Positions 1 through 64,000 of a DNA stretch of 64,000 nucleotides are shown piece after piece. Both the position numbers and the translations under genes were made by a program. Numbering within the stretch: the first letter of the stretch is position 1; each line of letters begins with the position of its first letter. The stretch spans positions 1 through 64,000 of the forward strand of contig NZ_JNAL01000017.1 of assembly GCF_000759955.1 (NCBI RefSeq). Reading direction: 5' to 3'. The notes under the pieces were generated by a model. That model made no database searches. It was not told where the DNA came from and saw only the letters and a list, made by a program, of their open reading frames with translations. The DNA comes from Prochlorococcus marinus str. MIT 9201. GTDB taxonomy: Bacteria > Cyanobacteriota > Cyanobacteriia > PCC-6307 > Cyanobiaceae.

Positions 1-137
1 TGTTTTTGCTCTTCTTGCTTCTCTAATTCCTGTTTTTGCTCTTCTTGCTTCTCTAATTCCTGTTTTTGCTCTTCTTGCTTCTCTAATTCCTGTTTTTGCT
101 CTTCTTGCTTCTCTAATTCCTGTTTTTGCTCTTCTTG
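1..137. repeat. Exact 30-bp tandem repeat inside ftsY
   Basis: Four perfect head-to-tail copies of a 30-bp unit occupy 1-30, 31-60, 61-90 and 91-120, and 17 bases of a fifth copy follow at 121-137. The array continues off the left edge, so the total copy number is unknown. On the minus strand each unit encodes ten residues rich in Glu, Gln and Lys. The unit is a multiple of three, so gain or loss of copies keeps the ftsY frame. Confidence 0.97.
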
Positions 138-206
138 TCGTTTTTTTAAAAGTGCATAAGCCTGTGCAGCCCACTCTCTAGAATTATCAGAATCAGCATT
201 TGTCAT
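1..206 (-). CDS. ftsY: Signal recognition particle receptor FtsY, N-terminal part (runs off left edge)
   Basis: Only the first 68 codons are in the window. ATG is at 206-204 and the protein begins MTNADSDNSREWAAQAYALL, followed by a highly charged Glu/Gln/Lys region built from a repeated ten-residue unit (QELEKQEEQK). FtsY is the membrane-associated GTPase that docks ribosome-SRP complexes for co-translational insertion of membrane proteins. Its N-terminal A domain is acidic and variable, and its GTPase core would lie to the left of this window, so the assignment rests on the start sequence and on the position downstream of nusB, as I remember it from Prochlorococcus chromosomes. The repeat is identical at DNA level and probably forms a charged helix. 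Confidence is limited because no GTPase motif can be seen. Confidence 0.7.
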   Translation of the reverse strand, partial: MTNADSDNSREWAAQAYALLKKRQEEQKQELEKQEEQKQELEKQEEQKQELEKQEEQKQELEKQEEQK

Positions 207-263
207 TGATAGTTATGATTCCTATTTAGAAAAATTTTAATACTATCTATTTATATCAAATAA

Positions 264-893
264 TCATTGCAATTTTACTGTTTGTAATCTCCGTAAGACT
301 CCATTAATAAATTTTCTTCCTTGGATATCACTATATTTATTAGCTAAATTTACTGCCTCATCACAAGCAACAGCCATCGGTGTACTAAGAAAATTAATAT
401 CAACATAAGCTAAACGCAAAATATCTCGATCAATTCTTGGTAATCTTTTTAATCTCCAACCATCCATTACTTGATCAATATCAGAGTCAACAATTGCAAG
501 GTTATTAACTACATGACTAATCCTCTGATTAACATCCTCTCTTATATCAAATTGACCACTAGAAACTATTAATTTTGGAAAATCTAAACTTACTGAGAGA
601 GTATTCATTACGGTTTCTATTTTGTTTAAAGATTTTTTTAACTGTTCTCTAACATCTGCAAGAGAAGAATCAACCCCATCTTGCAATTCACTATCTAATA
701 TTTTTTGTGATGCATTTTCTAAATCTGACTCGCAAATATCTAATTCATCTCTGCAATGATTTATTAAAGAATCCAAAGCAGATTCAACAACCTCTTCTAT
801 CTGAAATTTATTATATTTAAATTCACCCTTATCTTTTATCAAGCCTAAAGAAATTAAAGATAATTCTCTAGAAAGAGATCTATTATATTTCAT
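264..893 (-). CDS. nusB: Transcription antitermination factor NusB
   Basis: NusB pairs with NusE (S10) on boxA RNA and promotes antitermination of rRNA operons. The N-terminus (NRSLSRELSLISLGL) has the family's helix-1 pattern. The C-terminal half carries the most conserved stretch, RDILRLAYVDINFL followed by NLANKYSDIQGRKFINGVL. At 209 residues it is longer than the roughly 140 of E. coli NusB; a long charged insertion near residues 50-100 is normal for cyanobacterial members. The upstream DUF502 stop (899-897) is followed by TTG (896-894) and then ATG (893-891). I chose the ATG, but TTG would add only one residue. The abutment suggests translation coupled to the DUF502 gene. Confidence 0.93.
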   Translation of the reverse strand: MKYNRSLSRELSLISLGLIKDKGEFKYNKFQIEEVVESALDSLINHCRDELDICESDLENASQKILDSELQDGVDSSLADVREQLKKSLNKIETVMNTLSVSLDFPKLIVSSGQFDIREDVNQRISHVVNNLAIVDSDIDQVMDGWRLKRLPRIDRDILRLAYVDINFLSTPMAVACDEAVNLANKYSDIQGRKFINGVLRRLQTVKLQ

Positions 894-896
894 CAA

Positions 897-1631
897 TTAA
901 GAAGATGTATTAGTGGAAGCACGTAGTTGAGAGAATAATTTTGAAAATGTTGGATTAGAAGTATTATTTTTCTCATCAGGATTCACTATCCCAGCTGAAA
1001 TAATAGTTCTGAAAGCATCTTCAACAGAAATATCTAAATCCTTAACAGAGGACTCAGGAACCAAGGTATACCAACCAGTAGTTGGATTTGGCGCTGTAGG
1101 AATAAAAACACTTAACAACTTTTCCTGCAATTCTGGCTGAAGAGAAGGGCCTACATCACCAGTAACGAAACCCACGCTATATAGTCCTTCTCGTGGATAT
1201 TCAACCAAAACAACTCTTCTAAATCTATTAGATTTGTTACTTAAAAAAGTTTCAAGTAATTGTTTAAGAGTTTTATAAACTGCTCCGGCTACAGGAATTT
1301 TTGAAAGAGTTCCTTCCCCAAATTCTAATAACCATCTACCTACGAAATTTCTCGCCATTAAGCCTATGAGCAAAATAGCTAACAAAGGAACTGTTAAACC
1401 CAAAGTAAGATTGATTAAATCTTGCAATAGAGGATTTAAAGTAATAAAAGGATTTAATTGCTTAGGAACAGAAGTAACTAATGTTAAAACAAATTTACTT
1501 ACTAATGATGACAACCAGATAGTAGTTGCTAGGGGGATTACTACCAACAATCCAGCTATAAGATCATTTTTTAGATCTTGCTGTAGTCTCGATCCTAAAC
1601 TAGAATCTTGATTTTGATTAGATTCAACCAA
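897..1631 (-). CDS. DUF502 family membrane protein
   Basis: This 244-residue protein belongs to the DUF502 family, which is widespread in cyanobacteria and proteobacteria and has no settled function. Two strong hydrophobic segments at about residues 25-55 and 72-98 should span the membrane. A soluble domain follows with the family-typical stretches GRWLLEFGEGTLSKIPVAGAVYKTLKQLLET and TAPNPTTGWYTLVPES split over residues 100-200. The only reasonable start is TTG at 1631-1629, because the next ATG lies after both membrane segments. It sits directly upstream of nusB and in line with ftsY, probably as one transcript. Confidence 0.9.
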   Translation of the reverse strand: MVESNQNQDSSLGSRLQQDLKNDLIAGLLVVIPLATTIWLSSLVSKFVLTLVTSVPKQLNPFITLNPLLQDLINLTLGLTVPLLAILLIGLMARNFVGRWLLEFGEGTLSKIPVAGAVYKTLKQLLETFLSNKSNRFRRVVLVEYPREGLYSVGFVTGDVGPSLQPELQEKLLSVFIPTAPNPTTGWYTLVPESSVKDLDISVEDAFRTIISAGIVNPDEKNNTSNPTFSKLFSQLRASTNTSS

Positions 1632-1777
1632 AATAACGTTCTATACTAAATTTACTCTACTAATAATTTAACTACTTTTACTTCTTTAGGATATATATTT
1701 TTTTAATAAATTTAAATTATTTATTAGTTTCTACCCTAAATTTTACTTTTTAAGGAAATGCTATTCATAATAAAGAA

Positions 1778-2737
1778 ATGATTAATACCCATCAAGAAAA
1801 AAAAGAAATAAGTAAAAAATTAAAAGAAAAAGCAATTAGTGAAGGGTTTACAATATCTGGAATTGCTTCTATACCAGGAAGTTCACGGCTAAAGTTAAGA
1901 ACAAATGCACTCGACAGATGGTTATCAAATAAACACCATGCTGAAATGAAATGGATGGAAGCAGAAAGAAGAAAAAGCATAAGCACACTTCTTGAAGGAG
2001 CAAAAAGTGTTCTTAGCGTTGGATTTGCTTACATTAATTCACAAAACAACAATAATAAGAACAACACAGACAAAAACTTGAAGATAGGGAAATTTTGCCA
2101 GGGAGAAGATTATCATAAGGTTATTTACAAAAAATTAAAGAAAATTGGCAAGTGGATTAACCTTGAAATCCCTGATTGCAAATGGAAAATATGTGTTGAT
2201 ACCTCTCCACTTCTTGAAAAGGCATGGGCTGAAGAAGCAGGTCTTGGCTGGATAGGTAAAAATAGTAATTTAATAAGTAAAAAAAATGGCTCTTGGTTTA
2301 CTTTAGGTTTTATGATCCTCACAAAAGATCTAATGCCAGATAAACCTCATCAATCACTTTGTGGGAAATGTGAAAAATGTATTGAACACTGCCCCACTAA
2401 AGCAATAGTTGAACCCTTTGTAATTCAGTCAGATTTATGTATTGCTTATCACACAATAGAAAATAGAGAAACAACTATTCCCAAAAAAATTGAAAAAAAT
2501 TTAAATGGTTGGGTTGCAGGATGTGATATTTGTCAAGATGTATGCCCTTGGAATAAATCGGTCCCATACAACAATACTTTTGAAAACAAACCAAAAGAAT
2601 GGATTAAAAATCTTAATATTGAGGCATTAAGTTGGGATGATAAAACTTGGGAAGAAAATCTTAAAGGGACCACATTAAAAAGAATAAAGCCATGGATGTG
2701 GAGAAGAAATATAAAAGCAAATCTAATGAATAATTAA
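1778..2737 (+). CDS. queG: Epoxyqueuosine reductase QueG
   Basis: QueG performs the last step of queuosine synthesis, reducing epoxyqueuosine to queuosine in the wobble position of GUN tRNAs; it uses cobalamin and two [4Fe-4S] clusters. The 319-residue protein has the catalytic-region signature VDTSPLLEKAWAEEAGLGWIGKNS around residues 140-163, with Asp141 as the likely acid. Two ferredoxin-like cluster motifs follow: Cys195, 198, 201, 205 and Cys221, 249, 252, 256 (CDICQDVCPWN). The start is ATG at 1778. The gene diverges from DUF502. The queC and queE genes of the same pathway lie about 43 kb to the right. Confidence 0.95.
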   Translation: MINTHQEKKEISKKLKEKAISEGFTISGIASIPGSSRLKLRTNALDRWLSNKHHAEMKWMEAERRKSISTLLEGAKSVLSVGFAYINSQNNNNKNNTDKNLKIGKFCQGEDYHKVIYKKLKKIGKWINLEIPDCKWKICVDTSPLLEKAWAEEAGLGWIGKNSNLISKKNGSWFTLGFMILTKDLMPDKPHQSLCGKCEKCIEHCPTKAIVEPFVIQSDLCIAYHTIENRETTIPKKIEKNLNGWVAGCDICQDVCPWNKSVPYNNTFENKPKEWIKNLNIEALSWDDKTWEENLKGTTLKRIKPWMWRRNIKANLMNN

Positions 2738-2740
2738 TAA

Positions 2741-3604
2741 ATGAAAAAATTTTTTAAAAAAGTAATATTTATCTCTCTGATAGGTTTTTATTTTTTACAA
2801 ATAAAACAGGTTCAATCTTTAATTCCCTATTATTATTTTCCAGGAGATGAAAATTTAAAAAAAGAGAGTTTTTCTATTGGAAAAAGTGCATATCAATTAT
2901 TATATCTAGGTCAATATGAACAAAGTCTTAATTTAGCAAAATTAGCCGTAAAGATAGATAAGACAAATGAAAAGCTATGGTTAATTTTAGCTGAAACGCA
3001 GCTAGCTAACGAATTACACGAACAAGCATTAAGGTCCCTAAATAAAGCACAAAAAATTAATTCGAATATTAGCGAAATATACTTTGCTAAAGGTAATGTT
3101 TATTTTAAAATTTCACAACTTAAAAATGCAAAGACTGCTTTAGAAAAAGGATTGAAAATTGAGCCAAAAAACCATAAAGCTATTTTTCAATTGGGAAATA
3201 TTTTACTAATAGAAAAAAATTACTCTGAGGCCATCAATTTATTTGATAAGGCTGTAAATATAAAACCAGATTTCTGGCAAGCGATAAATAATATAGGTTT
3301 GGCTTATTACGAAAAAAACAACATACATAGATCTATGAAATTTTTTGAAAAAGCAATCTCAATAGAGGATAATGCTGAGCCATTACTAGGACTTGCTTCT
3401 TGTTTAAGAACAGAAGATATTAAATTAGCTCTAGAGCTTGCAAAAAAAGCTTTAACTAAAGACCCTAACTATGTTGACTATGATTTTAGAAAAGAACAGT
3501 TGTGGGGCGAAAAATTGCAAAACTCAACAGAAATACTTCTACAAAATGATCAGATTCAAACAGATGTAGCATTGGCAAAATCGAAAATAAATGCATCTTC
3601 TTAA
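2741..3604 (+). CDS. Secreted or membrane-anchored TPR-repeat protein
   Basis: This 287-residue protein starts three bases after queG ends. The first 27 residues (KKFFKKVIFISLIGFYFLQI) look like a signal peptide or membrane anchor. From about residue 45 to 240 it is made of tetratricopeptide repeats, seen in recurring patterns such as SEIYFAKGNVYFKISQLKNA and HKAIFQLGNILLIEKNYSEA, with Ala/Gly/Tyr at the usual positions of each 34-residue unit. TPR arrays mediate protein contacts, so it is probably a thylakoid-, envelope- or periplasm-facing scaffold. No specific partner can be named. Confidence 0.85.
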   Translation: MKKFFKKVIFISLIGFYFLQIKQVQSLIPYYYFPGDENLKKESFSIGKSAYQLLYLGQYEQSLNLAKLAVKIDKTNEKLWLILAETQLANELHEQALRSLNKAQKINSNISEIYFAKGNVYFKISQLKNAKTALEKGLKIEPKNHKAIFQLGNILLIEKNYSEAINLFDKAVNIKPDFWQAINNIGLAYYEKNNIHRSMKFFEKAISIEDNAEPLLGLASCLRTEDIKLALELAKKALTKDPNYVDYDFRKEQLWGEKLQNSTEILLQNDQIQTDVALAKSKINASS

Positions 3605-3615
3605 TTTTCAATACT

Positions 3616-3633
3616 GGTAAATATTTGTTTACC
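3616..3633 (+). terminator. Weak hairpin between the TPR gene and the topoisomerase gene
   Basis: GGTAAA (3616-3621) and TTTACC (3628-3633) form a six-base-pair stem with a six-base loop, 11 bases after the TPR stop. No long T-run follows, so it could be an inefficient terminator or a pause site. Confidence 0.3.
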
Positions 3634-3682
3634 TATTAGTCTTAATTTAGTTAATTAATACATATTTAAATTTTGCGCTCTG

Positions 3683-6124
3683 ATGAATAAGAAAAATTTC
3701 ACTTCTATCTCACTTCAAGAGGAAATGCAACGTTCTTATTTGGAATATGCAATGAGTGTAATAGTTGGACGTGCTCTACCAGATGCAAGAGATGGGCTTA
3801 AGCCTGTGCAAAGAAGAATACTTTTTGCAATGTATGAATTAGGTTTAACACCAGAAAGACCATTTAGAAAATGTGCAAGAGTTGTTGGAGATGTACTTGG
3901 AAAGTACCATCCTCATGGAGATCAAGCGGTATATGATGCATTAGTAAGATTAGTACAAAATTTTTCAACTAAGTATCCTACCCTAGACGGCCATGGAAAT
4001 TTTGGTTCAGTAGATAATGATCCACCAGCGGCAATGAGATACACTGAAACAAGATTAGCTCCGATAGCTTATAAAGGATTTCTTGAAGAAATTGGGTCAG
4101 AAACAGTAACTTTCTCAAATAATTTTGACGGCTCACAAAAAGAACCAGATGTTCTTCCAGCCCAACTTCCATTTTTATTGTTAAACGGGTCATCAGGTAT
4201 TGCAGTTGGGATGGCAACAAACATTCCCCCTCATAATCTAGGCGAAATAGTAGATGGCTTAATTGCTTTAGTAAAAAATAAAGATATAAGTAATAAAAGA
4301 CTTTCAAACATTATTAAAGGGCCTGATTTTCCTACAGGTGGAGAATTAATTCAAAGCGAAACAATAGAAGAACTTTATGCAAAGGGCAAAGGATCAATAA
4401 CAATTAGAGGGGTCATAAATACAGAAGAAATAATTTTGGGCAAAGGTAAGCATAAAAAAAATGCATTGATTATTACTGAACTTCCTTATCAAATCAGTAA
4501 AGCTGGTTGGATTGAAAAATTAGCAGAACTTGTTAATACAGGCAAAATTAATGGAATTTCTGATATTAGGGATGAAAGCGATAGAGATGGTATGAGAATT
4601 GTAATAGAGCTAAAAAAAGACTCCAATGCTGAACTTATAATTTCTAATTTATATAAAAAAACAACTCTACAAACTAACTTTGGTGCAATATTTTTAGCCT
4701 TAATTAAAGGTAAGCCTATACAGTTAAACTTAAAAGAATATCTCAACTTTTTTCTTGAGTTTCGAGAAGAAACAATTAGAAAAAGAACTAATTATTTTCT
4801 AAAAAACACTCTGGAAAAGCTTGAAATATTAGAAGGTTTATCTAAGGCAACAAAAGATATAAAAAGAGTTATCGAGATTATTGAAAACTCTGAAAATTCT
4901 GGAGAGGCCAAATCAAAATTAATTATTAAATTTTTCTTAAGTGAAAAGCAAGCAAATTCAGTTTTAGATATGCCTCTAAAAAAACTAACAAATCTTGAAA
5001 GAAATCAAATAAATGACGATATAAAAGATTTACAAGAAAAAAAGAATTATCTTCAAAAATTATTAAACGAAAGAAAATTATTACTTGAGTTGCTAATAGA
5101 TGAATTCTTATTATTAAAGAAGAAATATAATGTCAAAAGAAAAACAAGAATTCTAAAAAACATAGATCAAAATGAAGAGTTAGAAACAATTAATAATCAA
5201 ATATTAGAAGAATTCATCAATAAAAAAACTAAATTACACATAGACAATAGACTATATTTAAGGAGAATGATTTTGAATAGTTATAAGAAATCTTTTGAGA
5301 ATTCAAATAAAATAATAGATAATAAAAATATTCAAAAATTTATATGTAATATTGATAAAAATTTAAAATTAATTGGAATCACTCATACGGGTAAAGTTTT
5401 TCATATAGATTGGGAGTCAAATATTAATAATGACTATAAATTAGATAATAAAAGTCTTGGAAATATTGAACCAAATGAGATAATAAATTTCCATTCAATT
5501 AAAAAAGGGGTTAATAACTATTTATGTATCTTAAATTCAGATGGAAGATTTAAAAAAGTTTTATTTGATAAGGATATGATCAAAAGTAATAGATCTTTTG
5601 CAATAACAAAATTAAAAAAAAATATAAAAACAATTGATTCATTTATTTCTAATGAAGAAGAAAATTTAATAATATTAACCTCAATTGGAAGAATTTTTAA
5701 ATACAATTTATCAGATAAATTTTTAACTCCAACAACAAAACAATCTCAGGGTTTAATGCTTGTAAAGCTTTTACCAACTGAAAAGATTGTTTCTTGTTGT
5801 CCGCATCGAAATGAAGAAAATATTTATTTAATTTCTAAAAATGGGAAAATCTTTTGTATAAATACTAATGAAATTTATTACGCTAATGAATATAGCTTAG
5901 GTTACTTAAATGAAAAAACTCAGCTTAAAAACGATTGTTTCTTAAAAGTCCTTCCAAGCAACCATTACCTCGATATTGAAACTAATAAAAATAAATCTGC
6001 TAGATTAAACTTTAACAAATTAAATTTCAAATCTAATAAAACAAATTCACTAATTGACTTTTTAAAATTAGAAACAGGCGAACATCTTGAAAATTGTTTT
6101 CTACTAAAAAACCTTCTCGACTAA
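3683..6124 (+). CDS. DNA gyrase/topoisomerase IV subunit A-like protein
   Basis: This 813-residue type IIA topoisomerase A-subunit paralog has a well-conserved breakage-reunion domain. It shows [21 protein letters not shown] early, [18 protein letters not shown] around residues 73-90, the catalytic Tyr120 in AAMRYTE, and [20 protein letters not shown] near 175. From about residue 480 the protein is strongly AT-biased and divergent. The beta-pinwheel domain is recognisable only from weak repeated units ([30 protein letters not shown]), and no canonical GyrA box (QRRGGKG-like) is visible. Cyanobacteria commonly carry two A-subunit genes; this could act as the ParC-type one. Its stop overlaps the purF stop on the other strand by four bases. 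Confidence 0.85.
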
Positions 6125-7581
6125 GATTTATATTCGTTTTCAACCCAATTTAAATATTCTTTATTTACTGTTCCTGTTACATAAAAGCCAGTAAAACAAC
6201 TCATCTCCAAATCCTTAATTAAAGTATCATTTATTATGGATTTACGTAGATTTTCAACACTTTGATAAACAAGATTATCGATTCTAAGTTGATGAGCAAT
6301 TTCGCTAATTGTTCTATCGTGAGCTATCAATTCATCTTTATTAGGCATATTAATTCCATAGACATGAGGAAAACGTACAGGAGGTGCTGCTGATGTAAAA
6401 AAAACTTTATTTGCTCCTGCATCTTTAGCCATCTGAACGATTTCTTTTGAAGTAGTACCTCTTACTATTGAATCATCAACAATTAATACATTTTTATTTT
6501 TAAATTCTGCACTCATAGCATTTAATTTTTGTCTTACAGACTTCTTACGTTTCTGCTGACCAGGCATTATAAATGTTCTACCAACATATCTATTTTTAAA
6601 AAAACCTTCTCTATACTCTATTCCTAACTGTCTGGCAACTTGCATAGCGGCAGGTCGAGAAGAATCAGGAATTGGCATTACAACATCAACATCTCCTGAA
6701 TTAATTGTCTCTTTTATTGTTTCAGACAAATAATCACCCATTTTTAAACGAGCTTTATAAACTGAAATTCCATTCATGATTGAATCTGGCCTAGCTAAAT
6801 AAACATATTCAAAGGCACAGGGACATAAAAACGGATTTTCGGAACATTGCTTAGAAAAAAACTCGCCATTTTGATTTATAAAAATTGCTTCTCCAGGATC
6901 TACATCTCTAACAACTTGATAATCATTATTCTCGAGCACTAAAGATTCACTAGCAACCATCCACTCTTCCTTGTTTGTTTTTAATGAAAGTCTTTTTCCA
7001 ATTACTAAAGGTCTAATTCCAAAAGGATCTCTGAATGCTAATAAACCATGTCCTGAAATTAATGCAATTGAAGCATATGATCCCTGAATTCTTTTATGCA
7101 AAGATTTAACAGCATCAAAAATAATATCAGGTTGTAATTCTTGATTATGAATCTGTTCTTGCAATTCTGTAGCAAATACATTTAATAGCATTTCAGTATC
7201 ACTTGAAGAATTTGTATGACGCTTATCAACATTAAATAATTGTTTTTCTAAATCTCTCGTGTTCGTTAAATTACCATTGTGTATCAAAACAATTCCATAG
7301 GGTGCATTAACATAAAAAGGCTGAGCTTCCTCTACACTTTCTGCTGATCCCTTTGTTGCATACCTAACATGACCCAATCCAGTTTTACCGATTAAATTCC
7401 TCATGTCTCTCGTTCTATAAGCAGTATTAACATGACCTTTAGACTTATGTATATGAAAAACGGTATTTTCCATTGTGGCTATACCTGTTGAGTCTTGACC
7501 TCTATGTTGCAAAAGCAAAAGACTATCGTAAATTTGTTGATTTACATCATCTGAAGAAACGATTCCAACTATTCCGCACAT
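6121..7581 (-). CDS. purF: Amidophosphoribosyltransferase PurF
   Basis: PurF makes 5-phosphoribosylamine from PRPP and glutamine, the first committed step of purine synthesis. The protein begins [10 protein letters not shown], so Cys2 is the N-terminal nucleophile without a propeptide. Glutaminase signatures follow ([22 protein letters not shown]), and the PRPP loop [18 protein letters not shown] lies in the second half. Length is 486. The Cys ligands of the [4Fe-4S] cluster in Bacillus-type PurF are not all present: the position in [11 protein letters not shown] is His, and only one Cys remains in [12 protein letters not shown]. This suggests the clusterless E. coli-like type. It is last in the dnaN-PRC-purL-purF run. 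Confidence 0.97.
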
Positions 7582-7628
7582 AACTTAATATCTTAAAAAA
7601 AATAATAGTTGAGAAATATTTTTCATAT

Positions 7629-9959
7629 TTAAAAGTAACCTGAAATACTATTATTAAATTTTTCGGATAATTCCTCAACCCTAATATTGCAGATATCTTT
7701 ATCTTGAATTTTTATCTTAAGCGTTTCATTAGATACACGTCCTATTTTTTTTACAAAAACACTTGATGGAATTTTTATCTGATTTTCTTTTAAATAATTA
7801 AGCCATTCATTTTCGTTTATTTTACTAATTGAAAAAATAATTCTAGAACCGCCTTCTGCAAACAATAAATTATCATCTCTATTTAAATCTCTGGTTAATT
7901 CTATCGTTGCACCTTTTGATGACAAAATACAAGACTCTGCTAAAGCTATAGCTAAACCGCCATCGCTAATATCGTGAGAAGAAACTACAAGACTTTTTAA
8001 AATCGCATTTCTTAAAAAATTCTGACAAAATTTTTCATCCACTAAATCTATTTTTGGAGGACGGCCTGTGATTTCTCCATGAAAATATTCCAGATAAGAA
8101 CTAGCTGCAATTGTTGTATCTGATTTAGTAGAACCAATTAACCAGATTTCATCATCAATATTTTTCCATTCACTACTTATAGCTTTTTCGACATTATTAA
8201 TGCTTCCAACCATTCCAATGACTGGAGTAGGATTGATAGGAGTTATTACGTTATCTTTATTTTTAGATTCATTATACAAAGAAACATTACCTCCTGTAAC
8301 AGGAGTTTCTAAAGCTTCACAAGCTTGAGCAATTCCATTACATGAAGATGAGAGTTGCCAATATCCTATTTCATTCTCTGGAGAAGAAAAATTTAAATTA
8401 TTCGTAATTGCTACTGGCTCAGCACCAACACAACTAACGTTTCTAGCGGATTCTGCGACAGCAGCAATAGCTCCTCTAAAAGGATCAAGAGAAACCCATC
8501 TACTATTACAATCAACTGAAGCAGCGATACCAGAAAATACTTTATTTTTATTTTTATTATTTTGTTCTCTTAATCTTATTACAGCTGCATCTGATTTTCC
8601 AGGTTTAAAAACTGTATTTGACTGCACTTGAGAGTCATATTGTTTATAAATCCATCGTTTAGAAGCTATTGAGGGATTAGAGAGTAGTTTTAAAATAATT
8701 TCTGAATAAGAAAAATTCTTATTTTCCTTGAGTGAAAATATTTTTTGCTCATAAATTGCTGGCAAATCACTTTCTTTCCATTCCCATTTCTTTAAAAGAT
8801 AATCAGGTGGAGTATCAATCACATTATGAAAATTAACAGGGGTATCATCAGATAAAGCAGAAGTGGGTATTTTGGCAACAATTTGACCTTTATGAGAAAT
8901 AATTACCTCATTAGTGGCTATTACCTGACCAATTACATTCGCATATAATCCCCATTTATTAAACTTTTTTATAAGATCATTAATTTTATCCTCTTTAACG
9001 ACAAACAACATTCTCTCTTGCGATTCAGATAATAAATATTGATATGGAGACATTTCATCTTCTCTAGAAGGAACCAAATCTAAATCAATAGATATACCTA
9101 AATTTCCATTTGCAGCCATTTCTGCACTGCTGCATGTTAAACCTGCAGCACCCATATCTTGAGCTGCAATTACATCTCCTGTTTTGAAAGCCTCCAAACA
9201 AGCTTCAATAAGACTTTTCTCAATAAATGGATCTCCTACCTGAACTGCTGGTCTATCATCTAATGAGGTTGTAGTTAATTCTGAACTAGCAAAACTAGCA
9301 CCGCCAACTCCATCTCTTCCAGTTGTATTACCAACATATAATACTGGTGATCCAATATTTTTAGCTCCAGAACAAACAATTTCATTAGTCTCTAAAAGTC
9401 CTAAAGCCATAACATTCACTAAAGGATTTCCTGAATAACTATCATCGAAGTCAATTTCACCTCCAACAGTCGGCACGCCTACGCAATTCCCATAATGAGC
9501 AATGCCGGATACAACTCCTCGCAGTAAATCAACATTTGATGATTTATCAAGATTTCCGAATCTCAATGAATTCAAAACTGCGATTGGCCTTGCTCCCATT
9601 GTAAATATATCTCTTAAAATTCCCCCTACACCTGTTGCCGCACCTTGAAAGGGTTCAATAGCGGAAGGATGATTATGACTTTCTATTTTGAAGACAAGTT
9701 TTTGATTATTTCCAACATCAATAACACCAGCATTTTCTCCAGGTCCAACTAAAACATTTTTACCTTTAGTGGGAAACTTAGATAGTAAAGGTTTTGAATT
9801 TCTATAACAACAATGTTCAGACCACATAACACCAAACATGCCTAATTCAGTCCTATTAGGTTTTCTCTTTAATCTCTTGCAAATTTCTTCATAATCATTA
9901 ATTGTTAAATTTTCAACTTTCAGTGCCTCATTGAGATCATAATTTTCTTGATTTATCAT
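7629..9959 (-). CDS. purL: Phosphoribosylformylglycinamidine synthase subunit PurL
   Basis: PurL is the ATP-dependent large subunit that converts FGAR to FGAM with ammonia delivered by PurQ through PurS. The 776-residue length is that of the small, three-component type. Visible signatures include MWSEHCCYRNSKPLL near residue 45, LVGPGENAGVIDVG, KIESHNHPSAIEPFQGAATG around residue 90, and the repeated second half with GGNVSLYNES and SSHDISDGGLAIALAES. The gene lies between a PRC-barrel gene (3 bases away) and purF (47 bases), in one direction, so co-transcription is likely. PurS and PurQ are not in this window. Confidence 0.97.
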   Translation of the reverse strand: MINQENYDLNEALKVENLTINDYEEICKRLKRKPNRTELGMFGVMWSEHCCYRNSKPLLSKFPTKGKNVLVGPGENAGVIDVGNNQKLVFKIESHNHPSAIEPFQGAATGVGGILRDIFTMGARPIAVLNSLRFGNLDKSSNVDLLRGVVSGIAHYGNCVGVPTVGGEIDFDDSYSGNPLVNVMALGLLETNEIVCSGAKNIGSPVLYVGNTTGRDGVGGASFASSELTTTSLDDRPAVQVGDPFIEKSLIEACLEAFKTGDVIAAQDMGAAGLTCSSAEMAANGNLGISIDLDLVPSREDEMSPYQYLLSESQERMLFVVKEDKINDLIKKFNKWGLYANVIGQVIATNEVIISHKGQIVAKIPTSALSDDTPVNFHNVIDTPPDYLLKKWEWKESDLPAIYEQKIFSLKENKNFSYSEIILKLLSNPSIASKRWIYKQYDSQVQSNTVFKPGKSDAAVIRLREQNNKNKNKVFSGIAASVDCNSRWVSLDPFRGAIAAVAESARNVSCVGAEPVAITNNLNFSSPENEIGYWQLSSSCNGIAQACEALETPVTGGNVSLYNESKNKDNVITPINPTPVIGMVGSINNVEKAISSEWKNIDDEIWLIGSTKSDTTIAASSYLEYFHGEITGRPPKIDLVDEKFCQNFLRNAILKSLVVSSHDISDGGLAIALAESCILSSKGATIELTRDLNRDDNLLFAEGGSRIIFSISKINENEWLNYLKENQIKIPSSVFVKKIGRVSNETLKIKIQDKDICNIRVEELSEKFNNSISGYF

Positions 9960-9962
9960 TCT

Positions 9963-10670
9963 TTATATCCAGGGATCATCTTCTTTTTTTTCGCCAAACG
10001 GTATGGATGTTATATCTTCATTATAAAAACTTTTTTGTTTAAAATCTAAGTTTTGGCTTATATCTTCATCTTCTTCAAGCCATTCCTCTAATCTATTAGA
10101 CGCAATATTTTTCATATCATCAAATCTATCAATAATTTTTTTTCCTTTTTGCATGAATTCATTTTTAATACTTGATTTTAATAAAGATAAATCATCTAAA
10201 GAATTTATTTCACAAAATACCAATCCGGGTTGTTGATCATTAATATTTTCAATATTTAATTTCCATCTACTAGACCCTGGAATCTTAGGATTAGATCTAG
10301 AAACTAAGTAATATTTAATTTTCCCAGTTTTCATTTCAAATAAAAAATCTGCAATAACGCCAATTTTTGATCCTTTTACATTTATCAGATTAGCTTCTAT
10401 TAAAGTTGGGAATCTATTTAAAGTTGCTAAATCAGAAATAGCTGGCTTACCTTTAACATAGATTTCATTATCTATTATTTGAGAAATTTGATTTAATCGC
10501 CAAACATTTCTTTTCAAATCAAAATTTGATGGACGAGAGTACCATCCTAAAATTCGATGAACTGGAGGGTGCATCCAAACATTTTCACCATTTCCATAAT
10601 TAAGGAACATATCACCCTTAACACAATAATTTAATAGGTCACTTAATAAAATTTCTTTAGGTAATTCCAA
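9963..10670 (-). CDS. PRC-barrel domain protein between dnaN and purL
   Basis: This 235-residue soluble protein lies immediately behind dnaN. Residues of about 1-75 and 85-160 contain two PRC-barrel-like beta units (for example LIEANLINVKGSKIGVIADFLFEMKTGKIKYYLVSR), the fold shared with RimM and photosynthetic reaction-centre H subunits. The C-terminal 75 residues are acidic and probably unstructured. The family is conserved next to dnaN in marine picocyanobacteria, but I know of no proven role. The start is TTG at 10670-10668, one base after the dnaN stop; the next ATG would cut into the first barrel. Coupled translation with dnaN is likely. Confidence 0.8.
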   Translation of the reverse strand: MELPKEILLSDLLNYCVKGDMFLNYGNGENVWMHPPVHRILGWYSRPSNFDLKRNVWRLNQISQIIDNEIYVKGKPAISDLATLNRFPTLIEANLINVKGSKIGVIADFLFEMKTGKIKYYLVSRSNPKIPGSSRWKLNIENINDQQPGLVFCEINSLDDLSLLKSSIKNEFMQKGKKIIDRFDDMKNIASNRLEEWLEEDEDISQNLDFKQKSFYNEDITSIPFGEKKEDDPWI

Positions 10671-10671
10671 A

Positions 10672-11829
10672 TTAAGAACGAACTTGCACAGGCATAACTA
10701 AATAAGTAAAAGAATTCAAATTATCTTCTGGTACAAAAACAGCTGGAGTAGTTGCAATATTACACTTTAAAAGTACATTTTCAGAAGCAATAACTTTTAA
10801 ACCTTCTAATAGATATCTTACGTTAAATGCAATATCAAAGTTTTCTCCAGAGTATGAAACAGGTATTAATTCATTTGCATTTCCAATATCTTGAGCATCT
10901 GCGCTGATTGAAGCTAAATCTGTATCATCTAATTTAATCTTTACAACACTACTTTGCTGATCAGCTAACACGGCAATTCTTTCTAATGCATCAATTAATT
11001 TTTTTGTATTAAAGTTCAGTATTTTAGAAAAAGAATCAGGAATTAATTGTGAGTAATTAGGATATTTACCTTCTAGGGTTCTTGTAGTAATTATTTGGTT
11101 AGAAGAAATAAATACTACTTGACCCTTATCATAGAAAAGTTTTATTGAATTTTCTAAACTTTTCAAAGATACTAGTTTTTCAATTTCTCTTAATGATCTT
11201 GTTGGAATAGTTACTGACAAATCACCATCATTCGAAGATGATTTTTCTTCATTTTCGATATTTTCTTCATTGCCAATTAAAGCAACAGCCAATCTATGAC
11301 CATCTGTAGAAGCAGACTCTAAATAATTTGGTTTAAATGTGAAATTAACACCTGTAAGTAATTGCTTTGAATCATCATTACTACTAGCAAAAATGGTAGA
11401 TTTTAAAGCTTTTAAAAAAGAGCTTGAATCAATATTCAAAGAAGTCCCAGTTTCAACAAATGGTAAATTAGGGTATTCATCAGAGGGTATACCTTTAAGG
11501 TTAAAAGAACCTCTGTCACTTTTTATTAAAATATTATCTGAATTCTCATCAACTTCTAAAGAAACAGGAGTTTCATTAGGTAGTTTGTTTACTATTTCAG
11601 ATAAAAGTTTTGAAGGTATAGTAATAGCTCCACTATTTTTAACAGTTCCATCAAAAGAGGTTTGAATTCCTAAATTAAGATCAAATCCTGTCATGCTAAT
11701 TTTATTGGTTCCTTCGTCAGCTGTTAAAAGTATATTTGCAAGAATTGGATGCGTTGGTCTTGAAGCAACTGCTTTACTCACTAGTTGTATAGAATTATTT
11801 AATTCATTTTGATTACAAATAATTTCCAT
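10672..11829 (-). CDS. dnaN: DNA polymerase III beta sliding clamp DnaN
   Basis: The clamp encircles DNA and tethers the replicative polymerase. The 385-residue protein starts at ATG 11829 with MEIICNQNELNNSIQLVSKAVASRPTHPILANILL, typical of the first clamp fold. It ends with SFTYLVMPVQVRS, the conserved C-terminal MPMRL-like edge of the hydrophobic cleft. Other family patterns are TDGHRLAVAL near residue 175 and EGKYPNYSQLIP near 245. It heads a leftward operon with a PRC-barrel gene, purL and purF. In Prochlorococcus this gene is conventionally number one, and the candidate origin lies just upstream. Confidence 0.97.
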   Translation of the reverse strand: MEIICNQNELNNSIQLVSKAVASRPTHPILANILLTADEGTNKISMTGFDLNLGIQTSFDGTVKNSGAITIPSKLLSEIVNKLPNETPVSLEVDENSDNILIKSDRGSFNLKGIPSDEYPNLPFVETGTSLNIDSSSFLKALKSTIFASSNDDSKQLLTGVNFTFKPNYLESASTDGHRLAVALIGNEENIENEEKSSSNDGDLSVTIPTRSLREIEKLVSLKSLENSIKLFYDKGQVVFISSNQIITTRTLEGKYPNYSQLIPDSFSKILNFNTKKLIDALERIAVLADQQSSVVKIKLDDTDLASISADAQDIGNANELIPVSYSGENFDIAFNVRYLLEGLKVIASENVLLKCNIATTPAVFVPEDNLNSFTYLVMPVQVRS

Positions 11830-12164
11830 CGGAATTTGGAACTTTTTACAAATACAATATACTTTTTTCGTAAATTAAATTCAATAAATTAATTTTTTAC
11901 TTTTCTAATATAAAAATAATTTAATAAATAAAAGTTTTAATAGTAGTAGTTCTTGTGGGAACTGTGGAATTCTTAGCTAAAGTGGCTTGTCTAAACAGTT
12001 TAAGTACAAAATAATATGTGAAAAAAATTTTTCATTTGTTGAATAGTTTTTCTTCGATTAGAAAAATTTAAATTTATTCAACAAATACAATTAATTATTA
12101 GGTATTTTTCAACATATGATGTTTGTTTTTAATTGATTTCCACAGACACTATTTTTTTTGGATT
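11830..12164. other. Candidate replication origin (oriC) upstream of dnaN
   Basis: This 335-base gap is the only long gene-free region. It is extremely AT-rich apart from a patch at 11941-12000. It contains several nonamers near the bacterial DnaA box: ATTTCCACA at 12136-12144 and, on the minus strand, TTTTTCACA (12025-12017), each one mismatch from TTTTCCACA. GTTCCCACA (11962-11954) and AATTCCACA (11971-11963) have two mismatches each. Long A/T stretches could serve as a duplex-unwinding element. An origin next to dnaN is known for Synechococcus elongatus and is generally assumed for Prochlorococcus. The nonamer matches are degenerate, so this is inference from context plus motif clustering. 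Confidence 0.55.
12034..12086. repeat. Nested inverted repeat in the candidate origin
   Basis: A perfect 12-base outer inverted repeat pairs ATTTGTTGAATA (12034-12045) with TATTCAACAAAT (12075-12086). Inside it, TTTTTCT (12047-12053) pairs with AGAAAAA (12060-12066) around a six-base loop. Together they could form a long imperfect hairpin or cruciform of 19 base pairs. Just to the left, TGAAAAA (12019-12025) and TTTTTCA (12028-12034) form another small palindrome. Confidence 0.85.
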
Positions 12165-13268
12165 TTAATATCCTAAGATTTTAGTTATATTTTTTAATGA
12201 AGGTTCTATATTTTTTCTGAAAATAGCATTATTGCTCTTTATGGCGCAATCAGGATCTTTTAAGCCATTTCCAGTAAGAACACAAACAATAGTAGATTCT
12301 TTCTGAATTCTATTTCTATTTTTAATCAGCCCAGCAACTGATGCTGCACTTGCAGGTTCACAAAAGACTCCCTCTTTGGCAAGGATTCTATAAGCATTGA
12401 TTATTTCTTCATCAGTAACTGACTGAAAGTCTCCTTTACTCTCTTTTTTTACTTTTTTTGCTTTTTCTCTATTTACAGGATTCCCAATTCTTATTGCAGT
12501 TGCAATAGTTTCTGGGTCTTTAACTATTATATTTTTTACTAAAGGGGCAGAGCCTTCGGATTGAAAACCCATCATAATTGGTAATTTCAAATTTCTTTTT
12601 ATTTTTGAATATTCTTTAAATCCCGTCCAATAAGCAGTTATATTTCCTGCATTGCCCATTGGAATACAAAGCCAATCAGGAGCAATTCCCAAGTCATCAA
12701 CTATCTCAAAAGCTGCTGTCTTTTGTCCCTGTATTCGATATGGATTAACCGAATTAACGAGTTCTACCGGATTTTCTGAGGATATATCTCTAACTATTTC
12801 AAGAGCCTTATCAAAGTTTCCATTAATAGATATTATCTCAGCGCCATACATTAATGCTTGAGCAAGCTTTCCTTGTGCAACAAATCCTTCTGGTATTAAA
12901 ACATAAGGTTTTAATCCTCCTCTAGAAGCATATGCTGCTGCTGCTGCAGAAGTATTTCCAGTACTCGCACAAATTACTGCTTCGCAGCCTTCTTCTTTTG
13001 CTTTGCTAATTGCCATAGTCATACCACGATCTTTAAAAGATCCTGTTGGATTTAGGCCATCATATTTTAAAAAAACTTTTGTTCCATTTCCAATTAAGTT
13101 GCTAATTGAATCGCTTAGGATTAGTGGTGTATTTCCTTCATTAAGGGAAATAATAGGAGTTTGTTTAGTAACTGGGAGATATTGTTTATAAGCTTCTATT
13201 AGACCTGGCCATCTTTTTTTTCTGTAATTAATACGCAGTTTATTTTTGATTTTATTTAATAACACCAT
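12165..13268 (-). CDS. thrC: Threonine synthase
   Basis: ThrC converts O-phosphohomoserine to threonine using pyridoxal phosphate. The 367-residue protein carries the PLP-lysine signature [15 protein letters not shown], with Lys79 as the Schiff-base residue. It also has the phosphate loop [10 protein letters not shown] (about 204-213) and [19 protein letters not shown] near residue 100. The length fits the short bacterial class. ATG is at 13268-13266. Its 3' end faces the candidate origin, and it is preceded by the DUF1400 gene six bases upstream. Confidence 0.95.
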
Positions 13269-13274
13269 GATTGT

Positions 13275-13847
13275 TTAATTTGTTTTGATTTTTTCTAGAG
13301 GAGAATTGGTGAAAAAGGTTAATAATTCTGAAATTGATTCTACTTTATTCATAACTTTGCTCAAAGCGCTGACATCTAAAATAACAGTTTTAGTTGGATA
13401 TCCTTCAAAAAAATTTATTAGATTTATTTTTCCATCTCCTATATTAATTCCTTGAATTACGCTTGCTCTAAGGGCCAGCATACCTGTTCTTTCATCATTT
13501 GCTTTGGGTGGGTGGATAATAGATGAAAGTCTTGTTAAAAAAATATTTCCTATTTCAGAATATACTAATTTGCTTGCAATCGTAATAGGAACTTCAAAAT
13601 CTTTATTTAAAATATTTCTAATTTCTTTATCGGGTGACCCTGTTGCTTTCAAAATTCTTTTTAATTTTTTTGTTGATTTACCTTCTTTAGCAAAAGTTTT
13701 TAAAGAATTTACTTTAATTGTTCTGGAAAATATGCTGTATGTGATTTTAATTTCCTCAGCAGCAAAAGTTTTTGAAGGATTAAAAAATAATGGATAACTT
13801 ACTAAAAGAAAAAAAATTTTAAATATTAAAAATTTACTAAAATTCAT
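13275..13847 (-). CDS. DUF1400 domain protein, secreted
   Basis: This 190-residue protein has an N-terminal signal peptide (hydrophobic FLIFKIFFLLVSYPLFF, cleavage likely at TFA-AEE). The rest resembles DUF1400, a domain usually found ahead of alpha/beta hydrolases in cyanobacteria: KITYSIFSRTIKVNSLKTFAKEG, then a helix-rich segment and IVDSS-like LTRLSSIIHPP. No hydrolase catalytic domain follows, so here the domain stands alone. It probably acts in the periplasm or thylakoid lumen; the function is unknown. It abuts the AarF gene directly (stop of that gene at 13848), so the two are probably coupled. Confidence 0.75.
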   Translation of the reverse strand: MNFSKFLIFKIFFLLVSYPLFFNPSKTFAAEEIKITYSIFSRTIKVNSLKTFAKEGKSTKKLKRILKATGSPDKEIRNILNKDFEVPITIASKLVYSEIGNIFLTRLSSIIHPPKANDERTGMLALRASVIQGINIGDGKINLINFFEGYPTKTVILDVSALSKVMNKVESISELLTFFTNSPLEKIKTN

Positions 13848-15704
13848 TTAGATATTTGCACCAGCGGCAATCTTAACAAGTCTTACAACTCCTTTTTCAG
13901 TAACTTTTTTTGCGATTTTTATACCCATTTCTTTTGTATAAGGCTCATTTATAAGTCTCGGAACCCTTTTTAGAAAAATGTCAATTGAATAGCCTGGTAC
14001 TTTTTGTAAAATCTCTAAAAAGTTTCTTAATGGCTCTATGCTCATTATAAGGTCATTTGACATGTTGTTTTCGTTAATAGTATTTAATTTAATTGATTGT
14101 GGAAGATAGTTATTCAAATTTTTCAATATTTTTAGACTGAGTATATCTATCTGATTTGTTAAACTTTCAACTATCTCATTTCTAAGAAACCCTCCTTTTG
14201 GAGAAAAAAGAAGATTTATAACTTCGTCTAAAAGTTTTTCTAAATTTAGATTTGTTTGTTTTGCAGCGTTAGAAAGTAGATCTTCTAAACGGTCCCATTT
14301 AAATTTTTTATTATCAAAAAGCATTTCTTTAAGGCTTTCTCTTAATTGTGGATCAGGGTCTTCCATCAATCTTCTTGCAAAGTATGGATAAGCTGCGCCT
14401 AATATTTTGAAGTTTGGATCTACGCTTAAAGCTATACCCTCTAATGTAAGCAATGATCTAATTATAAGTGCATAATATGGAGGTAGTCTGAAAGGGAATT
14501 TATACATAACGCCTGACATATCATCAGTAACGCTCTTGAAATCCATTTTTGAAACTCCTTGTTCGACGGCGTTAATGAAAACATCTTGAAACGCTGGAAC
14601 AATGGGTTCTAGATTAACTTCCTCTGATAGAAATCCTAATTTAACGAAATCTTGAGATAATTTATCGAAGTTTTTATTTACTAAATGTACTACTGCTTGA
14701 ATTAAGCCTGATCTAGACTCTCTGGAAACTTCGCTCATCATTCCAAAATCTAAGTAACATAATCTTCCATCTTTTAAGGCTAATAAATTACCTGGATGTG
14801 GGTCTGCATGAAAAAAACCATGTTCCAAAAGTTGTTCTAAACTGCACTGCACCCCTATATCAATCATTTCATCAGGATTAATTCCTAAACTTTTTACGTC
14901 TTCTAAATTTGTTAATTTTGTACCGTCTATCCATTCCATTGTTAAAACTCTCCTTGAAGTTATTTCTTTGTAAATTTTTGGCACAGCAATCATTTTGTTA
15001 TGTTTATGCATATCTCTAAATTTTTCTGCATTTGCAGCTTCATTTAAATAGTCCATCTCTTCAAAAACTCTCTTGCCTAATTCATCAATCAAAGCAACTA
15101 GATCACTTCTAATTAAGCCGACATTGTTTTTTAGCCAATAAGCAATATTTCTTACAATGTAAAGATCTAAAGTTATTTGTTCTCTTAAGCCTGGCCTTTG
15201 TACTTTTACTGCAACAGTCTCTTCATTTTTTAATTTAGCTTTGTGCACTTGCCCTAGAGAGGCAGCGGAAATTGGCTTTTTATCAATTTCTAAAAAAATC
15301 TCATCTATTTTGGACCCTAAATCTTCTTCAATTAATTCCATTGCTTTATCACCATCAAACCCTGGTAGTTGATCTTGTAATTCAGATAATTCTTCAAGAA
15401 GAACTCCTGGAATGATATCTGGTCTTGTTGATAAAGCTTGACCAGCCTTAACAAATGCAGGACCAAGTTCTACTAACAAATTTGTTAATTCTCTTGCTCT
15501 AAATCTTGCTTTTGCTTCATTTTTTAATCTTCCGGTTAATTTATCCCATCCAACAGAAAATAAATAGGCAAAAATAGGTATGAGTGTTTGCCAAAGTCTT
15601 TTAAGAAGTCTTTTTGGGTTCTTTTTGTAAATTTTAGAAATTGTTTCTGGATCATAATTCAACAGTCCAGATACCTCAATAAAATCTGTAAAATCTTCTT
15701 TCAT
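13848..15704 (-). CDS. AarF/ABC1/UbiB-family atypical kinase
   Basis: This 618-residue member of the ABC1 (ADCK/UbiB) family shows the diagnostic motifs. These are the KxGQ region VKAGQALSTRPDIIPGVLLE around residues 77-96, the Ala-rich loop ISAASLGQVHKAKL around 144-157, and the catalytic and metal loops HADPHPGNLLAL and CYLDFGMMSEV around 290-320. Family members support quinone or isoprenoid lipid metabolism and, in plastids, plastoglobule function. In Prochlorococcus a role in plastoquinone or tocopherol homeostasis is plausible but unproven. The C-terminal 130 residues probably associate with membranes. Confidence 0.9.
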   Translation of the reverse strand: MKEDFTDFIEVSGLLNYDPETISKIYKKNPKRLLKRLWQTLIPIFAYLFSVGWDKLTGRLKNEAKARFRARELTNLLVELGPAFVKAGQALSTRPDIIPGVLLEELSELQDQLPGFDGDKAMELIEEDLGSKIDEIFLEIDKKPISAASLGQVHKAKLKNEETVAVKVQRPGLREQITLDLYIVRNIAYWLKNNVGLIRSDLVALIDELGKRVFEEMDYLNEAANAEKFRDMHKHNKMIAVPKIYKEITSRRVLTMEWIDGTKLTNLEDVKSLGINPDEMIDIGVQCSLEQLLEHGFFHADPHPGNLLALKDGRLCYLDFGMMSEVSRESRSGLIQAVVHLVNKNFDKLSQDFVKLGFLSEEVNLEPIVPAFQDVFINAVEQGVSKMDFKSVTDDMSGVMYKFPFRLPPYYALIIRSLLTLEGIALSVDPNFKILGAAYPYFARRLMEDPDPQLRESLKEMLFDNKKFKWDRLEDLLSNAAKQTNLNLEKLLDEVINLLFSPKGGFLRNEIVESLTNQIDILSLKILKNLNNYLPQSIKLNTINENNMSNDLIMSIEPLRNFLEILQKVPGYSIDIFLKRVPRLINEPYTKEMGIKIAKKVTEKGVVRLVKIAAGANI

Positions 15705-15772
15705 AACTTTATATATTCAAAACCTTTATTTTTTTTAAAAACCAGTTAATTTTTTTATATGGAAGATTTATC

Positions 15773-17449
15773 ATGCTAGAACAATTAAAGATAGAAAATA
15801 TAGCCTTAATAGAGATTATAGAAATTAATTTCGAAAAAGGTTTGAACATCATTACTGGGGATTCTGGTTCAGGAAAATCACTAATTTTGGATTCTTTAAA
15901 TGTTTTATTTGGTGGAACTAATATACCTTTAAAGCACTTAATACGTCCAGGAAAAGACCATTGTGCTATCGAGGCAAAATTTTCTTCTTCGTTTCAAATC
16001 AATGATTGGCTAATTAATAATGGTTTTAAAAGCAATTCAGTTATAAATGTAAGAAGAATATCTTATAGAAAAAAAAATAAAGTTTTATCTAAATATAGTC
16101 TTAACAATTTCTCAATTAATAAAAAATTATTAGAAGAACTTGGACAATTATTAATTGATTTCGCAGGCCAATCAGATGCTTTAATATTTGATTCTCTAGA
16201 CAAGAGAAGATTAATTATTGATGATTTATGTTCTCAAGAATTGAGAGATACAAGTTCAAAGATTAAAAATATATGGGAGGAAATTCAGTTTTTAACAGTT
16301 TTAATAAATGAAAAAATTGAATCTTCTAAGAAGCAAGAAGAAAATAACTTAATAACTAAACAAATTTTGAAAACTCTAGAGGAAGCTAATTTAGAGTCCG
16401 GTCAGGAAATATTAGAATTGGAGTTACTAGAAAATAAACTTGTAAATAATCTCGAAATAAATAATTCAATTCAATCATCTTTAGATAACTTAAATAATTT
16501 CAGTCATGATAAACCATCAGTATCGTCTTTAATAAATCAATCAATTAAAAATCTAAACAAAACAGCAGATTTTGATTTGAAAATTCAAAAGTTTAGAGAA
16601 AATTTATTAGATATCCAAACTTATATTGAAGATTTAATTTTCGCTTTAAACTCATATATTCAAGATATAGATGACAATGAATCTAACCTTTCAGAAATAC
16701 AAAAAAGATTATTTTTTTTAAAAAACTTAGAAAGAACTTTTTCATTGGATTTACCTCAATTAATTAAAAAGCGAGATCAATTAAGAACATATTTTCAAAA
16801 AAACGATAAAGACAATGAGATCTGTAATATCGAAAATCAAATTAAAAACTTAGAAAGTAATTTAAATTCTTTATTTTTTACTCAATCTACTGAAAGAAAA
16901 AAAATTGCTAAAAAGTTACAAGACTCGGTAATTTCTATCTTAAGAAATTTAGGATTAGAAAATGCAAATTTTTCAATTCATTTTACGGAATGTAAGCCTT
17001 CTGGCGATGGTATAGATAATATAAATTTTTTGTTTTCTGCTAATCCTGATCAGAAGCTTGCTTCATTATCAAATGTTATTTCAGGTGGAGAAATGTCAAG
17101 ATTCTTATTAGCTATTAAATCTAGTATTTCTAAAAAACCAAATACTTTCTTTTTAGACGAAATTGATAACGGTTTAAGTGGTAAATCTTTACTCTCTTTG
17201 GTTGAGCTTATAAAAGAAATTTCTAAAGATCAACAGGTTTTATGTATTACACACCAGCCTTTCTTGGCTGCTAGGGGATTAGCTCATTTTAAAGTTACTA
17301 AAAACGTTGTCGATGGAACAACTTATACTTCAATAGTTAAACTAATTACAAAAAAACAAAGAAAAAATGAATTAATAGAACTTATTGGTGGAGGTTCAAC
17401 CGAAGTAAATGAATATGCTTCTAGACTTCTTGATCATGCTGCTGCATAA
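15773..17449 (+). CDS. recN: DNA repair ATPase RecN
   Basis: RecN is an SMC-like ATPase that acts early in double-strand-break repair. The 558-residue protein has Walker A GDSGSGKS at residues 29-36. A long coiled-coil region from about 160 to 380 is broken by the RecN-type hinge. Near the C-terminus are the ABC signature ISGGEMSRFLLAIKS, Walker B TFFLDEIDNGLSG and the switch sequence ITHQPFLAARG. The start is ATG at 15773, just after a purine-rich GGAAG. It is co-directional with uvrA, 53 bases downstream. Confidence 0.95.
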   Translation: MLEQLKIENIALIEIIEINFEKGLNIITGDSGSGKSLILDSLNVLFGGTNIPLKHLIRPGKDHCAIEAKFSSSFQINDWLINNGFKSNSVINVRRISYRKKNKVLSKYSLNNFSINKKLLEELGQLLIDFAGQSDALIFDSLDKRRLIIDDLCSQELRDTSSKIKNIWEEIQFLTVLINEKIESSKKQEENNLITKQILKTLEEANLESGQEILELELLENKLVNNLEINNSIQSSLDNLNNFSHDKPSVSSLINQSIKNLNKTADFDLKIQKFRENLLDIQTYIEDLIFALNSYIQDIDDNESNLSEIQKRLFFLKNLERTFSLDLPQLIKKRDQLRTYFQKNDKDNEICNIENQIKNLESNLNSLFFTQSTERKKIAKKLQDSVISILRNLGLENANFSIHFTECKPSGDGIDNINFLFSANPDQKLASLSNVISGGEMSRFLLAIKSSISKKPNTFFLDEIDNGLSGKSLLSLVELIKEISKDQQVLCITHQPFLAARGLAHFKVTKNVVDGTTYTSIVKLITKKQRKNELIELIGGGSTEVNEYASRLLDHAAA

Positions 17450-17466
17450 AATAGATAAAATTCCAC

Positions 17467-17472
17467 TATAAT
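17467..17472 (+). promoter_or_regulatory. Consensus -10 element ahead of uvrA
   Basis: TATAAT at 17467-17472 lies 30 bases before the uvrA ATG, in the gap after recN. It matches the sigma-70 -10 consensus perfectly. I see no convincing -35 at the right distance, which is common in AT-rich cyanobacteria. No LexA-type operator is evident. Confidence 0.45.
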
Positions 17473-17502
17473 AGTCTTTCTAAATCATAGTTAGATTTAA
17501 AT

Positions 17503-20406
17503 ATGGTTATTAAAACTGATAATAATTATGAAAAAGATAACTCGATTATTATTAGAGGAGCTCGTCAACATAATTTAAAAAATATTGACCTTTCTCTACC
17601 TAGGAATAAATTTATTGTTTTTACAGGAGTCAGTGGTAGCGGTAAAAGTTCTTTAGCTTTTGATACGATTTTTGCTGAAGGTCAAAGAAGATATGTCGAA
17701 AGTCTTTCAGCATACGCAAGGCAATTTTTAGGTCAAGTAGATAAACCAGATGTTGATAATATTGAGGGCTTATCACCTGCTATTTCAATTGATCAAAAAT
17801 CAACAAGTCATAATCCTCGTTCAACTGTTGGAACAGTAACAGAAATACAAGATTACTTGAGGTTGTTGTTTGGTCGTGCTGGTGAACCGCATTGTCATCA
17901 TTGTGGGATTCCAATTGCCCCACAAACAATCGATGAAATGGTTGATCAAATTCTTTTATTGCCAGAAGGAACAAGGTATCAATTGTTGGCTCCTGTAGTA
18001 AGAGGGAAGAAAGGAACTCATACAAAATTAATAAGTGGACTAGCTGCTGAGGGCTTCGCTAGAGTAAGAATCAACGGTGAGGTAAGAGAACTTGCTGATA
18101 GTATTGAATTAGATAAAAACCAAATTCATAATATTGAGGTAGTAGTTGATAGACTTATTGCAAGAGAAGGAATTCAAGAACGACTAAACGATTCTTTACA
18201 AACTTGTCTAAAGAGAGGCGATGGTTTAGCGATTGTAGAAGTTGTGCCTAAAAAAGGAGAAAGTTTACCTCCTAACCTAGAAAGAGAGAAACTTTATTCA
18301 GAAAATTATGCATGTCCTGTACATGGTTCTATTGTAGAGGAGCTTTCTCCTAGACTTTTTTCTTTTAACAGCCCATATGGGGCGTGTCCAGACTGTCATG
18401 GAATTGGTTATTTAAAAAAATTTACAGCTGATCGAGTTATACCAGATCAAACATTACCTGTTTATGCCGCCATAGCTCCCTGGAGTGAAAAAGACAATAC
18501 TTATTATTTTTCTTTACTTTATTCTGTAGGACAAGCTTATGGTTTTGAATTAAAAACTCCTTGGAAAGATTTAAGTGATTTGCAAAAAAAAGTTCTACTT
18601 TTGGGATCGGATAAACCAATATTAATTCAAGCTGATAGCCGTTTTAAAACTTCTAGTGGTTTTGAAAGACCTTTTGAGGGAATTTTACCAATATTAGAAA
18701 GACAATTGAATGAAGCTAATGGAGAATCTGTAAGACAAAAATTAGAAAAATATCAAGAATTAGTCGCTTGTAAAATATGTTCTGGCAAAAGATTAAGACC
18801 TGAGGCTCTGGCAGTTAAACTTGGTCCATTTAATATTACTGATTTAACTTCTATAAGTGTTTCAGAAACTTTAACTCATGTAGAGCTCCTAATGGGATTA
18901 GGCAAGACTAAAAAGGAAAATATATCTTTATCAGAAAAACAAAAGCAGATAGGTGAATTGGTTTTAAAAGAGATTCGTTTACGATTGAAGTTTTTAATTA
19001 ATGTTGGTTTAGATTATTTAACTCTAGATAGACCAGCAATGACTTTGTCTGGCGGAGAAGCTCAGCGTATTAGATTAGCTACTCAAATCGGTGCAGGTCT
19101 TACTGGTGTTTTATATGTGTTAGATGAACCAAGTATTGGTTTACATCAGAGAGACAATGACAGATTATTAGAAACTTTAAAAAGTTTAAGAGATCTTGGC
19201 AATACTTTAGTTGTTGTTGAACATGACGAAGATACTATGAAATCTGCAGATTATTTAGTAGATATTGGTCCAGGTGCAGGAGTTTATGGTGGAGAAATTA
19301 TTGCTAGTGGATCATATCAAGATGTCTTGAAATCAGAGCGGTCACTAACTGGGGCTTATCTAAGCGGGAGGAAGTCGATTCCTACTCCACAAGAACGCAG
19401 ATCTTCTGTGAAAAAAAGTTTAATTTTAAATAATTGTTCAAAAAACAATTTAAAAAATATATCTGTAGAGTTCCCATTAGGAAGACTAGTTTCTGTAACT
19501 GGTGTTAGTGGTAGTGGTAAAAGTACTCTTATAAATGAGTTGCTTCACCCTGCCTTGTGTCATTCTCTGGGATTAAAAGTTCCTTTTCCTCAGGGGGTAG
19601 AAGAGTTAAAGGGTATAAAGGCAATTGATAAAGTCATCGTTATTGATCAATCTCCAATAGGAAGAACACCAAGATCAAATCCTGCCACATATACAGGTGC
19701 TTTTGATCCTATAAGGCAGATATTTACTGCTACTGTGGAAGCCAAAGCAAGGGGTTACCAGGCTGGTCAGTTTAGTTTTAATGTAAAAGGAGGAAGATGC
19801 GAAGCGTGTAAAGGCCAAGGAGTTAATGTCATCGAAATGAATTTTTTGCCTGATGTGTATGTTCAATGTGAAGTTTGTAAAGGAGCTCGCTTTAACCGTG
19901 AAACTCTTCAAGTTAAATACAAAGGTTTTAATATATCTGATGTCTTAGAGATGACTGTTGAACAAGCTGCAGAAACTTTTTCTGCTATACCTCAAGCTGC
20001 TGATAGGTTATCTACATTAGTAGATGTCGGATTAGGATATGTCAAATTAGGCCAACCTGCTCCCACATTATCTGGTGGAGAGGCTCAAAGAGTTAAGTTG
20101 GCCACCGAATTATCTAAAAGAGCTACTGGAAAAACTTTATATTTGATTGATGAACCAACTACAGGTTTAAGTTTTTATGACGTACATAAATTAATGGATG
20201 TCATACAACGTTTGGTAGATAAAGGTAATTCAGTAATTGTTATTGAACATAATCTCGATGTTATTAGATGCTCGGATTGGATAATCGATTTAGGACCTGA
20301 TGGAGGAGATAAAGGGGGTGAAATTATTGTGGAAGGTATTCCTGAAGATGTAGCGAAACATCCCACAAGCCATACAGCTAAATATCTAAAAAAAGTTCTA
20401 AATTAA
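17503..20406 (+). CDS. uvrA: Excinuclease ABC subunit A (UvrA)
   Basis: UvrA recognises bulky lesions such as UV photoproducts and loads UvrB. The 967-residue protein has two ABC ATPase modules. The first Walker A is GVSGSGKSS (42-50) and the second is GVSGSGKST near residue 667. Each has an LSGGEAQR signature. Zinc-binding CxxC pairs are visible in CPVHGS...CPDCHGIGYL, in CKICSGKRLRPEA and in the insertion CEACKGQGVNV...CEVCKGARF. All expected regions are intact. High light exposure makes this a core gene for surface Prochlorococcus. Confidence 0.98.
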   Translation: MVIKTDNNYEKDNSIIIRGARQHNLKNIDLSLPRNKFIVFTGVSGSGKSSLAFDTIFAEGQRRYVESLSAYARQFLGQVDKPDVDNIEGLSPAISIDQKSTSHNPRSTVGTVTEIQDYLRLLFGRAGEPHCHHCGIPIAPQTIDEMVDQILLLPEGTRYQLLAPVVRGKKGTHTKLISGLAAEGFARVRINGEVRELADSIELDKNQIHNIEVVVDRLIAREGIQERLNDSLQTCLKRGDGLAIVEVVPKKGESLPPNLEREKLYSENYACPVHGSIVEELSPRLFSFNSPYGACPDCHGIGYLKKFTADRVIPDQTLPVYAAIAPWSEKDNTYYFSLLYSVGQAYGFELKTPWKDLSDLQKKVLLLGSDKPILIQADSRFKTSSGFERPFEGILPILERQLNEANGESVRQKLEKYQELVACKICSGKRLRPEALAVKLGPFNITDLTSISVSETLTHVELLMGLGKTKKENISLSEKQKQIGELVLKEIRLRLKFLINVGLDYLTLDRPAMTLSGGEAQRIRLATQIGAGLTGVLYVLDEPSIGLHQRDNDRLLETLKSLRDLGNTLVVVEHDEDTMKSADYLVDIGPGAGVYGGEIIASGSYQDVLKSERSLTGAYLSGRKSIPTPQERRSSVKKSLILNNCSKNNLKNISVEFPLGRLVSVTGVSGSGKSTLINELLHPALCHSLGLKVPFPQGVEELKGIKAIDKVIVIDQSPIGRTPRSNPATYTGAFDPIRQIFTATVEAKARGYQAGQFSFNVKGGRCEACKGQGVNVIEMNFLPDVYVQCEVCKGARFNRETLQVKYKGFNISDVLEMTVEQAAETFSAIPQAADRLSTLVDVGLGYVKLGQPAPTLSGGEAQRVKLATELSKRATGKTLYLIDEPTTGLSFYDVHKLMDVIQRLVDKGNSVIVIEHNLDVIRCSDWIIDLGPDGGDKGGEIIVEGIPEDVAKHPTSHTAKYLKKVLN

Positions 20407-20456
20407 GAGAATCTTTGTTGTATTTCTTTGTATTTTTAATTATCTATGTAAAGTGA

Positions 20457-20477
20457 AAGTCTTTCTTCGAGGGACTT
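20457..20477 (+). terminator. Possible hairpin after uvrA
   Basis: AAGTC (20457-20461) pairs with GACTT (20473-20477), and the stem can be extended inward by two G-U pairs, a U-A and a C-G pair. A run of seven T starts about 20 bases further on. It lies 50 bases after the uvrA stop and could be a terminator or part of the sps leader; the support is weak. Confidence 0.3.
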
Positions 20478-20548
20478 AATGTCAGTCTCTCTCTGCTTTT
20501 TTTAAAATTTTAATACAAAAATTTTGAAAATCATAATGCTTTCTTAAT

Positions 20549-20563
20549 ATTTCCTTTGGAAAT
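20549..20563. promoter_or_regulatory. Dyad in the sps upstream region
   Basis: ATTTCC (20549-20554) and GGAAAT (20558-20563) form a perfect dyad around TTT, 45 bases before the sps start. Size and position suit an operator for a dimeric regulator, but no known regulator can be named and such dyads arise by chance in AT-rich DNA. Confidence 0.3.
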
Positions 20564-20593
20564 TCAGCTTATTTGTATTAAAGGCGGTTGATC

Positions 20594-20598
20594 GGAGG
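20594..20598 (+). promoter_or_regulatory. Strong ribosome binding site of sps
   Basis: GGAGG ends nine bases before the sps ATG at 20608. Good Shine-Dalgarno sequences are scarce in this window, so this one supports the start choice and suggests efficient initiation. Confidence 0.7.
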
Positions 20599-20607
20599 AT
20601 TTGCTGA

Positions 20608-22017
20608 ATGAGGCTTAAATTTTTACATTTACATTTACATGGTCTTATACGTTCTAAAAATCTTGAATTAGGTAGAGATGCAGATACAGGAGGGCAAACA
20701 CAATACGTTTTAGAATTAGTTAAAAGTTTGGCCAATACTACAGAAGTTGATCAAGTAGATTTAGTCACTCGTTTAATCAGCGATGCTAAAGTTGACGATG
20801 AATACTCTCAAGAAAAAGAATTTGTAGAACCTGGAGTTAAAATTTTAAGATTTAAATTTGGGCCTAATAAATATTTAAGAAAAGAATTACTTTGGCCTTA
20901 TTTAGACGATTTAACTGAAAGCCTTATTTCACACTATAAAACAAATAAAAAGCCTGATTTTATTCATGCACATTATGCAGATGCTGGATATGTCGGAGTT
21001 AAATTAAGTAAATCTTTAAACGTTCCACTTATTTTTACTGGTCATTCTTTAGGAAGGGAAAAAAAGAGAAAATTGCTTGATACCGGTTTAAAAGGCAATC
21101 AGATTGAAAAGCTTTATTCCATAAGTAAAAGAATTGAGGCAGAGGAAAAAGCATTAAAGACAGCAGATATTATTGTTACAAGCACTAAACAAGAGTCCGT
21201 TTATCAATATTCCCAATATTCTTCTTTTTCATCTCACAAGGCTAAAGTGATTCCGCCTGGTGTCGACCATAATAAGTTTCATCATATTCACTCGACAACA
21301 GAGACAGCTGAAATTGATATTATGATGAAACCTTTTCTAAAGGATTCTACTAAACCTCCATTATTGACTATTTCTAGGGCTGTACGAAGAAAAAATATTC
21401 CCTCTTTGATTGAGGCATATGGAAGGTCTGAGAAATTAAAAAGAAAAACTAATTTAATTTTGATTTTAGGTTGTCGAGAAAGTACCTCAAAACTTGATCC
21501 TCAGCAAAAAGATGTTTTTAATAATATTTTTGAAACGATTGATAAATATAATTTGTATGGAAAAGTTGCTTATCCAAAAAAGCATCTTCCAAGTCAAATA
21601 CCTGCTTTATATAGGTGGGCTGCTAGCAGAGGAGGTGTATTTGTAAATCCAGCATTAACGGAGCCTTTTGGTTTAACCCTTATTGAAGCTTCTTCATGTG
21701 GATTACCAATAATATCAACGAATGATGGAGGACCAAAAGAAATTCGCTCGAAATGCGCAAATGGGCTTTTGGTAGATGTTACTGATATTAACGAGTTGAA
21801 AAATATTCTTGAAAAAGGAATTTCAAATAATAATCAGTGGAAATTATGGAGTAGAAATGGAATTGAAGGGGTTAACAGGCACTTTAGTTGGAATACTCAT
21901 GTACGAAATTATTTATCAATACTTACAGAAGAGTTTTCAAGGTCAAATAATCATTCTTCTTCTGATATTAAACAGAGTTGTTTAAAAGGAAGTTCCTCAC
22001 TAATAAAACCCCACTGA
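20608..22017 (+). CDS. sps: Sucrose-phosphate synthase, glycosyltransferase domain only
   Basis: The 469-residue GT-B (GT4) enzyme makes sucrose-6-phosphate from UDP- or ADP-glucose and fructose-6-phosphate. Diagnostic sucrose-synthase-family motifs are GRDADTGGQTQYVLELVKS at 22-40, FTGHSLGREKKRKLL near 145, the donor loop ISRAVRRKN near 255, and the E-x7-E segment EPFGLTLIEASSCGLP near 353. Many cyanobacterial SPS proteins carry a second, SPP-like phosphohydrolase domain; here the protein stops after the transferase. It would then need a separate sucrose-phosphatase, which is not in the window. Sucrose is a compatible solute and carbon sink in this group. The last 67 bases are antisense to the next gene. 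Confidence 0.9.
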   Translation: MRLKFLHLHLHGLIRSKNLELGRDADTGGQTQYVLELVKSLANTTEVDQVDLVTRLISDAKVDDEYSQEKEFVEPGVKILRFKFGPNKYLRKELLWPYLDDLTESLISHYKTNKKPDFIHAHYADAGYVGVKLSKSLNVPLIFTGHSLGREKKRKLLDTGLKGNQIEKLYSISKRIEAEEKALKTADIIVTSTKQESVYQYSQYSSFSSHKAKVIPPGVDHNKFHHIHSTTETAEIDIMMKPFLKDSTKPPLLTISRAVRRKNIPSLIEAYGRSEKLKRKTNLILILGCRESTSKLDPQQKDVFNNIFETIDKYNLYGKVAYPKKHLPSQIPALYRWAASRGGVFVNPALTEPFGLTLIEASSCGLPIISTNDGGPKEIRSKCANGLLVDVTDINELKNILEKGISNNNQWKLWSRNGIEGVNRHFSWNTHVRNYLSILTEEFSRSNNHSSSDIKQSCLKGSSSLIKPH

Positions 22018-22196
22018 TCAAATACTTTAGGATCTGGGTGCAGAATCAGTTGATTGTTATGAGTTTTCTTTAGTTTGAAGCCTTTTTTAGATAGTTTTTT
22101 CATTAAGTTAGCAGTTTCTTCAAACCTTGATGCCATTGCATCAAGACTTGAGCAGTCACTTGTTAATCCATTATCTTTCCATGTAAAAAAACTCAT
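21951..22196 (-). CDS. Conserved-looking 81-residue protein of unknown function
   Basis: This small soluble protein begins MSFFTWKDNGLTSDCSSLDA and continues with an amphipathic, lysine-rich middle (EETANLMKKLSKKGFKLKK) and the tail DPKVFDQWGFISEEL. It is probably a compact alpha/beta fold. I do not recognise a named domain. ATG is at 22196-22194, and the gene lies 10 bases downstream of mraY in the same direction, so it is probably co-transcribed. Its last 67 bases overlap the 3' end of sps on the opposite strand. Sensible composition and placement favour a real gene. Confidence 0.7.
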   Translation of the reverse strand: MSFFTWKDNGLTSDCSSLDAMASRFEETANLMKKLSKKGFKLKKTHNNQLILHPDPKVFDQWGFISEELPFKQLCLISEEE

Positions 22197-22206
22197 AACA
22201 AATTTT

Positions 22207-23283
22207 TTAAAGATTAATTTTTAAAACTATACCTAAAATTACAAGTAAAATGTTGATTTTCCAAAAATTTTCAACTATTTTTTGTTCTTTTATTCCTTGA
22301 AGTTCAAAATGGTGGTGCAGTGGAGACATTAAAAATATGCGTTTACCTTTATGAAATAATTTTTTTGTAATTTTAAAAAATCCTACTTGGATCATTACTG
22401 ATAAAGATTCAACAATAAATATTCCAGAGAAAATAGTTAAGGTAAAAATGCTATTAGTTAATATTGCTATAGAACCCAGAATTGCCCCAATACTTAAAGA
22501 TCCTGTGTCACCCATAAATATTTTTGCAGGATAACTGTTGTACTTTAGAAACCCTAAGCATATCCCAGACATTGAATAACATAAGATACTAAAAACAAAA
22601 AGTTCTTGCTGCTCTTTCATCAATATTTCTGTTCCTAATCCGTAAAAGACGATTCCACTGCATCCAGCTGCTAATCCATCTAGCCCATCAGTTAAATTCA
22701 CTGAATTACTTATCCCAATTAGTACTAAAAAAGTAATAGGCAATATGAAAGTATTTATATTTATTCCCAAAGAGTCGGATATTATAATTATTGGATTTAG
22801 AAAATTTTTTTCATAGGTTAACCATATAAAAATTATTGAGATGATACTTTGTAGTATTAATTTTTCCTTTGTTTTTAAACCTGTGTTTTCATTTTTTTTA
22901 ATACTTAAATAATCATCTAAAAATCCGATAATAAAAAACCCAACAATAGTAACCAATAAAAGAAATAATTTTAGGGAACCTAAATTGATAGTTATTAACA
23001 ACAGAAAAATTAAAAAAGGGATTATCATAAATACCCCACCCATTGTTGGAGTACCGCTTTTTTTTACGTGACTAGCAGGGCCTTCAATCCTAATATTTTG
23101 AAGTAAATTTAATTTATTGATTATTTTTAGACCACTCTTTGTTATTAATAAAGAAGTAAAGAAAAATAATGTATAAACTCCTATAAAAATAAAATTTTTA
23201 AAAAAAAAGGAGGTAACTATTAAAGAAAAAGTATTAAATATTAATAACGATTTAAAGTTAAATTCTTTAATCTTCCCAATCAT
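22207..23283 (-). CDS. mraY: Phospho-N-acetylmuramoyl-pentapeptide transferase MraY
   Basis: MraY transfers phospho-MurNAc-pentapeptide to undecaprenyl phosphate, giving lipid I for peptidoglycan. The 358-residue polytopic membrane protein has the family signatures GFLDDYLSIKK (catalytic Asp pair), NLTDGLDGLAAG, AKIFMGDTGSLSIGA and MSPLHHHFELQG. About ten hydrophobic segments are evident. ATG is at 23283-23281, and its first 17 bases overlap the end of the DUF3134 gene upstream. Confidence 0.96.
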   Translation of the reverse strand: MIGKIKEFNFKSLLIFNTFSLIVTSFFFKNFIFIGVYTLFFFTSLLITKSGLKIINKLNLLQNIRIEGPASHVKKSGTPTMGGVFMIIPFLIFLLLITINLGSLKLFLLLVTIVGFFIIGFLDDYLSIKKNENTGLKTKEKLILQSIISIIFIWLTYEKNFLNPIIIISDSLGININTFILPITFLVLIGISNSVNLTDGLDGLAAGCSGIVFYGLGTEILMKEQQELFVFSILCYSMSGICLGFLKYNSYPAKIFMGDTGSLSIGAILGSIAILTNSIFTLTIFSGIFIVESLSVMIQVGFFKITKKLFHKGKRIFLMSPLHHHFELQGIKEQKIVENFWKINILLVILGIVLKINL

Positions 23284-23548
23284 CTTCTAAAGAAGGGTCT
23301 TCTTCAGTTTTATAATCTTCTTTTTCTCCCATAAGCGCTGAAAGTTCTTCTTCTTCTATCGTACTAATCTCTTGTGAATCCCCCTCTTTTTCAGCAACAA
23401 GTCTTCCTGTATTTTCAAGCCAAGATAGCAAATCAGGTTCATCTCTTAGGGGTAAAACAGGAGCTGGGTCATCTCTGTGGTAGCAAGTTAAAGCAGGGTT
23501 GACTTCAGAAATATCGTCTAATCTAAGTTTTAGTTTATTTGAGTCCAT
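23267..23548 (-). CDS. DUF3134 family small acidic protein
   Basis: I place the start at ATG 23548-23546, giving a 93-residue protein (MDSNKLKLRLDDISEVNPAL). The longer reading frame upstream adds a Cys/Tyr-rich stretch unlike the family. The core PAPVLPLRDEPDLLSWLENTGRLVA matches the cyanobacterial DUF3134 pattern with its LLxWLExTGRL motif. The C-terminal 40 residues are very acidic. The function is unknown. It overlaps mraY by 17 bases and is likely to be its operon partner. Confidence 0.8.
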   Translation of the reverse strand: MDSNKLKLRLDDISEVNPALTCYHRDDPAPVLPLRDEPDLLSWLENTGRLVAEKEGDSQEISTIEEEELSALMGEKEDYKTEEDPSLEDDWED

Positions 23549-23601
23549 AAGGAGTTTTCTTCTATATATAAGATAATACATAATGATGCACACGAAAAAC
23601 T

Positions 23602-23796
23602 TTGTTTGACAAAGCAAATTTAAAATACTTTTTTATCTGGTCAATTTCATTATTGATTTCAGGATTATTTAAACTGATTGGTTATTTGAATCCTAATGTT
23701 TTAATAATTAATAACTTTCTTCTCTTGTTACTAGTTTTTGGACCAGCTCTTTTAGTTACAATAATATTAGTTTTTAAAAAGTTTTCAAATTCTTAA
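23602..23796 (+). CDS. Small two-helix membrane protein upstream of argG
   Basis: A 64-residue frame begins with TTG at 23602 (MFDKANLKYFFIWSISLLIS). It contains two hydrophobic helices at about residues 10-28 and 34-57, separated by a short polar turn, with a lysine-rich end. There is no recognised domain. It lies 35 bases before argG in the same direction and diverges from DUF3134. A non-ATG start and small size leave doubt, but hydrophobic ORFs of this form are typical of real small membrane proteins. Confidence 0.55.
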   Translation: MFDKANLKYFFIWSISLLISGLFKLIGYLNPNVLIINNFLLLLLVFGPALLVTIILVFKKFSNS

Positions 23797-23831
23797 TTAC
23801 GTCAAAATTTAAATTTATGGAGCAAATTTAG

Positions 23832-25046
23832 ATGCAGCAGGTTAAAAAAGTTGTACTAGCTTATTCTGGCGGAGTAGATACGAGCGTTTGTATTCCATAT
23901 TTAAAAAATGAGTATGGAATTTCAGAAGTGGTTACTTTTGTAGCAGATCTTGGTCAAGGCGAGGATTTGGAACTTATTAGACAAAAAGCCTTAAATTCTG
24001 GTGCATCTCAATCAATCGTTGGTAATTTAGTAAATAATTTTGTTGAGAAATACGCTTTTCCAGCTATTAGAGCAAACGCGTTATATTTAGATAAATATCC
24101 TTTATCTACAGCTCTTGCAAGGCCTTTAATTGCTGAAAATCTCGTAAATATTGCTAGAGAGATTAATGCTGATGCAGTAGCTCATGGATGCACTGGGAAA
24201 GGCAATGATCAAGTTCGATTTGATTTAGCGATTAATTCTTTAGGCCCTGATTTGAAAATAATTACTCCTGCAAGGGAGTGGAATATGAGTAGGGAAGAGG
24301 CAATAATGTACGGAGAAAAATTTGGTATTCCTGCACCAGTTTCAAAAAAATCACCATATTCGATAGACGTTAATTTACTTGGTAGGAGTATTGAAGCGGG
24401 GATTTTAGAAGACCCAATGCAAGAAGTACCTGAAGATATATTTGCGATGACATCATCAATTGATAATTCACCTAATTCGCCTCAAGATATAGAAATTGCC
24501 TTCAAAAATGGGTTTCCAGTTGGAATTAATGATAAATTTTTAACTCCATTAGAAATCATTCAAAAAGCAAATGATCTTGCAGGTGTGCATGGTTTTGGAA
24601 GAATAGATATGATTGAAGATCGAGTAGTAGGAATTAAAAGTAGAGAGATTTACGAAACACCTGGCCTCTTACTTTTAATCAAAGCTCATAAAGAATTAGA
24701 GAGCATTACATTAAATCCCGATGTTGTTGACTTTAAAGAAATAGTAGAAAAAAAATGGGGGCAATTAGTTTATCAAGGGTTTTGGTTTGGACCTCTTAAA
24801 GAGAGTTTAGATTCCTTTATTTCATCGACTCAATCTTCAGTTAATGGAATAGTAAGGATTAGACTTCACAAGGGGAACGCAATAGTAATAGGGAGAATGT
24901 CGGAAAATAATTCACTCTATAGGGAAGATTTGGCGACTTATAGCAAAAATGATGTTTTTAATCATTCTTTAGCAGAGGGTTTTATTTATATGTGGGGAAT
25001 GTCTAATAAAATATGGGCTGAGTTAAATTCAAAAACAAAAGATTAA
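23832..25046 (+). CDS. argG: Argininosuccinate synthase
   Basis: ArgG joins citrulline and aspartate with ATP in arginine synthesis. The 404-residue protein has the N-type ATP pyrophosphatase P-loop [11 protein letters not shown] at residues 8-18 and the [15 protein letters not shown] segment near 116-130. It also has [17 protein letters not shown] near 176. Length and motifs are standard. The start at ATG 23832 is preceded by TGGAGCAAATTTAG, a moderate ribosome binding site. Its end faces rpsF with a four-base gap. Confidence 0.97.
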
Positions 25047-25049
25047 CAT

Positions 25050-25511
25050 TTAAGATTTTGCATTTTCTTTTGTTTTAGTATCATCTTTTTCTAAAGTTGA
25101 AGTATTTGCGCTTAATACTGGTTGTTTTTCCTTAGATTCATCTTTAGTTTCTAGATTCTCTTTATCATCTGATTGAGTTGAACCCTTTGTGGAAGGTCTT
25201 GGAGTTGGTAAAGGCCCTTCTTGTTTAACGGTCATGTATCTAATAACGTCTTCACTAAGTCTCATTGATTTTTCTATTTTAGAAATATGTTGCCCATCAC
25301 CTTGATGACTCAATTGAACATAAATACCTTCTCTGTGTTTTGATATTTGATAAGCTAGTCTTCTTTTACCTCTCATTTGACTATCCAGGATGGTGCCACC
25401 ATATTCTTCTAAAAGCTTATTGTCTTTTTCAATGTGATTATTTACTTCATCTTCCGCAATATCAGGGCGGAGGATGTACATTGTTTCGTAATAAATTTGT
25501 TGGTCGTTCAT
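25050..25511 (-). CDS. rpsF: 30S ribosomal protein S6
   Basis: S6 binds 16S rRNA with S18 in the platform. The core [40 protein letters not shown] and [11 protein letters not shown] is clear. I chose ATG 25511-25509 because family members start about seven residues before YETMYILRP; an in-frame ATG at 25550 would add 13 residues and cannot be excluded. After residue 100 comes a roughly 50-residue tail rich in Ser, Thr, Lys and Glu, longer than in E. coli and presumably disordered. The S18 gene is not next to it. Confidence 0.93.
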
Positions 25512-25594
25512 AGTTTCAGACAAGGTCTTTGGCTCATAAATAGTTTTCATGAGCGTCTGTACATTATTTACCTTACATTACGAAGGGTAGTTTC

Positions 25595-26476
25595 TTAAAA
25601 ATTGGCATCATTTTTTTTAAGATAATTTTTCAGCGCGTCACTCATAATGTGAAAAGGGACTTCTAAACCATCTGTCCAAAATGTTAATGATTTCATACCT
25701 TGGGCAATAAGCATTTGTAAACCGTCGATAGTGATGCATCCTTTGTTTGAGCTAAATTTTAATAAAGGTGTTGGAGCGGGATTATAGATTAAATCATAAA
25801 CAATAGTTTTCGAGGTAAGAGATCTCCAAAAAGTCTCTCCATATGGCAAAGTGTTTTCTTCATTTGAAGCTGTTTTCATTCCTACTGGTGTTGTATTTAC
25901 TATTAAATTCGCTTCTTTAATTAATTTTTGAATCCTATCATCATTATTTAAAAAACCCTGAATTTCAATTTGATTTCCAAAATTTTTTATTAAATTATCT
26001 AGTGATGATTTGTTACGTGATACCACTGAGATTGTTGAGAAATTTAAATTTATTAATCCTTGAATAACTGATCTTGCTGCACCACCGGAGCCAAGAACTA
26101 TCGATTGTTTTTTTGTTAAATTTAATGTTTTTAACGGATAAATAAATCCCTCTACATCAGTATTAGTTCCGCTCCATTCTTTTTTAGAATTTAGTTTTAG
26201 CGTATTTATTGCTTTAAGTTTGTTAGCGATAGGGGAAATTTCACTACAGAGGTCAAATACTTTTTCTTTATGGGGGATTGTGATATTTAAACCCTTACAA
26301 TTAATTTTTTTAAAAGAACTGAGAACTAACTCTAGATCTTCATTTTTACAGGGTATAGCAATATAAATTAAATCCAAGCCTAAATACTGAAGAGCGTGAT
26401 TTTGCATAATTGGTGATAAGGAATGGCTTACTGGATCGCCTATTAATGCAATAAAAGATGTCTTACTTGTAATCAT
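25595..26476 (-). CDS. aroE: Shikimate dehydrogenase
   Basis: AroE reduces 3-dehydroshikimate with NADPH in aromatic amino acid synthesis. The 293-residue protein has the substrate loop DPVSHSLSPIMQNHAL (16-31), the catalytic Lys in NITIPHKEKV near residue 65, and INTLKL. The Rossmann loop VLGSGGAARSVIQGL lies near 128-142, and NTTPVGM near 190. ATG is at 26476-26474. It diverges from dnaK across an 85-115 base gap holding a GC-rich dyad. DAHP synthase of the same pathway lies 8 kb to the right. Confidence 0.96.
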   Translation of the reverse strand: MITSKTSFIALIGDPVSHSLSPIMQNHALQYLGLDLIYIAIPCKNEDLELVLSSFKKINCKGLNITIPHKEKVFDLCSEISPIANKLKAINTLKLNSKKEWSGTNTDVEGFIYPLKTLNLTKKQSIVLGSGGAARSVIQGLINLNFSTISVVSRNKSSLDNLIKNFGNQIEIQGFLNNDDRIQKLIKEANLIVNTTPVGMKTASNEENTLPYGETFWRSLTSKTIVYDLIYNPAPTPLLKFSSNKGCITIDGLQMLIAQGMKSLTFWTDGLEVPFHIMSDALKNYLKKNDANF

Positions 26477-26502
26477 GTCTAAAAATTTTTAAAAAAAATT
26501 GC

Positions 26503-26531
26503 GGTCTGTTCGGGAACCACACCCCGTTTTT
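26503..26531. promoter_or_regulatory. GC-rich dyad between aroE and dnaK
   Basis: In an otherwise AT-rich gap, GTTC (26508-26511) and GAAC (26514-26517) form a tight dyad flanked by GGT (26503-26505) and ACC (26520-26523 region). CGGG (26511-26514) can alternatively pair with CCCG (26523-26526), followed by five T, an attenuator-like arrangement on the dnaK side. It is not the CIRCE element (TTAGCACTC repeat) found before many heat-shock genes. Confidence 0.35.
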
Positions 26532-26591
26532 GAGTAACAATAATGACGCCAATGACCGATTATGGAGAATAACAAATATGAGAATTTACCC

Positions 26592-28499
26592 ATGGGTAAG
26601 GTTGTAGGAATTGATTTAGGAACAACTAATAGTTGTGTCGCTGTAATGGAAGGTGGTAAACCTACTGTAATAGCAAATGCTGAGGGTTTCAGAACTACTC
26701 CATCAGTTGTTGCATATACAAAAAATCAAGATCAGCTTGTTGGGCAAATTGCAAAAAGACAAGCTGTGATGAATCCTGAAAATACTTTCTATTCCGCAAA
26801 GCGTTTTGTTGGTAGAAGAGTTGATGAAGTCAATGAAGAATCTAAAGAAGTTAGTTACTCTGTCGAAAAGTCAGGTTCCAGTGTCAAATTAAAATGTCCT
26901 ATTTTAGATAAGCAGTTTTCTCCTGAAGAGGTAAGTTCTCAAGTTTTAAGAAAGTTAGCTGATGATGCGGGTAAATATCTTGGTGAAAAAGTTACACAGG
27001 CTGTAATAACAGTTCCAGCTTATTTTAATGACTCTCAAAGGCAGGCTACAAAAGATGCAGGAAAGATTGCAGGCTTAGAAGTTCTTAGAATCGTTAATGA
27101 GCCAACTGCTGCGGCTTTAGCATATGGGCTGGATAAAGAAAATGAAAAAATACTTGTTTTTGATTTAGGTGGAGGAACATTCGATGTCTCAGTAATTGAA
27201 GCTGGTGATGGAGTTACTGAAGTATTATCCACCTCTGGAGATACCCATCTAGGTGGTGATGATTTTGATAGGTGTATAGTTGATCATTTAGCTAGTACTT
27301 TTAAATCAAATGAGGGAATAGATCTCAGACAAGATAAGCAAGCTTTACAAAGACTCACTGAAGCAGCAGAAAAAGCAAAAATAGAACTCTCAAATGCTAC
27401 TCAAAGTGAAATCAATTTACCTTTTATCACAGCGACTCCTGAGGGACCAAAACATTTGGATTTGAACTTAACTAGAGCAAAGTTCGAAGAATTAGCAGCT
27501 TCTTTAATTGATAGGTGCAAAACTCCAGTAGAGAGAGCAATAAGTGATGCAAAAATCTCTACAAGTGAGATTGATGAAGTTGTAATGGTTGGAGGTTCGT
27601 CCAGAATTCCCGCTGTTTTAGATTTAGTAAAGAAAATCATAGGTAAAGAACCAAATCAAACTGTAAATCCAGACGAGGTAGTTGCTGTTGGAGCTGCAAT
27701 TCAAGGAGGCGTTTTAGCAGGCGAAGTTAAAGATATCTTGTTACTTGATGTTACTCCACTTTCTTTGGGCGTAGAGACTTTAGGGGGAGTAATGACAAAA
27801 ATGATAAATCGAAATACTACTGTACCTACTAAGAAATCTGAAACATATTCAACTGCTGTTGACGGCCAAACAAATGTAGAAATTCATGTCTTACAAGGTG
27901 AAAGAGAAATGGCATCTGATAATAAAAGCTTAGGAACTTTTAGATTGGATGGTATCCCATCAGCTCCAAGAGGAGTTCCCCAAATTGAAGTTACATTTGA
28001 TATTGATGCAAATGGAATTCTTAGCGTCACTGCTAAAGACAAGGGAAGTGGTAAAGAGCAAAGTATTTCTATAACTGGTGCATCGACTTTATCTGATAAT
28101 GAGGTAGAAAAAATGGTCAAAGATGCTGAATCAAATGCATCCGCTGATAAAGAAAAAAGAGAAAAAATTGATTTAAAAAATCAAGCCGAAACTCTTGTAT
28201 ATCAGACAGAAAAGCAACTTGGTGAACTTGGAGATAAAATCGATGCTGCAGCAAAGTCTAAAGTTGAAGAAAAAAGCAATGCTTTAAAGGAGGCAATATC
28301 AAAAGAAGATTATGAATTAATGAAAACACTTCTTGAAGAACTTCAGCAAGAACTGTATGCAGTAGGTTCATCTGTTTATCAGCAACCAGGTAATCAGCCA
28401 CCTTCACCAGGAGCACCGAGCGATTCTGATCAAAGTGATTCAAACGAAAAAGGTGGAGATGATGTAATTGATGCCGACTTTACTGAAACGAAAGATTAA
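26592..28499 (+). CDS. dnaK: Chaperone DnaK (Hsp70)
   Basis: This Hsp70 folds nascent and stress-damaged proteins with DnaJ and GrpE. I start it at ATG 26592 ([20 protein letters not shown]), the usual DnaK start; an in-frame ATG at 26562 with GGAG close by would add ten residues. Signatures include [28 protein letters not shown] and [10 protein letters not shown] in the ATPase domain, and the linker and substrate domain with [16 protein letters not shown]. The C-terminal lid ends in [13 protein letters not shown], the conserved acidic tail. It is probably the main DnaK2-type copy; cyanobacteria usually have several. The stop overlaps the next gene's stop by four bases. Confidence 0.97.
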
Positions 28500-29581
28500 A
28501 AAAGGTAATTCTTAATTTCATTGGCTACCCATTTTGAACAAGCTGGAGCAAGCAAAATTCCATTTTTATAAAAACCTGTACATATAATTAGTCCATCTGT
28601 AAAATTTTTCATTATTGGCGAAGGTTGACCATCTGGTCTTGATCTTATTCCGTACCATTTTTTAGAAATCTTCCCTTTCATCAGCCAATATGGTTTTTTG
28701 TCAAGAAAATTTGTGAGTTTTTCGAATGTATTTTCTTCTGGATTAGTACTATATTCGTCAGTTGATCCAATAATTAACTTATTTTTTGATTTTGGAATTA
28801 TATTTATACCATTTATGTTGAATTGTTTAGGCAGCGATAATAAATTAACCTCTGCTTCATTTATATCAATTTCCATAGCTTGACCCAAGACAGGTTTTAA
28901 TGTGATGTTGGGAGATATTATGCTATCTATTAAATCAACTGCTTTAAGTGAATTGCACAAAATAACCATATCAGATTTGATGTTTTCATTATTTCTTGTT
29001 GTAGAAATCCATTGACTGTTTAATTTTCTGATTTTTACTATTTCTTCTTCTAAAAAATTGATTTTTTTATGTCTTAGACATTTATCTAATGTTTGAAGTA
29101 AAGAAAAAGGATTTATTCTTCCATCTTTGAAGGAGATCATTCCTTTTATATTTTGTGTTTGAAAGGCTTTATTTATATTCTTGATAAATATTGAGTCTTT
29201 TTCTAGAATTTGTAAGTTTTGATCATTATTTTCATAAATAAATTTCTCTAATTTTTTAAACTTTTCTTCATTAGTAGTTAGTTGTATTAATGGTTTTTCG
29301 ATATTTAATTCACTATTAAACTTTTGTAGGAATGTAATCCATTGTGGCCATAATTCAATGCTTTGTTTCCTGAGAGCCCAACTTCTACCTTTTCTTTTTT
29401 GATACATATTACCCATTAGTAAGCCTAAAGCTGCATAGCTACTATTTTGGATTTCAGTTGGATCTATTATCGTTACTTGCAAACCTAATTCTGATAATTC
29501 TAAGGCGTTAAATTTTCCAATAATCCCTGATCCAATAATAACTATGTGTGCTTTTTGCAAATTTTCTTTTAAGCTTTTCAT
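28496..29581 (-). CDS. FAD-dependent oxidoreductase, DAO/ThiO-like
   Basis: This 361-residue protein of the D-amino-acid oxidase superfamily begins with a Rossmann FAD motif, [20 protein letters not shown] (12-31). It has the family's inner strand [12 protein letters not shown] near 48. The C-terminal FAD region runs [12 protein letters not shown] and [21 protein letters not shown] (about 311-350). The latter resembles glycine oxidase ThiO, which supplies iminoglycine for thiamine thiazole, but substrate residues cannot be checked here. It lies tail-to-tail with dnaK and diverges from purU. Confidence 0.8.
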
Positions 29582-29629
29582 TGATATATTAGAAATACTG
29601 CTTTATTTGACTAAATAGTTAAAGATTTT

Positions 29630-30484
29630 TTGGAACATCCTTCAATTATATTCAAAATTGTTTGTCCCGATCGTCCTGGTCTTGTAAGTTTACTTACAAG
29701 TTGGATTTCAAATTACGGTGGCAACATAAAACATTCTGATCATCATACAGATCAAGATGCGGGTTTGTTTCTTAGTCGAATTGAATGGAATAGTAACAAT
29801 GCCTCTTTTAATAGAGATGAAATTTATAAAGAATTTGAAAAAATTGCATACGAAGTCAATGGAAAATTTAATGTAAATTATTCTGATGAAATTCCAAATG
29901 TTGCTATTTTTGTGAGTAAACAAAATCATTGTTTGATTGATTTACTTTGGCGAGTAAGAAATGGAGAACTCAAAATGAAAGTCCCGTTAATAATTTCAAA
30001 TCATTCTGATCTTGAAAATATTGCAAATGACTTTAACGCAAAATTTGTTCATTTTGATACCTTTAATACAGATAAATCTATTGTTGAAGATCAATTTTTA
30101 AATTTACTAAAAGAATATGAAATTGATCTTGTTGTATTAGCTAAATATATGCAAATTTTGAGTGACTCTTTTTTAAAAAAGTTTTCTTCAATAATAAATA
30201 TTCACCATTCTTTCTTACCTGCATTTAAGGGTGGGCAACCATATCATCGAGCATGGAAGAGAGGCGTTAAATTAATCGGTGCTACTGCTCACTATGTTAC
30301 TGAAGATCTTGATGAAGGCCCGATAATTGAGCAATGTACAGTTAATGTAAGTCATAGGGATGAAGTTGATGATTTGATTAGAAAAGGAAGAGATATTGAA
30401 AGAATTGCTTTAGCAAGAGCAGTTAGATTACATCTGAATCATCAAGTATTTGTATATAACAGCAAAACTGCTGTTTTTGATTGA
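29630..30484 (+). CDS. purU: Formyltetrahydrofolate deformylase
   Basis: PurU hydrolyses 10-formyl-THF to THF and formate and balances the one-carbon pool. The 284-residue protein opens with an ACT domain (FKIVCPDRPGLVSLLTSWIS). The formyltransferase-like catalytic domain contains the Asn-His-Asp residues in INIHHSFLPAFKGGQPYHRAW and ATAHYVTEDLDEGPII. The start is TTG at 29630, which gives the normal family N-terminus; no ATG is available nearby. It diverges from the FAD oxidoreductase gene. Confidence 0.94.
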   Translation: MEHPSIIFKIVCPDRPGLVSLLTSWISNYGGNIKHSDHHTDQDAGLFLSRIEWNSNNASFNRDEIYKEFEKIAYEVNGKFNVNYSDEIPNVAIFVSKQNHCLIDLLWRVRNGELKMKVPLIISNHSDLENIANDFNAKFVHFDTFNTDKSIVEDQFLNLLKEYEIDLVVLAKYMQILSDSFLKKFSSIINIHHSFLPAFKGGQPYHRAWKRGVKLIGATAHYVTEDLDEGPIIEQCTVNVSHRDEVDDLIRKGRDIERIALARAVRLHLNHQVFVYNSKTAVFD

Positions 30485-30494
30485 AGATATTTTC

Positions 30495-31853
30495 TTAGTC
30501 CTCTAATTCTATTTGTATTTGTCTTTCATAAATTGATTCTTCATTAAAAGCTCTTGCTATCAAGAAACTGGCAATGCAGCTGATTAATACAGGTTTCATT
30601 ATTAATAAATTTTTTGTTAAAGCAAAAGCTAAAAACATTGCTGTTATTGGTGTTCGCGAACATCCTGCTACGAATGCTCCCATTCCAGCAAAAATGTATG
30701 TACTAGGTGCATGTCCTGTAGCTATTTCCACCAAACTCCCCATTATTAGTCCGATTGACCCTCCCAAAGTAAGCATTGGATAGAACAATCCTCCAGGAGC
30801 CCCAGATGCTGCAGCTAAACCTGTCGTGATAAATAATACTAAAACTGCTAACAAAGCAATTCCAATACTTGTATTTTGTTCAGCTATTATTTTTTGTAAT
30901 TCATCTAAATTATGAAATGTACTGGGTAAACAAGAATAGATACTTCCTAAAATAAGTCCACAGATACTCATTTTTAAAACAAATTTATTTTTATACCACT
31001 TTTTCCCAAGATTTTGCATTAACAAAACATATCTGCTGTACAATTCTGCAAACATTCCAATAATTATTCCTAGTAAAACTAGATAAATAAAATCTATAGG
31101 TAAGAAAAAAACTGATGGGTCATATTCTTTTTGGATTAAAAATCCGAGGTTAAAATCAAAGCCTCCTGCTTTAGGATCTAAACCTAAGGCTTGAATAATA
31201 TCAGCAGATGAATCTGCGATGAAAGTTGTGATTACTACTAGTAGCAAAATTACTGGTCTAGCAGAGTTTAATAACTCTTCTATTGCATAGATAAATCCTC
31301 CTAATGGGGCGCTAAATACTGCAGCTATTCCAGCACCACCACCTGCTGCTACTATTACTCTTCTGAAAGCTGTAGGAGCTTTGAGCCATTTGGCCATTTG
31401 CCAAGCTACTGATCCTCCCATTTGAACTGATGGACCTTCGGGACCCAAAGGGAATCCACTACCAATTGCAACAATTCCTGATATGAGCTTTACTAATCCT
31501 ACTTTTAAATTCATTGGAACTTTTTTATGCCTTAAGAACCCCATGATTTGACTCACACCTGAACCTTTTGCAGCAGGTGCTATATTTTTGATCAAATATC
31601 CTGCAATTGCTCCTCCAAAAGCTCCAAAAATAGGTAAGACCGCAATAGATGGGAATTGGTCTAATAATGCTAATCTCCAATTATTAATAAAGTAAATTCC
31701 AGTTTTAAAAAATATGCTTGTAATTGAGGCCCCTAAACCTGTTAATAAGAGCGAAAAGACAACGACTAGAGATCTTTGTTTTAATAATTTTTTGATGGTA
31801 CGAGAAGAATTATTACTTGTTTTTTGAATATTATCTTTTATAAGGTTTGGCAT
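30495..31853 (-). CDS. ClC-family chloride channel or H+/Cl- antiporter
   Basis: This 452-residue polytopic membrane protein carries the ClC selectivity motifs: GSGVSQI (97-103), GFPLGPEGPSVQ (133-144, with gating Glu139) and GAPGGLFYPMLTLG near 352. The AIEELLNSARP segment keeps the Glu that, in ClC-ec1-like proteins, marks proton-coupled antiporters, so exchange rather than channel activity is plausible. Roughly ten to twelve hydrophobic stretches span residues 28-440. There is no CBS domain. It is separated from acnB by nine bases and is probably co-transcribed with it. Confidence 0.93.
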   Translation of the reverse strand: MPNLIKDNIQKTSNNSSRTIKKLLKQRSLVVVFSLLLTGLGASITSIFFKTGIYFINNWRLALLDQFPSIAVLPIFGAFGGAIAGYLIKNIAPAAKGSGVSQIMGFLRHKKVPMNLKVGLVKLISGIVAIGSGFPLGPEGPSVQMGGSVAWQMAKWLKAPTAFRRVIVAAGGGAGIAAVFSAPLGGFIYAIEELLNSARPVILLLVVITTFIADSSADIIQALGLDPKAGGFDFNLGFLIQKEYDPSVFFLPIDFIYLVLLGIIIGMFAELYSRYVLLMQNLGKKWYKNKFVLKMSICGLILGSIYSCLPSTFHNLDELQKIIAEQNTSIGIALLAVLVLFITTGLAAASGAPGGLFYPMLTLGGSIGLIMGSLVEIATGHAPSTYIFAGMGAFVAGCSRTPITAMFLAFALTKNLLIMKPVLISCIASFLIARAFNEESIYERQIQIELED

Positions 31854-31862
31854 GGTTCATGA

Positions 31863-34436
31863 TTACTTTGACAAGCTGAAATCGTTTATTTCATCAAATT
31901 GAAGATAACGATAAAGTTCTTTTGAATATGGATTAATTTTATTTTTAGTAATATCCTGATATTCTTCTTTTTCAGGTATTTTTCCAAGCAGTGCACAAAC
32001 TGCTGCTAATTCTGCACTACCTAAAAATACTTGCGCATTTTTGCCAAGTCTATTGTCAAAATTTCTTGTACTGGTAGAAAATACTATAGAACCTTCATCT
32101 ACTCTAGCTTGATTTCCCATACATAAAGAACAGCCTGGCAATTCTAGTCTTGCACCACATTCTTCGAATATTTTATAGTAGCCTTCAGCTTTTAAAGTTT
32201 CTTCATCCATTTTTGTTGGTGGACAAATCCATAATTTGGCTTTTAAATTTTGTACTCCTTCAAGAACTTTCGCAGCTGCCCTGTAATGACCAATATTTGT
32301 CATGCAAGAACCTATAAAAACTTCGTCAATATTTGTATTTGCAACATCCGTGATTTCTTTTACATTATCTGGATCATTGGGGCAAGCAACTATAGGTTGT
32401 GTTACTTTTGCTAAATCAATTTCAATGATTTCTTCATACTGAGCATTTGAATCTGGTTGAATTAATGATGGTTTTTTTAACCAATTTTTCATATCATTTA
32501 TTCTTCTTGAAATCGATTTTGAATCTTCATAATTGCTCTCGATCATTTTTTCTAACAGGCAAATATTGCTTTTTAAGTATTCTTGAACAGTTTCTTGTGA
32601 TAAAAGTATTGTGCTACCAGCGCATGAGCGTTCTGCGGTAGCATCAGTAAGTTCAAAAGCTTGTTCAAGTTTTAGCTTTGGTAATCCTTCAATCTCCATA
32701 ATTTTCCCGTTGAATATATTTTTCTTATTTTCTTTCTCAACAGTTAAGAGTCCTTTTTTAATTGCGAAGAGAGGGATTGCATTTACTAAATCTCTAAGAG
32801 TAATTCCTGGTAATAATTCTCCCTTAAATTTAACCAGCACAGATTCCGGCATATTTAATGGCATTGATCCTATTGCAGCGGCAAAGGCAACAATGCCCGA
32901 GCCTCCAGGAAATGAAATACCAAGAGGAAATCTTGTATGACTATCTCCACCTGTGCCAACAGTATCAGGAAGAAGCATTCTGTTAAGCCAGCTATGTATT
33001 ATGCCGTCTCCAGGCTTAAGAGCTACTCCACCTCTTTGAGATATAAAATCAGGTAATTCTTTATGGGTAATTAAATCTACTGGTTTAGGATATGCAGCTG
33101 TATGACAAAAACTTTGCATCACTAAATCTGCTGTAAATCCTAAACAAGCTAGTTCTTTTAGTTCATCTCTAGTCATTGGCCCAGTAGTATCTTGACTGCC
33201 AACTGTGGTCATAATTGGCTCACAGGTCATTCCTGGCCTAACTCCATCTAAACCGCATGCTTTTCCTACTATTTTTTGAGCTTGGGTAAAGCCGGCACTA
33301 CTTTCTGTTGGATTTTGTGGTCTGGTAAATATTTCACTTGGTTGATAATCTAATTTGTTTCTAATTTTGTCTGTAAGAGATCTTCCAATCATAAGATTAA
33401 TTCTTCCGCCAGCTTGAATTTCATCAGTAAGAGTTGATGGATACAAGTCGAATTTGCTTATCAATTCTTCAGTATTTGAATCTTTTTCAATTTTCTTAAT
33501 AATGCCTTTATGAGGATATATTTTAATAACATCTCCTGTTTTCATATGAGATACGTCAGCTTCTATAGGTAAAGCTCCTGAATCTTGTGCAGTATTAAAG
33601 AAAATTGGAGCTATTTTGCTACCAATTATTATTCCACCTGTTTTTTTGTTTGGAACAAAAGCGATATCTTCTCCTATATGCCAAATGAGTGAATTAATAG
33701 CAGATTTTCTAGAACTCCCTGTTCCAATAACATCTCCAACATAAGCTATAGGTAAATTTTGTTTTTTTAAATTATCAAGAATCCTTAGGCCATCAGGTTT
33801 TTTAAATTCCAACATAGCTAATGCATGCATTGGAATATCCGGGCGCGTTGTTGCATGTACAGCTGGAGATAAGTCGTCTGTATTTGTCTCACCGTCAACT
33901 TTAAATACTAAACACGTAATTTCTTTCTCAAGAACTTTTTTATTAATGAACCATTCTGCATTTGCCCAACTATTTACAACCTCTTTTGCATAAATATTAT
34001 TTTGAGATAATTCATAAATTTCATTAGCTGCGTCGTAAACAAGAATAATATTTTTCAAAACTTCTGCTGCTTTTTTCGCAAATAAACTATTTTTTCCTTT
34101 AAGAATTTCAACCAAGGAATTTACATTGTATCCGCCTATCATTGTTCCTAGTATTTCAATTGCTTTTTCGGGATTTATTGATTTGCAATATTTTTCGGAA
34201 TTAACAATTGCCGTAAGCCAGCTCGCTTTTACATAAGCAGCCTCATCAACTCCTGGTGGTACTCTATTTATTAGTAAATCAAGTAAATAAGATGAATTGT
34301 AAGTACTATCTTGCTCTAATAATTTTGTAATACAATTTGTTTGCTCAGCATTTAAAGGTAAAGGAGGTATACCTTTGGCAGCTCTCTCAGCTACGTGATC
34401 TGCATAATCTTTTAGCAATGTTTCCAAATTCTTCAT
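31863..34436 (-). CDS. acnB: Aconitate hydratase B
   Basis: AcnB isomerises citrate to isocitrate through cis-aconitate and may also act on 2-methylcitrate-derived substrates. The 857-residue length and domain order fit AcnB rather than AcnA, with the helical HEAT-like N-terminal domain (residues 1-160) first. Cluster ligands are visible as the Cys in FIGSCMTNIGHYRAA near residue 710 and the CxxC in LELPGCSLCMGNQ near 770. QDTTGPMTRDELKELACLGF near 417 and GGDSHTRFPLGISFPGGSG near 500 are further signatures. In this group it serves the incomplete or shunted TCA cycle that delivers 2-oxoglutarate. Confidence 0.96.
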   Translation of the reverse strand: MKNLETLLKDYADHVAERAAKGIPPLPLNAEQTNCITKLLEQDSTYNSSYLLDLLINRVPPGVDEAAYVKASWLTAIVNSEKYCKSINPEKAIEILGTMIGGYNVNSLVEILKGKNSLFAKKAAEVLKNIILVYDAANEIYELSQNNIYAKEVVNSWANAEWFINKKVLEKEITCLVFKVDGETNTDDLSPAVHATTRPDIPMHALAMLEFKKPDGLRILDNLKKQNLPIAYVGDVIGTGSSRKSAINSLIWHIGEDIAFVPNKKTGGIIIGSKIAPIFFNTAQDSGALPIEADVSHMKTGDVIKIYPHKGIIKKIEKDSNTEELISKFDLYPSTLTDEIQAGGRINLMIGRSLTDKIRNKLDYQPSEIFTRPQNPTESSAGFTQAQKIVGKACGLDGVRPGMTCEPIMTTVGSQDTTGPMTRDELKELACLGFTADLVMQSFCHTAAYPKPVDLITHKELPDFISQRGGVALKPGDGIIHSWLNRMLLPDTVGTGGDSHTRFPLGISFPGGSGIVAFAAAIGSMPLNMPESVLVKFKGELLPGITLRDLVNAIPLFAIKKGLLTVEKENKKNIFNGKIMEIEGLPKLKLEQAFELTDATAERSCAGSTILLSQETVQEYLKSNICLLEKMIESNYEDSKSISRRINDMKNWLKKPSLIQPDSNAQYEEIIEIDLAKVTQPIVACPNDPDNVKEITDVANTNIDEVFIGSCMTNIGHYRAAAKVLEGVQNLKAKLWICPPTKMDEETLKAEGYYKIFEECGARLELPGCSLCMGNQARVDEGSIVFSTSTRNFDNRLGKNAQVFLGSAELAAVCALLGKIPEKEEYQDITKNKINPYSKELYRYLQFDEINDFSLSK

Positions 34437-34529
34437 TAGTAAGGTTTAATGCCTAATCTATTGTTATTTTTAATATTGAAAAGGAGAGTATTCATAAATG
34501 CTTTTTTAAATATTCAAACATCTTAATCA

Positions 34530-35597
34530 ATGACGACATCATCAAATAATTCAGCTTTAGAAAAGACATCAGATTTACATGTTGTTGAAACACGTCCATT
34601 AATACCTCCAAGCAGATTACATAATGATATACCTTTAGATCACGCCTCTGCTAATACAGTATCTAAAACAAGAAGATCGATACAAAATATTTTGCATCAT
34701 AATGATCAAAAGCTTTTAGTTATTGTGGGTCCTTGTTCAATTCATGATCTTGAGGCGGCAAAGGAATATTCAAAATATATTAAAAATTTTCGAGAAATTT
34801 ATAAAGATAAATTAGAAATAATCATGAGAGTATATTTTGAAAAACCAAGAACAACTATTGGTTGGAAGGGCTTAATAAATGATCCTCATCTAGATGATTC
34901 TTATGATATTAATACTGGTTTAAGAAGGGCAAGAAGTTTGCTTTCATATTTAGCAACTCGTGGTATACCTTCTGCTACAGAATTACTGGATCCAATTGTT
35001 CCTCAATACATCGCCGATTTAATAAGTTGGACTGCTATAGGTGCGAGGACTACAGAAAGTCAAACTCATAGGGAAATGGCATCAGGATTATCAATGCCTA
35101 TAGGTTTTAAAAATGGAACGGATGGTTCTTTTACTACTGCAATTAATGCAATGGAGTCAGCCTCAAAATCTCATCATTTCTTAGGTGTAAATGAAAATGG
35201 AATGGCTTCTATAGTTAATACTACGGGAAATCCAGATGGACATATAGTACTAAGGGGCGGTTCAAAAGGCCCAAATTATGAAAATGATCATGTTAAAAGA
35301 ATTTCAGCTGAATTGAGGCAATGTAATCTTCCCCATAAAGTTATGATTGATTGTAGTCATGGAAATTCCAATAAAGACTTCCGAAAACAATCGGAAGTGC
35401 TTAAAAATATAGCTTCTCAAATAAGTAATGGTGAAAAAAATATTTTAGGAGTTATGCTTGAAAGTCATTTGAAGGAAGGAAATCAAAAACTTTTAAAAAA
35501 AGAAGATCTCCAGTTTGGCAGAAGCATTACAGATGCTTGTATAAGTATAGAAACAACAAAAGAATTGCTTGCTACTTTATATAGTTCACTTAGCTAG
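34530..35597 (+). CDS. aroG: 3-deoxy-7-phosphoheptulonate synthase, class I
   Basis: DAHP synthase condenses phosphoenolpyruvate and erythrose-4-phosphate, the entry step of the shikimate pathway. The 355-residue protein is of the AroF/G/H type. It has LVIVGPCSIHDLEAAKEY near residue 67, YFEKPRTTIGWKGLINDP near 107, ARTTESQTHREMASGLSMPIG near 171-191, and IDCSHGNSNKD near 271. The allosteric type cannot be read from the sequence, so aroG is used as a generic symbol. The start is ATG 34530. Its last eight bases overlap the following gene on the other strand. Confidence 0.93.
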   Translation: MTTSSNNSALEKTSDLHVVETRPLIPPSRLHNDIPLDHASANTVSKTRRSIQNILHHNDQKLLVIVGPCSIHDLEAAKEYSKYIKNFREIYKDKLEIIMRVYFEKPRTTIGWKGLINDPHLDDSYDINTGLRRARSLLSYLATRGIPSATELLDPIVPQYIADLISWTAIGARTTESQTHREMASGLSMPIGFKNGTDGSFTTAINAMESASKSHHFLGVNENGMASIVNTTGNPDGHIVLRGGSKGPNYENDHVKRISAELRQCNLPHKVMIDCSHGNSNKDFRKQSEVLKNIASQISNGEKNILGVMLESHLKEGNQKLLKKEDLQFGRSITDACISIETTKELLATLYSSLS

Positions 35598-36231
35598 TTA
35601 TAAAAAAATTAAAAAATAGTGCCGAAGAAATCGGAACAATGAAATTATCTATCCCTAAAACACTAAATTGTTCTAGTAAAGTCGCAAAAAAAGCTATTGT
35701 AAGATAATTTAAATTTAAATTATTTTGCTGGGCGTATCCTATTGAGCAAACTACTATCAAACTTGTTAAAAACATTGTAATAGTTCCAAACAAAGATTTC
35801 TTTTGGTTAAAAAAAATCCAACTCTTTGAATTAAAGCTTTTTCCTATTAACCCAGCTAATCCATCTCCAAAAGTCATTATGAAAAATCCACTAATTAATG
35901 CATATGGATCTTTTTCCCAGAAAAGATAAATCAAAATAAATAAACTTAGACAATAAAATAATGTTCCATAACTCTTTCTTTCAACATCCTCAATTGTTGG
36001 AAATAATTTATAGGTGTAATTGATGAAAACCATTAATGAAACAATTCCCGTAAAAATTAGAGCAAAGTTTTGATTAATTTTTAAAAATTGAGCAATTGGT
36101 ATTAAAGGTCCTATTCCAATATGTATTATTTTTCTAACGATTTCTTTGCTATTCTGATTATATTTTTTAAAAACTATTGAGATTAAAAAAATTGACAATA
36201 AATATAATAAAATTACAGTAAATTTTATCAA
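35590..36231 (-). CDS. Dolichol/phytol kinase-like membrane protein (VTE5/SEC59 family)
   Basis: This 213-residue polytopic protein has five to six hydrophobic segments. It shows the family pattern EIVRKIIHIGIGPLIPIAQ near 30-48, VERKSYGTLFYCLSLF near 83, the metal/nucleotide motif TFGDGLAGLIGKSF near 119-132, KKSLFGTITMF near 144 and LGIDNFIVPI near 192. Cyanobacterial and plant relatives are CTP-dependent phytol kinases that recycle phytol from chlorophyll for tocopherol or phylloquinone. The exact polyprenol substrate here is inference. It follows the sigma factor gene by five bases. Confidence 0.82.
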   Translation of the reverse strand: MIKFTVILLYLLSIFLISIVFKKYNQNSKEIVRKIIHIGIGPLIPIAQFLKINQNFALIFTGIVSLMVFINYTYKLFPTIEDVERKSYGTLFYCLSLFILIYLFWEKDPYALISGFFIMTFGDGLAGLIGKSFNSKSWIFFNQKKSLFGTITMFLTSLIVVCSIGYAQQNNLNLNYLTIAFFATLLEQFSVLGIDNFIVPISSALFFNFFITS

Positions 36232-36236
36232 TTTAG

Positions 36237-37256
36237 TTATGCTGCTTTTTGATGAGTTGTCATTACTCTAAGTTTTAATATTGCTTTAGCTTCTAGTTGC
36301 CTCACTCTTTCTCGTGAAACATTAATTTGTCTTCCTATTTCTGCGAGTGTCAATGGCTCTTCACCATCTAAGCCAAATCTAAGTTTCATTATTTTTTGTT
36401 CTCTTTCATTTAATTGAGAAAGCCAAGTTCCTAAATGTTCTTTTTGAATAGTTCTATCCATGCCTTCCATAGGCTCTTCACAGTTTGGATCAGGTATTAG
36501 TTCACCAAGAGTACTTCTATCTTCTTCGCCTCTTGCGTGAGCATCTAGAGAAGCGCAAGGAGCACTTTGCGAAATTAAATCTTCTAAATCTTTTTGATCA
36601 ATTCCCATTTCGGTTGCCATTTCCAATCTGGTAGGTTGTCTACCAAATTTGTGTGATAATTCTCTAGAGACTCTTCTCATTTTGGATAGTTTTTCACTTA
36701 TGTGAATAGGCAAACGGATTGTTCTTGCACTGTTATCAATAGCCCTTGTCATTCCTTGCCTAATCCACCAGTAAGCATAAGTTGAGAATTTATATCCCAT
36801 AGCAGGATCAAATTTATCTACAGCTCTTTCAAGGCCAATAGCTCCTTCCTGGACAAGATCTAATAATTCAAGCCCTTGGTTTTGGTATTTTTTTGCAACT
36901 GAGACAACAAGTCTTAGATTAGCTGCCATCATTCTATCTCTGGCTCTTTTGCCAATCTTAATTTGATAAAGATTTCGTTGCGTTCTGTCAGTTTCAGGAA
37001 TTTGTAGCAACTTTTTCATGTTCTGAACATGATGAGCTAACTCTATTTCCTCTGCTGGAGTCAATAGGGGTACTCTTCCAATGCTACTTAAGTAATAGCC
37101 AATAGAATCTGAAGCGAGTCTGCCAGATTTTTTTTGGCTTTGTTTTGCTGTAAGACTGGATTTTGATTTGCGAGATTTACCCGCAGTGTTTGGTAATCTA
37201 GGCTCATCAAAATTTTTATCTGAAGAGCTTTTCGCAGATTCCAGAGGGATCCCCAT
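36237..37256 (-). CDS. Group 2 sigma-70 RNA polymerase sigma factor
   Basis: The 339-residue protein has the full set of sigma-70 regions. Region 1.2 begins at about 50-80 (DSIGYYLSSIGRVPLLTPAEEIELA), region 2 includes AANLRLVVSVAKKYQNQGLELLDLVQEGAIGL, FSTYAYWWIRQGMTRAI and the -10 reader, and region 3 follows. Region 4 ends with LTLAEIGRQINVSRERVRQLEAKAILKLR, the helix-turn-helix that reads the -35. It lacks the long acidic N-terminal domain expected of a principal sigma, which fits a group 2 alternative factor of the kind cyanobacteria use for light and stress responses. ATG at 37256 sits eight bases from a perfect Shine-Dalgarno; GTG at 37259 is possible. Confidence 0.9.
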   Translation of the reverse strand: MGIPLESAKSSSDKNFDEPRLPNTAGKSRKSKSSLTAKQSQKKSGRLASDSIGYYLSSIGRVPLLTPAEEIELAHHVQNMKKLLQIPETDRTQRNLYQIKIGKRARDRMMAANLRLVVSVAKKYQNQGLELLDLVQEGAIGLERAVDKFDPAMGYKFSTYAYWWIRQGMTRAIDNSARTIRLPIHISEKLSKMRRVSRELSHKFGRQPTRLEMATEMGIDQKDLEDLISQSAPCASLDAHARGEEDRSTLGELIPDPNCEEPMEGMDRTIQKEHLGTWLSQLNEREQKIMKLRFGLDGEEPLTLAEIGRQINVSRERVRQLEAKAILKLRVMTTHQKAA

Positions 37257-37264
37257 CACCCTGG

Positions 37265-37270
37265 CCTCCT
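37265..37270 (-). promoter_or_regulatory. Perfect Shine-Dalgarno of the sigma factor gene
   Basis: Read on the minus strand, AGGAGG (37270-37265) is followed by CCAGG, GTG and ATG, putting the ATG at an optimal eight-base spacing. It is the strongest ribosome binding site I noticed in the window. Confidence 0.8.
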
Positions 37271-37464
37271 AAATAATGGATTTTTTAAAAAGCTAGCACT
37301 GAAATCGAAATAAAAACTACTTTTACTTTGAAATATTAAAGACAAAAAATCTTTTTTTAAAGCTTATTTCTTGAAATCCATTGATATGAAAGGATTTCAT
37401 AAAAATTAAAAAAAATTTAAAATATTAAGTATTTTTTTAAATGTTGTAAAAATCAATATTAATT

Positions 37465-39543
37465 CTATTTTTCTATGAGATCAATTTGCGAACGATTATC
37501 CGATGAATCTAACTTAAATTTCGAATAAGAACCATCTTCCTTCATTATCCAAGAAAAGTAATCATCTTTAATGTAGGTTTGCAAAAGCAAGTATATTTTA
37601 GATTTTAATTCATAATCCTCTATCGGAGTAACAGCTTCTATTCTTCTATCAAGATTTCTTCTCATCCAATCTGCACTCCCAATAAAAACCTCATTATCAC
37701 CGTTATTACAAAACCAAAAAATTCTTGAGTGTTCAAGAAAATGGCCAATAATGCTTTTGACTTTAATATTTTCACTTAAATTTTTTCTTTGGGGATATAA
37801 GCAACAAATTCCTCTTATGATAAGGCTAATTTTTACACCTGAATCAGAAGCTAAATAAAGAAGTTTTATTATTTCAGGGTCTACTAAAGAATTCATTTTT
37901 GCAATTATTTCAGCTTTTTTACCTTCCACTGCATTTTTAATTTCTCTCTTTATTAGAAAAATAAATTTTTCTCTCATCGATGAGGGAGAAACTAATAACT
38001 TTTGATAACTTTTTTGTTTAGAAAAACCTGATAAGTAATTAAATAACTCAAGTAAATCTGATGCAATATCAGGATCTGTTGAAAGTAATCCTAAATCTGT
38101 GTAAAACCTTGAAGTATTAGAGTTATAATTACCAGTCCCGATATGAAAATAATTTCTTAATCGTCCTTTTTCTTTTCTGACTATTAAAGCTATTTTTGTA
38201 TGTGTTTTAAATCCTATTATTCCATAGACAACATGAACGCCAGCTTGTTCAAGTTGCTTTGCCCATTGAATATTATTGTCTTCATCAAATCTTGCTTTTA
38301 GTTCTACAAGAGTCATTACTTCTTTCCCATTCTCTGCAGCTCTCATTAAGGCTGCGATGATAGGAGAATCCTTAGAAACTCGATATAAAGTAATTTTTAT
38401 AGCCATCACAAGTGGATCATCAGCTGCCCTGTTTATAAATTCTTCAACTGAAGTCTTAAATAAATTGTACGGATGATGAAGCAGAATATTTTTTTTCCTA
38501 AGTATTTTGAAAATAGAATTGAGGTTTTCGTTAGAAGGCAAATCTAAATTCTTTAATTCTGGGTGAGTTTTCCCAATTAGCAGATTTTCTTTTAAATCAT
38601 CTCTATTAATTTTTGTTAGTTGATTTAAATCGTCAAGGCCTAATAAACTTTCGCAAAAGTATATGTATTCTTTTTGTATCGAGATACTTTCAATAAGTAA
38701 ATTGAGGATATTTTCTGGCATATTCGACTCCACTTCTAATCTAACTACGTCTCCACCTAATCTTCTCTTTTGCAAACTTTGTTCAACTGCCAGAAGCAAA
38801 TCATCAGCTTCAAGCTCTTTTAATTCTAAATCTGCATCTCTTGTCACTCTAAAAAAAGAGTAATTTATACATTCCATTCCATTAAATAAAGTATTTATGT
38901 TATTCCCAATTAAATCTTCAACACTTATAAAAAAGTGAGTACTTGCATCATTATTTTGAAAAATTTCATTAGGAATTTTTATAAATCTGTTTATATTTTT
39001 TGTTGGTATTTTTACTCTGACAAACTGATTTTTGGAATTTTCCCCATCTTTTATTAAAGCTGCTAAGTTCAGACTTAAATTACTAATAAATGGAAATGGA
39101 TGTGCTGGATCAACAACTAGTGGAGTTAATAAAGGAAAAACAGATGAAGTGAAATAGTTGTTACACCAATTTTTTTGATTTTCACTTAAATCCTTATATT
39201 TTTTTAAAATTACACCTTTTTCTTTTAATTCATTTTTTAATTCATTATTTACATAGTTTTCTTGAAGAGTAGTTAAATTTTTTACTTTTTTATTTATTCT
39301 TGTTAATTGCTCTTTAGGGGTAAGTCCGTCAATACTTTTTGTAGTAATTTTTGCTTCAACTTGAGCCTTTAATGAAGCTACCCTTACCATAAAAAACTCA
39401 TCAAGATTATTACTAAAAATTGAACAAAATTTCACTTTATCTAGGATTTTGTACTCTTTTTCCATACCAGTTAGGAGTACTCTTTTATTGAATTCAATCC
39501 AACTTAATTCTCTATTAATAAAAATATCAGCCTGGCTTTTCAT
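37465..39543 (-). CDS. ppk1: Polyphosphate kinase 1
   Basis: PPK1 reversibly polymerises the gamma-phosphate of ATP into polyphosphate, a phosphate and energy store. The 692-residue protein has the N-terminal FINRELSWIEFNKRVL. The phospholipase-D-like catalytic pair includes GFKTHTKIALIVR near residue 440 (autophosphorylated His), and HLEHSRIFWF near 597 contributes the second His. The SADWMRRNLDRRIE segment follows. The ATG (39543-39541) shares one base with the stop of the upstream MFS gene, so translation is probably coupled. A ~200-base AT-rich gap with nothing recognisable separates it from the sigma factor gene. Confidence 0.97.
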   Translation of the reverse strand: MKSQADIFINRELSWIEFNKRVLLTGMEKEYKILDKVKFCSIFSNNLDEFFMVRVASLKAQVEAKITTKSIDGLTPKEQLTRINKKVKNLTTLQENYVNNELKNELKEKGVILKKYKDLSENQKNWCNNYFTSSVFPLLTPLVVDPAHPFPFISNLSLNLAALIKDGENSKNQFVRVKIPTKNINRFIKIPNEIFQNNDASTHFFISVEDLIGNNINTLFNGMECINYSFFRVTRDADLELKELEADDLLLAVEQSLQKRRLGGDVVRLEVESNMPENILNLLIESISIQKEYIYFCESLLGLDDLNQLTKINRDDLKENLLIGKTHPELKNLDLPSNENLNSIFKILRKKNILLHHPYNLFKTSVEEFINRAADDPLVMAIKITLYRVSKDSPIIAALMRAAENGKEVMTLVELKARFDEDNNIQWAKQLEQAGVHVVYGIIGFKTHTKIALIVRKEKGRLRNYFHIGTGNYNSNTSRFYTDLGLLSTDPDIASDLLELFNYLSGFSKQKSYQKLLVSPSSMREKFIFLIKREIKNAVEGKKAEIIAKMNSLVDPEIIKLLYLASDSGVKISLIIRGICCLYPQRKNLSENIKVKSIIGHFLEHSRIFWFCNNGDNEVFIGSADWMRRNLDRRIEAVTPIEDYELKSKIYLLLQTYIKDDYFSWIMKEDGSYSKFKLDSSDNRSQIDLIEK

Positions 39544-40826
39544 TAAAAAACTTTTGATTTTTGATTTTTAAAAAAATTATTATTTTTACCCTCTGCAATA
39601 AGGTATATCATGAAAAGTAAGATAACGGAACCAGCTATAAAAGGTGATTTAGGACCAAAACTATCATAAACCCTTCCAGCCATTGCAATTCCTAAAACTC
39701 CTCCAAGACTCTGTAGACCCTGAAGGTTACTTAAAATTGATCCTTGTTTATCAACGTCCAATTTCTTTGATATTAGTGCTCTTAAGGTGGGCGTAATTAA
39801 CCCTGCCCCAACGGCTAAAAATGAAACAGCTGAATAAATATTAAGTGTCGCATTTTCTTTTGGAGCAGTTATCAAAAGAGCGCATGCTACAAGAATAAAG
39901 CTTGATCCGATAAGTGTTAATCGCATTTCTCCAAATTGCTTGACCAGAGGCCCTATTAGTCCTCCTTGAACGATAATTGCAATTATTCCTACTAGAACAA
40001 GAGTTCCACTTGATGCTTTGGTCGTCCAGTTTAATGATTCTTGAAGAAAAAATATAAGAATATTGGTCAGTCCAGTAAAAGCAATAAAGTAAATAAAAAA
40101 AGCTAATGATAATTTTTTAATCTTTTCTTCTTTGAAAACTTTAAAAAGCTCTTTTAAAGGGTTTTTTAAAATAGTTTTTGATTTATCTGAGTTACTATTA
40201 GGCTTGGTTTCTGGTAAGTAAAAAAATACAAGGAGGAAATTTATTATTGGAATGATTGATGCTATTAAAACTGGAATAATAAAATTATTATTTGTATTTT
40301 TTGCAAAAATTACAACAAAAATATTACCTAAGAAAAAACTTAAACCGAAAGCTACACCTATAAGACCAAATGTTTTTGCTCTTTTTTCAGGGCTTGAAAT
40401 ATCTGCAAGAATTGTTGTTGCAGTAGCTGCAGTCCCCCCACTTAAACCGTCAATTAGTCTCGCTAAAAATAATAAAAACAACGGGATAGAGGCTATTGAA
40501 TTTGACCAATTAAAAAGAACCGTAAAAGATAATATTGATATACCTATTACTGAACCAGTAATACAAAAAAGAGTGACAGGTCTTCTTCCATATCTATCAC
40601 TCATAAGTCCTATAACAGGAGAAGCTGCAAATTGAGCTAATTGGTAAGTGCATGATAATAAACCATATGTACTTGCCTTAGAGTCAAAAAGTAAAACAAA
40701 AGAGGGTAATATGGGTAAAAGTATACTTTCACTTAAACGATCATTGAGAAGAGTGATAAACGCACTAAGGAGAGTGTATTTTTTATTTGGTTTTAATAAA
40801 CTTTCTTTCACAATATTTACCTTCAT
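39543..40826 (-). CDS. Major facilitator superfamily transporter (drug-efflux-like)
   Basis: This 427-residue protein has about twelve hydrophobic segments and the MFS loop motif GLMSDRYGRRPVTLF near 80-94. A motif-C-like region (LARLIDGLSGGTAATATTILADIS near 123-146) points to the DHA1 TetA-like efflux subgroup. A polar loop near residues 208-230 separates the two six-helix halves. The substrate cannot be told. It runs into ppk1 with a TAATG stop/start overlap, an arrangement that suggests a shared operon, although a functional link to polyphosphate is only a guess. Confidence 0.88.
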   Translation of the reverse strand: MKVNIVKESLLKPNKKYTLLSAFITLLNDRLSESILLPILPSFVLLFDSKASTYGLLSCTYQLAQFAASPVIGLMSDRYGRRPVTLFCITGSVIGISILSFTVLFNWSNSIASIPLFLLFLARLIDGLSGGTAATATTILADISSPEKRAKTFGLIGVAFGLSFFLGNIFVVIFAKNTNNNFIIPVLIASIIPIINFLLVFFYLPETKPNSNSDKSKTILKNPLKELFKVFKEEKIKKLSLAFFIYFIAFTGLTNILIFFLQESLNWTTKASSGTLVLVGIIAIIVQGGLIGPLVKQFGEMRLTLIGSSFILVACALLITAPKENATLNIYSAVSFLAVGAGLITPTLRALISKKLDVDKQGSILSNLQGLQSLGGVLGIAMAGRVYDSFGPKSPFIAGSVILLFMIYLIAEGKNNNFFKNQKSKVF

Positions 40827-40856
40827 TGCGATTAACTTCTACTACCATACTTGTTA

Positions 40857-41672
40857 ATGGATATTATTGTGCCCGGCATTGTTTATTTAGTTGGAGCAGG
40901 TCCTGGTGACCCTGAGCTTTTAACTCTTAAAGCTTTACGTCTAATAAAAAATTGTGATGCATTGGTTCATGATGCTTTAATTCCAGATGAAATAACAAAA
41001 GAGGCAGGAAAAAATACAGAAATTTTCCATGTAGGCAAAAGAGCTGGAAAGTGTTCCGTACCTCAGGCTGAAACCAATGCTCTTATTTTGAAATTGGCAA
41101 AAGAAGGCAAAAATGTTGTAAGGCTTAAGGGTGGAGATCCTTTTGTCTTTTCTAGGGGTGGTGAAGAAGTATCGTTTTTAGAAAAAAATGGAGTTTCTGT
41201 TGAAATAGTGCCTGGGATTACCTCTGGTATAGCTGCTCCCACGTATTTTGGTATTCCACTTACTCATAGAGATGCAGCCAGTTCTGTTACTTTCGTAACT
41301 GGGCATGAGCATTTTCATAAGGATAAAAAGAGCGTAAATTGGAGAGTTTTAGCTAAATCTTCAGATAGCTTAGTTATTTTTATGGGCATAAAAAATATTG
41401 AATTTATTGTAGAGGAATTAATTTTAGGCGGCTTATGTAAGGATACAAAATGCGCTGTAATCCAGGAAGCTACTTTGAAAAATCAAAAATGTTTTATAGA
41501 GAAATTAGATAATCTTCCAGATAAAATCAAAGATAAAGAATTTTTAGCTCCATCAATTATAATTATTGGAAAAATTGTTGAATTTAAGGTTAATAACAAT
41601 ATAACTAAAGTATCTGATGTCTATTTACCAGATATAAATAAAGTTCAATTATATAATAAATCCCAAAAGTAA
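40857..41672 (+). CDS. cobA: Uroporphyrinogen-III C-methyltransferase
   Basis: This SAM-dependent enzyme methylates uroporphyrinogen III twice to give precorrin-2, the branch toward siroheme and cobalamin. The 271-residue protein has the tetrapyrrole methylase signatures VYLVGAGPGDPELLTLKA near the start and VVRLKGGDPFVFSRGGEE near 87. EIVPGITSGIAAPTYFGIPLTHR follows near 118. I chose ATG 40857; a TTG at 40851 in the same frame adds two residues. It is a stand-alone methylase without CysG dehydrogenase domains. Its last 28 bases overlap pabC on the other strand. Confidence 0.95.
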   Translation: MDIIVPGIVYLVGAGPGDPELLTLKALRLIKNCDALVHDALIPDEITKEAGKNTEIFHVGKRAGKCSVPQAETNALILKLAKEGKNVVRLKGGDPFVFSRGGEEVSFLEKNGVSVEIVPGITSGIAAPTYFGIPLTHRDAASSVTFVTGHEHFHKDKKSVNWRVLAKSSDSLVIFMGIKNIEFIVEELILGGLCKDTKCAVIQEATLKNQKCFIEKLDNLPDKIKDKEFLAPSIIIIGKIVEFKVNNNITKVSDVYLPDINKVQLYNKSQK

Positions 41673-42472
41673 ATTGGATCGAATTTAGGTTTAAGCTTTA
41701 GATCATTAACTTGATTAATTTGTCTGCAAGATAAGCTATTAATTGCAACTACTATGTCATCATTTTGAAATTCTGCACGAATTAATTTTTCTTTTACAAT
41801 TTTTAATTTTAGAGCTTTAGAAACCATAATCCCCTCTAAACAGCCGCTCTCTTTTCTAGGAGTTATCCATTGATTATTTCTTTTAATTATAAGATTAAAT
41901 GTACTTCCACAACAAAGTTCACCTGCCGTATTTAATAGGATAGAATCATCAAACGACTTTTCATTAGCTTCTGTCAAAACTTGTATTGCTTGATTATATG
42001 AAAATGTTTTGCATTTACTTATAAGACTGAATTCATTTATTTTTTCCTTTTGACTGATAAAAACGCTTATCGGATGAAAATTCGGTTTGATTCTATAGAA
42101 CTCAAGCCATAAATTATCTAAATCTTTTGTCTCTGAAGTGCTATCAATTGTTAGTGTTCGACCTTCATTAGTTCCTCGACTATAGTTTATTCTTACTGAA
42201 GCAAATTGATCATTCTTAAGCGATAACTTTCTAATTCCATCATGAATAAGTTGTCTCAAAGTTAATTTATTTATTTTGAGATTAATATTTAAAATTTTGC
42301 TACTTTTTTCTAACCTTTTCAGATGTTCATCAAAAAGAATAGGTTTGTTTTCTTTTATCAAAATGGTTTCAAATATACCATCAGCAAATTTTAATCCTCT
42401 ATTATTAGCAGCGATAAATATTTTATCAATATCTAACCATTGATCCTTGTGCCAGCCTAAATTTTCAATCAT
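41645..42472 (-). CDS. pabC: Aminodeoxychorismate lyase (class IV aminotransferase)
   Basis: PabC releases pyruvate from 4-amino-4-deoxychorismate to yield p-aminobenzoate for folate. The 275-residue protein is a fold-type IV PLP enzyme: NNRGLKFADGIFETILI near 20-36 with the conserved Arg/Asp, the Lys-bearing segment SKCKTFSYNQAIQVL near 158-172, and GELCCGSTFNLIIKR near 190. Relatives include branched-chain aminotransferases, but direct linkage to pabB favours the lyase. Its ATG overlaps the pabB stop in an ATGA arrangement. The 3' end overlaps cobA by 28 bases. Confidence 0.88.
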   Translation of the reverse strand: MIENLGWHKDQWLDIDKIFIAANNRGLKFADGIFETILIKENKPILFDEHLKRLEKSSKILNINLKINKLTLRQLIHDGIRKLSLKNDQFASVRINYSRGTNEGRTLTIDSTSETKDLDNLWLEFYRIKPNFHPISVFISQKEKINEFSLISKCKTFSYNQAIQVLTEANEKSFDDSILLNTAGELCCGSTFNLIIKRNNQWITPRKESGCLEGIMVSKALKLKIVKEKLIRAEFQNDDIVVAINSLSCRQINQVNDLKLKPKFDPIYFWDLLYN

Positions 42473-43788
42473 TTTAGTGAATCAATTAAGGGTAAAAGTT
42501 TCCACTTTAGTTCATCAGTTTCCTCTTCAGGGTTTGAGTCAATAACTATTCCGCAACCAGCATATATATTGATTTTTTTGCCTTTAATTAAAAATGATCT
42601 TATTAGTATATTGCTGTCAAACTCTCCGTTCCAGTCAAGCTTCAAAAATGAGCCGCAGTATGGTCCGCGTTCATATTCTTCTAATTCAAAAAGTCTCTGG
42701 CATGATCTTAATTTAGGTGCTCCAGTTATAGAGCCCCCAGGCCAACAAGCTTTTAGTAAATCAATCCAGTTTTTGTCTTTTTTTAATTTGCCTCTGATTA
42801 CTGAAGTTAGATGATGAACTTTTAAGAAACTTTCAAGTTTTAATATTTCTGGCACAATAATACTTCCTGTTTCGCAAACTTTACCTAAATCATTTCTTAT
42901 TAGGTCAACAATCATAATATTTTCGGCTCTATCTTTTTCGTTCGTTATTAAATCAATAGCATTAAGTGCATCTTGATTTAAATCCTTGTCTCTGGATCTA
43001 GTTCCTTTGATGGGTCTTGATTCTACAAAATTTTTATTATCTATTTTTATAAATCTTTCTGGTGAGGTAGATAATACCGCCTCTTTATAATTATCATTGT
43101 TATTTATTATTATTCCTCCAAAGGGAGCCCTTAATTTCCTTCTTATTTTTAAATAGATATCTAGAGGATTATAGTTTTTGGTGGATTCAATTTCGCATTT
43201 AGTTGTTAGGTTTGCTTGAAATAAATCCCCTAGGGAAATTAGTTTTTTCAATGTTAAAATATTTTTCTGAAATTTTTCAGCCATCTCGTCCAAATTAATT
43301 TTTGAAAAATCAAAATTCAAATTTGTTTTAAAAATATTTTCTTCTTCAATAGTTTTTATATTGTTGATTATATTTTTATAATTCATCAGTTCAGATGAGT
43401 TTGTGCCTTCGATAATTATTTCTTTTTTTATTAAATTACATTTAATGATTGGATCATATGATGCAATCCATAAAGTTGCCATATCAGATTGTCGCCATGG
43501 GTTTTTTGGTTCTATGTAAATTCCAGCTTCATAACTTAACCATCCGATCCAAAATCCTTTTTCAATATCTTTTAAATTGTTAAAGGGATTATTAGTTTTT
43601 TCTAAGTTACTTATATCTCTTGATTGGATTATTTTTTTAGGTTTAATTCCTATTATTGACCATTCCCCATTTTCTTTGCCATCACTGTCTAGCCAAGCTA
43701 AACCTTTATCCCCGAACTGTTTTGTTAGATTATGCGTAATCTGTGCTGGATCTATCCATTTTTTAAGAATTATTTTTTTTATTTTCAT
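42469..43788 (-). CDS. pabB: Aminodeoxychorismate synthase component I (PabB)
   Basis: PabB aminates chorismate with ammonia from a glutaminase subunit to form 4-amino-4-deoxychorismate. The 439-residue protein belongs to the anthranilate/isochorismate synthase family. It shows GDLFQANLTTKCEIE near 191, STSPERFIKID, the catalytic ESRPIKGTRSRDKDL near 258-272, and the C-terminal PGGSITGAPKLRSCQ and GPYCGSFLKLDWNG. Absence of a fused glutaminase and the neighbouring pabC favour PabB over TrpE. It overlaps queC upstream and pabC downstream, each by four bases (ATGA). Confidence 0.9.
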   Translation of the reverse strand: MKIKKIILKKWIDPAQITHNLTKQFGDKGLAWLDSDGKENGEWSIIGIKPKKIIQSRDISNLEKTNNPFNNLKDIEKGFWIGWLSYEAGIYIEPKNPWRQSDMATLWIASYDPIIKCNLIKKEIIIEGTNSSELMNYKNIINNIKTIEEENIFKTNLNFDFSKINLDEMAEKFQKNILTLKKLISLGDLFQANLTTKCEIESTKNYNPLDIYLKIRRKLRAPFGGIIINNNDNYKEAVLSTSPERFIKIDNKNFVESRPIKGTRSRDKDLNQDALNAIDLITNEKDRAENIMIVDLIRNDLGKVCETGSIIVPEILKLESFLKVHHLTSVIRGKLKKDKNWIDLLKACWPGGSITGAPKLRSCQRLFELEEYERGPYCGSFLKLDWNGEFDSNILIRSFLIKGKKINIYAGCGIVIDSNPEEETDELKWKLLPLIDSLK

Positions 43789-44459
43789 TTTTTATTTTTT
43801 TTATTGAGCCATTTTTCATAAGCGATATTTCTAATTCTGCAACTATCACACTTTCCGCATGGTTTTAAATTGCCTGAATAACAACTCCATGTTTTTTCTA
43901 AAGGGACATCATTATCGAAAGCTAATTCAATAATTTCTTCTTTATTTAGATCTAATAGAGGTGTCCAAAGTTTAATTGGGTTATTTTCTCTTCCTCTTTT
44001 ATTGGCGAGATCTGCCAATTCTTGAAATTTCTTAATGTAGTCAGGTCTGCAATCTGGATAACCAGAATAATCCAGTGCATTAACTCCTAATCCTATAAAA
44101 TCAGCATTTATTGCTTCAGCATAACTAAGTGCTACGGATATAAATATAGTATTTCTCCCAGGAACATAAGTATTAGGAATCGTATTAGTTTGAACCCCTT
44201 CTATTGGAATATTTTTTTGAGTGTCAGTTAATGAAGAGCCTCCCCATAGAGATAAGTCAAGCTTAATAAGCTTAAATTCTACGATATCAAAGTGTTTTGC
44301 AATTATTGATGCAGAATGTAATTCTTTCTTATGACGTTGACCGTAATCAAATGAAAGGCCAAAAATTTTAGCTTCGGATTTTTTTGCGATCCCAGTAACT
44401 GTAGAAGAATCTAAACCTCCAGATAATAAAACTACTATCGATTTGTCTTTAAGAGTCAT
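43785..44459 (-). CDS. queC: 7-cyano-7-deazaguanine synthase QueC
   Basis: QueC turns 7-carboxy-7-deazaguanine into preQ0 with ATP and ammonia, in queuosine synthesis. The 224-residue protein has the PP-loop VVLLSGGLDSSTVTGIAKK (9-27) and the family GVNALDYSGYPDCRPDYI near 122-139. The zinc site is Cys in TWSCYSGNLKPCGKCDSCRIR near 190-210. It sits six bases after queE, the preceding pathway step, and overlaps pabB by four bases. Confidence 0.96.
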   Translation of the reverse strand: MTLKDKSIVVLLSGGLDSSTVTGIAKKSEAKIFGLSFDYGQRHKKELHSASIIAKHFDIVEFKLIKLDLSLWGGSSLTDTQKNIPIEGVQTNTIPNTYVPGRNTIFISVALSYAEAINADFIGLGVNALDYSGYPDCRPDYIKKFQELADLANKRGRENNPIKLWTPLLDLNKEEIIELAFDNDVPLEKTWSCYSGNLKPCGKCDSCRIRNIAYEKWLNKKNKK

Positions 44460-44465
44460 ATTATT

Positions 44466-45137
44466 TCATTTAATTTTTAAGTATTTGTGAGTTTGAAGGC
44501 TTAATTTCCAATCAGGGTTATTTTTCACGAAATCAATAGCAAGAGAAAAACCTTTTGTATTGTTCCATGCTGGCTGTAAATAAAAAATTTTATCTTCTTT
44601 TTTTAAGCCATCTTTGCTTTTTGAGAATTGATATTGTTTTAAAGTTTCTTTTTTTATTTGAATAGCAAATTCAATATCTTCTATTTCGTTTATGATTATT
44701 TTGACCTCATTACAGTTTTTTAAAAAATAATTTTTTGGAGGTGAGTGTCTTTTTGGAGATAAAGTAATCCAGTCATAACTTCCAGAAATAGAGTTAACGC
44801 CACTAGTCTCAATATGAATATTCATTGAGTTTTGTTCTTCTCCCCTAGTCATTTTTTTAATGGCATTACAAAAATTATCCAAGTTATGTTGTAAAGGTTC
44901 TCCACCTGTAATAACGCAAAAAGATGCTCCTTTTCCTCTAGCAATTTTTATTTGATTTATTATTTTCTTAATTGATATAGGTGGATATTTTTTCTCATCC
45001 CATGAATTCTTGGTATCGCACCATGAACAACCAACTTTACAACCTGCTAATCGCACAAAAAAAGCACTTTTTCCAGCATGATAACCTTCACCTTGTAATG
45101 AATGAAATTGTTCGACTAAGGGTAAAAAATTTGTCAT
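44466..45137 (-). CDS. queE: 7-carboxy-7-deazaguanine synthase QueE (radical SAM)
   Basis: QueE contracts 6-carboxy-tetrahydropterin to 7-carboxy-7-deazaguanine using a [4Fe-4S] cluster and SAM. The 223-residue protein begins MTNFLPLVEQFHSLQGEGYH, typical of the family. It has a Cys-x3-Cys-x2-Cys cluster motif in AGCKVGCSWCDTKNSW near residue 32. CVITGGEPLQHN near 78 is the SAM-binding GGEP. I use ATG 45137; a TTG at 45149 would add four residues with no family support. It starts 27 bases after pyrG ends and precedes queC. Confidence 0.94.
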   Translation of the reverse strand: MTNFLPLVEQFHSLQGEGYHAGKSAFFVRLAGCKVGCSWCDTKNSWDEKKYPPISIKKIINQIKIARGKGASFCVITGGEPLQHNLDNFCNAIKKMTRGEEQNSMNIHIETSGVNSISGSYDWITLSPKRHSPPKNYFLKNCNEVKIIINEIEDIEFAIQIKKETLKQYQFSKSKDGLKKEDKIFYLQPAWNNTKGFSLAIDFVKNNPDWKLSLQTHKYLKIK

Positions 45138-45163
45138 TTTTTCATTCAAAAAAATAAAAAATA

Positions 45164-46774
45164 TTAATTTGATTGAGTTAACTTTTCTTGAGAGGCTTTT
45201 ATTAAGCCTTTAAATAATGGATGAGGTTTCCCAGGTCTTGATAAAAACTCAGGATGATATTGACATGCTAAGAAGTAAGGATGATTTTCTAACTCAATTA
45301 ACTCAACTAATCGGCCATCTGGTGATGTACCACTAATTTTGTATCCAGAATTTAAAAAACTTTGTTTGTAGTAATTATTAAATTCGTATCTATGTCGATG
45401 TCTCTCATAAATAACATCTTCATCATATAATTTTTTTCCAGTTGTATTTTTTGTCAATCTACATGGATAAACTCCTAGTCTCATTGTCCCACCTAAATCA
45501 ACTACATCTTCTTGTTCTGGTAATAAATGTATCACTGGATTGGGAGTATCTGGATCTAGTTCTGAACTAGATGCATCTGGAAGATTAGCTACATTCCTGG
45601 CCCATTCTATAACTGCACATTGCATACCAAGGCAAAGGCCTAAAAATGGAATTTTATTTTCTCTTGCGAATTTTATAGCAGAAATTTTGCCATTCACTCC
45701 TCTGTTTCCAAATCCTCCAGGTACGACAATTGCATCAACTTCATTTAAGTAAGTTTCTGCTGAATCTTTTTCTATCATTTCAGCACTGACCCAATGTAAA
45801 TCTAACAAAGCCTTGTTTGCAATACATGCATGCCTTAAAGCTTCAACTACAGATAAATAAGCATCTCCAAGTTCAATATATTTGCCCACAAGAGCAACTT
45901 TTATTGGATCTCCAGGATTTCTTAGATTATGAATTAGTGCTTCCCAATTTTTCAAATCACATTCTTTGTCCTCAAGTTCAAGATACTTCAGAGTTTCTTT
46001 GCACAACCCTTCTTTTTTTAAAGCAAGAGGCACAGAATAAATACTATCTGCATCTAATGCTTCTATTACTGATTTTATATTTACTCCACAAAAACCACTA
46101 AGTTTCTTTTTAAGACCTTCATTTATTGATTTATCGCTTCGGCATACAAGTAAATCTGGCTGAATTCCAATTGATCTTAATTCTTTTACTGAATGTTGTG
46201 TTGGTTTAGTTTTTATTTCGCCAGAGGTTTTGATGTAGGGAAGTAATGTTACGTGTATGTACGCTACGTCATTTCTATTGACATCATTTTTGAATTCTCT
46301 TATTGCCTCTAAAAAAGGTAAAGATTCAATATCACCAACTGTTCCACCAATTTCAGTAATAATAATATCTGCATTGCTGTTAGCTGCTACTCTATGAATC
46401 CTTTCTCTAATTTCTCCAGTTATGTGAGGTATTACTTGCACAGTTCCACCGTTATAACTACCTCTTCTTTCTTTATTAATTACTGCTTGGTAGATAGATC
46501 CCGTCGTTACACTATTTAACCTAGTCATTGCAGTATCAGTAAATCTTTCATAGTGACCTAAATCTAGATCGGTTTCAGCCCCATCTTCGGTTACAAATAC
46601 TTCTCCATGCTGGAATGGGCTCATTGTGCCTGGATCAACATTTAGATATGGATCTAGTTTTAATATTGAAACACTATATCCTCTCGACTTTAATAATCTC
46701 CCTAAGCTTGCAGCTACAATTCCTTTACCAATGCTAGAAACTACTCCTCCTGTGACAAAAACAAATTTTGACAT
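45164..46774 (-). CDS. pyrG: CTP synthase
   Basis: PyrG aminates UTP to CTP. The 536-residue protein has the N-terminal synthase domain beginning [26 protein letters not shown] with the P-loop, [18 protein letters not shown] and [11 protein letters not shown]. The C-terminal class I glutaminase has the nucleophile Cys in [18 protein letters not shown] near 378 and the His-Glu pair in [11 protein letters not shown] near 510. All expected motifs are present. It is the first gene of the leftward run that continues into queE. Confidence 0.98.
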
Positions 46775-46849
46775 TAAATATTTTTAATTAAGCACATACT
46801 CCTTATATTTTATTTAAACAAAAAACTTTTAGAACATCCATATATATTC

Positions 46850-48646
46850 TTATTCATCAATTGTTATTTCAATATCTAATTCTTTTAATTGTGATTCAGA
46901 GACATTTGAAGGTGCATTTGTGAGAAGACATTTTGCTTGTTGATTTTTTGGAAAAGCAATGGTTTCTCTGATTGAATCTGCACCTATGATCAGCATGGTA
47001 ATACGGTCCAATCCAAACGCTATTCCACCATGCGGAGGAGCACCCATTTCTAAGGCTTCTATTAAAAATCCAAATTTTTCATCAATCTCTTTATCAGAAA
47101 GTCCTACCGTTTTTAAAATCTCTCTTTGCAAGTTCGCTTCGTGAATACGTAAAGAGCCACCTCCTAACTCCAAACCATTAAGAACTAAGTCATAAGCATT
47201 TGCTATTGAGTTCTCAATTTCTTTTTTCAAGTTTTCACAATCTTTAGATTTTATATTTTTTGGAGAACAAAAAGGATGATGTAAAGCTTCATATCTATTT
47301 TCTTCTTCATTTCTCTCAAACATCGGAAAATCAGTTACCCATAAGAAATTCCATTTACTTTTATCTATAAGATTTAAGTCTTTTGCAATGTATTGTCTCA
47401 CTCTATCTAATGACTGGTTGACAATTTGTTTATCTCCAGCTCCTAAAAGGATTAAGTCTCCATCTTGGGCCTCGGTTATTTTTAAAATATTAGCTATATG
47501 CTCTTCATTTAAATTATTTTTAATTGCCCCAATAGTCTCGAGCTCATCTCCTTTGACCCTTATAAAGGCCAAACCACCAGCTCCTGCATCTTGAGCTACT
47601 TGGAAGATATCACCTCCGGGTTTAATTCTTACGTTGCTAATACTTAAATTACCTCCCTTAACTGTTATGGATTTTATAGAACCTCCAGACTTAATCGCCT
47701 TGGTGAAAATATTAAAGCCAATATCACCTAATACTTCTCCTAAATCTTTAAGTAACATTTGATATCTAGTATCTGGTCTATCAGTACCGTAATTATCCAT
47801 TGCTGCGTGCCATGACATTCTTGGAAAAGCATTATCAAAATCAATATTCAATACTTCTTTCCATATTTTTTTTATAAGACTTTCATTAAAAGATATTATT
47901 TCTTCTTCATTAATAAAGCTCATCTCAATATCTAATTGAGTAAACTCTGGCTGTCTATCTGCTCTTAAGTCTTCATCACGGAAACATTTTGCGATTTGAT
48001 AATACTTATCTAAGCCTCCAACCATTAAAAGTTGTTTAAATAGTTGTGGGGATTGGGGTAGAGCAAAAAATTCCCCATTTGAAAGACGTGCAGGAACAAG
48101 AAAATCGCGAGCTCCTTCTGGAGTTGATTTTGTCAGCAATGGAGTTTCTACTTCAGTAAATCCAAAATTATCAAGAAATTCTCTAGCAACTTTAATAATC
48201 TTGTGTCTTGTTTTTAAATTTTCGAGTAATTTGCCCCTTCTTAAATCAAGGTATCTATATTTTAATCTGAGTTCTTCTTTTGTATTTTCATAATCATGTA
48301 TAGATACTGGAAAAGGTAAGTTTTTTTTAATTTGATTGAGAATTTGCAAATCTTTAACCTTAAGCTCTAACTCTCCAGTACTTAAATTTTTATTAATTGA
48401 ATCTTTGGGCCTTTCATTAATAATTCCGCTAACCATTATTACCGTTTCATTTCTTAGAGTTTCTGCCTGTTTAAATAGACTTGCGCCGTCATCGGGGTTA
48501 ATTGTTATTTGTAAGAATCCACTATGGTCTCTTAAATCAATAAAAATTACACCACCATGATCTCTTCTTCTATCTACCCATCCGCATAAATTAACTAATT
48601 TACCAATATCTGTATTATTGAGTTCTTCACAAATTTTGTTTCTCAT
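46850..48646 (-). CDS. aspS: Aspartyl-tRNA synthetase
   Basis: This class II synthetase charges tRNA-Asp, and in organisms using GatCAB may also misacylate tRNA-Asn. The 598-residue bacterial-type protein has the OB-fold anticodon domain ([22 protein letters not shown], 22-43) and motif 2 [22 protein letters not shown] near 216-237. The bacterial GAD insertion lies in the middle, and motif 3 [21 protein letters not shown] comes near 545. ATG is at 48646. Whether it is discriminating cannot be read reliably here. Confidence 0.97.
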
Positions 48647-48700
48647 CTAAGTATGCTTTATTTATCAAAACTTATAATAATTCTTTGAGGGTAAATTTAG

Positions 48701-49813
48701 TTAATAATTTTTTTTATAAAACGCTCTTTTTGTTATAACTCCTTTGAATTTTTTGCCTCTTATTAATATTTCAACTTCGTTATTTATAAAAGCATGCGAA
48801 GTTGTGATGTATGCAAAAGCTATAGCTTGTTGTTTAGTTGGAGACCAACTGCCGCTAGTGATAGTTCCAATATTCTCTTCACCTTTTAGTACTGGGCAAC
48901 CTTTTCTTCCTATTGCTTTACCTTCTATAGAGAGACCAACTAACTTTTTTTGAATACCTAATCTTGACTGCTCTTCAAGAAATCTTCTCCCAAAGAATTC
49001 ATGATTATTTTCTAGATGAACTAGCCATCCTAACCCTGCTTCATACGGAGAAGTTTCTTCATTTATGTCTTGGCCATAAAGATGCATGCCCGCTTCAAGT
49101 CTAAGTGTATCCCTAGCTCCTAAACCACAAGGAGTAACATTGTTGGAAATTGAGAAATCCCATAAATTAATTGCTGCTTTTTTAGATAAAAGTATTTCTA
49201 GACCATTTTCCCCTGTATATCCTGTCTTTGAAACGAAGATTTTTTCTTTCTGCGAAATATGTTCAAAAATTTTATATTCGCATCCAAAGTTAGGGATATG
49301 GGAGATTGATGATTCAATCCATTTTTCAAATAAATCGAATGAGTTTTTACCCTGTAGTGCTAAAAGCACCTTGTCTTGTTTAAAGTTTGTTATTGAAATT
49401 TCATTCTTTTTTGAATTATTTTTTATCCACTGAAAATCTATGTCATATCTACTTGCATTAACTATTAACAATATTTCTGTTATATCATTTTCTTGTATGC
49501 CAAGGTCATAAATTATTAAGTCATCTATTATTCCTCCTTTATCATTGAGCATTACTGTATAAAGTCCCTGACCTTCAGAAATGGAGTATAAATTTGTAGG
49601 AAAAAATTTTTGAATATAATCCTTTGGATTGATTCCTTTAATAGAAATTACACCCATGTGAGAAATATCAAACAATCCAGTTGAAGATCTAACTGATTCA
49701 TGCTCTTTGATTAATCCTGAAAATGATATTGGCATTTCCCAACCTGCAAAATTCACTAACTTTGCATTGGATTGAACATATTTTGAATAAAGAGGACTTT
49801 TAAGCAAATCCAT
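48701..49813 (-). CDS. gcvT: Glycine cleavage system T protein (aminomethyltransferase)
   Basis: GcvT takes the aminomethyl group from the lipoylated H protein and passes the methylene to tetrahydrofolate, releasing ammonia, in photorespiratory glycine breakdown. The 370-residue protein has [24 protein letters not shown] near 20-43, [11 protein letters not shown] near 44, [11 protein letters not shown] near 198, and [20 protein letters not shown] near 232. The signature Asp of the family lies in the last motif. The stop TAA is at 48701. It lies 50 bases downstream of speB; gcvH and gcvP are elsewhere. Confidence 0.96.
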
Positions 49814-49863
49814 GAAATATTAAATTTTAATTTACTATTTTTACACTTTAGTTTAGAAATTTT

Positions 49864-50745
49864 TTATTGCATATTTTCTAATGACAAAATTAAGCTTCTA
49901 AGTACTTTGGCTGCAACTATACTGCTAACTCCGCTTTTATCAATTTCTGGAGATAACTCCACAATGTCTGAAGCTACAATCCTAAAGTCTCTTAAAGTTT
50001 TCAGGATCTCTTCAAAATCATTCCAAAAAAATCCTCCCGGTTCTGGGGTTCCCGTCCCTGATAATAAACTGGGATCAAACCAATCTAAATCTATTGTTAA
50101 ATAGATTGGAGACTTAGAGTATGGAAGAAGAGCTTGCTTTAACTCTTGCGCATTTCCGCCTGGACAAAAGTTAACTAATTGATTGTTATTATGCATAAAC
50201 TGAAATTCTTCTTTAGTCCCACTTCTTATTCCTACTTGCAAAATTTTCTTTTTAGGTAGCACTTCTAGGCATCTTTGCATTGTACAAGCATGACTATTTT
50301 TATTACCTATATATGTTTCTCTTAAATCTGCATGAGCATCAAGTTGAACCAATATCAAATCTGGATATTTCTTTACTAACGCTTCAACAGCACCTGTGGT
50401 AATAGAGTGTTCGCCTCCAAGCATAATAGGCCTAAGGCCTTTGTTTATTAAAAAATTTGTTGCTGATTTGACCGATTCAATAACGGACTTTGAGTCATTT
50501 TTATCAATTATTATTGACCCAAAATCAGCATACATAATATTTTCTAAGTCTTTATTTAGTTTTGGACAATATGTTTCTAAACAAGAACTCACTTGTCTTA
50601 TCGCTTCTGGACCGAATCTAGCTCCAGGTTTGAATGAACATGTGCCATCATAATTGACTCCAAATATACCAATTGCGCAATCATCAGGGCTTCTTTTTGC
50701 TCCCATGAAAATCGCATTTTCGTTATCAAATAAATTTTTTATCAT
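49864..50745 (-). CDS. speB: Agmatinase
   Basis: SpeB hydrolyses agmatine to putrescine and urea. The 293-residue ureohydrolase shows all the Mn-binding signatures: GGEHSITTGAVEAL near 110, LVQLDAHADLRETY near 133-146 and YLTIDLDWFDPSLLSGTGTPEPGG near 216. It begins at ATG 50745, one base after the speE stop, so the two genes are translated together. Direct linkage with spermidine synthase favours agmatinase over arginase or guanidinobutyrase. Confidence 0.92.
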   Translation of the reverse strand: MIKNLFDNENAIFMGAKRSPDDCAIGIFGVNYDGTCSFKPGARFGPEAIRQVSSCLETYCPKLNKDLENIMYADFGSIIIDKNDSKSVIESVKSATNFLINKGLRPIMLGGEHSITTGAVEALVKKYPDLILVQLDAHADLRETYIGNKNSHACTMQRCLEVLPKKKILQVGIRSGTKEEFQFMHNNNQLVNFCPGGNAQELKQALLPYSKSPIYLTIDLDWFDPSLLSGTGTPEPGGFFWNDFEEILKTLRDFRIVASDIVELSPEIDKSGVSSIVAAKVLRSLILSLENMQ

Positions 50746-50746
50746 T

Positions 50747-51598
50747 CTATGAATTGAGTTCTTTTACAATTTTATTTGGCATCATTTTGAATGCTGCATT
50801 TTGAAAATTCAAATTCCAAATTTCACAACCTTTTTCTATTCTCAGGGTTTCAATATAATTTTGCTTTGATAAATTTAAAACTTCTTCAGAAGCGAATGTC
50901 CAACTCCAAATACCGCTAGGATATATAGGTACAAAAGAATACATAGTTTCAGAGACTTTAAAGATTTTTTTCAGGGTTTTTAAAATACTTATGTGAATAT
51001 TTTTGAAGGATTCAGGTGATTCGCTTTGCGTTGCTAAGATACCATTTTTTTTAAGAATTCTTTTGCATTCTCTATAAAACGAATCTGAAAATAATAAATT
51101 TGCAATTTCTGATGGATCTGAACAATCTATAAATATGACGTCGTAAAAATTATCTCTTGTTTTTTTTACCCATTGAACACCATCATCAATATGGATCGTT
51201 AATCTTTCGTCATTCCATGCATCGCCTCCAATTTCTTTTAAAAATTTTTTAGATATTTTGATTACTTCCTCATCAATCTCTACTAGATCAATTTTTGATA
51301 TTTGAGAGTACTTAATGCATTCTCTTGCTGTACCGCCGTCTCCTCCACCAATAATGAGTACATTAGATTTTTCGTCAATGCTACTTAATGCTGGATGCAC
51401 AAGACACTCATGATAATACTTCTCATCTTTTAATGATGTCATCCAACAGCCATCTAGCATTAAAGCTCTGCCATAATATTCATTTTCAATAACAATAATT
51501 TCTTGATATTTGGATTTTTGTTTAATTAAGATTTCTCCATTTAGACCAAATCTTGAGCCTTTATGATATTCATCTATCCAATTTGAAATATTAGTCAT
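50747..51598 (-). CDS. speE: Spermidine synthase
   Basis: SpeE transfers an aminopropyl group from decarboxylated SAM to putrescine. The 283-residue protein has the N-terminal beta domain followed by the class I methyltransferase-like fold. It contains GRALMLDGCWMTSLKDEKYYHECLVH split over residues 43-68, the cofactor loop LIIGGGDGGTARECIKY near 80-96, and the catalytic Asp in IFIDCSDPSEIANLLFS. It sits in the order mazG - speE - speB. The two polyamine genes supply consecutive steps from agmatine to spermidine. Confidence 0.94.
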   Translation of the reverse strand: MTNISNWIDEYHKGSRFGLNGEILIKQKSKYQEIIVIENEYYGRALMLDGCWMTSLKDEKYYHECLVHPALSSIDEKSNVLIIGGGDGGTARECIKYSQISKIDLVEIDEEVIKISKKFLKEIGGDAWNDERLTIHIDDGVQWVKKTRDNFYDVIFIDCSDPSEIANLLFSDSFYRECKRILKKNGILATQSESPESFKNIHISILKTLKKIFKVSETMYSFVPIYPSGIWSWTFASEEVLNLSKQNYIETLRIEKGCEIWNLNFQNAAFKMMPNKIVKELNS

Positions 51599-51605
51599 TT
51601 GCTTT

Positions 51606-52451
51606 TTAAGAATTTTTTCTTTTAAGTTTTTGCTTGGCTATTTGCCAAAGCCGTTGAAAATCTTTAGGGGTTTGTTTTTTAATATTATCTCCTGCATGAT
51701 GTTCAATAATTGAGAATCTGTCTAAAAATTTTTTATTAGTTTTTTGAAGAGCTGATTCTGGATTTATTTTTAAAAAGTTTGAGAGATTTAGAAGGGTAAA
51801 GTAAATATCGCCATATTCATTTTTTATGTCTGAATAATTTTTACTTTTTATTGCTTCCTTTAATTCATTAATCTCTTCTTCTAACTTTTCAAAAATTTGA
51901 TCAGTACTCTCCCATTTAAAACCAAATTCTTTAACAACATTTGTGATTTTATCTGTTCCAATTGTTGGCGGTAAACTTTTAATTTTCAAATTTAAATTTT
52001 TACTAATCGATGATTTAAAATGAGGTGCTTTTTTTTCTGAATTTTTAATTTTTTCCCAAATCTTTTGCGATTTTTCTAAAGACACTTTTTCTTTTTTGTC
52101 GAAAATATATGGATGTCTATTAATAATTTTCTTGTTTAGATTTTTTAAAACATCATTTAGTTCAAATTCTTTGTTTTCGTAACCGATTTCAGAATGCAGC
52201 ATTACTTGTAATAAAAGATCTCCTAACTCTTCACAGATGTTATCCGCATTTTTTTCATATATCGCATCTATAAATTCACCACTTTCTTCATTTAAAAATG
52301 GGATCAATGATTTATGAGACTGTATTTTCTGCCATGGGCATCCCCAAGTTTTATCTTTCAATGACTTGATATTAGATATTAAAATTTTAAAGTTCTCTAA
52401 AGTCTCTAAATCGGAATTTTTATGCAAGTTATATCTATCGTTTGAGGACAT
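51606..52451 (-). CDS. mazG: Nucleoside triphosphate pyrophosphohydrolase MazG
   Basis: MazG hydrolyses NTPs to NMP and pyrophosphate. The 281-residue host-type protein has two MazG domains. The first includes CPWQKIQSHKSLIPFLNEESGEF and EELGDLLLQVMLHSEI (the EExxE and ExxD metal residues) at about 38-95; the second includes EKLEEEINELKEAIKS and NEYGDIYFTLLNLSNFL near 185-230. Cyanophages carry short single-domain MazG versions; this two-domain form is the cellular one. It precedes speE by seven bases. Confidence 0.93.
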   Translation of the reverse strand: MSSNDRYNLHKNSDLETLENFKILISNIKSLKDKTWGCPWQKIQSHKSLIPFLNEESGEFIDAIYEKNADNICEELGDLLLQVMLHSEIGYENKEFELNDVLKNLNKKIINRHPYIFDKKEKVSLEKSQKIWEKIKNSEKKAPHFKSSISKNLNLKIKSLPPTIGTDKITNVVKEFGFKWESTDQIFEKLEEEINELKEAIKSKNYSDIKNEYGDIYFTLLNLSNFLKINPESALQKTNKKFLDRFSIIEHHAGDNIKKQTPKDFQRLWQIAKQKLKRKNS

Positions 52452-52549
52452 AGGTTATCTTTTATTAATTCAATTTTGCCTTAATCATGAAATATTTAAA
52501 TAGTTAGTGCAAATATTTCAACTTCATCCATTAGAATAGGTTATTATAA

Positions 52550-52621
<72 letters not shown>

Positions 52622-52636
52622 TCTTTTATTTTTCTA

Positions 52637-52978
52637 ATGACTGAGATCGTCAATCTTTCAATCAGTCAAAGCGCTGCTTCAGAACTATCTAGGCAAGCTT
52701 CTTTTGGAGGTTCTCCTGGAAAAATGTCAATTGATTTGGTAGAGGAGAAAAATTGTTCCGAAGGATGGATGCATATTAAATTAAAGCCTGGAACATGTAA
52801 TGGATCCCCAATCTCAAGAACAGAAGGAGTCACTTTATATGCCGATGTAAAAAAGTTTAATTTACTTAAAGATTTAAAATTAGATTACTACGGTGATTTA
52901 AGCGGTGGTGGATTTCTTATCTCAACACCAAAAAATGCAAAACGTTGTTCCTGCGGTTCTGGCTTCAAACTTTTGTAG
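52637..52978 (+). CDS. IscA/HesB-like iron-sulfur cluster assembly protein
   Basis: I start this 113-residue protein at ATG 52637, 15 bases after the tRNA; a longer frame would run through the tRNA gene itself. The C-terminal part KLDYYGDLSGGGFLISTPKNAKRCSCGSGFKL closely follows the A-type carrier pattern. Cys40, Cys104 and Cys106 keep the family's C-x63-C-x-C spacing, though the usual CGC is CSC here and the usual GGCSG around the first Cys is NCSEG. It probably carries Fe-S clusters or iron, but the altered motif leaves that open. Confidence 0.82.
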   Translation: MTEIVNLSISQSAASELSRQASFGGSPGKMSIDLVEEKNCSEGWMHIKLKPGTCNGSPISRTEGVTLYADVKKFNLLKDLKLDYYGDLSGGGFLISTPKNAKRCSCGSGFKLL

Positions 52979-53073
52979 AATGAATGTCCTTTTTTTTGCA
53001 TACTAATATTATTTTCATTAATTGGCTGCTATGAAGATAAAATATAAAAAAGGTTTCGTAATAAAATTTGCAT

Positions 53074-55830
53074 ATGACTGAGATGAATGATCAATTATCT
53101 TTAAAGAATTATTCACCTTTTGAAGTAGAGAAAAAGTGGCAAGAAAAATGGGAAAGTTTACAGGCGTTTAGTCCTAATCCTGAGGATGACGGGGAGCCTT
53201 TTTGTGTTGTTATTCCGCCACCAAATGTAACTGGATCTTTGCATATGGGGCATGCATTTAACACCGCTTTGATAGATGTTGTAGTACGTTTTCAAAGACT
53301 TTTAGGTAAGAATGCTTTGTGTTTACCAGGAACTGATCATGCTTCAATAGCTGTTCAAACTATTCTTGAAAAACAATTAAAAAATGAAGGTAAAACAAGC
53401 GAGGATATTGGAAGAGATGAATTTCTTAAAAGAGCATGGAACTGGAAAGAACAAAGTGGTGGAAGAATAGTTTCTCAATTAAAAAGGATAGGATATTCAG
53501 TTGACTGGACTAGAGAAAGATTTACTCTTGATCAAAAATTAAACGAAGCAGTTATTGAGGCTTTTAATATTCTCTATAATAAGAATTTAATTTATAGAGG
53601 CGAATATTTGGTTAATTGGTGCCCTGAATCTCAATCTGCCGTAAGTGATCTTGAAGTTGAAATGCAAGAAGTAAATGGTCATTTATGGCATTTTAAATAC
53701 CCTTTAATTTCTGAAAGTGGTGAACAGTTAGATAAGTACTTAGAAGTTGCAACAACAAGACCAGAAACGCTTTTGGGTGATACTGCTGTGGCAGTTAATC
53801 CTGATGATGATAGATATAAAGAATTTATTGGTGTCAAAGTAAAAGTCCCTTTTGTTGATAGAGAAATACCTATTATCGCTGATTCACATGTTGATAAAGA
53901 TTTTGGTACGGGTTGTGTGAAGGTTACTCCAGCCCATGATCCAAATGATTTTGCAATAGGGAAAAGGCATAATTTAAAACAGATTAATGTAATGAACAAA
54001 GATGGAACTTTAAATATTAATGCAGGTATTTTTCAGAATTTAGATAGATATGAGGCTAGAAAGAAAATTATCAAAGAATTGGACAACTTAGGTCTATTGA
54101 CAAAGATAGAGGACTATAAACATACTGTTCCTTTTTCTGATAGAGGTAAGGTCCCAATTGAACCTTTATTGTCAACACAATGGTTTTTGAAAATGGATGA
54201 TATATCACAAGGATGTCTTAATGAAATTGATTCTAAAAAACCATCTTTTATTCCTCCACGCTGGGAGAAAGTTTATAAGGATTGGTTGGAGAATATCAAT
54301 GATTGGTGCATCAGTCGGCAATTGTGGTGGGGGCACCAAATACCAGCATGGTATGTTTTAGATGCCTCTCAAGACTCAATAGAACAAAATACTCCATATA
54401 TCGTTGCAAGAAATGAAGAAGATGCTTTAATCGAAGCTAATAAAAAATTTGGATTAAATATTAAATTGGTTCGCGATAAAGACGTTTTGGATACATGGTT
54501 TTCAAGTGGTTTATGGCCTTTCTCAACACTTGGTTGGCCAAATACAAATGATCCAGATTTTAAAAAATGGTATCCAAATAATGTTCTTGTTACTGGTTTC
54601 GATATTATTTTTTTCTGGGTGGCCAGAATGACAATGATGGGGAGTACTTTTACCAATAATATTCCTTTTAAGGATGTTTATATTCATGGTCTAGTTCGAG
54701 ATGAAAAAAATAAAAAAATGAGTAAAAGTGCAGGTAATGGTATTGATCCAATACTATTAATTGATAAATATGGTTCTGATGCTCTACGATTTGCTTTAAT
54801 TCGAGAAGTTGCAGGCGCTGGACAAGATATCCGGCTTGATTTTGATAGGAAAAAAGATACGTCTTCAACTGTTGAAGCTTCAAGAAATTTTGCGAATAAA
54901 TTATGGAATGCAACTAAATTTGTATTAATTAATAAAACTTCTAACAATAATTGTTCGCTTAATGAGAGTGATGAAACTTCTTTAGAATTATGTGATAGGT
55001 GGATTTTATCGAAATTGAATCAGGTAAATAAAAAAGTCGCTGCTTTGTTGAAAGAATATAAATTGGGAGAATCTGCCAAACTTCTATATGAATTTGCATG
55101 GAATGATTTTTGTGACTGGTATGTAGAATTTGCTAAACAAAGGTTTAATAATAAAGAGACTAAAAATAGACAAATATCTGAAAAAGTTTTAATAAAAGTA
55201 CTCAATGATATTTTGGTAATGATTCATCCTTTTATGCCGCATATTACTGAGGAACTTTGGCATGCACTGCAACTAAAACCAGATAATGCATTATTATCTC
55301 TTCAAAAATGGCCAATACACGAAAATAAATTTGTTGATCACAAGCTTGATAATTCCTTTCAGCAACTCTTTGAAATTATTAGACTGATTAGAAATTTGAG
55401 AGCTGAATTAGGTCTTAAGCCATCAGAAAAAGGTCCTGTATATTTAATTACAGATAATGATGAATTGATTGATTTTTTAAAAACTTTAGTTGAAGATATT
55501 CAAACCTTAACTAAATCTTCTGAAGTATTTATTTTTAAAACTAATGCTGTTGATAAAAAAGAGTTTGCTAAATCTTTTTCTGGTATAATTAGTGATTTAG
55601 AGGTTTACTTACCTTTTCAGGATTATGTAAATATAGATGCATTAAAGGAAAGGTTAACCAAGGATTTAAAAAAGGTAGCTATTGAATTAGAAAATTTAAA
55701 TAAGAGATTATCTAATAAAAATTTTGTTGATAAGGCTCCAAAAGATATTGTTGATGAATGCAGATTAAAATTAAATGAGGGTTCGGTTCAAAAGGAGAGA
55801 ATTACAAAAAAACTCGCACTATTGAATTGA
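53074..55830 (+). CDS. valS: Valyl-tRNA synthetase
   Basis: This class I synthetase charges tRNA-Val. The 918-residue protein has the HIGH-type motif PPPNVTGSLHMGHAFNTALID near residues 46-65 and a CP1 editing domain with ATTRPETLLGDTAVAVNP. The KMSKS motif is in RDEKNKKMSKSAGNGIDP near 550. A helical anticodon-binding domain and a C-terminal coiled-coil arm (LKERLTKDLKKVAIELENLNKRLSN region) complete it. I use ATG 53074; a TTG at 53068 would add two residues. The tRNA-Val gene lies upstream in the same direction. Confidence 0.97.
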   Translation: MTEMNDQLSLKNYSPFEVEKKWQEKWESLQAFSPNPEDDGEPFCVVIPPPNVTGSLHMGHAFNTALIDVVVRFQRLLGKNALCLPGTDHASIAVQTILEKQLKNEGKTSEDIGRDEFLKRAWNWKEQSGGRIVSQLKRIGYSVDWTRERFTLDQKLNEAVIEAFNILYNKNLIYRGEYLVNWCPESQSAVSDLEVEMQEVNGHLWHFKYPLISESGEQLDKYLEVATTRPETLLGDTAVAVNPDDDRYKEFIGVKVKVPFVDREIPIIADSHVDKDFGTGCVKVTPAHDPNDFAIGKRHNLKQINVMNKDGTLNINAGIFQNLDRYEARKKIIKELDNLGLLTKIEDYKHTVPFSDRGKVPIEPLLSTQWFLKMDDISQGCLNEIDSKKPSFIPPRWEKVYKDWLENINDWCISRQLWWGHQIPAWYVLDASQDSIEQNTPYIVARNEEDALIEANKKFGLNIKLVRDKDVLDTWFSSGLWPFSTLGWPNTNDPDFKKWYPNNVLVTGFDIIFFWVARMTMMGSTFTNNIPFKDVYIHGLVRDEKNKKMSKSAGNGIDPILLIDKYGSDALRFALIREVAGAGQDIRLDFDRKKDTSSTVEASRNFANKLWNATKFVLINKTSNNNCSLNESDETSLELCDRWILSKLNQVNKKVAALLKEYKLGESAKLLYEFAWNDFCDWYVEFAKQRFNNKETKNRQISEKVLIKVLNDILVMIHPFMPHITEELWHALQLKPDNALLSLQKWPIHENKFVDHKLDNSFQQLFEIIRLIRNLRAELGLKPSEKGPVYLITDNDELIDFLKTLVEDIQTLTKSSEVFIFKTNAVDKKEFAKSFSGIISDLEVYLPFQDYVNIDALKERLTKDLKKVAIELENLNKRLSNKNFVDKAPKDIVDECRLKLNEGSVQKERITKKLALLN

Positions 55831-55832
55831 GT

Positions 55833-56429
55833 ATGAATATATTCCTAGAAAATATTTATAATTTGTCTTTTTTTTTTAATACTGGAATTGGAATTTTAGC
55901 GTTTGTTTGTATTTATATTTTAATTGTTTTATTAATACTTCCAGCTTCTTGGTTATCTTTATTATCTGGTTTTTTATATGGCTCATATTTAGGATCAATT
56001 ATCGTTTTCATTTCCGCTTCCATTGGAGCAACAGTTGCATTTTTTTTATCAAAAACTTTTTTTGCAAAAAAGCTAAAAAACTTTTTTATCCGTTATCCAA
56101 AATTAACTGTTATGGAGAAAGTAGTAGAAAAAGGCGGACTTAAATTAATTTTTTTAGCGAGATTATCTCCGATATTTCCCTTCAGTATTCTAAATTATTT
56201 TTATGGTTTGAATAATATTAAATTTAGAGATTTTTCTCTTGGCCTTCTTGGAATTATTCCAGGAACTTTTCTTTATTGCTCAATAGGTAGTTTGGCAAAA
56301 ACTCTCCAGGATTTAAAAAATGTACAATCACCAAATAATTTGTATATGACTATCGTCGGAGTTGTTTCAACTTTTTTGGTTGTATATTTCTTAGCTAAAT
56401 ACTCCAGAGAATATTTTGAAAACTCCTAA
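55833..56429 (+). CDS. TVP38/TMEM64 (DedA-like) membrane protein
   Basis: This 198-residue polytopic protein has about five hydrophobic segments and the VTT/SNARE-associated domain core. It shows LILPASWLSLLSGFLYGSYLG near 35, ARLSPIFPFSILNYFYGL near 110-127, and GLLGIIPGTFLYCSIGS near 138. These proteins act in lipid or small-molecule transport across membranes; the substrate here is unknown. ATG is 55833, three bases after the valS stop; a TTG at 55827 overlapping that stop is an alternative. It is probably co-transcribed with valS. Confidence 0.85.
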   Translation: MNIFLENIYNLSFFFNTGIGILAFVCIYILIVLLILPASWLSLLSGFLYGSYLGSIIVFISASIGATVAFFLSKTFFAKKLKNFFIRYPKLTVMEKVVEKGGLKLIFLARLSPIFPFSILNYFYGLNNIKFRDFSLGLLGIIPGTFLYCSIGSLAKTLQDLKNVQSPNNLYMTIVGVVSTFLVVYFLAKYSREYFENS

Positions 56430-56433
56430 GAAT

Positions 56434-56586
56434 TTAATCTTTAATATTCCAATCTCTAATAGATGCAATTAAAATAAACCAAAATAGCCTAACTTTACCT
56501 AACAAAGTTTTATTAGCTTCTAATTCCATATATTTTGCCTGTCCACAAGGTGTTTTTATGTAGTTGAAAACTGTTTTCTTTGTCAT
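56434..56586 (-). CDS. 50-codon hypothetical small protein
   Basis: In the gap after the TVP38 gene an uninterrupted minus-strand frame runs from ATG 56586-56584 to TAA 56436-56434. Its product starts MTKKTVFNYIKTPCGQ, has a middle segment AKYMELEANKTLLGKVR, a short hydrophobic stretch LFWFILIAS and the tail IRDWNIKD. Mixed composition rather than AT-random residues, plus a possible membrane helix, favour a real small gene. No family is recognised. It lies 113 bases downstream of the ligase gene in the same direction. Confidence 0.5.
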   Translation of the reverse strand: MTKKTVFNYIKTPCGQAKYMELEANKTLLGKVRLFWFILIASIRDWNIKD

Positions 56587-56699
56587 AAGTCTTTTAAAAG
56601 TCTTAATAAATATTTTTATACTTTATAACTTATATTTTAAGTTTTTTATTTAAAAACCACATTTATTATTGACTACTTTGTTAAATAATTTTTTAAAAT

Positions 56700-58013
56700 T
56701 TACACTTTTTCTCCAGCTTTAAATCCTCTAAAGCATTTGAATCTTGGAAACCTAAGACTAAAAGCCACTGCATCCTTGGATTTAGTTTTAGCATCAGCTC
56801 TGATTTCTACAAGTTGACCAATGAGATGATTACGTTTTGACCAATATTCTTCACGTTGGATATCACTAAACCCGCTTCCACAACTAAGACTGTATTTATA
56901 CCCATCATCTTCCCCTTCTACCAGTATTGCCCCTAGCCTACCTTTATTACGACCTGTGCCTTCCTCAACCGATACAACTTTTAAAGTGACTTCAATGAAA
57001 GGTTTTGCTTTTAACCAACTGTGCGTTCTTTTACATTCATACATAGCATTGGGATCTTTAATCATTACTCCTTCATATCCTCCTTCAACGGCAGATTTAT
57101 TCAGCTCTACAAATCTTTTCTGACCTTCAATGGTGTCAAGATCTACATCTTCCCATTCCAGTGTTTGTACATGTTTTAGAAGCTTAGAATGTTTTGCTAC
57201 CCATTCTTTTATTAATAAACTTCTTGATGTTTGACTAGTGTTCCATCTCCCTTGTTGAAAGTTTTCAAGGGGACATAAATCAAATAAGTGTAGAACTGCA
57301 TCTTTTGTTTGTTTGCCATCTTTTCTATGAACCTGTTTCATTAAATCCTGAAAGTTAGCGCTCATTACTTCACCATCTAGGACTAAGTCATAAGGTACAG
57401 GATCTTCTTTTAAGACGTTTTCTATTTCCGAAATAATATGACCAAAATTATGGAATTGTTTCCCATTACGAGAAAACATTTCTACCTTATTTTGTCTAAT
57501 AATAGTTAAGACGCGTACACCATCTAATTTAATTTCAATTTGCTTTTTCCCTATCATTTTTTTTTCATGATTGGCACTGTCATGAGCTAAAGGACAAGAA
57601 AAAATAGGAATCGCATATTTGGGAAATTTCTTTGCTATCTTGTTGATTGTTTTTTCAGATACACCACATCTAAGATCTTTTATTAAAACTCGTCTATAAA
57701 ATCCATTCCACTCTTCTTTTGTTGCAGATTCCATAGCCGAAAAAATTGCATCTCGAGCAGCATGACCAGTAAGTTCTCTTTGAATAAGCTTATTGGCTAA
57801 TTCTTTAAAATCTTTCCATAAAAAATTTTGACTTTTTTCATTCTCTTTCTCAGGAACAATTTTTACACCAAAAGTTACCAATGGATCAAGTGCCATTCGG
57901 ATTCCTTCAAAAAAATCATCTAGACCTTCTTCCATCGCTTCTGAGATGATTTTTTCTTTTTCTAATCTACTTGGGTGTAATTCTAATTGTTGTATTATTT
58001 CTTCTTTAAACAA
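56700..58013 (-). CDS. Phage-type ATP-dependent DNA ligase
   Basis: This 437-residue protein carries all nucleotidyltransferase motifs of ATP-dependent DNA ligases: motif I KLDGVR with catalytic Lys162, SRNG at 181-184, the DGE of motif III at 213-215, EGVMIK of motif IV at 314-319, WLKAKP of motif V at 333-338, and an OB-fold with LRFPRFKCFR near 420. The N-terminal 140 residues (including RRVLIKDLRCGVSEKTINKI) resemble the T4-type DNA-binding domain. Bacterial replication uses NAD-dependent LigA, so this is an extra, probably phage-derived enzyme. It is not accompanied by the helicase and nuclease of bacterial ATP-ligase repair operons. The TTG start (58013) is supported by GAGGG at 58025-58021. 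Confidence 0.88.
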   Translation of the reverse strand: MFKEEIIQQLELHPSRLEKEKIISEAMEEGLDDFFEGIRMALDPLVTFGVKIVPEKENEKSQNFLWKDFKELANKLIQRELTGHAARDAIFSAMESATKEEWNGFYRRVLIKDLRCGVSEKTINKIAKKFPKYAIPIFSCPLAHDSANHEKKMIGKKQIEIKLDGVRVLTIIRQNKVEMFSRNGKQFHNFGHIISEIENVLKEDPVPYDLVLDGEVMSANFQDLMKQVHRKDGKQTKDAVLHLFDLCPLENFQQGRWNTSQTSRSLLIKEWVAKHSKLLKHVQTLEWEDVDLDTIEGQKRFVELNKSAVEGGYEGVMIKDPNAMYECKRTHSWLKAKPFIEVTLKVVSVEEGTGRNKGRLGAILVEGEDDGYKYSLSCGSGFSDIQREEYWSKRNHLIGQLVEIRADAKTKSKDAVAFSLRFPRFKCFRGFKAGEKV

Positions 58014-58020
58014 TTCTTTT

Positions 58021-58025
58021 CCCTC
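58021..58025 (-). promoter_or_regulatory. Ribosome binding site deciding the ligase start
   Basis: On the minus strand GAGGG (58025-58021) precedes the TTG start codon at 58013-58011 by seven bases. The next in-frame ATG would remove 26 residues and has no comparable site. Confidence 0.55.
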
Positions 58026-58036
58026 ACAAGAAATTA

Positions 58037-58456
58037 TTAATTCACCTTAGCTATTCTGTCTATTTTCCAATCATTGTCAGTTTTTGAGAAGGTAAAATCT
58101 AATGGGAGTTCATCTTGTTTGTCTTCTGATTTTAAATTCAAAGTTATTATGATTTGATCTTCTTGAACTCTAGGTCTTCCTGATTTTAGATTTCTGTATT
58201 TATTGAGGTTTAAACTAGCTAAAAATTTAAGAAAGTCTTGGCGTTTAACATGAGTTTTATAAGTTTTTGTAGTCAAACCATAAGCTGCATCAATTCTTCC
58301 AGCAGCTATTTGATCAAAAAACTTCCTTACTAATGGATTAATTCCTCTAGCGCTTATAACTAATTTGACGGCATTAAAAGTCCAAAAAGAAACTAGTACT
58401 GCTCCACCTACTAATAATGCTTTAATTCCGATATCTTTAACTAGTGTTGCATCCAT
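58037..58456 (-). CDS. Conserved-looking membrane-anchored protein, NTF2-like
   Basis: This 139-residue protein has one N-terminal hydrophobic helix (KALLVGGAVLVSFWTFNAVKLVI, 12-34). A soluble domain follows whose pattern of helix (LVRKFFDQIAAGRIDAAYGLTT) and strands ending in LPLDFTFSKTDNDWKIDRI resembles NTF2-like or DUF4864-type folds. That fold call is inference from the pattern; no catalytic residues are evident. ATG is 58456. It lies 23 bases upstream of the ligase gene in the same direction. Confidence 0.65.
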   Translation of the reverse strand: MDATLVKDIGIKALLVGGAVLVSFWTFNAVKLVISARGINPLVRKFFDQIAAGRIDAAYGLTTKTYKTHVKRQDFLKFLASLNLNKYRNLKSGRPRVQEDQIIITLNLKSEDKQDELPLDFTFSKTDNDWKIDRIAKVN

Positions 58457-58541
58457 GTTGATTTAAGTTTTTTATTACTTTAAGAAAAGAAATCGTTTTT
58501 GATGGCTTTTTTTGTCAAAATAATACTAATTTTAATCCATA

Positions 58542-59069
58542 ATGCCTTTAATTCCTCTTTTACCCTTATTTCATAGATTTAATAGCCAATATTTTGAAAA
58601 TTCTTTAACGGTTAATAATCAACCTTTAGTAAAAGTTAGATGGAGTGATAATAGATTAAAAACTACTGCTGGTTTTTACAAAAGAAAACGTATTAATGGT
58701 CTTGTAGATTCTGAAATTATTTTATCGAAACCTATCTTGAGTAAATTATCTACTAGTGAAATAAACAGTACTTTATGTCATGAAATGATTCATGCATGGG
58801 TAGATAGGATATTAAAAAAAAATGAGATTCATGGCCCAAATTTTTTAGCAAAGATGAATGAAATTAATGAGAAAGAGAAGAGCTTTATAATATCTGTAAG
58901 ACACTCATTTCCTATTGAAAGGAGAGAATTAAAATATATAGGAACTTGTCAAAATTGTGGTGATAAATTTTTTTATAGGAAAAGGATAAAGAATATTGCC
59001 TGTAAAAAATGTTGTGTAAATTTATTTAATGGATCATGGAATAAAAACTGTTTAATTTTGTTTGATTAA
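58542..59069 (+). CDS. SprT-like zinc metalloprotein
   Basis: This 175-residue protein of the SprT/Spartan-like family has the zinc-peptidase motif HEMIH at residues 80-84 (in LCHEMIHAWVDRI). His97 in EIHGPNFLAKM is the probable third ligand. A C-terminal zinc ribbon follows with Cys136, Cys139, Cys154 and Cys157. Eukaryotic Spartan cleaves DNA-protein crosslinks; bacterial SprT members are poorly characterised, so substrate and role are open. It diverges from the preceding gene. Confidence 0.83.
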   Translation: MPLIPLLPLFHRFNSQYFENSLTVNNQPLVKVRWSDNRLKTTAGFYKRKRINGLVDSEIILSKPILSKLSTSEINSTLCHEMIHAWVDRILKKNEIHGPNFLAKMNEINEKEKSFIISVRHSFPIERRELKYIGTCQNCGDKFFYRKRIKNIACKKCCVNLFNGSWNKNCLILFD

Positions 59070-59152
59070 AAATATAAGATGTGTTTTTGTTTCTATATTT
59101 GGAATTATTTATTTTTTTAATGTAATTTATATCTTAAAAAGCATAATAATTT

Positions 59153-59716
59153 ATGGATTCAAGGAGAATTAGAAATCTTAGAAATAGTTTTGATAGAAAT
59201 ATTGTTGACAAACAAGTTGATAAAATTTTTGAAACTGGAAGACAATTCGTTGATGGAGTATCTGGTGCTAGGCCAGGCAAAAGAAGGAATTCAGATTTTC
59301 AAGGAATAACAAGTAAGAGTGTTAAAAAAGTAGGAAAATGGGTATCTGAAAAAGTGGATTTATTTTTTGATGAAGATAATGATGATTGGCGTGATGATTA
59401 TTTTTACGATGATAACAACGATTTTAAGAATTTTACAAGAGAATCAAATCCTTATGAATCTGCTAAGGCGCACTCAAAAAGACCTTTAGAAGCAATATCT
59501 TTAAGGCAACCAAAAAGCTTACAGACAACTGAGCAAAAAAAATTACCTTATGTGAAAGAGAGTAAAGATGAAGATTGGCCAGATGAAATGGATTTCAAAG
59601 TTGAAAGATGGCAAAGAGCTTCAGAAAACGAGAATACTACACCAAGAGATCAATCAAACCAACAAAGTCAATCAAAATCAAGAAATCTTCCCAGATCAAG
59701 AAGAAGAAGAGTATAG
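59153..59716 (+). CDS. Unknown charged protein with Arg/Ser-rich tail
   Basis: This 187-residue protein has no recognised domain. Its first 75 residues are basic and probably helical (RRIRNLRNSFDRNIVDKQ, then VDKIFETGRQFVDGVSG and VKKVGKWVSEKVDLFF). A strongly acidic Asp/Tyr/Asn patch lies at about 78-95. The last third is low-complexity and ends in SKSRNLPRSRRRRV. The composition suggests a disordered, possibly nucleic-acid-binding tail, but that is inference. ATG is 59153. Its last 21 bases overlap the chorismate lyase gene on the other strand. Confidence 0.7.
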   Translation: MDSRRIRNLRNSFDRNIVDKQVDKIFETGRQFVDGVSGARPGKRRNSDFQGITSKSVKKVGKWVSEKVDLFFDEDNDDWRDDYFYDDNNDFKNFTRESNPYESAKAHSKRPLEAISLRQPKSLQTTEQKKLPYVKESKDEDWPDEMDFKVERWQRASENENTTPRDQSNQQSQSKSRNLPRSRRRRV

Positions 59717-60238
59717 TCTCTTAAAATTTTTAATTCCTGAATCACCCAATAAACTTTCTAGATGTGGATTAAAGACTTCCCTAATAATTGTTAGGGGCTT
59801 TTTGTCTCGAAAAAATCTATAATTTCTTGACCAGAATGGGCCTTTAAAACAAAATTGATCTTCTAACCAATTTGAATTTACAAGTGAAATTCGATCAACT
59901 TCTCTAAACAATTCAGATCTATCTTGTGTCAAATTCTTCCAAATAGGTTCTTCTTTGGCTTTTAAATTTTCATTTACTTGTTCTGCATTCCACCAACTTT
60001 CAGCCCATGCTAGGTTTTTATTATTGTTTTTAATCCATACTTGTCTTCTAATTAAAGGCCCATTTAACTGATTTAATTCTTTAGGACCTTCTTTAATGAA
60101 TAGAGGATCTACTTGCATTGAAATTAATTTAATTTTCGTCTCTTGATTAGTAAGGAGTTGTAGATGTCTAGTTGGGCTTCCATCCCCAAGCAGCATTAAT
60201 TTCCATGGACCTGATATCTTCGGTAATGAATTTTTCAC
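59696..60238 (-). CDS. Chorismate lyase, Ycf21/DUF98 type (5' end uncertain)
   Basis: Cyanobacterial DUF98 proteins make 4-hydroxybenzoate from chorismate for plastoquinone. This product shows the family core MLLGDGSPTRHLQLLTNQET near residues 15-34, LIRRQVWIKNNNKNLAWAESWWN near 62-84, GPFWSRNYRFFRDKKPL and REVFNPHLE. The first conventional start is GTG at 60238-60236. In the same frame, sense codons run on to the mnmG stop at 60322, and their translation (NSPKILWEEKASTFLVKNS) looks like the family N-terminus. The true start is therefore probably further upstream, perhaps CTG at 60301-60299 or ATT. The recorded coordinates are the conservative version. Confidence 0.85.
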   Translation of the reverse strand: MKNSLPKISGPWKLMLLGDGSPTRHLQLLTNQETKIKLISMQVDPLFIKEGPKELNQLNGPLIRRQVWIKNNNKNLAWAESWWNAEQVNENLKAKEEPIWKNLTQDRSELFREVDRISLVNSNWLEDQFCFKGPFWSRNYRFFRDKKPLTIIREVFNPHLESLLGDSGIKNFKRLYSSSS

Positions 60239-60319
60239 TAAAAAAGTAGATGCTTTTTCTTCCCATAAAATTTTTGGTGAGTTAAAAAGTTTTTTATTCA
60301 GTGCTCTGACGGATTGCTT

Positions 60320-62287
60320 TTAAGATGATAACTTTTTTTCAGCAAAAACATTTGCATTTTCATTCTTTATTTCTTTTATTTTTAGCCAAACAAGTAATGC
60401 AGTTAAATCAGCTTTGCTTACTCCAGGAATTTTTGAAGCATCACCAAAATTTTTTGGCTTTATCTTATTCAAATTTTCTCTAGCTTCTAAAGATAATGTA
60501 TCTATCTTTTCGTAATTTATTTCTTGAGGCAGAGATTTACAGCTTTGACGATTTATTTGTTCAATGTTGTTTTTTTGTCTTTTAAGATAACCCTCGTATT
60601 TAATATCTATTTCAACACCTTCCTGTATTGAAGAATCAAGATTTTTTTTAGTCAAATTATATTTAATTAGATCTGAATAATGAAAGTTTGGTCTTTTTAG
60701 GAGTTCTTTCAAAGTCGTTGAACCTTTGATTTTTGATCCCGTGTCTAATTCTATTTTTTTTGACGTTTCATCGGTATTTTTTAAACGCGTGTTATTTAAT
60801 CTTAATTTCTCTTCCTCAAGGAGTTTCATCTTTTCTTGATAGGCCGACCATCTTTTCTCATCAATAAGCCCTATTTGATAGCCTAATGGGGTTAATCTCC
60901 TATCTGCATTATCACCTCTAAGAGTTAACCTATATTCACTCCTACTAGTAAGAACTCTGTATGGTTCTTTGAGATCTTTGGTAATTAAATCATTAATCAT
61001 GGTTCCTATATAACTGCTTTCTCTAGTGAAAATTATTGGATCTTTTTTGTTTAGTTTTCTTGTCGCATTGACTCCCGCAACTAATCCTTGTGCTGCTGCT
61101 TCTTCATAACCAGTAGTGCCATTAATTTGTCCAGCGCTAAATAAATATTCAATTTCTTTCGTTTCAAGTGATGTTTGGAGCTGTGTTGCTGGTATATAGT
61201 CATACTCGACAGCATATGCTGGTCGCAACATTTTACATTTACTTAATCCAGGTAAGGTTCTTAAAAGTTCTAATTGAATATTCTCTGGTAAACCTGTAGA
61301 AAATCCTTGTACATATATTTCAGGGGTATTAATTCCTTCTGGCTCTAAGAAAATTTGATGTGATTCTTTATCAGCAAATTTAACTATTTTATCTTCAATT
61401 GATGGACAATATCTTGGCCCTTTACTATCAATAAAACCGCCGTAAATGGGAGTTAAATGTAAATTGTCTCGAATGAGTTGATGTGTTTTAGAAGTTGTTC
61501 TTGTGATATGACAACTAACTTGAGGCATATTATTTTTGATATCTGGGTCAAAAGAAAAATATTTATCAGCTGCCGTACTGGGTTGAATATCTAATTCATC
61601 AAAAATGATACTCTTTTTATCAACTCTTGCTGGAGTTCCAGTTTTTAAACGTTCTGTTTTAATACCAATTTCGTGTAAGTTTTGAGTAAGACCTTGTGCT
61701 GCTTGTTCGCCCGATCTACCTGCTGACATTGATTTATTTCCTATCCATATTCTTCCTTCTAAAAAAGTACCAGCTGTGATAATAACTGATTTAGCTGAAT
61801 AATAACTACCAAAGAATGTTTTTACACCTTTTATTCTTTTTTTTACGATTTTTTTGGAGTTCAATCCAATTTCTTCAGTTTTTGTAATATCCAGTTCAGT
61901 AATCATTGCTTCTTTTAAAGATAAATTATCTGTGTTTTGAAGGATTTCGATCATCTTTTTTGAGTATTCTCTTTTGTCTGTTTGAGCTCTTAATGCCCAT
62001 ACAGCTGGTCCTCTACTTGCATTTAATATTCTTTTTTGAATAGCTGTTTTATCAGCTAATTTCCCAATTATTCCTCCTAATGCATCAACTTCATGCACTA
62101 ACTGACTTTTTGCTGGCCCGCCAACTGCAGGGTTACAAGGTTGCCAGGCAATCCTATCTAAATTGATTGTGAATAAGGCTGTAGAAAATCCTAATTTTGC
62201 TGTTGTTATAGCTGCTTCGCATCCTGCATGTCCTCCTCCAATAACGATGATGTCAAAAGATTCATTTGTTGCTTGATGATCTTGCAT
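60320..62287 (-). CDS. mnmG: tRNA uridine 5-carboxymethylaminomethyl modification enzyme MnmG
   Basis: With MnmE, MnmG (GidA) installs the cmnm5 group on U34 of tRNAs reading codons ending in A or G, using FAD, NADH and methylene-THF. The 655-residue protein begins with FAD motif [21 protein letters not shown] (14-34, shown in part). It has [23 protein letters not shown] split near 52-74 and [13 protein letters not shown]-like [18 protein letters not shown] near 398. The C-terminal helical domain ends in [20 protein letters not shown]. Length is slightly above E. coli's 629. It follows dnaB by 12 bases. Confidence 0.97.
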
Positions 62288-62299
62288 TTTAGGATCGAT

Positions 62300-63682
62300 T
62301 TAATTAGCTAAATTCCTAAATCTCGTAAATTGAGGTTCAAATAATAATTTAACAGTTCCTACGGGCCCATTTCTATGTTTAGTGACAATGATCTCGGTAA
62401 TTCCTCTATCTTCAGTCTCTGGATTGTAGTATTCATCTCTATAAATCATTAATACTAAATCTGCGTCTTGTTCAATAGACCCTGATTCTCTTAAATCGCT
62501 TAACATTGGTCTTTTGTTTGTTCTAGACTCTACTCCTCTACTTAGTTGAGACAAAGCAACTACAGGTACTTTTAATTCTCTTGCCATGCTTTTGAGACCT
62601 CTTGTTATCCTTGATAGTTCTTGCACTCTATTATCAGGGGTCGTTCCTTCCATTAATTGGAGATAATCAATTACGATTAATCCTAGTTCTTTTTTTTGTT
62701 CAGCTATTAATCTTCTACATAGAGATCTCATCTCTAAAACACTTAAGTTAGGTTTGTCATCTATAAATATTGGTAATTGACCCAATGAATTGATACCTTC
62801 TCCAAGTAATGGCCATTCATCTTGTTGCAATCTACCTGTTCTTAGCCTGCCACTTTCGATTCCAACTTCCATAGAAAGTAGCCTATATGTTAACTGTTCT
62901 TTACTCATTTCAAGGCTAAATACGCATACAGGTAAATCTTGAGATTGTGCAACATTCTTAGCCAAATTAAGAACCATTGAAGTTTTCCCCATAGAAGGTC
63001 TTCCAGCAACAATTATTAAATCACTTCTTTGAAAGCCTTGAGTCATCGCATCAAGGTCATAAAAATTTACGGGAATTCCAGCTACTGAAGTACCTAATGA
63101 TCTCGACTCTATTTCATTGAAGGTGCTTGTAAGTATTTCAGCTGCTTGAGTCAGACCTTTTGAAGGTTTTTCTTGACTGATTTCAAATATTTTTTGCTCT
63201 GCTTTATCTAAAACTTCATAAGTATCTTGAGTTTGATCAAAACCTAGTTGAACCACTTCATTTCCAGATCTGATAAGTTGCCTTCTCATGAATTTGTCGT
63301 TAATTAAATTAGCAACTTGTTCTATGGAAGCTGTAGAGGAAACGTTTTCAACTAGTTCTACCAGTTTGCTGTTCCCTCCAATTTTTTCTAGTGATCCATT
63401 ATCTGCTAACCAAGCACTCATTGATGTTAAATCAGTTGGTTTGCCCTGGGTATGCAACATTAATGCTGTTCTATAAATCTCTTGATGAGCATTAATATAA
63501 AAAGCTTCAGGTTTAATTAAGTCCGCAATTCTTCCGATCGCGTCTGGATCAAGAAGTATGCCACCAAGAACGGCTTCCTCTGCTTGAACGTTTTGAGGAG
63601 GTACTAATCCAGAATTTTCACTATTAAAATCCTTTTTAAAATTTTTATTTTGCCCATTATTTGGAAAAGGTACGGAAACCAT
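62300..63682 (-). CDS. dnaB: Replicative DNA helicase DnaB
   Basis: DnaB is the hexameric 5'-3' helicase of the replication fork. The 460-residue protein has the N-terminal primase-interacting domain (PPQNVQAEEAVLGGILLDP near 28-46). The RecA-like motor carries Walker A GRPSMGKT at 227-234, CVFSLEMSKEQLTYRLLS near 253, LIVIDYLQLM near 334, and the DnaB motif LSDLRESGSIEQDADLV near 393. No intein interrupts the P-loop, unlike in some other cyanobacteria. The start is ATG at 63682-63680. It lies between rplI and mnmG in the same direction. Confidence 0.98.
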   Translation of the reverse strand: MVSVPFPNNGQNKNFKKDFNSENSGLVPPQNVQAEEAVLGGILLDPDAIGRIADLIKPEAFYINAHQEIYRTALMLHTQGKPTDLTSMSAWLADNGSLEKIGGNSKLVELVENVSSTASIEQVANLINDKFMRRQLIRSGNEVVQLGFDQTQDTYEVLDKAEQKIFEISQEKPSKGLTQAAEILTSTFNEIESRSLGTSVAGIPVNFYDLDAMTQGFQRSDLIIVAGRPSMGKTSMVLNLAKNVAQSQDLPVCVFSLEMSKEQLTYRLLSMEVGIESGRLRTGRLQQDEWPLLGEGINSLGQLPIFIDDKPNLSVLEMRSLCRRLIAEQKKELGLIVIDYLQLMEGTTPDNRVQELSRITRGLKSMARELKVPVVALSQLSRGVESRTNKRPMLSDLRESGSIEQDADLVLMIYRDEYYNPETEDRGITEIIVTKHRNGPVGTVKLLFEPQFTRFRNLAN

Positions 63683-63740
63683 ATATTTAATTGCTTAGAT
63701 ATATACTCTGGCTACTTTTCAAAATAATGCAACAAATTGA

Positions 63741-64000
63741 TTAACTTGTTACTTCAATATTTACTTCTGCATTTACTTCTGCATGTAATTTTATTTTTGC
63801 AGTAAAAGAACCTAAATTATGAATGTCAGGAACTGTAATGTTTCTTCTATCAATTTCTTTTTTAGTTGCAGCCTCTATTGCTTCTGCAACATCCCCATTG
63901 GTAACAGTTCCAAAAAGTACACCATCTTCTCCAACCTGTTTTTTGATAGTGAACCTACCTATTGTAGATAATGCAGTTTGGAAATCTAAAGCTTCTTGCT
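63741..64000 (-). CDS. rplI: 50S ribosomal protein L9, C-terminal part (runs off right edge)
   Basis: The last 86 codons are present, ending at TAA 63743-63741. The visible product includes [21 protein letters not shown], then [21 protein letters not shown] and the C-terminal strand [12 protein letters not shown], all typical of the L9 C-terminal domain that contacts 23S rRNA. A 12-base duplication near the end gives [14 protein letters not shown]. Its position upstream of dnaB matches the common rplI-dnaB pair of bacteria. Confidence 0.95.

Follow-up and report, generated by a model that had tools for sequence, protein, structure and literature searches.

The ATP-dependent DNA ligase encoded in the window (the whole 64,000-nucleotide stretch of Prochlorococcus DNA analysed here) very probably marks a displacement, in which a virus-type enzyme ousted the NAD+-dependent ligase LigA from its chromosomal slot and took over replicative and repair sealing in the clade that bears this type of ligase (Pmar-Lig). 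We take the carriers to be the high-light Prochlorococcus clade, going by strain identities and the ecotype of MIT 9107. Prochlorococcus is a very abundant ocean phototroph, and a large branch of it appears to live without LigA. The first-pass annotation of this DNA had presented the gene as an extra ligase beside LigA; instead, no full-length ligA was found in the genome, the ligase occupies the slot of LigA, and the genomic distributions set out below indicate that LigA is gone from the Pmar-Lig-bearing clade and that the ligase is not an extra one.

The gene is read from a TTG within a 448-codon open frame. The GTG that is usable as a start in most relatives lies one base out of frame in the window and in the related sequence L007 (58013-58036), which leaves the in-frame TTG at 58013 as the probable initiation codon. 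The product matches the Pfam models DNA_ligase_A_M (5.9e-21) and DNA_ligase_OB_2 (7.5e-11), the PHROGs family phrog_114 (ATP-dependent DNA ligase, 5.8e-89) and, over residues 1-437, the PDB entries 6rau, 6ras and 6rar (E down to 7.6e-283), with 408 of the 437 residues (93.4%) identical to those of the crystallised Pmar-Lig (6rau). Judged by this full-length match, the window ligase is a member of the Pmar-Lig type, and it is apparently also the ‘Lig W’ of a 2025 review (PMC12133292). The claim of a complete active site holds: KLDGVR at 162, which provides Lys162, is joined by the other nucleotidyltransferase motifs, viz., RNGK at 182, DGEVM at 213, LFDL at 243, EGVMIK at 314, KAKPF at 335 and LRFPRF at 420. 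The T4-like N-terminal DNA-binding domain that had been proposed alongside it is likewise upheld, because the crystallised close homologue has one (PMC6698739), the corresponding Pfam model PF04675 itself scoring 0.058 on the window ligase, which is below its cut-off. ATP-dependent nick sealing is published for the same homologue (PMC6698739) and is predicted here by analogy.

Other ligase types do not fit this protein. NAD-ligase families are absent among its Pfam and NCBIfam matches; a match to NF041331 (‘LigA_Halo’) is far below cut-off, and that model is itself one of ATP ligases. The repair operon of LigB joins a ligase to a metallo-beta-lactamase exonuclease and a helicase, features that are not encountered here, PF04675 and PF04679 not being over cut-off in the window ligase and, as the first-pass annotation had observed, no nuclease or helicase lying among the neighbours of the gene in the locus comparison. 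LigE is about 250-300 aa in size, and the window ligase, with 437 aa and about 150 residues ahead of the adenylation domain, does not match this type. LigE is also without an N-terminal DNA-binding domain (PMC6698739). The ligase is under purifying selection, with a dN/dS of 0.08-0.11 against two relatives, beside 0.08-0.13 for ValS and 0.09 for MnmG. A candidate clamp-binding motif near the N-terminus (QLEL) was dropped, its Q not being kept in the MED4-like rows.

The position of the gene is central to our reading. Over 17 loci, the gene order is DnaB, MnmG, chorismate lyase, h187, SprT, NTF2-like, ligase, orf50, TVP38 and ValS (Table 1), with extra genes between members of the row in G004, G013 and G020, and with some stretches ending before the outer genes. 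The ligase slot is filled in all 17, by LigA in 11 (the genus genomes G197, G307, G313 and G323, and, beyond them, G002, G003, G004, G008, G013, G020 and G038) and by Pmar-Lig in six (G007, G016, G066, G104, G130 and G161), as it also is in the window. The LigA proteins at the locus have 685-706 aa, and all six that were checked possess the four-cysteine zinc motif. In a broader set of 110 Pmar-Lig loci (13 occur twice, which leaves 97 distinct ones, the window's own included), the ligase is flanked by the NTF2-like gene and orf50 in every case, without a LigA match. These comparisons present the LigA-to-Pmar-Lig exchange as a swap in situ, in the same chromosomal slot.

A homologue of orf50, the 50-codon ORF that had already been singled out in the first-pass annotation and that proves to be a conserved gene, follows the ligase on its 3' side in all 17 loci, whichever ligase is present (in G020 a 375-aa ORF intervenes between ligA and orf50); it has no match in Pfam, NCBIfam or PHROG. 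The NTF2-like gene is the 5' neighbour in 15 of the 17, none having been detected in G004 and G013. Among the loci, no SprT-like gene was detected in G307, and the G104 contig ends before it. The suggestion that the ligase forms a small repair module with the SprT-like and NTF2-like proteins does not survive, for both genes are found beside ligA in genera that have no Pmar-Lig and were therefore not brought in with the ligase. A prophage or mobile element around the ligase is rejected, the neighbours being conserved chromosomal genes that other genera of the order have around ligA. While ligA and orf50 overlap by 4 nt in G197, G307 and G313, Pmar-Lig and orf50 are separated in the window by an AT-rich spacer, in which tblastn with two LigA proteins gave no convincing ligA remnant (best E 0.12, i.e., chance level). 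As a separate observation, the NTF2-like membrane protein has a dN/dS of 0.01-0.03 in two comparisons, below both ValS and the ligase.

Table 1. Genes and other features of the ligase locus in the window, followed by the further ligase-like genes of the same genome (positions on their own sequence stretches)
Feature	Position	Strand	Remarks
valS	53068..55830	(+)	conserved flank; marker for genome tree
TVP38/VTT-domain membrane protein	55827..56429	(+)	PF09335 1.3e-23; 17/17 loci
orf50, conserved 49-63 aa protein	56434..56586	(-)	3' neighbour of ligase slot
AT-rich spacer between Pmar-Lig and orf50	56587..56699	.	113 nt; searched with tblastn
Pmar-Lig type ATP-dependent DNA ligase	56700..58013	(-)	437 aa; N-terminal DNA-binding, adenylation (Lys162) and OB domains
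NTF2-like membrane protein gene	58037..58456	(-)	5' neighbour of ligase slot; weak family matches only
SprT-like gene	58542..59069	(+)	PF10263 5.9e-25; 15/17 loci
mnmG	60320..62287	(-)	conserved outer flank; absent from the stretches taken from G004, G020 and G104
LigB-type ATP ligase	L001:1114-2751	(-)	contig C12; 545 aa; PF04675 and PF04679 over cut-off
LigA-like protein, 249 aa	L003:1495-2244	(-)	contig C12; Ia and adenylation parts of LigA only
LigA-like protein, 249 aa	L004:1441-2190	(-)	contig C7; Ia and adenylation parts of LigA only

The two ligases exclude each other across genomes. In an order-wide sample of 250 genomes (84 of the window's genus and 166 outside it), the whole-LigA model TIGR00575 is over its curated cut-off in 167, i.e., in all 166 outside the genus and in a single one of the 84 inside (G197). 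Strong Pmar-Lig matches show the reverse distribution, with 80 of the 84 genus genomes and none of the 166 others, which cover 33 further genera; weak matches, one within the genus (G219) and six in another genus, were not scored. The 84 thus divide into 80 with Pmar-Lig only, one with LigA only, three with neither and none with both. The three with neither (G213, G219 and G223) also miss valS, the best matches to a valS query being of 25-26% identity in ORFs of 978-984 aa, and it is therefore the whole locus that is missing there and not the ligase alone. Among 200 genomes of the genus, many of them incomplete assemblies (down to about 50%), 157 have Pmar-Lig, six the LigA OB domain (PF03120), 37 neither and none both, with eight weak matches (E 7e-8 to 1e-3) not scored as Pmar-Lig; the locus gap was examined in the above three genomes, as against these 37 with neither. 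The LigA OB domain was found in none of the 66 high-quality genus genomes. The LigA-bearing members of the genus are G197, G304, G307, G313, G319, G323 and G329. The first-pass annotation had held that presence at the same locus in all Prochlorococcus and Synechococcus would speak against a lateral origin of the ligase; what we find is that the relatives have LigA there.

These ligA-retaining relatives with the same slot allow the swap to be placed on a tree. In a ValS tree of 27 genomes, whose chosen outgroup of four did not fall on one side of a branch, the seven Pmar-Lig carriers form one clade (100/99), seven LigA-bearing members of the genus stand beside it (94/91), and both lie inside LigA genera, a topology for which a single replacement, on the branch leading to the Pmar-Lig clade, suffices.

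As for the source of the enzyme, the nearest relatives that sequence searches recovered are viral. IMG/VR holds 428 viral stretches with a relative of the ligase, the best 80 being 68-77% identical to it (78 of these 80 over residues 4-437), and a profile scan of viral contigs gave at least 594 related stretches; we presume these contigs to be of marine origin from their IMG sample numbers. The ligase of L226, the only viral one scanned, has the same Pfam domains, and, of the gene families next to the viral ligases, two are recurrent, in 59 and 57 of these 80 loci. The T4-type capsid protein Gp23 is encoded in two of 12 long viral records searched, which are the longest two; among the 12 matches listed, the nearest isolates (67-72%) are jumbo phages that infect Sinorhizobium, Vibrio and Pseudomonas. 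The designation of the protein as a phage-type ATP ligase is hence apt, given the phrog_114 match and these viral relatives, and its lateral acquisition and fixation in a streamlined genome, as the first-pass annotation had surmised, is probable in view of the same relatives and of the 33 other genera without a strong match. Ligases of isolated phages are distant (28-37% identity, at most 36.6% among the best 60 matches listed). An isolated cyanophage was considered as the donor and set aside, none having been found among those 60 matches; cyanomyoviruses are also reported, in the accessible part of the source, to be without g30 (PMC2984593).

In maximum-likelihood trees, from which 79 of 160 viral ligases (at least 90% identical to a retained sequence) as well as 27 of 38 host rows were left out, the host sequences form a single group (100 in the first tree; 100/100 in the second) that pairs with vir_L226 (96 and 99/92, respectively), the nearest viral sequence, which lies on a 4.1-kb contig. 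With a distant isolated-phage outgroup, the host group of the first tree nests inside the virus rows, a rooting made unsure by the very long outgroup branches (3.5-10); in the second tree, unrooted and without vir_L378 and five outgroup rows, host and virus each occupy one side of a branch. The ligases L226:2403-3725 and L227:3960-5288 are near-identical C-terminally and differ near residues 55-105, a mosaic that suggests recombination among viral ligases.

Two versions of the converse history, namely that viruses took the gene from Prochlorococcus or that both drew on a shared third source, are compatible with the unrooted tree and with an outgroup too distant to root firmly, and the bacterial carriers are known from 80, the best-matching, of the 192 genome stretches that contain a relative (77 titled Prochlorococcus and three ‘uncultured Synechococcaceae’, without a cellular donor outside Prochlorococcus among these 80). 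Nevertheless, we consider such a history unlikely: the host gene is restricted, within the order, to a single clade of one genus, the relatives of which have LigA, whereas its relatives populate 428 viral stretches, the two longest records with a T4-type capsid gene, and the host sequences fall inside the virus rows when the distant outgroup is included. Because of this confinement of the host gene, we infer that the transfer ran from virus to host.

The genomes that carry Pmar-Lig possess other ligase-like genes, and these provide the remaining competitors for the replicative role. The LigB-type ATP ligase (545-559 aa in the genus) is present in nine of the ten Pmar-Lig genomes examined and frequent in the 200-genome sample, as would be expected were it the replicative enzyme and Pmar-Lig an accessory. 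This assignment is, however, very unlikely, as Pmar-Lig is the sole PF01068 match in seven of the 32 genus genomes of that sample at 99-100% completeness (G001, G036, G067, G080, G088, G130 and G157, all without full LigA, with G130 a single contig). Moreover, the LigB type coexists with LigA in G313 and G013, and it is therefore not what replaced LigA; in the one pair compared (the window genome and G007), it also diverges faster, with 88% identity and a dN/dS of 0.12 as against 94.5% and 0.08 for Pmar-Lig. The LigB-type gene is preceded by a 147-aa ORF with a sub-threshold RMMBL match, possibly the nuclease remnant of the known repair operon. Weak PF01068 matches in ORFs of 253-256 aa also occur in LigA-bearing genomes (G313:C3:33407-33871 and G329:C32:2781-3149).

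The second competitor is a set of short LigA-like proteins. The first-pass annotation had raised the matter of a ligA elsewhere in the genome; a search of the window's own genome with the NAD-ligase adenylation domain gave only two 249-aa ORFs, which are 50% identical to each other and end after motif V, match PF01653 (9.4e-22 and 2.1e-18) and keep the motifs KIDG, RGE and DGIVVK or NGIVIK. When whole LigA was compared with 12 Pmar-Lig genomes (nine of them single-contig), matches were confined to its residues 115-341 and lay in open frames 249-263 aa long, with two of them running through stops; such short matches occur in all 12. Their phage matches, among those listed, are of 26-30% identity and include NAD-dependent DNA ligase A subunits, and it is possible from these features that they are NAD+-using adenylyltransferases, comparable to the A subunit in the split NAD ligases of phages. 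It is a further step to suppose that, together with an unrecognised OB-domain partner, they make up the replicative ligase in the manner of the split NAD ligases of T5-like phages. Their retained adenylation motifs and phage counterparts would accord with this, and the MED4 ‘ligA’ transcript that peaks in S phase (PMC2663038) may stem from a short gene of this kind. Yet we regard it as highly improbable, given that the LigA OB domain occurs in 0 of 66 high-quality genus genomes, that the short proteins are poorly conserved (identity to copy A of the window genome of 87% in G007, 86% in G130, 69% in G016, 63% in G122 and 59% in G066), and that extra TIGR00575 matches, maybe to the same short proteins, are also seen in genomes with full LigA. 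MED4 PMM1679, which its location marks as a probable Pmar-Lig, bears the annotation ligB; since the ‘ligA’ of the S-phase study may thus be the short gene, we do not count that transcript as support.

Finally, the notion that LigA is present but was missed through an assembly gap, masking or search failure is scarcely tenable, for although the locus is missing from the assembly in the three genus genomes without both ligases, nine genomes without full LigA are single-contig, all 110 loci checked (97 of them distinct) have the slot assembled and occupied by Pmar-Lig, and the same profile, applied to 386 cyanobacterial genomes, detects LigA over cut-off in 367. Sixteen of the 19 misses in that survey belong to the window's genus and the other three are fragmented assemblies, viz., G640 (99% complete, 170 contigs), G430 (87%, 750) and G424 (86%, 530). 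The 7.4-Mb G640 genome has a best LigA match of 8.5e-4, which could reflect an assembly gap or another loss.

We return to the displacement of LigA by the virus-type ligase. We infer that Pmar-Lig is the replicative ligase of the clade because it occupies the place of ligA, shows a dN/dS close to the ValS and MnmG values, and is the sole PF01068 match in seven of 32 near-complete genomes. LigA is the essential ligase that joins Okazaki fragments in bacteria (PMC12133292), and the crystallised homologue combines a nick sealing capacity similar to that of T4 ligase with no blunt-end joining, a profile that suits Okazaki-type nicks (PMC6698739). In the scenario we propose, the ancestor of the Pmar-Lig clade would have exchanged its ligA ORF, flanked by the NTF2-like gene and orf50, for a ligase gene such as uncultured T4-related viruses carry today, and the viral-type enzyme would have assumed the sealing of nicks during replication and repair. 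ATP would adenylate Lys162 and the AMP would then pass to the 5' phosphate of the nick, from which it would be displaced by the 3' OH, with the duplex clamped throughout by the DNA-binding, adenylation and OB domains; with LigA lost, ligation in the clade would use ATP rather than NAD+. The LigB-type ligase or the short LigA-like ORFs could also contribute to ligation.

It is likely, then, that the high-light clade no longer has a functional LigA and copies its genome with an ATP ligase of viral origin in the LigA slot, in which event ligase-less cyanomyoviruses would rely on the host enzyme and the swap could relieve zinc and NAD+ costs in metal-poor surface water. The swap shrinks the protein from about 690 to 437 residues and its nitrogen atoms from 951-980 (in the two LigA proteins computed) to 619, and it removes the four-cysteine zinc motif; that the smaller nitrogen and zinc demand helps in nitrogen- and zinc-poor surface water is speculation on our part. 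More broadly, the clade and its relatives offer a natural experiment on whether core replication parts can give way to viral counterparts, on NAD+ against ATP as the cofactor, and on the indispensability of LigA.

Several published observations touch on these genes. In the open papers searched, taken without their supplements, we found no statement of a replacement of LigA in Prochlorococcus. An NAD-ligase viral protein family is listed among those unique to LL strains, without a reading as replacement in the accessible portion of that article (PMC11357015), and the gene clusters enriched in samples from the Red Sea and Hawaii include an NAD-dependent DNA ligase (PMC3686209); the latter may oppose the loss of LigA or may be a short LigA-like gene. 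Several DNA ligases are mentioned for MED4 (PMC2921402), and some HL-II genomes are described as being without a DNA ligase cluster (PMC5804319), which is possibly the LigB type. An ATP-dependent ligase is listed as lost early in Prochlorococcus (PMC3940434), while the Paulinella chromatophore imports LigA, which fills a gap in the chromatophore-encoded set (PMC7826189). The available text of the 2025 Biochem J review enters ‘Lig W (Prochlorococcus marinus)’ without a mark for its role (PMC12133292).

Among characterised systems, the closest is Pmar-Lig itself (PDB 6RAR, 6RAS, 6RAU and 6RCE; NAR 2019, PMC6698739), which is of the same family as the window ligase, with no sequence difference of note. 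The difference lies in the context: that paper, in the part available to us, places the ATP ligase beside a replicative LigA (PMC6698739), whereas the genomes examined here point to its standing in place of LigA, which suggests a revision of the published accessory role. The uncultured viral ligases (IMG/VR L226-L305 and L315-L394; 68-77% for the best 80) come next, and differ in being carried by viruses. The ligases of SPO1-like Bacillus phages and T4-type gp30 (Vibrio phage nt-1) are similar in length and layout but distant (28-37%). LigA shares the slot and presumably the job of the window ligase, but it is a larger enzyme of another family that uses NAD+ and not ATP. The nearest precedent for the exchange as such is the displacement of NAD-dependent by ATP-dependent ligases in large eukaryotic DNA viruses (Biol Direct 2009, PMC2806865), which is likewise non-orthologous. 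That case took place in viruses (PMC2806865), whereas the one described here would have unfolded on the chromosome of a free-living bacterium and in the very same slot.
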